From positions 1 through 41,735 of the forward strand of contig WFYB01000218.1 of the NCBI GenBank assembly GCA_015490315.1: a DNA stretch of 41,735 nucleotides, written 5' to 3'. Under the pieces are notes generated by a model. It did not search any database. It was given only the letters and a program-made list of their open reading frames with translations, and had not been told where the DNA came from. The DNA comes from Sulfurovum sp. GTDB taxonomy: Bacteria > Campylobacterota > Campylobacteria > Campylobacterales > Sulfurovaceae. Both the position numbers and the translations under genes were made by a program. Within the stretch, counting starts at the first letter, position 1. Each line of letters opens with the position of its first letter. Of the stretch, positions 1-41,735 are shown one piece after another.

Positions 1-2
1 GT

Positions 3-170
3 AAATATTTGGCGCAAGTAGAAGAGGGGTCAACCTTGATCATAGATGGAAGCAAGGCAGAGTTTATTGATCATGACATCATGGAAACCATAGAAGACTT
101 TGCTGTGACGGCTAAAGAGAACAATATTCATGTAGTCAATAAGCTTTATGTCGATATGACTATAGCATAG
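3..170 (+). CDS. C-terminal fragment of a SulP-type transporter / STAS-domain protein (5' end outside window)
   Basis: Open frame from window start: KYLAQVEEGSTLIIDGSKAEFIDHDIMETIEDFAVTAKENNIHVVNKLYVDMTIA*, resembling the STAS-domain tail of SulP proteins. Confidence 0.6.
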   Translation, partial: KYLAQVEEGSTLIIDGSKAEFIDHDIMETIEDFAVTAKENNIHVVNKLYVDMTIA

Positions 171-187
171 AACATTAAATATGGATA

Positions 188-799
188 TTAGTGAAGCGTG
201 ATCTTCCCTCTGTGCAGTGTTACCTTTCCCTGCTGCTCTAGCTCTTTGAGTACGCGGCTTACGACAACGCGGGAGGTGCCAAGCTCTGTGGCGATGTGTT
301 CGTGGGTGGTCACTACAGGATTGCTCTGTTGTGCTTCAAGCCACTCCATGATACGTGCATCGAGATGTTTGAACTTGACGGAGTTGAGCAGTTTTGCCAG
401 CGAGGTAAAACGGATCTGGTAGAGCGAAAAGAGGTAGCTTTGGTAGCTGTCGCTCATCTTGGCGAGCTGTTTGATGCTCTGGGCATCAACGAGGTAGCCT
501 TCGATATCTGTTACCGTCTCTGCCGAGGCGACCGCTTCGGTCTGAGAGATGAGCGATGCGGTATTGACGATGCACTGCTCTCCGGGCTGCAGGGTATAGA
601 GGGTAATCTCTTCGATCCCGTCCGCCTGTGTATAGAGACGTACTTTGCCTTTGGTCAGCAGCAAAATGTTGTCACAGATGTCACCTTGGTAGAAGAGCAG
701 GTTGCCTGCAGGTACTTTGACCGGTTTGAGATGTTGTTTGAGAAATTCCCGTGCTTCGGGTTCGAGGGTATCCATAAAAGGATAGGGTGAAAGCTCCAT
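188..799 (-). CDS. Crp/Fnr family transcriptional regulator
   Basis: Cyclic-nucleotide-binding-like N-terminus plus C-terminal HTH (HEHIATELGTSRVVVSRVLKELEQQGKV); start taken at MELSPYPF, ORF extends to 829. Confidence 0.88.
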   Translation of the reverse strand: MELSPYPFMDTLEPEAREFLKQHLKPVKVPAGNLLFYQGDICDNILLLTKGKVRLYTQADGIEEITLYTLQPGEQCIVNTASLISQTEAVASAETVTDIEGYLVDAQSIKQLAKMSDSYQSYLFSLYQIRFTSLAKLLNSVKFKHLDARIMEWLEAQQSNPVVTTHEHIATELGTSRVVVSRVLKELEQQGKVTLHRGKITLH

Positions 800-855
800 G
801 GGTATCTCCGTGTAAAGTGATGATACCACTCTATCACGGAGAAACTTAAAGCTGC

Positions 856-1047
856 TTAGTCATTTTTGACTTTGCATCCTGTGTTGAGACCGAGGATGGC
901 ATAAAGCGGACACCATCCGATCAGTCCTGTCAGTAGTGGCACTGCACCAATGGCACCAAGCCAGTTCTGGCTCGCAAAGCCCCATCCGATGATCGCAACG
1001 CCTGCGATAACTCTGATAACTCTGTCAATTGTTCCTTCATTACACAT
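856..1047 (-). CDS. DUF2892 (YgaP-like transmembrane) small protein
   Basis: 63 aa: MCNEGTIDRVIRVIAGVAIIGWGF...GLIGWCPLYAILGLNTGCK, characteristic of DUF2892. Confidence 0.88.
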   Translation of the reverse strand: MCNEGTIDRVIRVIAGVAIIGWGFASQNWLGAIGAVPLLTGLIGWCPLYAILGLNTGCKVKND

Positions 1048-1139
1048 GATAAATCCTTTATGTTAAATTTGAATTACAAGAGAAGTATGACAAGTTTCCG
1101 CTAGTTTGTCTGTAATATGAGCTACATATACTATATTTC

Positions 1140-1152
1140 AATAATAATTATC
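1140..1152. promoter_or_regulatory. Fur-box-like palindrome 1
   Basis: aataataattatc, one mismatch from a 6-1-6 GATAAT-N-ATTATC palindrome, upstream of porin operon. Confidence 0.5.
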
Positions 1153-1207
1153 AATATTATCATAACTTAAGTTTACGCGGGTTAGAATGCGGTATCTAAA
1201 TTATTTA

Positions 1208-1220
1208 GATAATAATTATC
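1208..1220. promoter_or_regulatory. Fur-box-like palindrome 2
   Basis: gataataattatc, perfect 6-1-6 inverted repeat GATAAT-A-ATTATC, 23 bp before porin ATG. Confidence 0.6.
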
Positions 1221-1243
1221 AAAATATAATAAAAGGAATAATC

Positions 1244-2470
1244 ATGAAAAAAGAGTTGACACTTATCTCATTTGTGGCAATGCTGGCTACAGGAGCCAAT
1301 GCAACGAGTCTGGAGGAGCGTGTAAAGGCACTTGAGGAGAAAAGTGAGATACTCAGCGAGGAGCTTCTTAAAAAAGAGGAGAGCGGTTTTACATTTGCCA
1401 AAGCCGATCAGAGCTATAACGGTATGGGGGCAGCGGCATCGAAAGTCTATTATGCCCAGTCAGGACTCTCTATTGGAGGGTACGGTGAGATGTATTGGGC
1501 AAAAACGGAGGGTAAACGTGCCTTTGCCGATGTCTATCGCTTTATTCCCTATTTCGGATACCGATTTAACGACTGGATCGTCATGAATGCGGAGATCGAG
1601 TTTGAGCATGGCGGTGAAGAGGTCGCGATCGAGTTTCTCTATCTTGACTTTATGCTGGACAGATCTTTCAATGTAAGGCTGGGAAATCTGCTTGTACCAA
1701 TGGGCTTGACCAATCTCAGACACGAGCCGACACTTTTCAATACCGTACAGCGTCCGGAAATTGAGAAACTATTGATCCCAAGTACCTGGCATGAAAACGG
1801 TATACTTGCTTACGGAGAGCTTGCCCAGGGTGCTTTCGCCTATTCGGTAGGGGCGATCAATGCACTCAATGTCAACACTGCCTTTGCGACAGATATTACA
1901 AGTGCCAAAAGAGAGCAGTGGCTCAGAAAGGGACGTAAAGGATCAGCAGAGAAAGCGACATTTTCACCGGCATTTGTAGGACGTTTGGATTATAAGGGGA
2001 TCAATGGACTGCTTGTCGGTGCATCAGCCTACTATGGTGACGCTTCCAATACAGATCCTGATCTCTCCGGAGCAAACCTAAGTATCTTCGACCTGCATGC
2101 ACAGTATGAAAAAGGTCCGTTTAGTGCCAAAGCACTTTATACACAGGCAAATGTCAGCGGTGCAGAGAAACTTGGAGCAGATACTATCCAAAAAGCGAGT
2201 GGTTTCTATCTCAATACAGCCTATGATCTGGCAGATGCATTGCACATGGAATACAAGCTTCCGGTCTTTGTACAGTATGAACAGTACAATCCGATCGAAG
2301 AGACTGTCAGTGGCGCAGGTGAGTTGGGGGATATCTCCATTGTTACTGCCGGATTCAATTTTTATCCGACCGAACAGGTGGTACTCAAGGCTGACTATGC
2401 GATCAAAGATGATCCTGCCAGAGCCGACAAAGAGCGTACCGCTTCATTTGGATTGGGCTTTATCTTTTAA
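1244..2470 (+). CDS. Outer-membrane porin-like beta-barrel protein
   Basis: Signal peptide MKKELTLISFVAMLATGANA, coiled-coil N-terminus, beta-barrel-like body ending in aromatic F (ASFGLGFIF). Confidence 0.8.
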   Translation: MKKELTLISFVAMLATGANATSLEERVKALEEKSEILSEELLKKEESGFTFAKADQSYNGMGAAASKVYYAQSGLSIGGYGEMYWAKTEGKRAFADVYRFIPYFGYRFNDWIVMNAEIEFEHGGEEVAIEFLYLDFMLDRSFNVRLGNLLVPMGLTNLRHEPTLFNTVQRPEIEKLLIPSTWHENGILAYGELAQGAFAYSVGAINALNVNTAFATDITSAKREQWLRKGRKGSAEKATFSPAFVGRLDYKGINGLLVGASAYYGDASNTDPDLSGANLSIFDLHAQYEKGPFSAKALYTQANVSGAEKLGADTIQKASGFYLNTAYDLADALHMEYKLPVFVQYEQYNPIEETVSGAGELGDISIVTAGFNFYPTEQVVLKADYAIKDDPARADKERTASFGLGFIF

Positions 2471-2479
2471 GGAGTGGAT

Positions 2480-3001
2480 ATGGTTAGGAGACTCAGGATC
2501 CTCTTTTGCCTGCTTCCGTTGATCCTCGGAGGTGCAAAGGCTGCCAATGTAGAGCAGATCGTCAAAGAGGCACTTCCCATGGCAACAAAAATCGAACCTG
2601 ACAAGGTTATTCTCACTCGAAGCGAGGCGCAGGAGGTGATGCGCCATGCCAAGATGAAACTGCCCTCACGGCTCTACCGCATTTTTCGTATCTATCGCGG
2701 CAAAAAAGAGCTTGCAGACGGTGTGGTGATCACACGCAAGGTGCGTAGCAAAAAAGCGAGTGTGCTTTATCTGTTTGACCACGAAGGGAAGTTGCTCTTT
2801 GCAGAAGTATTGGCATTTGCCGAACCGTCGGAGTTTCTCCCCTCAAAAGTCTGGATGGGACAGTTTCAAAACAAAAGCCCCGATGCGCCGCTGCGCGTGG
2901 GCAAAGATATCCCAATGATATCGGGAGCGACACTCAGCGCACGCAACGTTACCGACGGCGCCAGACTTGCACGTGCCCTTGTAGAAGCGGTACTGCGATG
3001 A
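2480..3001 (+). CDS. Exported FMN-binding domain protein
   Basis: Signal peptide, then FMN-binding-like domain with flavinylation-type motif ISGATLSARNVTDGARLARALVEAV. Confidence 0.78.
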   Translation: MVRRLRILFCLLPLILGGAKAANVEQIVKEALPMATKIEPDKVILTRSEAQEVMRHAKMKLPSRLYRIFRIYRGKKELADGVVITRKVRSKKASVLYLFDHEGKLLFAEVLAFAEPSEFLPSKVWMGQFQNKSPDAPLRVGKDIPMISGATLSARNVTDGARLARALVEAVLR

Positions 3002-3471
3002 AGTTTTTAGTGACAAAAGAGTGGCAGCGCGCGCCCTTTTTGAAGATGCTTATGGGAGGGGTGGCGCTTTTTTTGCTCCTTTTTCTTGCAACCGATGTAG
3101 TGTTGCATCACTTTCAGACAGGAGTGAGTCTCTCTCGTACTTCAGAAATCCTCTTTGGTAACGAAGCGGCATTTGTCGATCCTGTGCCTCTTGGCACACT
3201 GCTGCTGTGGGTACATATCGACCTTTTTATCGGGATGCTAACGGTACTAATCCTCTCGGCGATCGCAATACGCCTTAGCAGCAGTGCAAGCAAGAGCACC
3301 GTATGGCTGCATCTTCTGTCACTTCCCGCACTTCTTGCGCCTATCACATTGACCGTTGCCTATCTGACCTCTATGCAGTGGATGGTGGTACTCTGGCTTG
3401 GCTCTTTTATGCTCTGGCATATCATGGGGGTAGTGCTTTGTGTAGTGATCCTCTGGAGGGTATGGCGATGA
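2998..3471 (+). CDS. Small integral membrane protein, possible heme/electron-transfer component
   Basis: 157 aa, about four hydrophobic segments with His in or near them (VLHHFQ, WVHIDLF, WLHLLS, LWHIMG); ATGA overlap with upstream gene. Confidence 0.65.
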   Translation: MKFLVTKEWQRAPFLKMLMGGVALFLLLFLATDVVLHHFQTGVSLSRTSEILFGNEAAFVDPVPLGTLLLWVHIDLFIGMLTVLILSAIAIRLSSSASKSTVWLHLLSLPALLAPITLTVAYLTSMQWMVVLWLGSFMLWHIMGVVLCVVILWRVWR

Positions 3472-3869
3472 AAGCATCAAAACACTTTGGCGTAGCGATT
3501 GCCTATTTTCTCCTTTTTCTTGCAGCGGTGGTGGACAGCGGTGTGGCGCTCTATTTCCAAGAGCATGGTATCGGCTTGCCGATGCGCAAGAGTTTGGAAG
3601 GATTTTTGGAGATTCTTGTGCCGCATCTTGCGGCTATGGATGTCAGCGCGTTTGTTGTGACACACTTTCTGCTCTTTACTTCCCTCTATAGCGATAGGGC
3701 AAAGCGCATACTTTATGGTGCATTGCTGGGTTTGATCCTGCTGGATCAGAGCATCTATCTTTGGATGTGGAGCGGCTGGGAGACGATCGGGTGGATCAAG
3801 CCTTTGGCTGTCGTGGCCCTATCGGCAGTCTGGGCGGCGGTGGTATGGGCTATAGCGGTTGCTTTATAA
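3468..3869 (+). CDS. Small integral membrane protein, operon partner
   Basis: ATG at 3468 overlaps previous stop (ATGA); 133 aa hydrophobic protein MKASKHFGVAIAYFLLFLAAVVDSG... Confidence 0.65.
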   Translation: MKASKHFGVAIAYFLLFLAAVVDSGVALYFQEHGIGLPMRKSLEGFLEILVPHLAAMDVSAFVVTHFLLFTSLYSDRAKRILYGALLGLILLDQSIYLWMWSGWETIGWIKPLAVVALSAVWAAVVWAIAVAL

Positions 3870-4804
3870 GGAAACCATCTTAAATGCAGCATCGCTCGGT
3901 CGATATCGTAGAGTATCTTACCGTCACTTTGTACGAGGATAAACGAGATTTCGGGATGCACCTTCAAAAACGCAAGTGCCTCAGCCGGGGGCATCACTGC
4001 TACTGCGGTGGCATAGGCATCAAGTCTGCTATTATCACCCAAAGAGATGAGTGTCACGGAGTGAAAGTGGCGCTCCGGTCTTTTGGTTTTGGGGTCGATG
4101 AGATGGTGCTCTTCGGGGCGGGTGGCATATCGCCGATAGGTTCCGGAAGTAGAGATCGCTATCTGAGGCATCCGTGTCTCTATCTGGGCAAAGAGCCCTG
4201 AAGCATAGGGCGATTCGATACCGACTTTACAGAGATCAAGACAGCGTATATCACCGCTAAGGGCAATTCTTCCGCGCGTGACATTCTGCTCGGCTAACCG
4301 TGCCGCGGCAAGATCGATGCCGTAGCCTTTGCCCATGCCGCCAAGATCGAGTGTGATATCGCTATCGGTTTGGATCGTGGAGGGCGTAATTTTGATCCCC
4401 TCGATGCGCACGGCAGCCATCCGGCGCATCCCTTCATCTACACGGCGCGGTTTCTCTCCAAAACGGTAGAGTTTTTTGGTCACAGAACCGATCGTGATAT
4501 CAAATGCCCCCTTGGTCTCCCTGTGGTAGCGTATGCTCTCAAGAAGCGCGTTGGCAAGCAGAGGATCGTAGGCGATTTTGTGAGTTGCATTGAGTCGGTA
4601 AAGCAGTGCCTTTTCATCAAAGGAGGAGAGTGCTTTCTCTGCTTTTGCGATCGCATCAAATGCATATCTTGCTTTGGCGCTGTCGGATTTGGGCAGCCAC
4701 ACAGTCGCATAGGTGCCCATCATCACACGTGTCCGAGAGGGATACTCCTGTGCAGTGAGCGGGAGCAGTGCAAGCAGGAGTGCGAGGATAAGCGTACGCA
4801 TCAC
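3755..4804 (-). CDS. apbE: FAD:protein FMN transferase (ApbE family)
   Basis: Signal peptide plus [56 protein letters not shown] motifs typical of ApbE. Confidence 0.9.
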
Positions 4805-6744
4805 TTTTTATGCCGTCTGCCTAACACCTCCACTACTCCTTTGAAATCTCTTTCGTGTCCGAAGCAGGCACTGGAGTTGCAGAGCATGAAGCCGTCATTG
4901 GTGTCGTTCTTGAAGAGACAGAAAGGGTAGGGAAGTTTGTCAAGTTGAGGGATATAGGGTGCAAGCTTCTCCTCTTTGGCTTTGATGACGATGTCATCTT
5001 TGAGATAGCGGATGACCATTTTGCTCATTTTGGGTGTGGAGATGGGCTGTCGCATCACATCGTAGGAGTGTATCTCGAGTGACTTGAAGACAAACTTTTT
5101 GTAGACTGTATCGACCAGCGAAGAGATGGAGTGCAGCACTCCGACCATCGTGGCTACCGAGGAGGGGTAGGAGCTGTCATAGATATCGGCATCGGTCTCA
5201 AACTCCCCTCGGCTGAATTTCCACTTGCCCCCGGCATAGTACCTTTCGATGGCATTGTTGGCAAGTTTGACGGCAGTGACGAGATAGTGTTCATCAAGGG
5301 TACTCTCATATGCTTCAATGAGTGCTTCACACAGATAGGCATAGTCCTCCAAAAAGGCATGGATCTTCGGTTTTTTACCGATGAGTGTGGAGTGAAAGAG
5401 TTGGGAGTTGATATACATACTCTTTAGCAGTGCCTCAAGTGAGCGTTTCGCCTCTTTGAGATAGCGTTTTTCTACCCTGCCGGCTTGAAAGAGTGAGGTG
5501 ATCATCATCGCATTCCATGAGACGATCACCTTTTTGTCTATGAAGGGATAGCTGCGTTTCTCTCTGCGTTTTTGGAGTGCTTTGATCGCTTCACTGTAGT
5601 AGGGGATCTTCTCGGTTGCGGAGGGGTCATCGACCCGGATGATGTTTTTGCCCTCGAAGTTGCCCTCTTTGGTGATATGCAGTGCCTTGGCAAGCGCTTT
5701 ATGTGCCGAGGAGGGGATCCCCTCTTTCTCAAAGGATTTGAGTGCTTTGTCGTAACTGTAGACAAAATATTTGCCCTCTTCCCCTTCTGTATCCGCATCG
5801 CTTGCGGAGTAGAAGAGGTTATCCTGTGACATCTTCTCGAGCATAAAATCAAGTGTCTCAAAACTGATCTCTTTATAAAAGTCATTGTCGGTGACATGGT
5901 AGGCTTTGAGATAGACCGAAGCGAGCAGGGCATTGTCATAGGTCATCTTCTCGAAGTGGGGGACAAGCCATTCATTATCCGTAGAGTAGCGGCAGAAGCC
6001 GCCGTCGACGATATCGCGCAGTCCACCCTTTGCCATGGAAGAGAGGGAGAGCAGCACCATATTGAGCACCTCTTTGTCGCGTGTGAGCTTATAGAGGTCG
6101 AGCAGCAGATCGAGTGTGGATGCCTGAGGGAACTTCGGAGCGGTATTGAAACCGCCATCTTTGTGATCGAAGAGCTGTTTTGCTTGCGCGATGGTGCGCG
6201 AGATGATACTCTCATCGAGCTTGGTCGCCTGTATTGTATGTTCGTTTTTGTTGAGGTGGTCGAGAATCTTCTGGGCTTCACTGACGAGTACCTCTTTTTC
6301 AGTCTTGTACTTCTCTGTGATCACTTCGAGCAGCGTGGGGAAGCTCATCATCCCGTACTTGGGTTCGGCGGGGATGTAGGTTGCTGAGTAGAAGGGTTTG
6401 AGATCATCTGTCAAGAAGATCGAGGTAGGCCAGCCGCCGGGCCGCCCGTTCATCAGCTGATAGACCTCCTGAAAGTGTTTGTCTATATCGGGACGCTCCT
6501 CACGGTCAACTTTGATCGAGACAAAGTGCTCGTTGAGGATCTTCGCGATCTCAGGATTTTCAAAACTCTCCCGCTCCATCACATGGCACCAGTGGCAAGA
6601 ACTGTATCCGATACTTAGAAAGATCGGCTTGTGTTCGTCCCGTGCTTTTTGGAATGCCTCTTCTCCCCAGGGATACCAGTCCACGGGGTTGTCAGCGTGC
6701 TGCTGCAGGTAGGGAGAGTGTTCATTTTTGAGATGATTCGCCAT
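4801..6744 (-). CDS. Thioredoxin domain-containing protein (DUF255 / YyaL / SSP411 type)
   Basis: [31 protein letters not shown]...[18 protein letters not shown] is diagnostic of the family. Confidence 0.94.
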
Positions 6745-6822
6745 TGCTTGTACCCTTTGTAAAATGTTAAACAAGTTTTGTTACTATTACACAGCTTATA
6801 CACAAATAGTACAATACAATAC

Positions 6823-7094
6823 TATAGAACCTGCTGGATACCCTAGACATTCACAATGGGTTTTGCAAATGTAAGGTTGTGCAAGAGATTTATAAGTCCT
6901 AGCCATAGCTAAGATGCAGTAAATATCTTGTGCAAAATTGCGTTTACAAAGCCCACCCGGAGGGCAACACAAGCTTTCGCCTATGCGTCGTTACTCTTTT
7001 TCGACTTAGCTACGGCTAGGGCTTCAAAAGAGTGCCTAGCCTAGACAAAAGCTTGTGATGTTGTGAACGCCTAGGGTATTCAGCGGGTTCTATA
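6823..7094. repeat. 272-bp structured palindromic element (34-bp imperfect terminal inverted repeats, two internal stem-loops)
   Basis: 6823-6856 pairs with 7061-7094 (30/34); 6857-6873/6939-6955; 6877-6892/6920-6935; 6967-7000/7026-7057 in two blocks; loop 6895-6913 complementary to loop 7005-7023 (17/19). Confidence 0.75.
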
Positions 7095-7118
7095 AATTTT
7101 AAAATAAAGAGAGCAAAA

Positions 7119-8894
7119 ATGCAAAATATCACCAAAAAGTTACTTCTTGTGAGTCTGCTTTTGAGTACCTTCCTCTTTGGGGGATTTTCCAGTGCGTTGA
7201 AGAAGCAGAAGTTTCTATCCCCTGAGGAAGCTTTCAGGGTCACAGCGGTCAAAAAAGGTGATAGTATCGAAACAGAGATCAAGATGGCAGACAAGATCCA
7301 TATCTATGAGGATGCGCTCCACTACCGTATCACGGCACCCAAAAAGGTGGAACTGAAGGTCAACAAACCCGAAGCCAAAGAGCTTGACGGTGACAAGGTC
7401 TATGAGAAAGATCTGCGTATCACGATCCCTGTAAGCCGAATCGAAAGCAAAGTGAAGGGAGACTATACGCTTGAGATAGAGTTTCAGGGGTGCTCGGATG
7501 CAGGTATCTGCTATCAGCCGATCAAAAAGCAGTTTCACTTCAAGGGAGCTAAGGCGGGATTTTTTGACAAGATAAGCAATGCGCTCAAAGAGGGCAATGC
7601 CGCCAAGATTGCCGATCTTCTCTCCAATGAGAGCGGGCTTTTCATTGTGTTTCTCTTTTTCCTTTTTGGGGTCTTTCTTTCACTGACCCCGTGTATCTTC
7701 CCTATGATTCCGATCCTCTCCTCCATTATCGTCTCGCAGCAGAAAGGAGAGGAGAAACCCAGTGTCGCGAAGGCATTTTTCACCTCACTTGTCTATGTAC
7801 TCGCTATGGCGTTGACCTATACTGTGGTGGGTGTCGTGGCGGGACTTGTCGGTGCCGATATTCAGACAGCGATGCAAAATCCGTGGGTACTGAGTGCGTT
7901 TGCGGCGATGTTTGTCGCGCTTGCCTTTTCCCTCTTTGGCTATTACGAAATAGGTCTGCCTGCTTCCTGGCAGAGTAAGTTAAGCCGTGTGAGTGACGAA
8001 GCAGGCGCGAGGGGCGGGCTGATCGGTACAGCTGTTATGGGGCTGCTCTCAGCACTGATCGTAGGTCCCTGTGTCGCGCCGCCGCTTGCGGGTGCGGTAC
8101 TCTTCATTTCTCATACGGGGGATGCGGCGCTTGGCGGGATCGCCCTGTTTGTGATGAGCCTGGGGATGGGACTGCCGTTGCTGCTTGTCGGCATCGGTGC
8201 GGGCAAATTCATGCCCAAGCCCGGGGGCTGGATGACAGCAGTCTCTCAGGCATTTGGCGTGATGATGCTTGCCCTTGCGATCTTCATGCTCTCACGTGTG
8301 CTGCCTGAGAGTGTAACGATGATGCTCTGGGCACTGCTCTTTATCGGTACGGCTCTGTATATGGGAGTCTTCGAGAGCAAGGCAGGCGAGGGGGTGATGA
8401 AGCTTTTTAGGTTGCTTGCGATGCTTTTTTTGCTCTACGGTGTGGCACTCTTTATGGGGGCACTGAGTGGGGCGGATTCGATGTTTAGGCCTTTTGAGAG
8501 ATTTACCTCCGGTACCAAATCGGCAGTAGAGAGTCCCAAGGATAAGGGGCATTTGGGATACTCGGTGGAACGTCTGATGAGAGAGGTCGAAGCCTCGGAT
8601 AAGCCGGTCGTTGTCGATTTTGGCAAGGAGTCCTGTACGGCATGTAAGGAGCTCGAGGAGATCACCTTCCCCGATCCAAAGGTCAAAGAGCAGCTCAAGA
8701 AGTTTACCTTCATTCAGATCGATCTAAGCAAAAATACCGATGCAGACAAAGCCCTGCTCAAAAAGTATGAACTCTTCGGCACTCCGAACATTATATTCTT
8801 TGACAAAAATAACCGCTATCTCCCGGAAAAAAGCCTGACAGGCTTCATCAAGCCCGAAGCGTTCGCCAAGCATCTAAAGAGTGTGGCAGATTAG
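7119..8894 (+). CDS. dsbD: Thiol:disulfide interchange protein DsbD
   Basis: N-terminal periplasmic domain, CcdA-like TM region (LTPCIFPMIPILSSII, GPCVAPPLAGA), C-terminal thioredoxin-like domain with SCTACKELE. Confidence 0.93.
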   Translation: MQNITKKLLLVSLLLSTFLFGGFSSALKKQKFLSPEEAFRVTAVKKGDSIETEIKMADKIHIYEDALHYRITAPKKVELKVNKPEAKELDGDKVYEKDLRITIPVSRIESKVKGDYTLEIEFQGCSDAGICYQPIKKQFHFKGAKAGFFDKISNALKEGNAAKIADLLSNESGLFIVFLFFLFGVFLSLTPCIFPMIPILSSIIVSQQKGEEKPSVAKAFFTSLVYVLAMALTYTVVGVVAGLVGADIQTAMQNPWVLSAFAAMFVALAFSLFGYYEIGLPASWQSKLSRVSDEAGARGGLIGTAVMGLLSALIVGPCVAPPLAGAVLFISHTGDAALGGIALFVMSLGMGLPLLLVGIGAGKFMPKPGGWMTAVSQAFGVMMLALAIFMLSRVLPESVTMMLWALLFIGTALYMGVFESKAGEGVMKLFRLLAMLFLLYGVALFMGALSGADSMFRPFERFTSGTKSAVESPKDKGHLGYSVERLMREVEASDKPVVVDFGKESCTACKELEEITFPDPKVKEQLKKFTFIQIDLSKNTDADKALLKKYELFGTPNIIFFDKNNRYLPEKSLTGFIKPEAFAKHLKSVAD

Positions 8895-10174
8895 CGCCGC
8901 TCGATTGGTGTCACGCTGACACGTACGCCTTCATATTCTGCATAGACATCACCATCCGCATAGCGGAAAGGGTGTTTTGTTCTAATCAGTTGAAGTCCGT
9001 GGGGCGGCACGCATACCGCCTCGAAATTCTCGCTTTCACTTCCGATGATGATAGGAAACTTTGAGGTATTGAGTACCCAAAAGTCGGTATGGTCTATATG
9101 CATACTCTCTTCCTCTTCATCATAGATTTTGACACCGTGCTCTTGATGGCTTGCAAAACTCTCAAGCAGGAAGATATCGTGGTAGAATGTATCTTCGATC
9201 TCCTCTTCAAGCAGGACACCCATACTGTTGCGTGAGACATAGGCGACGATGTCGATGTTGTCATTGGTCTTTTGGTTGATGCGGCGGTAGAGCTCTTTTT
9301 TGTCAGTGATCTTGTCCATATCTTTAAAAGAGTGATAGGCGTCGATATGCCCCTTCATGATGATGTTTTCGAAGCGTTCAAAATAGCGGTACTCTTCACG
9401 GATCTTTTTGTTTTTGATCATGGTGCGCAATCTATGATTGATCTTTTTGGAGCTGTCGGCAACCTTGCACTCGACAGGATCGAGATGTTTTTGACGCAGG
9501 ATACCCAGATAATACAGCAGCATATTGATCCGATCCCCGAGAAAATCAAAGAAACGGTTGATAGGGTTGTTGGGACCAAACCATTTCTCAAAGAGTGTCA
9601 GCAGATAACTCAATGCAAAGACTTCAACAAAAGGTGCGATCCATGAAGAGGCAAACCATGAGAGTATAGATGAAGCGATCTTGGTGGCAAACGTCACGAT
9701 ACCTTCGAAGAGTGCCGATGCGATGGTTTTGATCTGTGCAAAGAGCAGAAGTTTGTCGAGATATCCGAACCAGTAGACCACAATACCAAGCAGTGCCAAA
9801 GCGGAAACAATTGCGGCGATATTTTTCAGCTTTGCTTTGAGGTTGAGATGCATATAGAAAGCTTTGACCTCTTTGAGCCCTTCGATGATATGGTCAATGA
9901 TGTTTTTCTTGAGCCACTGCATCAATACATTGTCCAAAAACCAGCGTTTGATCAGTAGCGAGACTCCCTGGATAAAAGTAAGGCTTTTGAGAAATGCGAT
10001 CAGCTTGAGTTTGGAAGCAAACCAGAGTGAGAGAATACTTGCTTTAAAGACCAAGGCAACGGCGAACATATATCCCATTAGCCATTCGTAGGATGCCTGA
10101 TGGGTATATTTCAGTCCGTAGACAACTGCTACGGGGAGTGTGATCGCAAGCAGCGCTTTGTAACGTCTGCGCAT
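8891..10174 (-). CDS. Conserved membrane protein of unknown function
   Basis: 427-aa ORF, N-terminal hydrophobic segments and soluble C-terminal domain; no family recognised. Confidence 0.7.
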   Translation of the reverse strand: MRRRYKALLAITLPVAVVYGLKYTHQASYEWLMGYMFAVALVFKASILSLWFASKLKLIAFLKSLTFIQGVSLLIKRWFLDNVLMQWLKKNIIDHIIEGLKEVKAFYMHLNLKAKLKNIAAIVSALALLGIVVYWFGYLDKLLLFAQIKTIASALFEGIVTFATKIASSILSWFASSWIAPFVEVFALSYLLTLFEKWFGPNNPINRFFDFLGDRINMLLYYLGILRQKHLDPVECKVADSSKKINHRLRTMIKNKKIREEYRYFERFENIIMKGHIDAYHSFKDMDKITDKKELYRRINQKTNDNIDIVAYVSRNSMGVLLEEEIEDTFYHDIFLLESFASHQEHGVKIYDEEEESMHIDHTDFWVLNTSKFPIIIGSESENFEAVCVPPHGLQLIRTKHPFRYADGDVYAEYEGVRVSVTPIERR

Positions 10175-10186
10175 GGGGTATCTATA

Positions 10187-10645
10187 TCAATCTTCGTCAG
10201 TGGAGTCTGTGGTATAGACGCCGGTCAGTTTTTTCCAGATGATAGAGGCATTGAGTCCAAACCAGATAAGCAGACCCACACCGATGGTTGCTGCCCAGCC
10301 CGCCTGCTCGAAGTCGGTAACATTGATGATGCCATACTGCTGCAGTCCCCATACAAAAGCGGCGATGATGATAACGGTCATGATCGCACCATAGAGTTTG
10401 AGACTCTGGAAGATTGACTTGATCGCCAGTAGCCAGAGTGCGAGCATCAGAAGGATCCCAAAGGGTTTGAATCCCGAAAAGATATCATCGACATTGGAGA
10501 TATAGCTGATGAAGTGGTGTCCGGTCGGGTTCCATGTGCCGATCGCAAGTGCCATGGACATTAGCAGTGTTACCCACCAGTTGAGATGGGTGACCTTTTT
10601 GCCAGTTTTTGTTGTAGAGGTAGAGGTGAGAAATCCCGGTAACAT
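10187..10645 (-). CDS. Small membrane protein, possibly DUF6524-like
   Basis: 152 aa with four hydrophobic segments (LNWWVTLLMSMALAIGTWNPTGHHF...); family assignment from memory. Confidence 0.6.
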   Translation of the reverse strand: MLPGFLTSTSTTKTGKKVTHLNWWVTLLMSMALAIGTWNPTGHHFISYISNVDDIFSGFKPFGILLMLALWLLAIKSIFQSLKLYGAIMTVIIIAAFVWGLQQYGIINVTDFEQAGWAATIGVGLLIWFGLNASIIWKKLTGVYTTDSTDED

Positions 10646-10712
10646 AATATTCTTCCCTTAAGATAATTTGAAGCATTATAGCAAAAAATAATTGATACCT
10701 CTACAAGCTATC

Positions 10713-10798
10713 GGTTTCACTCGATAGCTCTGGCAGTCGCGAACGACAAGCGCCCGTTTCACGGGTTGAGCGCTCCTTTGTCGCCATCGAGTGAAACC
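10713..10798. repeat. 86-bp nested hairpin
   Basis: ggtttcactcgatagc (10713-10728) pairs with gccatcgagtgaaacc (10783-10798), 15/16; inner cgacaa/ttgtcg and cccg-tttca-cggg. Confidence 0.7.
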
Positions 10799-10892
10799 TC
10801 AGTCGGCTAATTAATCAAAGCGTTCAATTACGATATAATTGCATTTATATCTCGTGTTACGTACACGAAACATCTATAATGAACGGAATAAC

Positions 10893-11771
10893 ATGCAACC
10901 TGCAACAACACCCGAAAACAGCAAAAACCCCACCCTTGAGATCGGTAAGATCAACAGACTCGAAGTCGTACGCGATACAGACTTTGGACTCGTGCTTGAA
11001 GCGGCTGACGGCAGAGAAGTGCTGCTGCCAAACGTCTATGTGATGGAAGATGAGATGCCTATGGGGGCGCTTATCGAAGTCTTTGTCTATACAGACAGTG
11101 AGGATCGTCCGGTAGCGACGACGAAGATGCCCTATGCCAAGCTCGGAGAGTACGGTTATTTCACGGTGGTGGACTACAAGAGCTATGGTGCTTTTGTCAA
11201 CTGGGGGCTGCCCAAAGATCTCTTTGTGCCTCTCTCACAGCAGAAAGAGTACTTCCATATCGGCAAGAAATATATCCTGCGTGTCTGTCTCGATCAAGAG
11301 ACGGGCAGGCTCTACGCGACGCAGAAGATCGGCAAATACTTCAACCGTGATCTCAAAGGGTGTTACCAAAATAGAAAGCTTGAGATGCTGGTACTTGCAA
11401 AGACGCCGTTGGGATACAAAGTGATTGTGGACAATCAGTATGAAGGGATGCTTTTTGAGAACGAGATCTTTGAGGAGATACGTGTAGGTGACACGAAGAT
11501 AGGCTATATCAAGGCGGCACGCAAAGACGGAAAGCTCGATATGTCACTACAGCCCATCGGTGCCAAAGCCAAACTTGGGGTAGCAGAGGGCAAGGTACTT
11601 CAGCTGCTCAAAGAGGCAGGCGGAGAGATGCCTTTTGGCTACAAAAGTGACGCAGAGGAGATACAGAAGGTCTTTGGCGTGAGCAAAAAGAACTTCAAGC
11701 GGGCATTGACCCATCTGATCGATAATCAGGAGATTACGCTGGATGAAAACAGGATCAAATTGGCAGAATGA
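10893..11771 (+). CDS. CvfB-like S1 RNA-binding protein
   Basis: Tandem S1-like segments (GEYGYFTVVDYKSYGAFVNWGLPKDLFVPLSQQ) and C-terminal winged-helix-like region; start at MQPATTPENS. Confidence 0.85.
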   Translation: MQPATTPENSKNPTLEIGKINRLEVVRDTDFGLVLEAADGREVLLPNVYVMEDEMPMGALIEVFVYTDSEDRPVATTKMPYAKLGEYGYFTVVDYKSYGAFVNWGLPKDLFVPLSQQKEYFHIGKKYILRVCLDQETGRLYATQKIGKYFNRDLKGCYQNRKLEMLVLAKTPLGYKVIVDNQYEGMLFENEIFEEIRVGDTKIGYIKAARKDGKLDMSLQPIGAKAKLGVAEGKVLQLLKEAGGEMPFGYKSDAEEIQKVFGVSKKNFKRALTHLIDNQEITLDENRIKLAE

Positions 11772-11843
11772 AAAAAACTTGCTCTTTTTTGGGCAGTAAA
11801 TCTTATGCTATAATTGGATTCAACTTCAGAAAAAGGAAAAAGA

Positions 11844-12290
11844 ATGGATTTAAATGATCTTTTGAGAATGGGCGGAGAGCTTATTCAAAACAACAGTGAC
11901 GATGCGACTACAGGTTTGGATATCGGCGATATTGCTAATGCGCTTGGCGGACTGCTGGGCAACAGTGAGGGTGGACTCGATCTGGGTTCATTGGTGAGCA
12001 GTCTGTCACAGAATGGACTTGGAGAGATCGTCGGATCGTGGCTGGGTGAAGGCGAAAATGCTTCTATCTCACTCGATCAGGTCAAAGACCTGTTAGGTTC
12101 CGATAAAATCTCAGAGTTCGCTTCTCAACTTGGATTGAGTGAAGAGAGTGCCGCGGGTGCATTGGCGGATGCGCTGCCTCAAGTCGTTGACCAGGCAACA
12201 TCTGGAGAGGACTCTATGATAGGTGATCTGCTTGCGCAAGTCGGTGGTGTTAGCGGCGCAATGGATATGATGGGTAAGATGTTTAAATAG
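11844..12290 (+). CDS. DUF937/YidB-like protein
   Basis: 148 aa Gly/Ser-rich acidic protein with ALGGLLGNSEGGLDLGSLVSSLSQNGLGEIVGSWLGEGENASIS. Confidence 0.72.
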   Translation: MDLNDLLRMGGELIQNNSDDATTGLDIGDIANALGGLLGNSEGGLDLGSLVSSLSQNGLGEIVGSWLGEGENASISLDQVKDLLGSDKISEFASQLGLSEESAAGALADALPQVVDQATSGEDSMIGDLLAQVGGVSGAMDMMGKMFK

Positions 12291-12336
12291 AAGGTTAGGA
12301 GGATTCTCCATCTATCGTTTTGGGAAGTGAAAGGGT

Positions 12337-12364
12337 GAGGGGCAATAGCGTCCCCTCTTTTTTT
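12337..12364 (+). terminator. Rho-independent terminator
   Basis: gaggggcaatagcgtcccctc followed by ttttttt. Confidence 0.8.
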
Positions 12365-12569
12365 ATGCTTCTGCTCTCATCTCTTTCTTTCTAAAATAGA
12401 GACCCGTCATCATTGTCGCAAAGAACATGATGCCCATAAAAAGCGTATTCATCGCATCGCCCGATTCTGCAACGACAGGATCTGTAACGACAGGTTCGAC
12501 AGGAGCGATATCTCCCCCTGCTATCAGTGCAGTAGTGATCAGTGCCAAAGTAAGTAGTAGTTTTTTCAT
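12363..12569 (-). CDS. Small exported single-TM protein
   Basis: MKKLLLTLALITTALIAGGDIAPVEPVVTDPVVAESGDAMNTLFMGIMFFATMMTGLYFRKKEMRAEA: signal peptide, Pro/Val linker, C-terminal TM. Confidence 0.6.
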   Translation of the reverse strand: MKKLLLTLALITTALIAGGDIAPVEPVVTDPVVAESGDAMNTLFMGIMFFATMMTGLYFRKKEMRAEA

Positions 12570-12781
12570 TGTGCGTTCCTTTGTATTGTCATGCCGCATA
12601 GTATTCACTATGGGTTATTCTAAACTTGATCAATTTCTCAAGTTTATACGCTTCTCTTTAACCGATTTTATTATAGCACGCTTTTTCAAAAATATAAACC
12701 CGCCAGCATGGTATGACAATTTGACAGATTTTTTCTCTTTATATACCATCTTTGGTACAATGGCAGAAAAAAGGCAAAACG

Positions 12782-14335
12782 GTGCGTTATCTTCTTCTCT
12801 ATTTTTCGCTTTTCCTCTGGCTTAATGCAAAACCTTTCAAGGTCGCCAGCTATAACGTCGAAAATCTTTTTGATGCGCGCTATCAGGGGACAGAGTATGA
12901 GGAGTATATCCCTCACAAGCATAATTGGAATGCACGTATGGTCGAGATCAAGCTCAAGCATACAGCTGAGGTGATCTGTGATCTTGATGCCGATATTTTG
13001 GGACTTCAGGAGGTTGAAAATGAACAGATACTCCGTAGACTATCTACGCTGTTACGACGTGTAGGATGTCCCTATCGATATAGTACGATCACACAGAAAA
13101 AGGGTGCGCCGATCCAGGTGGCACTCCTCTCACGCTATCCGATACGAAAAAGCCGGGATATCGTGGTAAGTATCGCGCCAAGAGTGAGAAATATTCTTGA
13201 GGCTGAAGTGGAAGTGGGAGGGTATCCTTTGACCCTCTTTGTCAACCACTGGAAATCCAAAGGCTATGATGGGTTTGAAAGCAAGCGTATCGCCTATGCC
13301 AAAGCCCTTAAAAGGCGACTGGCGACACTGCCGCCGCAAAGGGAGTATATACTCTTGGGTGACTTCAACAGTGACTACAATGCAGACGATACATTAAGTG
13401 AAAAGAACAATGATACTGATGGCAAAACTGCATTTAATGATATCTTGCCAACCCGTATCAACGGAAAGCTTGTGCGTGAGAGAGATCTGTTTAAAACTAA
13501 GCAGATGATACTCTATACACTCTGGCTTGAGCTGCCTATCGAGAAGCGGTGGAGTCAGAAGTTTTACGGCAAACGTTCGACACCCGATCAGATCGTTATC
13601 CCTCGTACTCTTGTCGATGGCAGAGGGATTGATTATGTCAATGACTCTTTTGGGGTATTTCATAGAGATTATCTCTTTACCAAGCGGGGCTATATCAACC
13701 GCTGGCGCTACAAACACGGCAAACATATGGCAAAAGGGTACTCTGACCACCTGCCTGTCTATGCATGGTTTGATACGCTGCCTTACAAGCCGACCGCCAT
13801 ACCTCCTCAAAAGGTTGATGAGAGTGTGAAGAGTATCGATGATCTCTACAGACTTCAGAGTCTGGAACATCCCGTACTCCTCAAAGACGCAGTTGTGGTA
13901 TTCAGGCGTGGCAATCACGCCCTTCTCAAACAAAGCCCCGAGGGCAGAGGGATATTTCTCTATGGCTGCGCTTCCCGTCTCAAAGAGGGGCTTCGCTACG
14001 ATCTGCAGGTAGAGGGACTCAAGAGATACAAGGGGCTCATGGAGCTTCTGGGAGCACATATCGTGAAGCAAAAAGGCAAAGTCGATCTCACTGCGTATCG
14101 ATGGAAGTCGTTACAGCATAAATTGCGACAAAATGAAGTAGTCGAAGAGATAGAGGGTACCTACCGCCATGGAGCACTCTATCTCGGTGACCAAAAAATA
14201 CCCATTTATTTCAAAAATAAAAGGTTTATTCCCAAAGAGGGAAGCAGGCTCAAGATAGCCTATGCGCATCTTGGCTATTATAAACGGTTGCAGTTGGTGA
14301 TCTACAGCAAGAAAGATTTTGAAACACTGGAGTAG
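12782..14335 (+). CDS. Exported endonuclease/exonuclease/phosphatase family protein
   Basis: GTG start followed by signal peptide; FKVASYNVENLFDARY, LQEVEN, VNHWKSKGYD, LLGDFNSDYN, YSDHLPVYAWF motifs. Confidence 0.88.
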   Translation: MRYLLLYFSLFLWLNAKPFKVASYNVENLFDARYQGTEYEEYIPHKHNWNARMVEIKLKHTAEVICDLDADILGLQEVENEQILRRLSTLLRRVGCPYRYSTITQKKGAPIQVALLSRYPIRKSRDIVVSIAPRVRNILEAEVEVGGYPLTLFVNHWKSKGYDGFESKRIAYAKALKRRLATLPPQREYILLGDFNSDYNADDTLSEKNNDTDGKTAFNDILPTRINGKLVRERDLFKTKQMILYTLWLELPIEKRWSQKFYGKRSTPDQIVIPRTLVDGRGIDYVNDSFGVFHRDYLFTKRGYINRWRYKHGKHMAKGYSDHLPVYAWFDTLPYKPTAIPPQKVDESVKSIDDLYRLQSLEHPVLLKDAVVVFRRGNHALLKQSPEGRGIFLYGCASRLKEGLRYDLQVEGLKRYKGLMELLGAHIVKQKGKVDLTAYRWKSLQHKLRQNEVVEEIEGTYRHGALYLGDQKIPIYFKNKRFIPKEGSRLKIAYAHLGYYKRLQLVIYSKKDFETLE

Positions 14336-14338
14336 ACT

Positions 14339-14773
14339 ATGGCGTATTACAATTGGATATTGGCATTTCATGTGATGAGTTTCGTAAGTTGGATGGCGAT
14401 GCTTTTTTATCTGCCGAGACTCTTTATCTACCACAGAGAACATGCTGATGTGAAAGCGTTTACGGATATTGTAAAGATACAGGAGTATAAGCTCTTTAAG
14501 TATATCGGTGTACCGGCGATGTGGGCGACGGTCATCTCTGGTGGTACGATGCTCTATCTCAACAGCGGTATCTTCTCAAGCGGCGGCTGGATGCATGCCA
14601 AGCTCCTGTTTGTTGCACTGCTGATTGCCTACCACTTTTCACTGGAGATTTTGAGAAAAAAGCTGATCGAAGATCCTCATTACAAGAGCGGCAAATGGTT
14701 CAGGGTCTATAACGAAGTGCCGACACTGCTAATGATTTTCATCGTTATCATGGTGGTGGTGAAGCCCTTTTAA
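14339..14773 (+). CDS. hemJ: Protoporphyrinogen oxidase HemJ
   Basis: YYNWILAFHVMSFVSWMAMLFYLPRLFIYHRE, KPF C-terminus; typical HemJ. Confidence 0.92.
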   Translation: MAYYNWILAFHVMSFVSWMAMLFYLPRLFIYHREHADVKAFTDIVKIQEYKLFKYIGVPAMWATVISGGTMLYLNSGIFSSGGWMHAKLLFVALLIAYHFSLEILRKKLIEDPHYKSGKWFRVYNEVPTLLMIFIVIMVVVKPF

Positions 14774-14822
14774 TCCATTTGTGTTATAATCTTTTGAAAT
14801 ACAAAACCAAAAGGATTTAACT

Positions 14823-15647
14823 ATGCAACTACCCGAAATCAGTTTACCGACTATTCCTCTACCCTTCGACATTCAGCTCTTGCTTCACCCCGCAGTCGAC
14901 CACTTCGTGATTGCGATTCCGGTCGTAGTCTTATTGCTTGAGCTCTATAACCTTGTGGTCAAGAGAAGTTCGATCTCGGTCTTTTCACTTTTGTTGCTGT
15001 TGTTGGCAGTAGGTTTTACGTTCGGTGCCTATATCACAGGTGTCACTGACGGGAAAGAGGCGTATGATATGCTCAGCCATGAGGGACAAGAGGAGCTTAA
15101 GGCACATAAGCTTCTTGGTACCTACATCCTCTTTATGTCTGCTTTTGTGGTGATCGTCAAACTCCTTGCCATGGCATTGAGAAGTGCACTCTTCAGAGCG
15201 CTTTTTATCGTGATCCTTCTGGGATATATCGCAGTGTTGTTCTTCCAGGGCAAAGAGGGAGGTGAACTTGTTTATGAGCATGGTGCCAATGTATCGAAAG
15301 TCAAAGTACTTGATGATGAACTCTTTGACTGCAAAGATGAACTGAGTGATGCTGAAGAAGAAGCAAAAGAGGCTGCAGCATCCCAAAACGCGCCTGCAGC
15401 TGTATCAAAGGAAGCTCCAGCGGCAGCTGCACCATCTGTTCCCGCTGAGACACAAGGCAGTGAGCAGAGCAGCACAAGCACTTCAGCACAAACGACAAAG
15501 CATGTCGATGCATTGATCGAAAGTGCGAAGCAAAAAGTAGAAGCCGCTTCCAAGGAGGTACTCTCCAAAGTGAAAGAGAAAGCCGGAAGTATGGAAATGC
15601 CTGCAACACCTGCAGCACCTGAAGCGGTCAAGATAGAGACACACTAA
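14823..15647 (+). CDS. DUF2231-like membrane protein with Ala/Ser-rich C-terminal tail
   Basis: FDIQLLLHPAVDHFVIAIPVVVLLLELYNLV and following TM segments. Confidence 0.75.
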   Translation: MQLPEISLPTIPLPFDIQLLLHPAVDHFVIAIPVVVLLLELYNLVVKRSSISVFSLLLLLLAVGFTFGAYITGVTDGKEAYDMLSHEGQEELKAHKLLGTYILFMSAFVVIVKLLAMALRSALFRALFIVILLGYIAVLFFQGKEGGELVYEHGANVSKVKVLDDELFDCKDELSDAEEEAKEAAASQNAPAAVSKEAPAAAAPSVPAETQGSEQSSTSTSAQTTKHVDALIESAKQKVEAASKEVLSKVKEKAGSMEMPATPAAPEAVKIETH

Positions 15648-15655
15648 TCGTTAAA

Positions 15656-16009
15656 TCAAGAGGTTCCGTCTTCGTTGGGATCCTCTTCATAGTACTCGAT
15701 ATTTTCAGGTGTTTTGAGTGTTGAAAGGTATTTTGCCATTGTGCGGGTCATATTCTCATCCATCGATTGGGCAAAGGAGATCATGACACTGCCCATCGTT
15801 GTGCGTGTCTTCCCCGCCTGCAGGTTTTTGAGCCGTTCATAGAGTACCTTCTCTTTGACCCCTTGCAGTCTCGGTGCCGAGACCCCCTCCCCATACATCC
15901 CGTGACAAGATTGACAGCCGTGTGTCAGATAGAAGTATTCTGCTTTTTGCATATCATCAGCGATCATGGGTGAAAGTGTCAATAGTGTATATAAAAGTAT
16001 ACGTTTCAT
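15656..16009 (-). CDS. Class I c-type cytochrome
   Basis: Signal peptide plus CQSCHGMYGEGVSAPRLQG heme motif. Confidence 0.88.
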   Translation of the reverse strand: MKRILLYTLLTLSPMIADDMQKAEYFYLTHGCQSCHGMYGEGVSAPRLQGVKEKVLYERLKNLQAGKTRTTMGSVMISFAQSMDENMTRTMAKYLSTLKTPENIEYYEEDPNEDGTS

Positions 16010-16043
16010 AGGGGTATTTTATCATAAATCCAAATAATAAATA

Positions 16044-16766
16044 CTAATACAAAACCCGTGCAAGATAGAGTCCACTCCCCGGAGCGAGATCGGTGATGTA
16101 GCGTTCTTTACATGCAAGCTGTGTTTCGAGCTCCTTGAGGGTCATCTGCTTCTGCGCACACTGCATGGCAGCCTCAACCATCATTCTCACCTGTGAGCGT
16201 AGAAAGCCGTTGGCTTTGAAATAGATCGCATGGTAGGCACTGAAGCTTCGGTAACAGCTTTGATAGATATGCCGTCGTGTGGTGTGAGGATCGGCACCGG
16301 TCTTGTGAAAGTGGGCAAAATCATGCTTTCCTTCGAAAAGTGAGAGTGCCTTGGTGAGTATTTTCGGGTCAAAATCGGAATAGTATGAGAGGTAGTTGCG
16401 TTCAAATACCGTGGGCTTTACCGTTTTGAAAAGATAGCGGTAGACCCTTACTTTGGCATCGAACCTTGCATGGAAATCATCAGAAACAGGGGTGATATGC
16501 TTGAATGCCACAGCATCAAGCCTGCGGTTGAGTGCATGACGGAGCTTCTGAAGGTCACGCCAGTAGTAGGGGAGGTCAAAATGGATGATCTGTCCTGTCG
16601 CATGCACGCCGGCATCGGTTCTTCCGCTACCTGTGATAGACGAATCTATCTGAAGGCTCTGTAGTGCTTTTTCTATCGTAGTAGTGACAGTCTGTTGGGT
16701 TCGGGTCTGTCTCTGGAAGCCTTCAAAATAGCTTCCGTCATAGGCTACGACCGCTTTGACACGCAT
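16044..16766 (-). CDS. truA: tRNA pseudouridine synthase A
   Basis: MRVKAVVAYDGSYFEGFQRQ..., GSGRTDAGVHATGQIIHFD. Confidence 0.95.
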   Translation of the reverse strand: MRVKAVVAYDGSYFEGFQRQTRTQQTVTTTIEKALQSLQIDSSITGSGRTDAGVHATGQIIHFDLPYYWRDLQKLRHALNRRLDAVAFKHITPVSDDFHARFDAKVRVYRYLFKTVKPTVFERNYLSYYSDFDPKILTKALSLFEGKHDFAHFHKTGADPHTTRRHIYQSCYRSFSAYHAIYFKANGFLRSQVRMMVEAAMQCAQKQMTLKELETQLACKERYITDLAPGSGLYLARVLY

Positions 16767-17785
16767 TAGAAATACCTTGCGACACGTAGATTGAAGAGCC
16801 ATCTTCCCAGTGCAAGTATCAAGAGTGCTGCTACGGAGAGCCATACCACAGTACCGTATTTCTCCAGCATCGAGGCGGTCATATAGAGAAGCAGTGCTGT
16901 AGCGAAGATGACAAGAAAAGCGTGATTTGTCTGATATCGCGGATTGATCATGGTAAATGCGGCAACAAGATAGACAGAGAGGAGCGGGATCAGAGAGACA
17001 ATGAGAAAAAAGAGTGCACGGTGCATGATCTTGGTATCATTTTTCATCTGCATCCAGTAACTGATGATGTCCTGAAAACGGAAGCTGCTCTTTTTTGCAG
17101 TGTCGAAGACTTCGAGTGTACGATACTGTGCCTGCTGCAGATTCTCTTTTTGGTATGTATAGCCGTAGCCATGTTCTAGAAGCAGGGAAGTGGTATGGTC
17201 TTTGTGGTTGATCTGACCGCGTTTGGATGAGAAGAACTGCTCTTCATTTTTCTCTGTACGGTTGTAGATCACGATATCTTTGAATTTTCCATTCTCCTCT
17301 TTTTTGACATAGATGTAGTAGTTGCCGAACTTTTGTCCGAGTTTGCCGGCAGAGATGTTGAGTTTTGCTTCATTTTTCTTGGACTCTTTGAAGGCTTTGT
17401 AAAACTGTTTGCTCATCGGCATCGCCAAAAAGGAGATCGTCAGCAGGAGGATCGAAAAGAGAAGTGCAAGTATCCAGAGACTTTTGAGGACATTGCCGGC
17501 TTTCAGCCCCAATGCGTAGAGTGCAATGAGCTCATTGTCCTGAGAGAGTTTGACAAGCGTATTGGCAAGTGCCGCGACAAAAGAAAGTGGCAGTGTATAA
17601 AATACAATATCGGGAATAGAGTAGCTGTAGAGTGTCAGAAGTTCCCAGAAGCTAAGCTTGATCTGTGCTGTAAGTGCAGAGATCTTGACGAGATAGATTA
17701 GTGATATGATGAGAAAAAATGGTAGAAATATCGTCAGGAACGTTTTGGTAAAGTTCTCGGAGATATATCTGCTGACACTAACCAT
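16766..17785 (-). CDS. lptF: LptF/LptG family permease
   Basis: YISENFTKTFLTIFLPFFLIISLIYLVK, LPLSFVAALANTLVKLSQDNELIALYALG. Confidence 0.82.
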   Translation of the reverse strand: MVSVSRYISENFTKTFLTIFLPFFLIISLIYLVKISALTAQIKLSFWELLTLYSYSIPDIVFYTLPLSFVAALANTLVKLSQDNELIALYALGLKAGNVLKSLWILALLFSILLLTISFLAMPMSKQFYKAFKESKKNEAKLNISAGKLGQKFGNYYIYVKKEENGKFKDIVIYNRTEKNEEQFFSSKRGQINHKDHTTSLLLEHGYGYTYQKENLQQAQYRTLEVFDTAKKSSFRFQDIISYWMQMKNDTKIMHRALFFLIVSLIPLLSVYLVAAFTMINPRYQTNHAFLVIFATALLLYMTASMLEKYGTVVWLSVAALLILALGRWLFNLRVARYF

Positions 17786-18515
17786 AGATGATCTTCTCAA
17801 TCAGTTGAGTGGCTTCGGTATCATAGAGATAGACGATAAAAGTCGCCATAGCAAGGAAAGGGACAAAAGGTACCCCCTTTTCTCTCCAGATCATCGCGGG
17901 GATGATCGCCAGTATCGCAGAGAGGAAGATCGCGACAAAGAAGTTGGGAAATCCAAGTAGTGCCCCCATCGTCCCGGCGACAATCACATCCGCTCCGCCC
18001 ATCGCCTGTCTGCGTGCCAGCCATGAGGAGAGTAGTCCTATAAGATAGAGTCCGCCCGCAGCCAGTGCCGCATTGATCGCTGCATGGATGAAATCAGGCT
18101 GAATGAGTGCAAAGAGCAGTGCGGCAAAGTTGACATTGTCAGGTACTGCCATATACTTGAAGTCGATCATCACCAGTACAAAGAGTGCAGCAAATGAAGC
18201 AGCGACAAACGGCAGATACCAGACGAGTCCCAGTTTGAGATAAAGTAGCAGAAAGATCAGCCCTGTTAGAAGCTCTACGATCGGATACTGCTTGGCAATT
18301 GGATCATTGCAAAAGGCACAACGCCCCTGAAGAGCAAGCCATGAGATGACGGGTATATTGTGGTACCATTTCAAGGGTGTCTGGCACTTTTGACATTTGG
18401 AAGCCGGAAATGCGATACTTTCGCCCTTGGGAATGCGATAGATCACGACATTAAGAAAAGAGCCGATAAGTGTACCGAAAATAAAAACGGCTGAAGCAAT
18501 AATGGTTTCGGTCAT
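17778..18515 (-). CDS. Prepilin peptidase (A24 family)
   Basis: GSFLNVVIYRIPKGESIAFPASKCQKCQTPLKWYHNIPVISWLALQGRCAFC, MGGADVIVAGTMGALLG. Confidence 0.93.
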   Translation of the reverse strand: MTETIIASAVFIFGTLIGSFLNVVIYRIPKGESIAFPASKCQKCQTPLKWYHNIPVISWLALQGRCAFCNDPIAKQYPIVELLTGLIFLLLYLKLGLVWYLPFVAASFAALFVLVMIDFKYMAVPDNVNFAALLFALIQPDFIHAAINAALAAGGLYLIGLLSSWLARRQAMGGADVIVAGTMGALLGFPNFFVAIFLSAILAIIPAMIWREKGVPFVPFLAMATFIVYLYDTEATQLIEKIIYG

Positions 18516-19207
18516 TTTACACCTCCAAATTTGCGTGTACGGTGTTGATAGTCATAGATGATCTCCTCAAGTTCTTTTTTCGTAAAGTCCGGCCAAAAGG
18601 TCTGAGTAAATGCAAGTTCACTGTAGCTAAGCTGCCATAGCAGGAAGTTTGAGAGGCGCTGTTCTCCACTTGTGCGTATCAGCAGATCGATGTCACGGTA
18701 GGGTGTTTGCAGCGCCCCGGAGATATCATGCTGTGTGACTTCCCGTTTCCCCTCTGCGAGGAGCTTGTTGACCGCCATCGTAATCTCGGCACGCCCCCCA
18801 TAGTTGAGTGCGAGGATCTGTGTGAGTTTATTGTTCTCTTTAGTAAGCTCTTCTGTTTGGCGAATCCTCTCTCTAAGAGGTTCAGAAAAGGCATCCAGGT
18901 CACCAATTGCAAGAAAGCGTATGCCGTTTTCCTGATAGGTGGGAAGTTCATTTTCGAGATGCTTGTCGAGCATCTTCATGAGAAACTCCACTTCCATTTT
19001 GGGACGTTTCCAGTTTTCGGTACTGAATGCGTAGAAGGTCGCGCTCTCTATGGTCGGGTGTGCGGCACAGTAGGTGGTAATCTCCCGGATCACCTCGGCG
19101 CCTTTTTCATGCCCCTTGGTACGTTTGAGACCACGGGCGTTTGCCCATCGTCCGTTGCCGTCCATGATGATAGCGAGATGTTTCAGCGGTATCTCATGCT
19201 TGCTCAA
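18512..19207 (-). CDS. uppS: Isoprenyl transferase (undecaprenyl diphosphate synthase)
   Basis: HLAIIMDGNGRWANARGLKRTKGHEKGAEVIREI, DLLIRTSGEQRLSNFLLWQLSYSE; probable TTG start, 14-bp overlap with coaBC. Confidence 0.93.
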   Translation of the reverse strand: MSKHEIPLKHLAIIMDGNGRWANARGLKRTKGHEKGAEVIREITTYCAAHPTIESATFYAFSTENWKRPKMEVEFLMKMLDKHLENELPTYQENGIRFLAIGDLDAFSEPLRERIRQTEELTKENNKLTQILALNYGGRAEITMAVNKLLAEGKREVTQHDISGALQTPYRDIDLLIRTSGEQRLSNFLLWQLSYSELAFTQTFWPDFTKKELEEIIYDYQHRTRKFGGVK

Positions 19208-20462
19208 GCGTTTTTGCCTCATCGAGAATCTTCTGTGCCAGAGTGAACTTATCTGCTTTGCCCAATGGTTTGACCGCATCTTTGGTGACAAAGATGATCT
19301 CATTTTCATTTGTCCCGAAACTCTCTCTGTCTTTGAGTATATTAAGGCAGACTGCATCGACCTTCTTTTTCTCCAGCAGCGCCTTGGCATTCTCCAGGGC
19401 ATTGGCTTCATCCATCTCCGCTTTGAAAGCTACGGTTCTGATATCGAACTTATCGAGCGAAGAGAGGATATCCGGGGTCTGGGTCAGTTCAAGATTCCAC
19501 TCATCACCAAGAGCTGCTTTTTTGAGTTTGCCTGCTTGAGGGAACTTCGGTGTGTAGTCAGAGACAGCGGCGACCATAAAGAGGTAGGGGATTTTTTGGA
19601 TCAGGTGTCTGGGGTCGGCACTATTCATCGATGCACGGCTCATTTTGCCTTTTTTGGCGACACGCACGGCATCTTTGGTGTACTCAAGCAGCTCCTGGGT
19701 CTCTTCGACCTCTATCGTATAGATATCTTTGGGCAGCCCCTGTGTATCTTTGGTGGTGATGTAGCAGACATCGGCACCTTTGAGATAGAGTGCGAGTGCT
19801 GTGGCTTTTGCCATCTTGCCTGAGGAGTAGTTGCTCAGATAGCGCACATCATCGATCTTCTCGCGTGTGCCTCCGCCAGTGACCACCACACGACGATCCT
19901 CCCAAAATGGATCTATCATAAGCGCTTTGGCAGCTTCATAGAAGATATCTTCAGGTTCAGCAAGCGCACCTGCGCCTGTATCACCGCAGGCAAGCAGTTT
20001 GCTTTGCGGGTCGACAACGATGATATCGTTGACACGCAGCATCTTGATACTGCCTTCGGTGTAGTGGTTGGCAAGCATCTGCGTATTTGCTGCAGGGGCT
20101 ACGATCAGCTTTCCTTTGAAGGCAAGTGCGGTCTGCAGCAGGATATTGTCTGCGATCCCCTTGGAGAGTTTGTTGACACTGTTGGCTGTGGCGGGTGCGA
20201 TGAGCATGACATCACACTTTTTGCCAAGGTCGATATGGTTAAGTTCACTGCTCCAGCTCTCTGTCTCTTCGGTGAGGACAGGGTTACGTGTGAGTGCCTC
20301 AAAAGTGAGTGCAGAGACAAAACGCTCTGCAGAGGGGGTCATCACCACATGTACCGAAGCACCTGCCTTGACAAGCAGTCTGGCGATATCGCACGCTTTG
20401 TAGGCTGAGATGCTGCCGGTGACACCGAGCAATACCTGTTTGCCTGAAAGATTGATTTGCAT
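19194..20462 (-). CDS. coaBC: Bifunctional phosphopantothenoylcysteine decarboxylase/synthase
   Basis: LLGVTGSISAYKACDIARLL, VVTGGGTREKIDDVRYLSNYSSGKMA. Confidence 0.95.
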   Translation of the reverse strand: MQINLSGKQVLLGVTGSISAYKACDIARLLVKAGASVHVVMTPSAERFVSALTFEALTRNPVLTEETESWSSELNHIDLGKKCDVMLIAPATANSVNKLSKGIADNILLQTALAFKGKLIVAPAANTQMLANHYTEGSIKMLRVNDIIVVDPQSKLLACGDTGAGALAEPEDIFYEAAKALMIDPFWEDRRVVVTGGGTREKIDDVRYLSNYSSGKMAKATALALYLKGADVCYITTKDTQGLPKDIYTIEVEETQELLEYTKDAVRVAKKGKMSRASMNSADPRHLIQKIPYLFMVAAVSDYTPKFPQAGKLKKAALGDEWNLELTQTPDILSSLDKFDIRTVAFKAEMDEANALENAKALLEKKKVDAVCLNILKDRESFGTNENEIIFVTKDAVKPLGKADKFTLAQKILDEAKTLEQA

Positions 20463-20463
20463 A

Positions 20464-21768
20464 TTAGTTTTCTCCGAAAAATTTATAAAAGAAGTTTTTG
20501 ACACGTTTGAGCGGTGTTCTGGAGATTGCCAGTTCGCCCTGTGCGATATCTTTGTTGACGGTGGTACCGGCTGCGATCATCACATCATCCTCGATGGTGA
20601 GAGGGGCGACGAGTTGTGTGTCACTGCCGACAAAGACATTTTTGCCGATCTTTGTGGGGTACTTTGCTTTGCCGTCATAGTTACAGGTGATCACACCTGC
20701 ACCGATGTTGCTGCCCTCTTCGATTGTCGCATCGCCGATATAGGCGAGATGTCCCGCTTTGACCCCGGTGAGGGTGGACTTTTTGACCTCTACGAAGTTG
20801 CCGATATGGGTATCTTTGAGCAGTGAGCCCGGACGGATCCGTCCCATAGGACCTACATCGGAGTGCTCTATACGGGATGCTTCGATGACCGAATGGCTTT
20901 TGATATGCGAGGAGATGATCTCGCTTGCCCCGAGGATAGTCGCGCCGTTTTCGAGGATACACTCACCCTCAAAGCGTGCACGGCAGTCGATGTAGATCGT
21001 CTCAGGCAGACGCATGGTGACGCCTTGACGCATCAGATCGGCTTTGATCCTGCGTTGCATCAGCTCTTCTGCGTGTGCGAGATCAAGCTTGGAGTTGACG
21101 CCTTTGAACTCCTCTTCAGCGACAAATACGGGATACACGGTTTTACCTTCATCCACCGCCATCTTGATGATGTCTGTCAGGTAGTACTCCTGCTGCGCAT
21201 TGTCGTTGGAGAGTCTGGGGATATAGCGATCGAGCAGCTCTTTTTTGACGCAGTAGACACCGGCATTGACGGTTTTGATCTCTTTTTGCGCGGGGATACA
21301 GTCTTTCTCCTCGACGATCTCGTGCACCTTGCCATCAAGTATCACGACCCGTCCGTATCCGCTCGGGTTTTCCAGCTCTATGACAGACATATTGATATCG
21401 GCATCCCCTTGGGTCAGTGCCTTGAGCGATGTCTCTGTGACCAGAGGCATATCGCCGTTGAGGATGAGGGCTTTGGTGTGTTTGACCTTGACACCTTTCA
21501 TCGCACCACCGGTACCCGGGAACTGCTTGGCATCTTGCATATGGAAGTGTATTTTGTCCATATCCTCTTCGTAGGCATCTTCGATCGCTTTACGGATGCG
21601 CTCAGCCTGATGGTAGAGTACGATGGTAATGTCGTTTGACAGTTCCCGCGCCGCATCGATAGCATGAAAAAGCATCGGCTTTCCGGAGATCTCATGGAGG
21701 ACTTTGGGAGTGGTGGATTTCATTCTGGTACCTTGCCCGGCAGCAAGAATGACAACAGATATAGACAT
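20464..21768 (-). CDS. glmU: Bifunctional GlmU (UDP-GlcNAc pyrophosphorylase / GlcN-1-P acetyltransferase)
   Basis: VVILAAGQGTRMKSTTPKVLHEISGKPML and left-handed beta-helix hexapeptide repeats. Confidence 0.95.
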   Translation of the reverse strand: MSISVVILAAGQGTRMKSTTPKVLHEISGKPMLFHAIDAARELSNDITIVLYHQAERIRKAIEDAYEEDMDKIHFHMQDAKQFPGTGGAMKGVKVKHTKALILNGDMPLVTETSLKALTQGDADINMSVIELENPSGYGRVVILDGKVHEIVEEKDCIPAQKEIKTVNAGVYCVKKELLDRYIPRLSNDNAQQEYYLTDIIKMAVDEGKTVYPVFVAEEEFKGVNSKLDLAHAEELMQRRIKADLMRQGVTMRLPETIYIDCRARFEGECILENGATILGASEIISSHIKSHSVIEASRIEHSDVGPMGRIRPGSLLKDTHIGNFVEVKKSTLTGVKAGHLAYIGDATIEEGSNIGAGVITCNYDGKAKYPTKIGKNVFVGSDTQLVAPLTIEDDVMIAAGTTVNKDIAQGELAISRTPLKRVKNFFYKFFGEN

Positions 21769-21897
21769 AGCAGAACACCTTTTTGAAACAAAATAGTCAA
21801 AATAATATTTAGCGATTATACCAAATTGTGATTAAAGGGGGTTATCTATCAGTTGCAGTTGTGCTGTACGTATGAAAATTACGACTTGATCATAGCA

Positions 21898-22653
21898 TTA
21901 CCAGAATTCTTTGTTTTTTTGTTCTTTAAGTGTAGGATTTAGAGAAGTGTGCAACTGTTTTGGCAAATTTAGACGAACTCCTTGTGATCTTTGTGTTTCA
22001 ATGAGATCTGAACCAAGAAGTGAGCGAAGTCTATAGATAAGCGTACGTAAAGATGACGGGCTTGATGGTGCATCTTGATATAGCATCTCTTCAAGAACAC
22101 TTAATGGTACATAATTTCCTTTTGCATCAATGAGTATTTTTAGTAGATTGAGTTTTTTACCATAGAGCGAGATCTTTTTGTCATAGGAGTACAAAAAATT
22201 GTGGCGTAGATCAAAATGAAACTCTTCATTGAGCTGAATATGATGGATAAGAGGGTTTTCTTCGAGATTTTTTTGTGCTAGTTTGAGTAGAATAAGAAGC
22301 TCTTTGTCATCGATAGGTTTGACAAGGTATCCTATGGGATTTGTAGCAAGAGCGGCTTCAACTGTTTTGTCATCTGTATACGCGGTAAGGTAGATGACAG
22401 GGGCTTGCGTTGGGAGTTTGTGATAGAGGGCTATACCGTCTATAGTATCATTGAGATGAATATCCATAAGGATAAGATTGATATGTGGATGGGTCTCTAT
22501 AAGGTCAAATGCTTCTTGGGGTGTAGTGGCATAGTCTATTACATCATATCCCTCTTTTTGAATTTTTGTAGCGAGGTTGAGTGCTAAGAGTGTTTCATCC
22601 TCAACAATTAAGATATGCAATCTAGCTCTTTGCATCATTGTTTTTCCTTCCAA
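21898..22653 (-). CDS. Two-component response regulator with winged-helix output domain
   Basis: Receiver domain (ILIVEDETLLALNLATKIQKEGYDV...LILMDIHL...YLVKPID) and OmpR-type C-terminus (SSLRTLIYRLRSLLGSDLIETQRSQGVRLNL). Confidence 0.88.
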   Translation of the reverse strand: MEGKTMMQRARLHILIVEDETLLALNLATKIQKEGYDVIDYATTPQEAFDLIETHPHINLILMDIHLNDTIDGIALYHKLPTQAPVIYLTAYTDDKTVEAALATNPIGYLVKPIDDKELLILLKLAQKNLEENPLIHHIQLNEEFHFDLRHNFLYSYDKKISLYGKKLNLLKILIDAKGNYVPLSVLEEMLYQDAPSSPSSLRTLIYRLRSLLGSDLIETQRSQGVRLNLPKQLHTSLNPTLKEQKNKEFW

Positions 22654-24464
22654 GAGAGTGTCACACGAGTCCCCTCTGAGTTTTCAATACTCAGATTTGC
22701 ACGAAGTTGTTTTTTGCTGAGTGTCTCGACGATAGTTAAACCCAAAGAGGAACTTTTAGGTTGTTTTATATATCCCTTTCCATTATCATAAACACTCATG
22801 TATATTGTATCATCCTTTTTATAAACACTGATCTTAATAAAACCGGTTTTTTTAAATGCATATTTAAAAGAGTTTGTAATGAGCTCATTAAGAATAAGCC
22901 CACAGTAGATCAAATCTTGCAGTGAGATGTTTACTTGAATATCATAGATAACATCGACATCTTTATTGAAATTAACCTTAATGGTTTCAACAATTGCCTC
23001 AAAGTACTGATGTGTTGGGAGTTGAATAGTGTTTTCGTTGAGATAAAGAAGTTCATACAGTTTCGCAAAAGAGTTGATGCGATTACAGGTAATGGTGAGC
23101 TCTTTTTTTGTATCTTGCAAGACAGCATTATGTATCTGTAGCTCTAGTAGAGAGATCACCATTGAAAGATTATTTTTGACTCTGTGTTGCAACTCTTTAA
23201 AGAGGATCTCTTTTTCCTCAAGGGATGCTTGGAGTTTACGTGTTTGTTGCTCAACAAGATTTTGAAGTCGGAGTTGTTCACTCTTTTGCATAGCAAGCAG
23301 TTTTTCGTTGAGGATCTCTTTTTGTTTGTTGAGGTTTTTGATGCGGTATGCCAAAGCTATGGAAAATATGAAAGTTTCCAAAGCAAAAGCAACTTCATTG
23401 ATATATCTAAAATGTTCAAAAAGGTTAATCATACCAAGTGACTGTAATATAGACAAGGTAAGGGAGATAATGATAAAACTCCACCCTAACAGGTAAACTA
23501 CAGCTTCAGTTGTTCCTTTGAGATAGGCGTAAACACCAGCACTAATCATCAAGATAGAAAGAGGAAAGAAGATAACCATTACATTGAGATCAAAGAGTAT
23601 ATTGTCGTAACTCAAAAGTGCAACGAGTGGTAAAAGATAGAGATAAAACTTTAGCCAAAAATGGATTTTGGCAAATCGCTGTGTATCTAAAAACTCCATC
23701 GTAAAAAGAATCATAGGTATCACGAGAAGAACTATATAGACCATAGTCCCTTTTGTGATGAGTATGTTAACAGTGTCATTAAAAAAGTAAAGTTGTGCAA
23801 TCCCAAGGTTGAAGGACTCAAAAAACAAAACACCAATGAGATATAGCACATAGTAAAGATAGACTTTCGATAGAGTGAAAAAATAGAGTATGAGATTGTA
23901 AAGAAGCAGTGTAATAATAACAGCAAAAAATATAAATATCATGATAAGATTTTTATAAGTATAATGGATAAAATCTTCTGTATTCCATAAAACAAGTTTG
24001 ATAATGAAGTTGGATATCTCTGAGTGTGCACTGAGTAGAAGTGTTTTGCTCTCATATGGCTGCAGTGTAAAAGTGTAGTTTGGATTTGTAAAGTATGCTG
24101 ATGGTTGTTTATAAAACTGCCCTTCTAAAATCGTATTATTCCCATCATATATTGTGAGTTTCTCTATTTCACTGTTTTCGTTTTCGAGAACTTTTGTCAA
24201 GGTTTTGGAGCTTGTGTTTGTAAAGCGGCAACGTACCCAGACTGTGGAGTTTGGAGAGATCCCAATGTTGATGATATCTGTATCTATTGGATGAAACTGT
24301 TGTTTCTCTACCTCTTTTTTAGAAAGTGGCGGATAGGAGTCAAGAAAAACCTCACATTGTTTTAAAATAGACACGGATGAAGTGTTTTGATCAATATTCA
24401 TGCTGTAAAGCAAAGAGGGTGCAACAACAAATATCATAAAAAAATATTGAAATAAACTACGCAT
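22635..24464 (-). CDS. 7TMR-DISM sensor histidine kinase with HisKA_2-type domain
   Basis: Exported N-terminal DISM-like domain, about seven TM segments, FKELQHRVKNNLSMVISLLELQ and ATPase boxes (ILNELITNSFKYAF, DNGKGY, SSLGLTIVETLSKKQL). Confidence 0.88.
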   Translation of the reverse strand: MRSLFQYFFMIFVVAPSLLYSMNIDQNTSSVSILKQCEVFLDSYPPLSKKEVEKQQFHPIDTDIINIGISPNSTVWVRCRFTNTSSKTLTKVLENENSEIEKLTIYDGNNTILEGQFYKQPSAYFTNPNYTFTLQPYESKTLLLSAHSEISNFIIKLVLWNTEDFIHYTYKNLIMIFIFFAVIITLLLYNLILYFFTLSKVYLYYVLYLIGVLFFESFNLGIAQLYFFNDTVNILITKGTMVYIVLLVIPMILFTMEFLDTQRFAKIHFWLKFYLYLLPLVALLSYDNILFDLNVMVIFFPLSILMISAGVYAYLKGTTEAVVYLLGWSFIIISLTLSILQSLGMINLFEHFRYINEVAFALETFIFSIALAYRIKNLNKQKEILNEKLLAMQKSEQLRLQNLVEQQTRKLQASLEEKEILFKELQHRVKNNLSMVISLLELQIHNAVLQDTKKELTITCNRINSFAKLYELLYLNENTIQLPTHQYFEAIVETIKVNFNKDVDVIYDIQVNISLQDLIYCGLILNELITNSFKYAFKKTGFIKISVYKKDDTIYMSVYDNGKGYIKQPKSSSLGLTIVETLSKKQLRANLSIENSEGTRVTLSWKEKQ

Positions 24465-24577
24465 AAACAGATGTTAGCATTTATAAAAAAATAATTCAAA
24501 TGTGACGCAAAAGGTGACGTTGTGCTGTTACAATAAGCTGATTAATTTAAGATGGATCTGCTACTAGGAGTAAAAAG

Positions 24578-27500
24578 ATGCAAATGAAAAAGTTTATGGG
24601 CGGTATTGTGTTAATGTGTACGTTGACTGCAGCTTCTTGCGCTGAGACGATTGTACATAACGGCGTGACATATGGAACTGTCACTTCCCCTGTTACAGGT
24701 AGAGTATGGTTGGATAGAAATTTGGGTGCAAGCAGGGTTTGTCAAAGTATTGATGATAAGCAGTGTTATGGGGATTATTATCAATGGGGAAGAGGTGCTG
24801 ATGGGCATGAAAAACCAAATAGTTCAATTAGCACAACTCAACTTGACATAAGTTATTGGAATAGCAATTTCTCATATACTGATAGTAGTGATTTTATTAC
24901 ACCAGATGGGAGTAATTCACAGTATGTTTCAGCATACGATTGGGCAGATTATGATTATTATGCTGATGAAGCAAGGTTGTCATTTTGGAATAAAACAGAT
25001 GGTAGTGGGATATGTCCAAAGGGGTTTAGAGTTCCTAGTAAGGATGAGTTGCAAGATGAACTGATTCACTCAATCAAATCATCCGGCGAGAATGGAAATG
25101 TTTATAGTGAAGATGAAAATGCTACAAGTGCATTTAATAGCTTTCTAAAGATTCCTTCAGCAGGAAAAAGAAAAGAAAGTGGTGAATTGATAGGTCAAGG
25201 TCAAGTAACTTATTTATATGCAAATAGTGTACATCGTCTACGAGGAGAATGGGTTTGGCAATATTATGCAAGTACTTATAATTCTAGTGTTGATTATTAT
25301 CACTACTATAAAGCACAAGGTATTCCTGTAAGATGTATATCTGATGGCCCTGCTTTAAATGTAGCCCCTATCGCAAACCCTGGAAAAAACCAAACAGCTT
25401 ATGAAGGTAACCCTGTAACACTCAGTGCTACCGATTCAACTGACAGTGACGGAGAGATAGTAAGCTATGAGTGGAGCGAAAACGGTATTGTACTTTCAAA
25501 TGATGTGAATTTTACAAAAGATGACTTTGATATAGGGGTGCATACTATCACACTTAAAGTAACAGATGATGATGATGCTTCAAGTGAAGCGAATGTAACG
25601 GTTACTATCAATGAATTTCCAAAAGAGGAACTGACCTCTAATGGGGAATATACAAATAGTATAGACAATATTTTTACAAAAAGAGTTTACACCTTTACGC
25701 TTGATGAAAAATCACTTGTGCATATTAAAGGTAATTCAGATGAACTAGATATTGGTGCAAGGATAATAGATTCAAATAAAACTAAGATAAAAATTTCAGA
25801 TTGGCAAAATATGGAAACTCATAGATTTGAGTTTGAAGATTTCTTGGAAAAAGGAACATATATAGTTGAGTTTTATCCTAATTATAGAGGTAGTGGAGAT
25901 TTCTCTTTTAAATTTGATACAAAAAGTTATGATGAGATATTAAAGGATCCTTGGTTTATCAATATACCAAAACATATTACAGTAGTTCAGGATGAAGCGA
26001 TCAATATATGTTTAAAAGTAGAAGCAAATAGCGGTGCAACATTGAGTACAAAAAAACTAAAGATAAGTTCTGATGATTTGCCAGATAGTTTACACATTAC
26101 AAAAAGCTATCTTGTTGATTGTGACTATAATTTAAATGGAAAAATTAAAACTTCAGATGATTTTTCAATAACACTTAATATCACAGATGAAAATATCACA
26201 AAAGAGCACAAAATAGACTTTTCTGTTGGAAACGATCTTGTTATCGATGGAATAATAGGTAATGGAGATAACGGGGGTGTGGTGATAAAAAAAGACAATG
26301 CACCAGAATATTCTCCTTTGCAAATATCATTCAATATAAAAAATAATATAGAGATAGAAAGTGTAGAGTGCTTGTTTGGGAAAAAACAAGATTTTGGTAT
26401 TAAAAATATTCCTTTCGTATTTACTTATGATTATTGGTCTGAAATTAAACAATATGGAAAATATATTTGTGATACATCAGCAACAGATTCTAAAAACTTT
26501 ATTGGTGTATCAAGTGGAAAACAGATCATAAATAGACTTGTTATGCTTGATGAAGATGAAAGATATGTAACTGTTGTCATAAAGTTAAAAAATGGAAAAA
26601 TTTTTAGAAAAACTATTTTAAAAAGTATTCCAATAGTTAATATACAAAAACACATACAACTAAAATATGCTAAAACACACTATAGCGATCGATATTTTAG
26701 AAGTTTAGAAATATTTAGAAAAAATGGCAATAATGAATTGTATGGCAAAGATGAGGGTTATGTAAAAAGAAGCTCATTTGAGTTGGATTATGGTGATCAA
26801 CTTGTTTTAAAAGGTGGTAGGTGGATACTAAGAGTGGGTGATCATCAAATGTTTATCAATTTAGATGAATTTGAGTCAAACCCATTTGGTATTAAAATTT
26901 TTGAAAACATAGAAAAAGACAAGACTCTGTTAAAGTTAGATTATATCGCCACAGGAGAAAAGTTAGAACTCTATTTTCAAAGAACAGGACATGATAAACT
27001 AGCTAGAATAACAAGAACTTTACTAGTACAACCAACTATGTGGAAACTACGTCCAGAAGAAACGGAATTTGCCGATACAGAAGCAGCCGTTCGTGGAACG
27101 ACATTTAAAGTGTCGCTTACAGATCATGGTGCAGACTATTACTTGTATGAAGGTGAACTGGACATAAACAAAAGCGGAAAAGTAACCAACCTAAAAACGA
27201 TGCAAAGCTACCAAGGTGATACCGGAAAGGTTAAAAAGATCACAAATATTTCTGTTTCTTCAACGGTCAAAAAATATTTTGATGAAACTTCTCTTGCTAT
27301 TGCTGATATTAATAGTACTGTTGCGGATATGGAAGTTTCAACAAATTCTGATAAGGCATCTTTCATTCTTATCGGTGATCATGTGAGATTTGGTGGGGGA
27401 AAAGTTGATTTGATAAAAAATATCGTAGAAGGCAACTATACTCTTAGATTTTTACCACTGATTTGGCATAAAAAACCAGAAGATCGAAATATCACATTTG

Positions 27501-27916
27501 ACAAAGATAACTTAAAAGAGAACATAACCGCAGCGTATCAAAAGATAGCAGATGTGTTTGTTGATGGTGTCGCACAAGATAAAAAAGTAGATATAAGTGT
27601 TTCTAGTACCAACATAAGAGTAGATCAGTTAGAAGATGAAAGCCTATATCTAGTAACCAAAGTCAACGACAAAAACAGCTCTTTAAACTTTAGTACTATG
27701 AACTCCACAATAAATGTCGAGAAAAACGGAACAGTTAGTACTAGTATCCCTTTAGCAAACGATGTAAGGATAATTATCGAAAAAAGTGGAAAAGTTAAGC
27801 CACATATAGATGGTGCTTTGTTACCAAAAGAGGATCTACCACTCGGTACCCAGATAAAAGTCATAGAAGATAAAGTTAGATTTGTTATTCCGATGGATAA
27901 AAGATTAAATTTTTAG
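24578..27916 (+). CDS. Large exported protein with FISUMP-like, PKD-like and FecR-like domains
   Basis: Signal peptide; VTSPVTGRVWLDRNLGASRVCQ...YYQWGRGADG (FISUMP); NVAPIANPGKNQTAYEGNPVTLSATDSTDSDGEIVSYEW (PKD); EAAVRGTTFKVSLTDHGADYYLYEGELDI (FecR-like). Confidence 0.82.
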   Translation: MQMKKFMGGIVLMCTLTAASCAETIVHNGVTYGTVTSPVTGRVWLDRNLGASRVCQSIDDKQCYGDYYQWGRGADGHEKPNSSISTTQLDISYWNSNFSYTDSSDFITPDGSNSQYVSAYDWADYDYYADEARLSFWNKTDGSGICPKGFRVPSKDELQDELIHSIKSSGENGNVYSEDENATSAFNSFLKIPSAGKRKESGELIGQGQVTYLYANSVHRLRGEWVWQYYASTYNSSVDYYHYYKAQGIPVRCISDGPALNVAPIANPGKNQTAYEGNPVTLSATDSTDSDGEIVSYEWSENGIVLSNDVNFTKDDFDIGVHTITLKVTDDDDASSEANVTVTINEFPKEELTSNGEYTNSIDNIFTKRVYTFTLDEKSLVHIKGNSDELDIGARIIDSNKTKIKISDWQNMETHRFEFEDFLEKGTYIVEFYPNYRGSGDFSFKFDTKSYDEILKDPWFINIPKHITVVQDEAINICLKVEANSGATLSTKKLKISSDDLPDSLHITKSYLVDCDYNLNGKIKTSDDFSITLNITDENITKEHKIDFSVGNDLVIDGIIGNGDNGGVVIKKDNAPEYSPLQISFNIKNNIEIESVECLFGKKQDFGIKNIPFVFTYDYWSEIKQYGKYICDTSATDSKNFIGVSSGKQIINRLVMLDEDERYVTVVIKLKNGKIFRKTILKSIPIVNIQKHIQLKYAKTHYSDRYFRSLEIFRKNGNNELYGKDEGYVKRSSFELDYGDQLVLKGGRWILRVGDHQMFINLDEFESNPFGIKIFENIEKDKTLLKLDYIATGEKLELYFQRTGHDKLARITRTLLVQPTMWKLRPEETEFADTEAAVRGTTFKVSLTDHGADYYLYEGELDINKSGKVTNLKTMQSYQGDTGKVKKITNISVSSTVKKYFDETSLAIADINSTVADMEVSTNSDKASFILIGDHVRFGGGKVDLIKNIVEGNYTLRFLPLIWHKKPEDRNITFDKDNLKENITAAYQKIADVFVDGVAQDKKVDISVSSTNIRVDQLEDESLYLVTKVNDKNSSLNFSTMNSTINVEKNGTVSTSIPLANDVRIIIEKSGKVKPHIDGALLPKEDLPLGTQIKVIEDKVRFVIPMDKRLNF

Positions 27917-27926
27917 GAGAGATAAA

Positions 27927-28199
27927 ATGTATAAATCAACGATATTGATAGTTACAGCAACGCTGTTTTTGACAGCCTGCGGAAGCGGCTCTGGTGAAAA
28001 CAATATTGGTAAATCCAATGAAGATGATACTGCAAGTGAAAAAATGGTTAAAGATCAAATATACACTATAAGTTCTGGTCAGAGCATAAAAAAAGAGTCA
28101 TCTTCTACAGAAGTGCTTATCGAAACAGATACAAGTACGGGAGAGACTACAGCGACATTGAAAAGCGGCGCGGCAAGTTTAATAACAACTAACAAATAG
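27927..28199 (+). CDS. Small putative lipoprotein
   Basis: MYKSTILIVTATLFLTACGSGSG: lipobox LTAC; 11 bp after upstream gene. Confidence 0.75.
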   Translation: MYKSTILIVTATLFLTACGSGSGENNIGKSNEDDTASEKMVKDQIYTISSGQSIKKESSSTEVLIETDTSTGETTATLKSGAASLITTNK

Positions 28200-28212
28200 C
28201 TTGTTTCGTGTG

Positions 28213-28229
28213 CCCACGATGTTCGTGGG
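28213..28229. repeat. Hairpin cccacga-tgt-tcgtggg (REP-like)
   Basis: Perfect 7-bp stem, 3-nt loop, intergenic. Confidence 0.5.
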
Positions 28230-28462
28230 AATGCATACAGGAGCTTAAACATGGGGAAGTAAATTGAGATTAGGTACATGTGATAATGACAACGTATCTC
28301 TTGTTGCTCCTCGCTGCGCTACCAACAGCCTGCTATGATATACCAACACTTTAGCAATCCTAATGCTGATAGCAGCCTTGATCAATGGTTTAGGATGCAT
28401 GATAAACTCTCCACAAAATTAGCTAAAATACGCCTAAAGATTTCACCAAACAGGAAATAATC

Positions 28463-29578
28463 GTGCAATGTAAACATTTTGGAAGCTGCGGGTCGTGCAG
28501 TCTGTATGCGGTAGAGTATGCTGCACAGTTGGCTAAGAAAGAAGAGAGAGTGCGGGGGCTGTTGGCACCGTTTTATGAGGAGAAGCTTGCGGTCTTTGAC
28601 TCTCCCCAGTCGCACTACCGGGCTCGTGCAGAGTTTCGTATCTGGCATGAGGGAGAGGTGTGCCATTACGCCATGGGTAACATCACCAAAGATGGGGCAG
28701 TTAATATCAGTGAATGTCCCAAAGTCATAGAACCCATCCAAAAGCGTATGTGGAAACTGCTTGAGGCAATCAACGCATCACCAGAGGTACTCAAAAAGAA
28801 GCTCTTTGCCGTGGAGTTTCTGGCGACAACGACCGATGAGTGTCTGATCACGATGCTCTACCACCGCAAACTTGATGAGGTATGGAGCGAGGAGGCGAAG
28901 CAGCTTGAAACGGCACTGATGTGCAAAGTAATGGGGCGCAGCCGCAAGCAGAAGGTGGTACTCTCCGGTGAGTACGTGACGGAAAAACTGCCTATAGACG
29001 GCAGAGTGGTCACCTATGTGGAGTATGAGAGCGGCTTTACACAGCCAAATCCGGCTGTAAATATTAAGATGATCGAATGGGCGATCGCACAGGCGAAAAA
29101 GACGGGCGGAGGGGATCTGCTCGAAGCCTACTGCGGACTGGGCAACTTCACGCTACCGCTTTCACACTACTATGACAAAGTACTCGCAACTGAGATCTCC
29201 AAACGCTCCATCCATGCCGCACTGCAAAACTGTCAGCTAAACGGGGTAGAGAACATCACCTTTACGCGTATGGCATCGGAAGAGATGACCGAGGCACTTC
29301 AGGGCGTGCGCAGTTTTGAGAGGCTCAAGGGGATCGATCTAACACAGTATGACTTTACGACCGTACTGGTCGATCCGCCACGTGCAGGGCTCGATGAGGG
29401 AACAACTGCACTGATTGCCGATATGGAGCATATCATCTACATCTCATGCAACCCTGACACACTTGCGCGTGACCTTGAAACACTCTGCAAGACACACGAA
29501 GTGCTCGATGCTGCCATTTTTGATCAGTTTCCGCATACGGAACATATCGAAAGCGGCGTATTTCTGAAAAAGAGATAA
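28463..29578 (+). CDS. trmA: tRNA (uracil-5-)-methyltransferase
   Basis: MQCKHFGSCGSCSLYAVEYAAQL, DLLEAYCGLGNFTLPLS, VDPPRAGLD, ISCNPDTLARDL; GTG start. Confidence 0.93.
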   Translation: MQCKHFGSCGSCSLYAVEYAAQLAKKEERVRGLLAPFYEEKLAVFDSPQSHYRARAEFRIWHEGEVCHYAMGNITKDGAVNISECPKVIEPIQKRMWKLLEAINASPEVLKKKLFAVEFLATTTDECLITMLYHRKLDEVWSEEAKQLETALMCKVMGRSRKQKVVLSGEYVTEKLPIDGRVVTYVEYESGFTQPNPAVNIKMIEWAIAQAKKTGGGDLLEAYCGLGNFTLPLSHYYDKVLATEISKRSIHAALQNCQLNGVENITFTRMASEEMTEALQGVRSFERLKGIDLTQYDFTTVLVDPPRAGLDEGTTALIADMEHIIYISCNPDTLARDLETLCKTHEVLDAAIFDQFPHTEHIESGVFLKKR

Positions 29579-29656
29579 AATCAAGTAGTAGGTAGTAGAT
29601 AGAAGAGAGTCTCCTCCCGCCAAAGCAGGAGGAAAAAAGGTCAGAGGAGGGTGGAA

Positions 29657-32017
29657 TTACTTCCAGCCATCCTTGACGATTTTTGTAGATTTTTCATAAG
29701 GGTATTTTTTGACCAGTTCTTTCACTGAAAGTTTCTGATCGCCTTCTCTCATGAAGTGAGCAAGTGTAACTGCTGCCCAGTAATCGTTTGCGTATTTGGT
29801 ACCTTCAAGCTGTACAGGTACACCGTTTTTGTTGACTGTGTGACATGCTGCACATGTAACAGGTCCTGCATATTTACCGTCTGGTGAATACTGAAGTGCC
29901 TGCTGATGTGTAGTCACATCGACCGTTCTTTCGTCACCGTCATATCTTGTAGAGTAGAGACCGTGAGTTGATTCGTGACATGTCTGACATGCGATGCTTC
30001 CGTGTGCTTTCGAGTATCTATAGAGTGAAAGCTTATTTGGCTGATCGATCGGGAAGTATTTACCGCCGGTCATCTGCTCACTAAACGGTGCCATGTGACA
30101 GTCTGCACAGTGAGGCTCAGCTGCTGCCAACCACCAGTCGTTACCGCCTGAAGCTGCCGCATACGGTACATCACCGCCTTTTGGATGGTTCCAAGGCTTG
30201 AGATCGAGTTTGCCTTTCTTACCTACATTTTTGACCAATGTTGCAGACTTGTGGTCTAGATAGTAAGAGAGTACTTCGTTTTTGCCTGTTGTCTTAGGAT
30301 CTGCCCAAGAAGCAAATTTTTTCATATCTCCGCCGGTTACCACTTTTACGATCTCTTTGAGAGATTTGTTTCTGAGTGTTTTACCCTCAAGCAGGTTGCC
30401 GTTTTTGATGTCGTCTGCTTTGTAGAATGCCTGAGCTACTTTGGTGTGACAGTTGGTACAGTAGAGACCTCTGAGTTCACCTGCATCTTTACCATGCTCA
30501 TCTTTGGTAGCGACATTTTCAAGCTGCCATTTACCATATGCATTCAGGAAGAACGGCGGTTTGGCATTTGGATTGGAGTGTGCATCACGTCTGACATAAC
30601 ATCCGCCGCCTGACTTTCTGATATCACCTTTTGAGAATCTACCTTCACCGTATCTGTCTGTGACACGGAACGGGTTGGTGTCATCGTTCATGTTAGGGTT
30701 CTGGAAGTGTGTTGGGTGACAAGATTGACATGCCTGAGATCTGCCTGCAGCGTCTGGCATAGGTACCATACCGAGGTGGAATCCGTGGATCGCTTCTGTC
30801 AATGTTTTTGCTTTGACAGTTTTGTATCCGTGTGCAGTAGGTCTTGGCTCCTGGAGGTTACCGGAGACGTTATCACCATGACAGTCGGCACAGTTGACCA
30901 TACCTACAGGTCCGAGTCTGTTCATCGGTGCTTTTGGATCATAGTATTTCAAAAATTCAGTACCGTGGTGTGCATCATGGAGTGAAAGGATATTGATAGA
31001 CCCTTCAGAGAGTCTTGCCATATACTCTGATGTATCCGGATAGCTTTTCCAGTATGCATACTCTTTGTCACCTTGTGTCAGCCCTTCGTCTCTTGCCATC
31101 TGCGCAGCTTTACCGTCGCGAGAGTGACATGCATAACAGTTGGGGATATCGACCGGGTTGGTACCGAAGTAAGATGCCACTTTGCCGTCAGGTTGAGTGA
31201 TCTGCTTACCGTCTGTAGTGTGAAGCTCAACTGTTGAGTACTGGAACGGCTGGAAATCTTTTTCTGTAACCGTTCTAAGTGAGCCTTTTCTTGTTGAGTC
31301 ATTGAATGCTGTCAGTGGCAGACCGAGTGAATCCCAGATGTGGGAAGCGGTAAGGACAAGTTTGACGTTTTTGACAGGTGGGACAAGGGTATCTGTCATA
31401 ACAACGTTTCCGCCATCTTTGCCGGCATAAGTCATATATCCGGTCATCGGTGCACCTGAAGGCCCGTGGTCTACTTTGACAGGGATCTGGTTACCTACTC
31501 TGAGTCTGTCTTTGTCTTTTACACCTTTAGGGATCGTTCCTTCAAGGTCTTTATAGATAAAGAGGTGAGTCCATACATAGTTGGCGACGTTATCGTTCGG
31601 GCTGTCAAGGTGACCGTCACCGTCGACATCTTTACGCAGCCCCCAATATTTCATTTTGTTACCTTCAGAGAAGGAGTTGTCTTTGGTATAGGCAAAGAGT
31701 TTGACATTGTCTTTCGGTGAAAGAAGTTTTGGAAGCTTTCCGTCTTTTCCTACCTTGACTGCCTGCGACTGGATAGAGTTGTACGGCGGGATCACACAAC
31801 AGTAGCTCATATCGAACCCGACACAGTGCATACCGAGTTCGTAGTTGACGAACATGCTATAGTTCGCTTTGGGCTGATATGCCTCTTTCCCTTTGATGGT
31901 TACTTTTTCCAACTTGTCGAGAGAAAACGGTGGTTTCTTATCGTAGTCGGAAGAAGCAAAAGCAACAGTGGCGAGCAGTGAAGCAGCGACTGTGCTTTTT
32001 ACTATTTTCGAAATCAT
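29657..32017 (-). CDS. Exported multiheme c-type cytochrome (seven CXXCH)
   Basis: Signal peptide MISKIVKSTVAASLLATVAFA; motifs CYACH, CADCH, CQSCH, CTNCH, CADCH, CQTCH, CAACH. Confidence 0.9.
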   Translation of the reverse strand: MISKIVKSTVAASLLATVAFASSDYDKKPPFSLDKLEKVTIKGKEAYQPKANYSMFVNYELGMHCVGFDMSYCCVIPPYNSIQSQAVKVGKDGKLPKLLSPKDNVKLFAYTKDNSFSEGNKMKYWGLRKDVDGDGHLDSPNDNVANYVWTHLFIYKDLEGTIPKGVKDKDRLRVGNQIPVKVDHGPSGAPMTGYMTYAGKDGGNVVMTDTLVPPVKNVKLVLTASHIWDSLGLPLTAFNDSTRKGSLRTVTEKDFQPFQYSTVELHTTDGKQITQPDGKVASYFGTNPVDIPNCYACHSRDGKAAQMARDEGLTQGDKEYAYWKSYPDTSEYMARLSEGSINILSLHDAHHGTEFLKYYDPKAPMNRLGPVGMVNCADCHGDNVSGNLQEPRPTAHGYKTVKAKTLTEAIHGFHLGMVPMPDAAGRSQACQSCHPTHFQNPNMNDDTNPFRVTDRYGEGRFSKGDIRKSGGGCYVRRDAHSNPNAKPPFFLNAYGKWQLENVATKDEHGKDAGELRGLYCTNCHTKVAQAFYKADDIKNGNLLEGKTLRNKSLKEIVKVVTGGDMKKFASWADPKTTGKNEVLSYYLDHKSATLVKNVGKKGKLDLKPWNHPKGGDVPYAAASGGNDWWLAAAEPHCADCHMAPFSEQMTGGKYFPIDQPNKLSLYRYSKAHGSIACQTCHESTHGLYSTRYDGDERTVDVTTHQQALQYSPDGKYAGPVTCAACHTVNKNGVPVQLEGTKYANDYWAAVTLAHFMREGDQKLSVKELVKKYPYEKSTKIVKDGWK

Positions 32018-32230
32018 TTTTAGTCTCCTTTTAAATTTGATTACCACCTATTTTCTCATCAAAAAGATTAAGTTTGCTTTAAAAGAAGATGAAAAATGAG
32101 ATTTTTTATGAATTTGTTACATAAAAATTATTTATTATTCCATATAAAAATATTTATGATAAGCAGAGCGAATATATAGTGCTGACAGGATAAAAATTAT
32201 TTCCAGATAATTGTGTTTTGGAAGGAGTCC

Positions 32231-32254
32231 AAAAGCGACATTATGTCACTTTTT
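32231..32254 (-). terminator. Possible weak terminator after MORN-variant genes
   Basis: On minus strand gtgaca-taa-tgtcgc followed by tttt; overlaps stop codon. Confidence 0.35.
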
Positions 32255-32854
32255 TGCTTCCTCTTTGGGGGGAATGAGACCATACTTGGCGAGGTCGATA
32301 TCGATCTCTTTACGTTTATCTTTGAGGAGTTTGACGATGACCGGGTTTCTGTCCATTTTGTATTCCTCTGTGAAGCGTATTTTGCCGTTTTTGTCATAAT
32401 ACTTTTTGAGTCCGACTTTATAGTTGTTCTTGTAGAGTACTTCGGAGGATTTGTAGCCTTCATAAGCCCACTCGGTCATCAATCCCTCTCTTCTGCCGTT
32501 GACATACTTGACCTCGCTTCCAAGCTGCCCATTGTCATAATAGACTTTCTGGATACCGTGCTTTTGTCCGTTGACGTAGGGAACTGTCAGCTTGATCTTT
32601 CCATTGTCATGGTAGGAGGTGTAGGTGCCGTTCTCTTTTCCGTCAATAAAGTTGACTTCAGACTTTACGGCTCCTTTGTCATTATACCACCAGGTCATAC
32701 CGTTACGTTTGCAGTTTTTGTAGGTGGATTTGACGGCATGGTCTTCTATAGCATGGGTTTGTGAGTTTCGGCAGGGGAGTGCCTTGTTGGTGGCATTGAG
32801 TGCCGCAGTGCCGAGTGAGAGCATCAGCAGTGCTGTCGGGACAAGGTATCGCAT
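32246..32854 (-). CDS. Exported MORN-variant repeat protein (YwqK-like family)
   Basis: Signal peptide; repeats such as YNDKGAVKSEVNFIDGKENGTYTSYHDNGKIKLTVPYVNGQKHGIQKVYYDNGQLGSEVKYVNGRREG. Confidence 0.85.
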   Translation of the reverse strand: MRYLVPTALLMLSLGTAALNATNKALPCRNSQTHAIEDHAVKSTYKNCKRNGMTWWYNDKGAVKSEVNFIDGKENGTYTSYHDNGKIKLTVPYVNGQKHGIQKVYYDNGQLGSEVKYVNGRREGLMTEWAYEGYKSSEVLYKNNYKVGLKKYYDKNGKIRFTEEYKMDRNPVIVKLLKDKRKEIDIDLAKYGLIPPKEEAKK

Positions 32855-32863
32855 AAAATCTCC

Positions 32864-33538
32864 TTATTCAATTTTGCGTTTGTTCGGATCGAAATCCAAA
32901 CCTTTCAAGAGCTCGTTGGTGGCATCGGGTTTTTTGGTTCGCAGTTTTTTGACGACATCGAGCGGTCTGTCCATCTTGAACTTCTGTGTCTGTATCACTT
33001 TGCTCTCTTTGTCGTACCAGGTCTGCATGCCCTCTTTATATCCGTTTTTGTAGAGCACTTTTGAGGCGAGTTTGCCGTTTTCGTGGTACTCTTTTTGGAT
33101 ACCCTCTTTTCTGTCGTTTTTATAGTTCACTTCAAGTGCGAGTTTGCCTGTATCAAAATACTCTTTGTAGGGTCCCTCTTTCTTATCATTGATATACATC
33201 ACTTCCGCACGAAGTTTGCCGTTGGGGTAGAAGAGTTTGTTAATGCCGTGGCGTTTGCCCTTTTGGTAGTGGATCACTTCAAGGTGTTTGCCGTCTCTGT
33301 CGTACCAGTTGAGCGCACCTTCACGTTTACCGTCGACGTTGGTTACCTCATAGGCGAGTTCGCCGGTACTGTAGTAGATCTTCTCTTTGCCGTCTTTAAT
33401 CCCCTCTTTGGTATCGGTACGGGTACCATCTTTGTATTCGATTTGCGATTTGACTACACCGTTGGAGAAGTGTTCGGTAAAAAGCTCTGCATGAGCACAA
33501 AGCAGTAGCGCAGTTGTCATAAAGAGTACTTTTTTCAT
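32864..33538 (-). CDS. Exported MORN-variant repeat protein (YwqK-like family), paralog of neighbour
   Basis: Signal peptide MKKVLFMTTALLLCAHA; repeats such as FYPNGKLRAEVMYINDKKEGPYKEYFDTGKLALEVNYKNDRKEG. Confidence 0.85.
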   Translation of the reverse strand: MKKVLFMTTALLLCAHAELFTEHFSNGVVKSQIEYKDGTRTDTKEGIKDGKEKIYYSTGELAYEVTNVDGKREGALNWYDRDGKHLEVIHYQKGKRHGINKLFYPNGKLRAEVMYINDKKEGPYKEYFDTGKLALEVNYKNDRKEGIQKEYHENGKLASKVLYKNGYKEGMQTWYDKESKVIQTQKFKMDRPLDVVKKLRTKKPDATNELLKGLDFDPNKRKIE

Positions 33539-33972
33539 CTCATCAACTCCTTGTGCTCTACCATAGCACAATAGTTCTGTACGACATTGATCCCGGCATC
33601 TTTGACCTTCTGTGCGGCATCGTTGTTGACGAGTCCCAGCTGTGTCCAGTAGGTTTTGACATCACCTCTAGCGATCACGGCATCGGCGATGGTACCCAGT
33701 GCAGCAGGTTTGCGGAAGACCACGACCATATCGACAGGCTCTTCGATCTCTGCAAGTGATCGATAGACTTTTTCGCCAAGGATCGTCTCCTCTTTGGGGT
33801 AGACCGGTATCATCTTGTATCCTGCCTCCTTGAGATATTTGGCTACTCTGTGGCTGGCTTTGCTGGGATCCGGTGACGCTCCGATCACGGCGATGGTTTT
33901 TGCCTCCTCGAAATAGCGTTTCATCTCCTCTGTATTGCTGTTGACACGCGGCATTTCACATTCCATTATCAA
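33535..33972 (-). CDS. CoA-binding domain protein (YccU-like)
   Basis: TIAVIGASPDPSKASHRVAKYLKEAGYKMIPVYPKEETILGEKVYRSLAEI; exact start uncertain. Confidence 0.9.
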   Translation of the reverse strand: MIMECEMPRVNSNTEEMKRYFEEAKTIAVIGASPDPSKASHRVAKYLKEAGYKMIPVYPKEETILGEKVYRSLAEIEEPVDMVVVFRKPAALGTIADAVIARGDVKTYWTQLGLVNNDAAQKVKDAGINVVQNYCAMVEHKELMR

Positions 33973-34188
33973 TTATCCTTTTATTTTTGATTGACCCAAC
34001 TCTCTCTTATAGAAAACAGCATTCGACACAACCATCACGTGCATGGGCTTCGTGTAAAATCATCGCCGAACCTATGGGTGCGACTTAAATTTTACACAAA
34101 CCCCCTACAGGCGAGCGATGCACCGACTGCAAGTTTTCTATCTTCGAGATTTGGGTATACTTCTATCAATTATTACTTAGGAAAGATA

Positions 34189-35400
34189 ATGTTAGACTTA
34201 AACACTATAAAAAAAGCTTATGAAAGAGTATCAGGTGTGGTGCATCGTACACCTTTGTCCTATGCCCCGATACTTAGTGAGATGAGCGATTATGAAGTCT
34301 ACTTGAAAAAGGAGAATCTCCAGCGTACCGGCGCCTTTAAACTCAGGGGTGCATATAACAAGATTGCTTCTTTAGTGGAGGCGGGAGATAGAGATGGTGT
34401 GGTCGCGGCAAGTGCGGGCAATCATGCTCAGGGGGTGGCATTTGCGGCAAAAGAGTTCGGCATCGATGCGACGATTGTGATGCCCGAGTCGACACCTTTG
34501 ACCAAAGTGCAGGGGGTTAAGGAGTTTGGTGCTGAAGTGATCCTCCAGGGGGGCAACTATGATGAAGCCTACGCCTACGCATTGCAGTATGCCAAAGAGC
34601 ATGGCAAGAGTTTTGTGCATCCCTTTACCGATGATGAGGTGATGGCGGGGCAAGGCACAGTGGCTCTGGAGATACTCGAGGATGTTGCCGATCTCGATGC
34701 GATTATCGTGCCAGTGGGCGGAGGAGGATTGATCTCTGGCGTGTCGGTTGCTGCCAAAGCGCTCAACCCTGATATCAAGATCATCGCAGTCTCGGCAGAG
34801 GGTGCACCGGCGATGAAGCGCTCCTACGATGCCCAAAAAGCCATCGATACACTGAGTGTACGTACGATCGCAGACGGTATTGCCGTACGCGATACAGCGG
34901 AGGAGACACTGCAGTATATTTTGAAGTATGTTGATGCCTTCGAGAGTGTGTGTGATGATGAGATCGCATCGGCGATCCTCTTTTTGCTTGAGCGTCAGAA
35001 AGTGTTGGTGGAGGGTGCGGGAGCAGTCGGTGTGGCGGCACTGCTGCATGGCAAGCTGGGTCTCCCAAAAGGCAGCAAGATTGCCATAGTGCTAAGCGGG
35101 GGCAATATCGATGTAACGATGCTCTCCCTGATCATCGAAAAGGGTCTGATGAAATCTGCAAGAAAGATGAAACTGCTTGTTACCCTCGTTGACAAACCCG
35201 GTGCCCTGCAATCATTCACACAGATCTTGACCGATGTGGGTGCCAATATCGTACAGATCGGCTATGACCGTACTTCGACCGATCTGGAGTTTGGGGATGC
35301 ACATGTGAGTGTGGCACTGGAGACCAAAGGGGCTGAGCATCAGGAGATGATACGCAAAAAGCTGAGAGAGGGCGGCTTCACTTTTAAAGAAGAGCACTGA
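34189..35400 (+). CDS. ilvA: Threonine ammonia-lyase
   Basis: PLSYAPILSEMSDYEVYLKKENLQRTGAFKLRGAYNKI (PLP Lys), C-terminal ACT-like region; start MLDLNTIKKAYERV. Confidence 0.93.
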   Translation: MLDLNTIKKAYERVSGVVHRTPLSYAPILSEMSDYEVYLKKENLQRTGAFKLRGAYNKIASLVEAGDRDGVVAASAGNHAQGVAFAAKEFGIDATIVMPESTPLTKVQGVKEFGAEVILQGGNYDEAYAYALQYAKEHGKSFVHPFTDDEVMAGQGTVALEILEDVADLDAIIVPVGGGGLISGVSVAAKALNPDIKIIAVSAEGAPAMKRSYDAQKAIDTLSVRTIADGIAVRDTAEETLQYILKYVDAFESVCDDEIASAILFLLERQKVLVEGAGAVGVAALLHGKLGLPKGSKIAIVLSGGNIDVTMLSLIIEKGLMKSARKMKLLVTLVDKPGALQSFTQILTDVGANIVQIGYDRTSTDLEFGDAHVSVALETKGAEHQEMIRKKLREGGFTFKEEH

Positions 35401-35402
35401 TA

Positions 35403-35458
35403 GAATTAGGAATTAGGAATTAGGAATTAGGAATTAGGAATTAGGAATGAGGAATGAG
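35403..35458. repeat. Heptanucleotide tandem repeat: 6x GAATTAG plus 2x GAATGAG
   Basis: Read directly; eight contiguous 7-bp units between ilvA stop and ppx/gppA RBS. Confidence 0.98.
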
Positions 35459-35469
35459 GAGGGGATGGT

Positions 35470-36372
35470 TTGGTTGCGATAGATTTGGGATCCAATACGT
35501 TACGTGTATTGGAGTATGACTGCAAAAACGACCGTCCCACTGCGGAGTATGAGAAGATCGTCAAGACCGCCGATATGCTGGAGCAGACAGGGGTCATTCA
35601 TCATGAAGCGGTAGAGCGGGTGATCTATGCGATCAAAGAGGCACAGAAGCAGATCGATTTTGATGGGCAGCCGATCAAAGCGGTCGCTACAGAAGCACTC
35701 AGAAGGGCAAAAAATGCCGATGAGGTACTCCAGCGTATCGCGCAGGAGACCGGTGTGGTTTTCGAGATCATCGACGGGCAGGAGGAGGCACGTCTGACAC
35801 TGTTGGCAGTCAGACACCGGCTGATGAAGCTGCACTTTGGTGCACTCTCTTTCGTACTTGTCGATATAGGCGGCGGATCAACAGAGCTGATCTTTGTCAA
35901 TGACAACAAAGTGCTTAGCCGCAGTTTCCCTGTAGGTATCGTCACGATCGCCCAAAAGTACGGCACTCTTGAGAAGATAGAATCTGCTTTGGATGAAGAG
36001 ATGTTCGAGATGCAAAAGTTCATTGCAGAGATCTATGCGACCCGCGGCAAAGTCGAATCCTTTGTTGCTACAGCAGGGACACCGACGACTGTCGCGGCGA
36101 TGCAGCTGGGGATGAACTATGAGACCTATGATGCGTCCAAGATCAACGGTACGACACTCGACAAAGAGGCACTCGATCACGCCTTGAATCGACTGCTCTC
36201 TCTGCCGATGCAGCAGCGGGAGCAGCTGGTGGGAACAGGACGTGCAGACCTGATCGCAGCGGGTATCCTGATCTACAAAAGACTTTTTGATCTGCTGGAG
36301 TTTAAGCAGGGGATTGTGATCGATGACGGATTACGCGAAGGTGTCGCGATTGACTATTGTCGCAAACTCTAA
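35470..36372 (+). CDS. Ppx/GppA family phosphatase
   Basis: VAIDLGSNTLRVLEYD, VDIGGGSTELIFV, FVATAGTPTTVAAMQLG; TTG start preceded by gaggagggg. Confidence 0.9.
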   Translation: MVAIDLGSNTLRVLEYDCKNDRPTAEYEKIVKTADMLEQTGVIHHEAVERVIYAIKEAQKQIDFDGQPIKAVATEALRRAKNADEVLQRIAQETGVVFEIIDGQEEARLTLLAVRHRLMKLHFGALSFVLVDIGGGSTELIFVNDNKVLSRSFPVGIVTIAQKYGTLEKIESALDEEMFEMQKFIAEIYATRGKVESFVATAGTPTTVAAMQLGMNYETYDASKINGTTLDKEALDHALNRLLSLPMQQREQLVGTGRADLIAAGILIYKRLFDLLEFKQGIVIDDGLREGVAIDYCRKL

Positions 36373-36423
36373 TCTTTTTTGGCTATAATCAGACTAAAAT
36401 TAACTTAATATGGAGTGTAAACC

Positions 36424-38151
36424 ATGCAGATGAGTGGTGCACAGATGGTGTGTGAGGCGATCATTGCTGAGGGTGTCAAGACCGTTTTCGGTTATCCCGG
36501 CGGTGCGATCATGCACGTATACGATGAGATCTACAAGCAAGATGGGTTTGAGCATATTCTCAACCGACATGAACAGGCAGCGGTACATGCTGCAGACGGC
36601 TATGCCAGAGCGACCGGTGAGGTCGGTGTGGCGATGGTGACCTCCGGTCCGGGGTTTACCAATGCCGTCACGGGACTCGCAACTGCCTATATGGACTCGA
36701 TCCCTCTGGTTGTGATCTCAGGACAGGTACCCCTCTCTCTGATCGGTACAGACGGATTTCAGGAGATCGATGCGGTAGGTATCTCCAGACCCTGTACGAA
36801 GCACAACTTTCTGGTACGAAGTATCGAAGAGTTGCCCCGTATCCTCAAAGAGGCGTTCTATCTGGCGCGTACCGGAAGACCGGGTCCCGTACTGGTCGAT
36901 ATCCCCAAGGATATCACCGTCGAGACGGGTGAGTTCAAGTACCCCGAGTCTGTCAACATCCCAAGCTACAAACCGACTTACAAAGGGAACAAAAAGCAGA
37001 TCGTCAAAGCGGTAGAAGCGATCAAAAATGCTAAAAAACCGCTGCTTTATATCGGAGGCGGTGCGGTACTTTCCGATGCCTACAAGCTTATCAGGGAGAT
37101 GGCGGAGAAGACCAAGATCCCGGTAGTCGAGACACTGATGGCACGGGGGGTTATGGGGCATGACCACCCTCAGCTGCTCGGTATGCTGGGCATGCACGGC
37201 AACTACGCTTCCAATATGGCAATGAGTGAGACTGACCTGATCATCTCGCTTGGTGCACGTTTTGATGACAGGGTAACGGGTAAGCTTTCGGAGTTTGCCA
37301 AGTATGCGGATATCATACATGTCGATATCGATCCTGCCAATATCGCAAAACTGGTCGATGTACAGTACCCTATCGTAGGGGATGTCAAACAGGTACTCGA
37401 AGAGATGCTGCCACTGCTTGAGGGTGTCGATCCGGACAGATATCAGGCATGGAGAGAGATCCTCAAGCGTTATGATGAGCTTCACCCGCAATCGTATATC
37501 GATTCGGATGAGGTGATCAAACCGCAGTGGGCGATCGAGCGTCTTGGAGAGCTTGTAGGAGAAGATGCGATCATCACCTCCGATGTGGGACAGCATCAGA
37601 TGTGGGCGGCACAACACTATCCTTTCGACAGACCGCGCCAGTGGATCAACTCGGGCGGTCTTGGGACGATGGGCTTTGGTTTCCCTGCTGCAATCGGTGC
37701 CAAGAAAGCACATCCGGAAAAGACGGTGATCAACATCACAGGTGACGGCTCGATCCTGATGAATATGCAGGAGCTCGTAACTGCTGCAGAGTATGATATC
37801 CCAGTCATCAATGTGATCCTCAACAACCACTTTCTGGGGATGGTACGCCAGTGGCAGACCTTCTTCTATGAGAAGCGTTACTCTGAGACCGACCTGACTT
37901 TCCAACCAAACTGGAAAGCGCTTGCGGAAGCATGTGGAGGCATCGGCTATGATGTGACGACCAAAGAGGAGTTTGATGCAGCACTCAAAGATGCGATCAA
38001 ACAGAACAAAGTCTGCTTTATGAATGTTTCGGTCAACCGTTTTGAGAATGTCTTGCCGATGGTACCGGCGGGAGGTGCACTCTTTAATATGATGCTGCCT
38101 TCCCCGGAGCTTGCAGACAGTGCATTAGAAGATAAGAAAGGAACGAAATAA
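36424..38151 (+). CDS. ilvB: Acetolactate synthase large subunit
   Basis: MQMSGAQMVCEAIIAEGVKTVFGYPGGAIMHVYDEI; ThDP-binding GDGSILMNMQELVTAAEYDIPVINVILNN. Confidence 0.96.
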   Translation: MQMSGAQMVCEAIIAEGVKTVFGYPGGAIMHVYDEIYKQDGFEHILNRHEQAAVHAADGYARATGEVGVAMVTSGPGFTNAVTGLATAYMDSIPLVVISGQVPLSLIGTDGFQEIDAVGISRPCTKHNFLVRSIEELPRILKEAFYLARTGRPGPVLVDIPKDITVETGEFKYPESVNIPSYKPTYKGNKKQIVKAVEAIKNAKKPLLYIGGGAVLSDAYKLIREMAEKTKIPVVETLMARGVMGHDHPQLLGMLGMHGNYASNMAMSETDLIISLGARFDDRVTGKLSEFAKYADIIHVDIDPANIAKLVDVQYPIVGDVKQVLEEMLPLLEGVDPDRYQAWREILKRYDELHPQSYIDSDEVIKPQWAIERLGELVGEDAIITSDVGQHQMWAAQHYPFDRPRQWINSGGLGTMGFGFPAAIGAKKAHPEKTVINITGDGSILMNMQELVTAAEYDIPVINVILNNHFLGMVRQWQTFFYEKRYSETDLTFQPNWKALAEACGGIGYDVTTKEEFDAALKDAIKQNKVCFMNVSVNRFENVLPMVPAGGALFNMMLPSPELADSALEDKKGTK

Positions 38152-38621
38152 TGGCAAATGAAAAAAGAGTAATTTCAGTCATCGTTATGAATGAGAGTTC
38201 CGTTCTTGCGCGTATTACCTCGATGTTCGCGGCACGTGGATACAATATCGAGTCTTTGACCGTAGCACCTATCCCGGATTCGGATATGTCCCATATCACG
38301 ATCGCAACCAACGGCTCGTCAAAGGTAATGGAGCAGATCACCAAGCAACTGCACAAGCTCATCCCGGTCTACAAGGTGATCGAGCATGAAGAGATGGTCG
38401 AAAAAGAGATGGTACTGGCGAAGTTCCCGATCGCGGAGAATCTTGCAGATATCTCGGTACTCGCTTCTGCTTATAACGGCGGTGTCGTCAATGTCGGCAA
38501 AGAGATGATCATTGTCATGGCTGCCGACGAACCCAAGCGTGTCAAACACTTCATCGAAGCGGCACAGCGTTACAACCCCTGTGAGATCATCCGCGGCGGT
38601 GTGGTTGCTATTGAACGGTAA
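38151..38621 (+). CDS. ilvH: Acetolactate synthase small subunit
   Basis: ISVIVMNESSVLARITSMFAARGYNIESLTVAPIPDSDMSHITI ACT domain. Confidence 0.96.
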   Translation: MANEKRVISVIVMNESSVLARITSMFAARGYNIESLTVAPIPDSDMSHITIATNGSSKVMEQITKQLHKLIPVYKVIEHEEMVEKEMVLAKFPIAENLADISVLASAYNGGVVNVGKEMIIVMAADEPKRVKHFIEAAQRYNPCEIIRGGVVAIER

Positions 38622-38663
38622 TCTTTAGGGCAACCACAAGGGATTGCTCCTACAGAGATTTAA

Positions 38664-38694
38664 ATTCATTCCTATACTCTATATAGGAATGAAT
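38664..38694. repeat. Perfect 13-bp inverted repeat hairpin
   Basis: attcattcctata-ctcta-tataggaatgaat; no downstream T-tract. Confidence 0.9.
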
Positions 38695-38729
38695 ACGATG
38701 AGATCAATAATACCCTTTATACAAGGACA

Positions 38730-39695
38730 ATGATGACCTACACACTCTCCCAAATCGCAGAAAAGCTCCAGATAGATTTTCAAGGTACAGATAAGCAGAT
38801 CGATGGTATCCATACACTCAGTGAAGCGACACCAACCCAGTTGAGCTTTTTCAATGACAGCAAATATGCCTCACAGCTCTCTACCACCAAAGCGGCTGCG
38901 GTGTTGATAGATAAGGCGCATGCACCGATGTTGCCAGAAGGGACGATCGCGCTTGTTACTGACGAACCCTATCTGAAGCTCGCAGCTGCATCCAGGCTCT
39001 TTGCGCATGACGTGACAGCCCATCGGTCAGAGCCAATTTGTGGGAACGGGTGCGATATCGATCCTTCTATTGTCTTTGGCAAAGGGGTAACGATCGGAGA
39101 TAATGTCACGATCCTTGCAGGCTGCTATATCGGCGATGATGTGACGATCGCTTCAAACACCCTCATCCATCCTAATGTAACCCTCTACCACGGTACTTCG
39201 GTCGGTGAGCGTGTTATTATTCACAGTGGTACCGTCATCGGTTGTGACGGGTACGGTTTTGCCCATACCAAAACCGGTGAACATGTCAAAATCTACCAAA
39301 ATGGCAATGTGATCATTGAAGAGGATGTTGAGATCGGCGCGAACTGTACAATAGACAGAGCGGTCTTTGGATCAACGATCATCCGAAAGGGCACGAAGCT
39401 GGACAATCTCATACAGATCGCGCATAACTGTGATGTGGGAGCACATACGTTGATGGCGGCACAGGTCGGGCTGGCAGGATCGACCACGCTTGGCCGCAAT
39501 GTGGTCATGGGAGGGCAGAGTGCTACCGCAGGGCATCTGCATGTCGGAGACTTCGCAACTATCGCGGGTAAAGGCGGTGTGACCAAGTCCCTCGAGGGCG
39601 GTAAAACCTATGCAGGATTCCCTGCCATAGAGATCAAACTCTGGCGTAAGATGCAGGCAGCTTTGATGCGTCTGGTCAAATCCAAACAAATGTAG
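38730..39695 (+). CDS. lpxD: UDP-3-O-(3-hydroxyacyl)glucosamine N-acyltransferase
   Basis: [34 protein letters not shown] and hexapeptide repeats; [33 protein letters not shown]. Confidence 0.95.
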
Positions 39696-39755
39696 CATTT
39701 GACATTTCCAGCTTTGTGGTATAATCTTCCTAAACTATACTATAAGGAGAACAGA

Positions 39756-39986
39756 ATGAGCGGTAAAGTAACACCAATCGAAGAGATGCACCTAAGCGGT
39801 ACCAAAGATGGCAAGATCACAGTGACAACAATCGAGGAGCCGTACGGACCAAAGAGTGAAAATGTAGTGAGTATCGGTATCTCACTTCAGGCAAATGCCG
39901 ATGAGCCGGACTGGAAAGTCCATATCCCCAAAGCCAATATCGATGCAGTGATCGAAGCATTACAAAAAGCAAAAGAGCATCTATAA
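39756..39986 (+). CDS. Small conserved-looking protein of unknown function
   Basis: 76 aa MSGKVTPIEEMHLSGTKDGKITVTTIEEPYGPKSENVVSIGISLQANADEPDWKVHIPKANIDAVIEALQKAKEHL with aaggaga RBS. Confidence 0.75.
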   Translation: MSGKVTPIEEMHLSGTKDGKITVTTIEEPYGPKSENVVSIGISLQANADEPDWKVHIPKANIDAVIEALQKAKEHL

Positions 39987-39998
39987 GAGCTCTGCCGT

Positions 39999-40451
39999 CT
40001 ATGATTCGGCGGCTTTCATCTCCTCATACTGCTTGAGTGCCCGGCTCAAGAGGTCAGGATCGGGTATCTTCCTGCCCGCTATATATCCGATAATATTTCC
40101 CTCATCATCGACTTTCGGTTTGATCCAGACAAGTACATTGTAATATCTGCCGTCACTGCGCATATTTTTGACAAAGCCCTCCCAGTAGTTTCCGCCTTTT
40201 ATCGTCTCCCACATCTGTTTAAATGCAGCTTTGGGCATATCCGGATGTCGATTGATATTGTGCGGTGATCCGATGAGCTCCTCTTTGGTATAGCCGGTCA
40301 TCTCCCGAAACTTTCGGTTGGCATAGGTGATGATTCCTTTCGGATCGGTCTCCGTGATCATCACACCACCTTCGAACTTCATCTCTTCGTCGATCGGTTC
40401 GGGTCTTTTGATCTCTTTTCCGGTGATGATATTTTTGACAATTTTGCCCAT
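39999..40451 (-). CDS. PAS domain protein (Aer-like PAS)
   Basis: VMITETDPKGIITYANRKFREMTGYTKEELIGSPHNINRHPDMPKAAFKQMWETIKGGNYWEGFVKN. Confidence 0.9.
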   Translation of the reverse strand: MGKIVKNIITGKEIKRPEPIDEEMKFEGGVMITETDPKGIITYANRKFREMTGYTKEELIGSPHNINRHPDMPKAAFKQMWETIKGGNYWEGFVKNMRSDGRYYNVLVWIKPKVDDEGNIIGYIAGRKIPDPDLLSRALKQYEEMKAAES

Positions 40452-40809
40452 AGATAATTTCCTTCTTCAGAGACTATATGCCTCATCATAATATAGATAC
40501 TGTGCAATAGATATGGAAAATATATGAAGTATGGAAGAGAACGGCTCTATACTATACTTTATATATTGGCGGTCTGGCGAACTCAAGCGAGTTCCATGAC
40601 TTTCTGTCCCAGCTTCACAGCAGGTTTAGCTTTTTCAATACACGTATGGTAGCTGAAATCATAACAACCTAATCCTTAATGAATAATAAAAATAAGAAAA
40701 TATTATAATAAGAGAAAATCTATCTGATTACTCGGTATTCTTGTTATGCCCTCAGAATCTTTCACAGCAACTTTGCTACAATACGATAATACTAAGCTAA
40801 GGGGCATTT

Positions 40810-41735
40810 TTGTCTGTTAAAGAAACGATCAAATCACTTATCAAAGAGCGTATGCTGGTTATCGACGGTGCTATGGGTACCCAGATACAGGATCTCGATA
40901 TCCCTAAAGAAGCATGGGTCGATGACAAAGGTCAAGAACAGGAGGGATGTAACGAACTGCTCAATGCCACAGCACCCGATCTGATCGAGCGTATCCATAC
41001 ACGCTATGCGATGGCGGGCGCAGATCTTATCAAGACCAATACCTTTGGTACGATGCCTTGGGTACTCGATGAGTATCAGATGAGTGAACGTGCCTATGAG
41101 CTCTCCAAAAAGGGGGCGGCACTGGTCAAAAAGGTGTGTGAGGAGTATAGTACACCCCAACAGCCCCGTTTTGTGCTTGGTTCTATCGGGCCGGGGACGA
41201 AGCTTCCCTCACTGGGACATATCCATTATGATGAGATGTATGCCGGTTATAAAATCGTCACCGAAGGTTTGATCGACGGCGGATGTGATATCTTTTTGCT
41301 CGAGACCTGCCAGGATCCACTGCAGATCAAAGCGGCACTCCATGCCTGCCAGGATGCCAATGCCGCCAAGGGGACTGATCTGCCTATCATGGTCTCCGTC
41401 ACGATTGAACTGAGCGGTTCCATGCTTATCGGTACGGATGCAGCGACGATTGTTACCATACTCGAACCGTTTGATATCCTTTCACTCGGTCTCAACTGCG
41501 GTACCGGGCCCGATCAGGCGAAAAAGCATCTCAAAGTACTCAGCGAACTTTGTAATATACCGATCTCTATCCATGCCAATGCCGGCTTGCCGCAAAACCG
41601 CGGGGGGTATACCTACTATCCGATGGGACCCGATGAGTTTACCGAGAAACAGCTGGAGTTTACAGCATTTGACGGAGTGAGTTTCCTCGGAGGTTGCTGC
41701 GGTACGACCCCACAGCATATCCAGGCACTGAAAAA
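40810..41735 (+). CDS. metH: Methionine synthase, N-terminal homocysteine-binding domain (truncated by window end)
   Basis: Probable TTG start; SVKETIKSLIKERMLVIDGAMGTQIQDLDIPKEAW..., IKTNTFGT, LGSIGPGTKLPSLGH, GGCCGTTPQHI; absent from ORF track because it runs off the edge. Confidence 0.92.
   Translation, partial: MSVKETIKSLIKERMLVIDGAMGTQIQDLDIPKEAWVDDKGQEQEGCNELLNATAPDLIERIHTRYAMAGADLIKTNTFGTMPWVLDEYQMSERAYELSKKGAALVKKVCEEYSTPQQPRFVLGSIGPGTKLPSLGHIHYDEMYAGYKIVTEGLIDGGCDIFLLETCQDPLQIKAALHACQDANAAKGTDLPIMVSVTIELSGSMLIGTDAATIVTILEPFDILSLGLNCGTGPDQAKKHLKVLSELCNIPISIHANAGLPQNRGGYTYYPMGPDEFTEKQLEFTAFDGVSFLGGCCGTTPQHIQALK

Follow-up and report, generated by a model that had tools for sequence, protein, structure and literature searches.

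The intergenic element upstream of dsbD

The window analysed here is the whole 41,735-nucleotide stretch of Sulfurovum sp. DNA, and the sequence of interest lies in a divergent intergenic region in front of dsbD (7119-8894, + strand), as the initial annotation had correctly placed it, with a gene for a thioredoxin-domain-like protein, named from sequence, on the other side (4801-6774, - strand). The initial annotation described a 272-bp element composed of an outer inverted repeat and two hairpins, and its figures agreed with our recomputation: the outer repeat pairs at 30/34 with four transition-type mismatches (T.G, G.T, A.C, A.C), and the two blocks of hairpin 1 pair at 13/17 and 13/16. The extent, however, had to be corrected: the outermost four positions at either end (TATA) belong to the duplicated target and, being self-complementary, mimic a part of the inverted repeat. 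Without them, the element is 264 bp long and is positioned between TATA and TATA, with ends assigned to type B (GAACC...) (Table 1).

Miniature inverted-repeat transposable elements (MITEs) are defined by their size, terminal repeats, target duplications and the absence of coding sequence (PMC10969869, PMC3733652). With its 264 bp and 30-bp arms, the element falls within the MITE size range (70-300 bp, with terminal inverted repeats of 15-30 bp), and no ORF of at least 80 aa is present inside, in agreement with a lack of coding capacity. RNA folding of 6810-7105 gave -131.5 kcal/mol (z -11.95) on the + strand and -120.3 kcal/mol (z -10.2) on the - strand, values that no shuffle equalled on either strand.

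Table 1. Parts of the element upstream of dsbD, with positions in the window and the basis of each assignment
Feature	Position	Strand	Basis
Left target-site duplication, TATA	6823..6826		Single TATA at empty sites of relatives
Complete 264-bp MITE with type B ends	6827..7090	+	Copies in own genome and relatives; type B copies mostly 263-265 bp; empty sites
Left terminal inverted repeat and outer stem, GAACCTGCTGGATACCCTAGACATTCACAA	6827..6856	+	Resembles ends of B-type IS5-family IS in L152/L151/L285
Hairpin 1; putative functional strand +	6857..6955	+	R1 match on - strand, 6870-6943, 19.2 bits; wobble excess on +
Apical mini-hairpin of hairpin 1, CCTAGC-CATA-GCTAAG	6898..6913	+	Self-pairing kept over families
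Junction mini stem-loop, CCC-GGA-GGG	6956..6964	+	Predicted fold; CC/GG pairs conserved in 108 copies
Hairpin 2; putative functional strand -	6965..7060	+	Repeat search and fold; A.C excess on +
Conserved 77-nt module (covariance model R1)	6975..7051	+	90.9 bits; E 6.1e-24 in genome search
Apical mini-hairpin of hairpin 2, CTTAGC-TACG-GCTAGG	7005..7020	+	Self-paired in 98.6% of cells (108 copies); double changes from C-G to A-T
Right terminal inverted repeat and outer stem	7061..7090	+	Complementary to left arm at 30/34, TATA included
Right target-site duplication, TATA	7091..7094		As for left duplication

Dispersed copies, target duplications and matching transposases

The MITE-like nature suggested in the initial annotation was borne out by dispersed copies, target duplications, empty sites and insertion sequences (IS) with matching ends. 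Sequence searches detected seven copies in the own genome, and the element was found in 24 of the 60 relatives searched, nearly all of them of the same genus, with 25 and 22 matches in the closed genomes G016 and G024, respectively. Named carriers are Sulfurovum, Nitratifractor and other Campylobacterales. Aligning the copies together with their flanks revealed sharp ends. Type A copies, with ends GGGCACCTCTAATAAC, are represented by 156 copies in the fetched loci, and 144 of them measure 265-267 bp. According to a simple ORF rule, copies were found between divergent (24) and convergent (6) genes and, in co-directional contexts, in a 14/14 split which shows no orientation preference. The phage records searched held no copy, and the plasmid records searched contained one carrier, the 395-kb NZ_CP087125.1 of Sulfurovum mangrovi (L440), where the unannotated copy resides between the malate and isocitrate dehydrogenase genes.

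Exact 4-bp direct duplications flank 87 of the 156 type A copies, compared to 12.6 expected from shuffled flanks, and 5-bp duplications were not found among these 156 copies. In type B copies, a 4-bp duplication is present in 4/23 (3.3 expected) and many fit a 2-bp TA, while type C ends are associated with 3-bp duplications in three of four copies. Empty sites for the window copy are provided by relatives with the conserved divergent gene pair, whose short intergenic region reads ...ATACTATAAA... in one piece. A close relative has ACTATATAAA at this site, so a 2-bp TA duplication in place of TATA may likewise be compatible with the window copy.

In regard to the source of transposition activity, IS linkage was examined for type A and type B ends. 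An IS of approximately 1.25-1.27 kb with type B ends is present in G024 and G022, and its transposase of 327-336 aa scores as IS5 family (NF033581; PF01609 and DUF772). More copies of this IS occur in G028 and G094, and the G024 copy is flanked by a TATT/TATT duplication. A second IS5-family transposase (NF033581), found in G081, terminates in the type A sequence GGGTTATTAGAGGTGCCC, and a decayed element of 924 bp in G024 has a type A end and an ATAT flank at either side and retains the N-terminus of a G081-type transposase. Autonomous IS sharing the ends of the element are represented by L152, L151, L285 and L304 for type B and by L289 and L149 for type A; an IS200-like remnant apparently splits the decayed element (L149:1325-2248). 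No IS5-type transposase with these ends was found in the own, incomplete genome, and DDE_Tnp_1 had no match in either the own genome or G016, so the latter, with its 25 near-identical copies, either lacks the mover or has one of a different type. A search of G016 and G024 for pairs of terminal repeats bounding an autonomous element, with one mismatch allowed, returned only the decayed 924-bp one.

For the family as a whole, the copies, the duplications, the empty sites and the IS with matching ends show mobility by IS5-type enzymes. The element is a non-autonomous MITE that depends on IS5-family transposases acting in trans, which recognise its terminal inverted repeats and duplicate a short AT-rich target, usually of 4 bp.

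The hairpin module, its covariation and its strand

A covariance model, R1, was built from hairpin 2 and comprises 77 positions with 24 pairs. It also recognises hairpin 1, both in the window and in most loci, but on the opposite strand, and the interior of the element is therefore an inverted pair of one hairpin module of about 77 nt. Of 400 Campylobacterales genomes searched with R1, 124 contain the module, representing 33 of 87 genera, and in a phylum-wide sample, for which the order was tallied among the positives, all 66 such genomes belong to Campylobacterales. An order-wide DNA search disclosed relatives across numerous families that keep the layout but differ markedly in their stems. 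Among 133 distinct modules, paired cells amount to 89.9% versus 63.9% after shuffling and double-changed cells to 725 versus 195.7 +/- 11.6. Shuffling overstates the significance here, as the alignment was fitted to R1 and contains related rows, but slid controls reach a covariation score of just 0.06-0.10 compared to 0.54. Double changes occur with almost no one-sided intermediates, and the outer stems differ between copies with different end types yet stay complementary. Covariation speaks for selection maintaining the fold of each module.

Wobble pairs add information about the strand. At positions dominated by Watson-Crick pairs, single transitions give G.T or A.C equally if mutation is strand-symmetric. 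On the model strand, 14 G.T and 120 A.C were counted (17 columns against 2), and among 108 full elements the + strand has 107 G.T and 28 A.C in hairpin 1, and 15 G.T and 97 A.C in hairpin 2, with the model-strand and two-hairpin counts being dependent, as they represent the same module in two orientations, and uncorrected for copy kinship. The A.C excess on the + strand of hairpin 2 means a wobble excess on the - strand. Wobble is tolerated on + in hairpin 1 and on - in hairpin 2, which supports one functional strand per module, and each hairpin would consequently work as a separate folded single strand, with selection acting on RNA or DNA. Two observations are contrary to this: the fixed mismatches at A2 columns 19-81 and 40-64 are wobbles on the model strand, against the trend of the variable positions, and the outer stem likewise shows an A.C excess (124:58). 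An early reading took the near absence of wobble for a constraint purely at the DNA level, and was revised once the counts had been split by strand.

The initial annotation had also proposed a structured RNA in which the loops of both hairpins form a kissing contact. Recomputation confirmed the 17/19 complementarity between the loops, a value not attained anywhere in 200 base-shuffled versions of the 272 bp; in addition, the + fold is more stable than the - fold in 148 of 167 copies, which would suit a single structured + strand RNA. However, each loop forms a 6-bp mini-hairpin of its own (CTTAGC-NNNN-GCTAGG and relatives), and in hairpin 2 self-pairing is seen in 98.6% of cells across 108 copies. 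The closing pair of this loop changed from C-G to A-T in 18 copies with self-pairing held, and the cross partners did not follow, leaving a G.A cross pair in 17 of the 20 changed copies. In distant families, self-pairing stays at 5-6/6 where cross-complementarity drops to 8-9/16. This comparison of self-pairing with cross-pairing gave no support to a loop-loop pairing conserved by covariation, and the 17/19 match is a by-product of the palindromic motif common to the inverted copies. Moreover, wobble tolerance in hairpin 2 sits on the - strand, and with the functional senses on opposite strands one continuous RNA spanning both hairpins would contain a single hairpin in the functional orientation. 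Kissing loops within a single + strand RNA are therefore highly improbable.

Exchangeable ends and possible roles of the conserved core

Extraction of the outer inverted repeats from members across the order revealed a near-constant length of about 265-276 bp and at least six kinds of ends. Besides type A (GGGCACCTCTAA), type B (GAACCCTCTGAA) and type C (AGACTTCTTGCA), single or few examples were found of GTACCTAACC (L396), TCACTACCAGC (L404), GTTCCTATCCC (L416), AAGTCCTTAATC (L328) and the TATTACTCCACC type (L387). Elements with one module are also present, with lengths of 162-209 bp (L330, L379, L411, L397). Types A, B and C are alike in sequence and may be related to each other, and the other types look unrelated. 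As the same layout of about 265 bp is combined with at least six end sequences, the core behaves as portable between transposases and has been combined with the ends of several different ones. It is conceivable, and we propose it with some reserve, that the structured core is the true inherited unit, a strand-specific inverted hairpin pair conserved throughout the Campylobacterales that repeatedly acquired the ends of different transposases, with the length of about 265 bp maintained, owing to a function in RNA or single-stranded DNA.

Taken as a whole, the locus is very probably occupied by an IS5-mobilised MITE carrying a conserved inverted pair of strand-specific hairpins that would act as folded single strands. 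Since the modules are inverted, a transcript entering from either side would make the hairpin in its functional sense first. The module could act most likely in nascent RNA, and such an orientation-independent structure might provide a transcript end, a processing site or a shielding site, which would let an insertion beside a promoter be tolerated. This role as an RNA structure is a serious candidate, although we would not give it quite an even chance. Alternatively, the modules could be single-stranded DNA hairpins, comparable to REP/REPIN or attC, whose folded strand is recognised by a protein or by the replication machinery for mobility or maintenance. G.T is less harmful than A.C in DNA hairpins too, inverted pairs and single copies both occur, as with REP singlets and REPINs, and mismatches are conserved at fixed positions; the ends and duplications, however, fit DDE transposases, for which hairpins are unnecessary, and we regard this as a possible but less favoured explanation. 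The resemblance to integron attC sites (GCGTTA box) was considered and dropped, as the opposed boxes do not pair like R'/R'' and the ends are transposon ends.

It is also conceivable that the element is a purely selfish MITE with functionless hairpins, in which template switching during replication copies one arm onto the other and so keeps them complementary. The double changes with almost no one-sided intermediates are consistent with such copying, and a 129-bp derivative in G016 (L150, G016:C1:1311603-1311731), with two halves joined at the common apical motif, is evidence for exchange or slippage between both hairpins. Nevertheless, conserved mismatches and internal loops would not survive template switching, nor does this process produce a strand asymmetry of wobble versus A.C; it also leaves the common core in elements with different ends unexplained, which makes it an unlikely account of the hairpins.

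In comparison with MITEs moved by IS5 elements (PMC10969869), the element is likewise shorter than 300 bp and non-coding, with terminal inverted repeats, AT-rich intergenic targets, target duplications and a related IS whose ends match. The interior of a MITE is normally left over from one IS, whereas here a covarying inverted hairpin pair is common to several ends. Among IS5-family copies in the same genus, matches were found to the ends GAACCCTCTGA... and GGGCACCTCTAA... and to the short duplications, but the element has no coding capacity and no interior likeness to IS was seen. With REP/BIME/REPIN it shares extragenic palindromic units in singlets and inverted pairs, conserved mismatches and a strand-specific hairpin; in contrast to their 20-40 bp, the module has about 77-100 nt and sits between transposase-type terminal repeats. 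REP repeats of the GTAG and CGTC types, tagged palindromes of 20-40 bp, were reported in Sulfurovum NBC37-1 (PMC3733652). No terminal GTAG/CGTC tag was seen on the module of at least 77 nt, and one of those repeats might still sample a portion of the module. Correia/NEMIS, ERIC, RUP, BOX and QMITE2 (PMC10969869, PMC3733652, and partly general knowledge) are also dispersed structured non-coding repeats, some of them processed or acting as RNA, but they belong to other taxa, and the fixed length of about 265 bp with exchangeable ends is different here, their sequences being compared via Rfam only.

The Rfam scan gave no match above the gathering score, only models far below the cut-off, mostly eukaryotic miRNA, and an unrelated tRNA in one flank. 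No description of the element was found in the literature searched, in line with the initial annotation, which knew no named family with this layout. The mode of movement is known from MITEs, and the conserved, portable interior is new. It represents an abundant, apparently undescribed repeat superfamily, absent from Rfam, in an order of ecological and medical relevance, and a naturally occurring example of several transposases acting on a single structured interior. The strand-specific wobble signature offers a way to approach the question of which form of MITE hairpins, RNA or single-stranded DNA, is under selection.

Shortened forms were observed as well. In loci of G024 (L136-L149) and G016 (L131-L135), type A ends of about 15-30 bp are common as solo copies, as are 50-bp remnants lacking the core (L138, L147); they often lie just upstream of start codons and are probably deletion products of MITE insertions. 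GGGCACCTCTAATCA is present in G016 (L131, before a lysA-like ORF), G033 (C39:1900) and G035 (C5:43640), in two of the three without an element match, and may represent either an old solo end or a leader motif native to these genomes. Likewise, CTGACCTTACGCA, which flanks modules in two families (L399, L413, L394, L412), may be another IS end.
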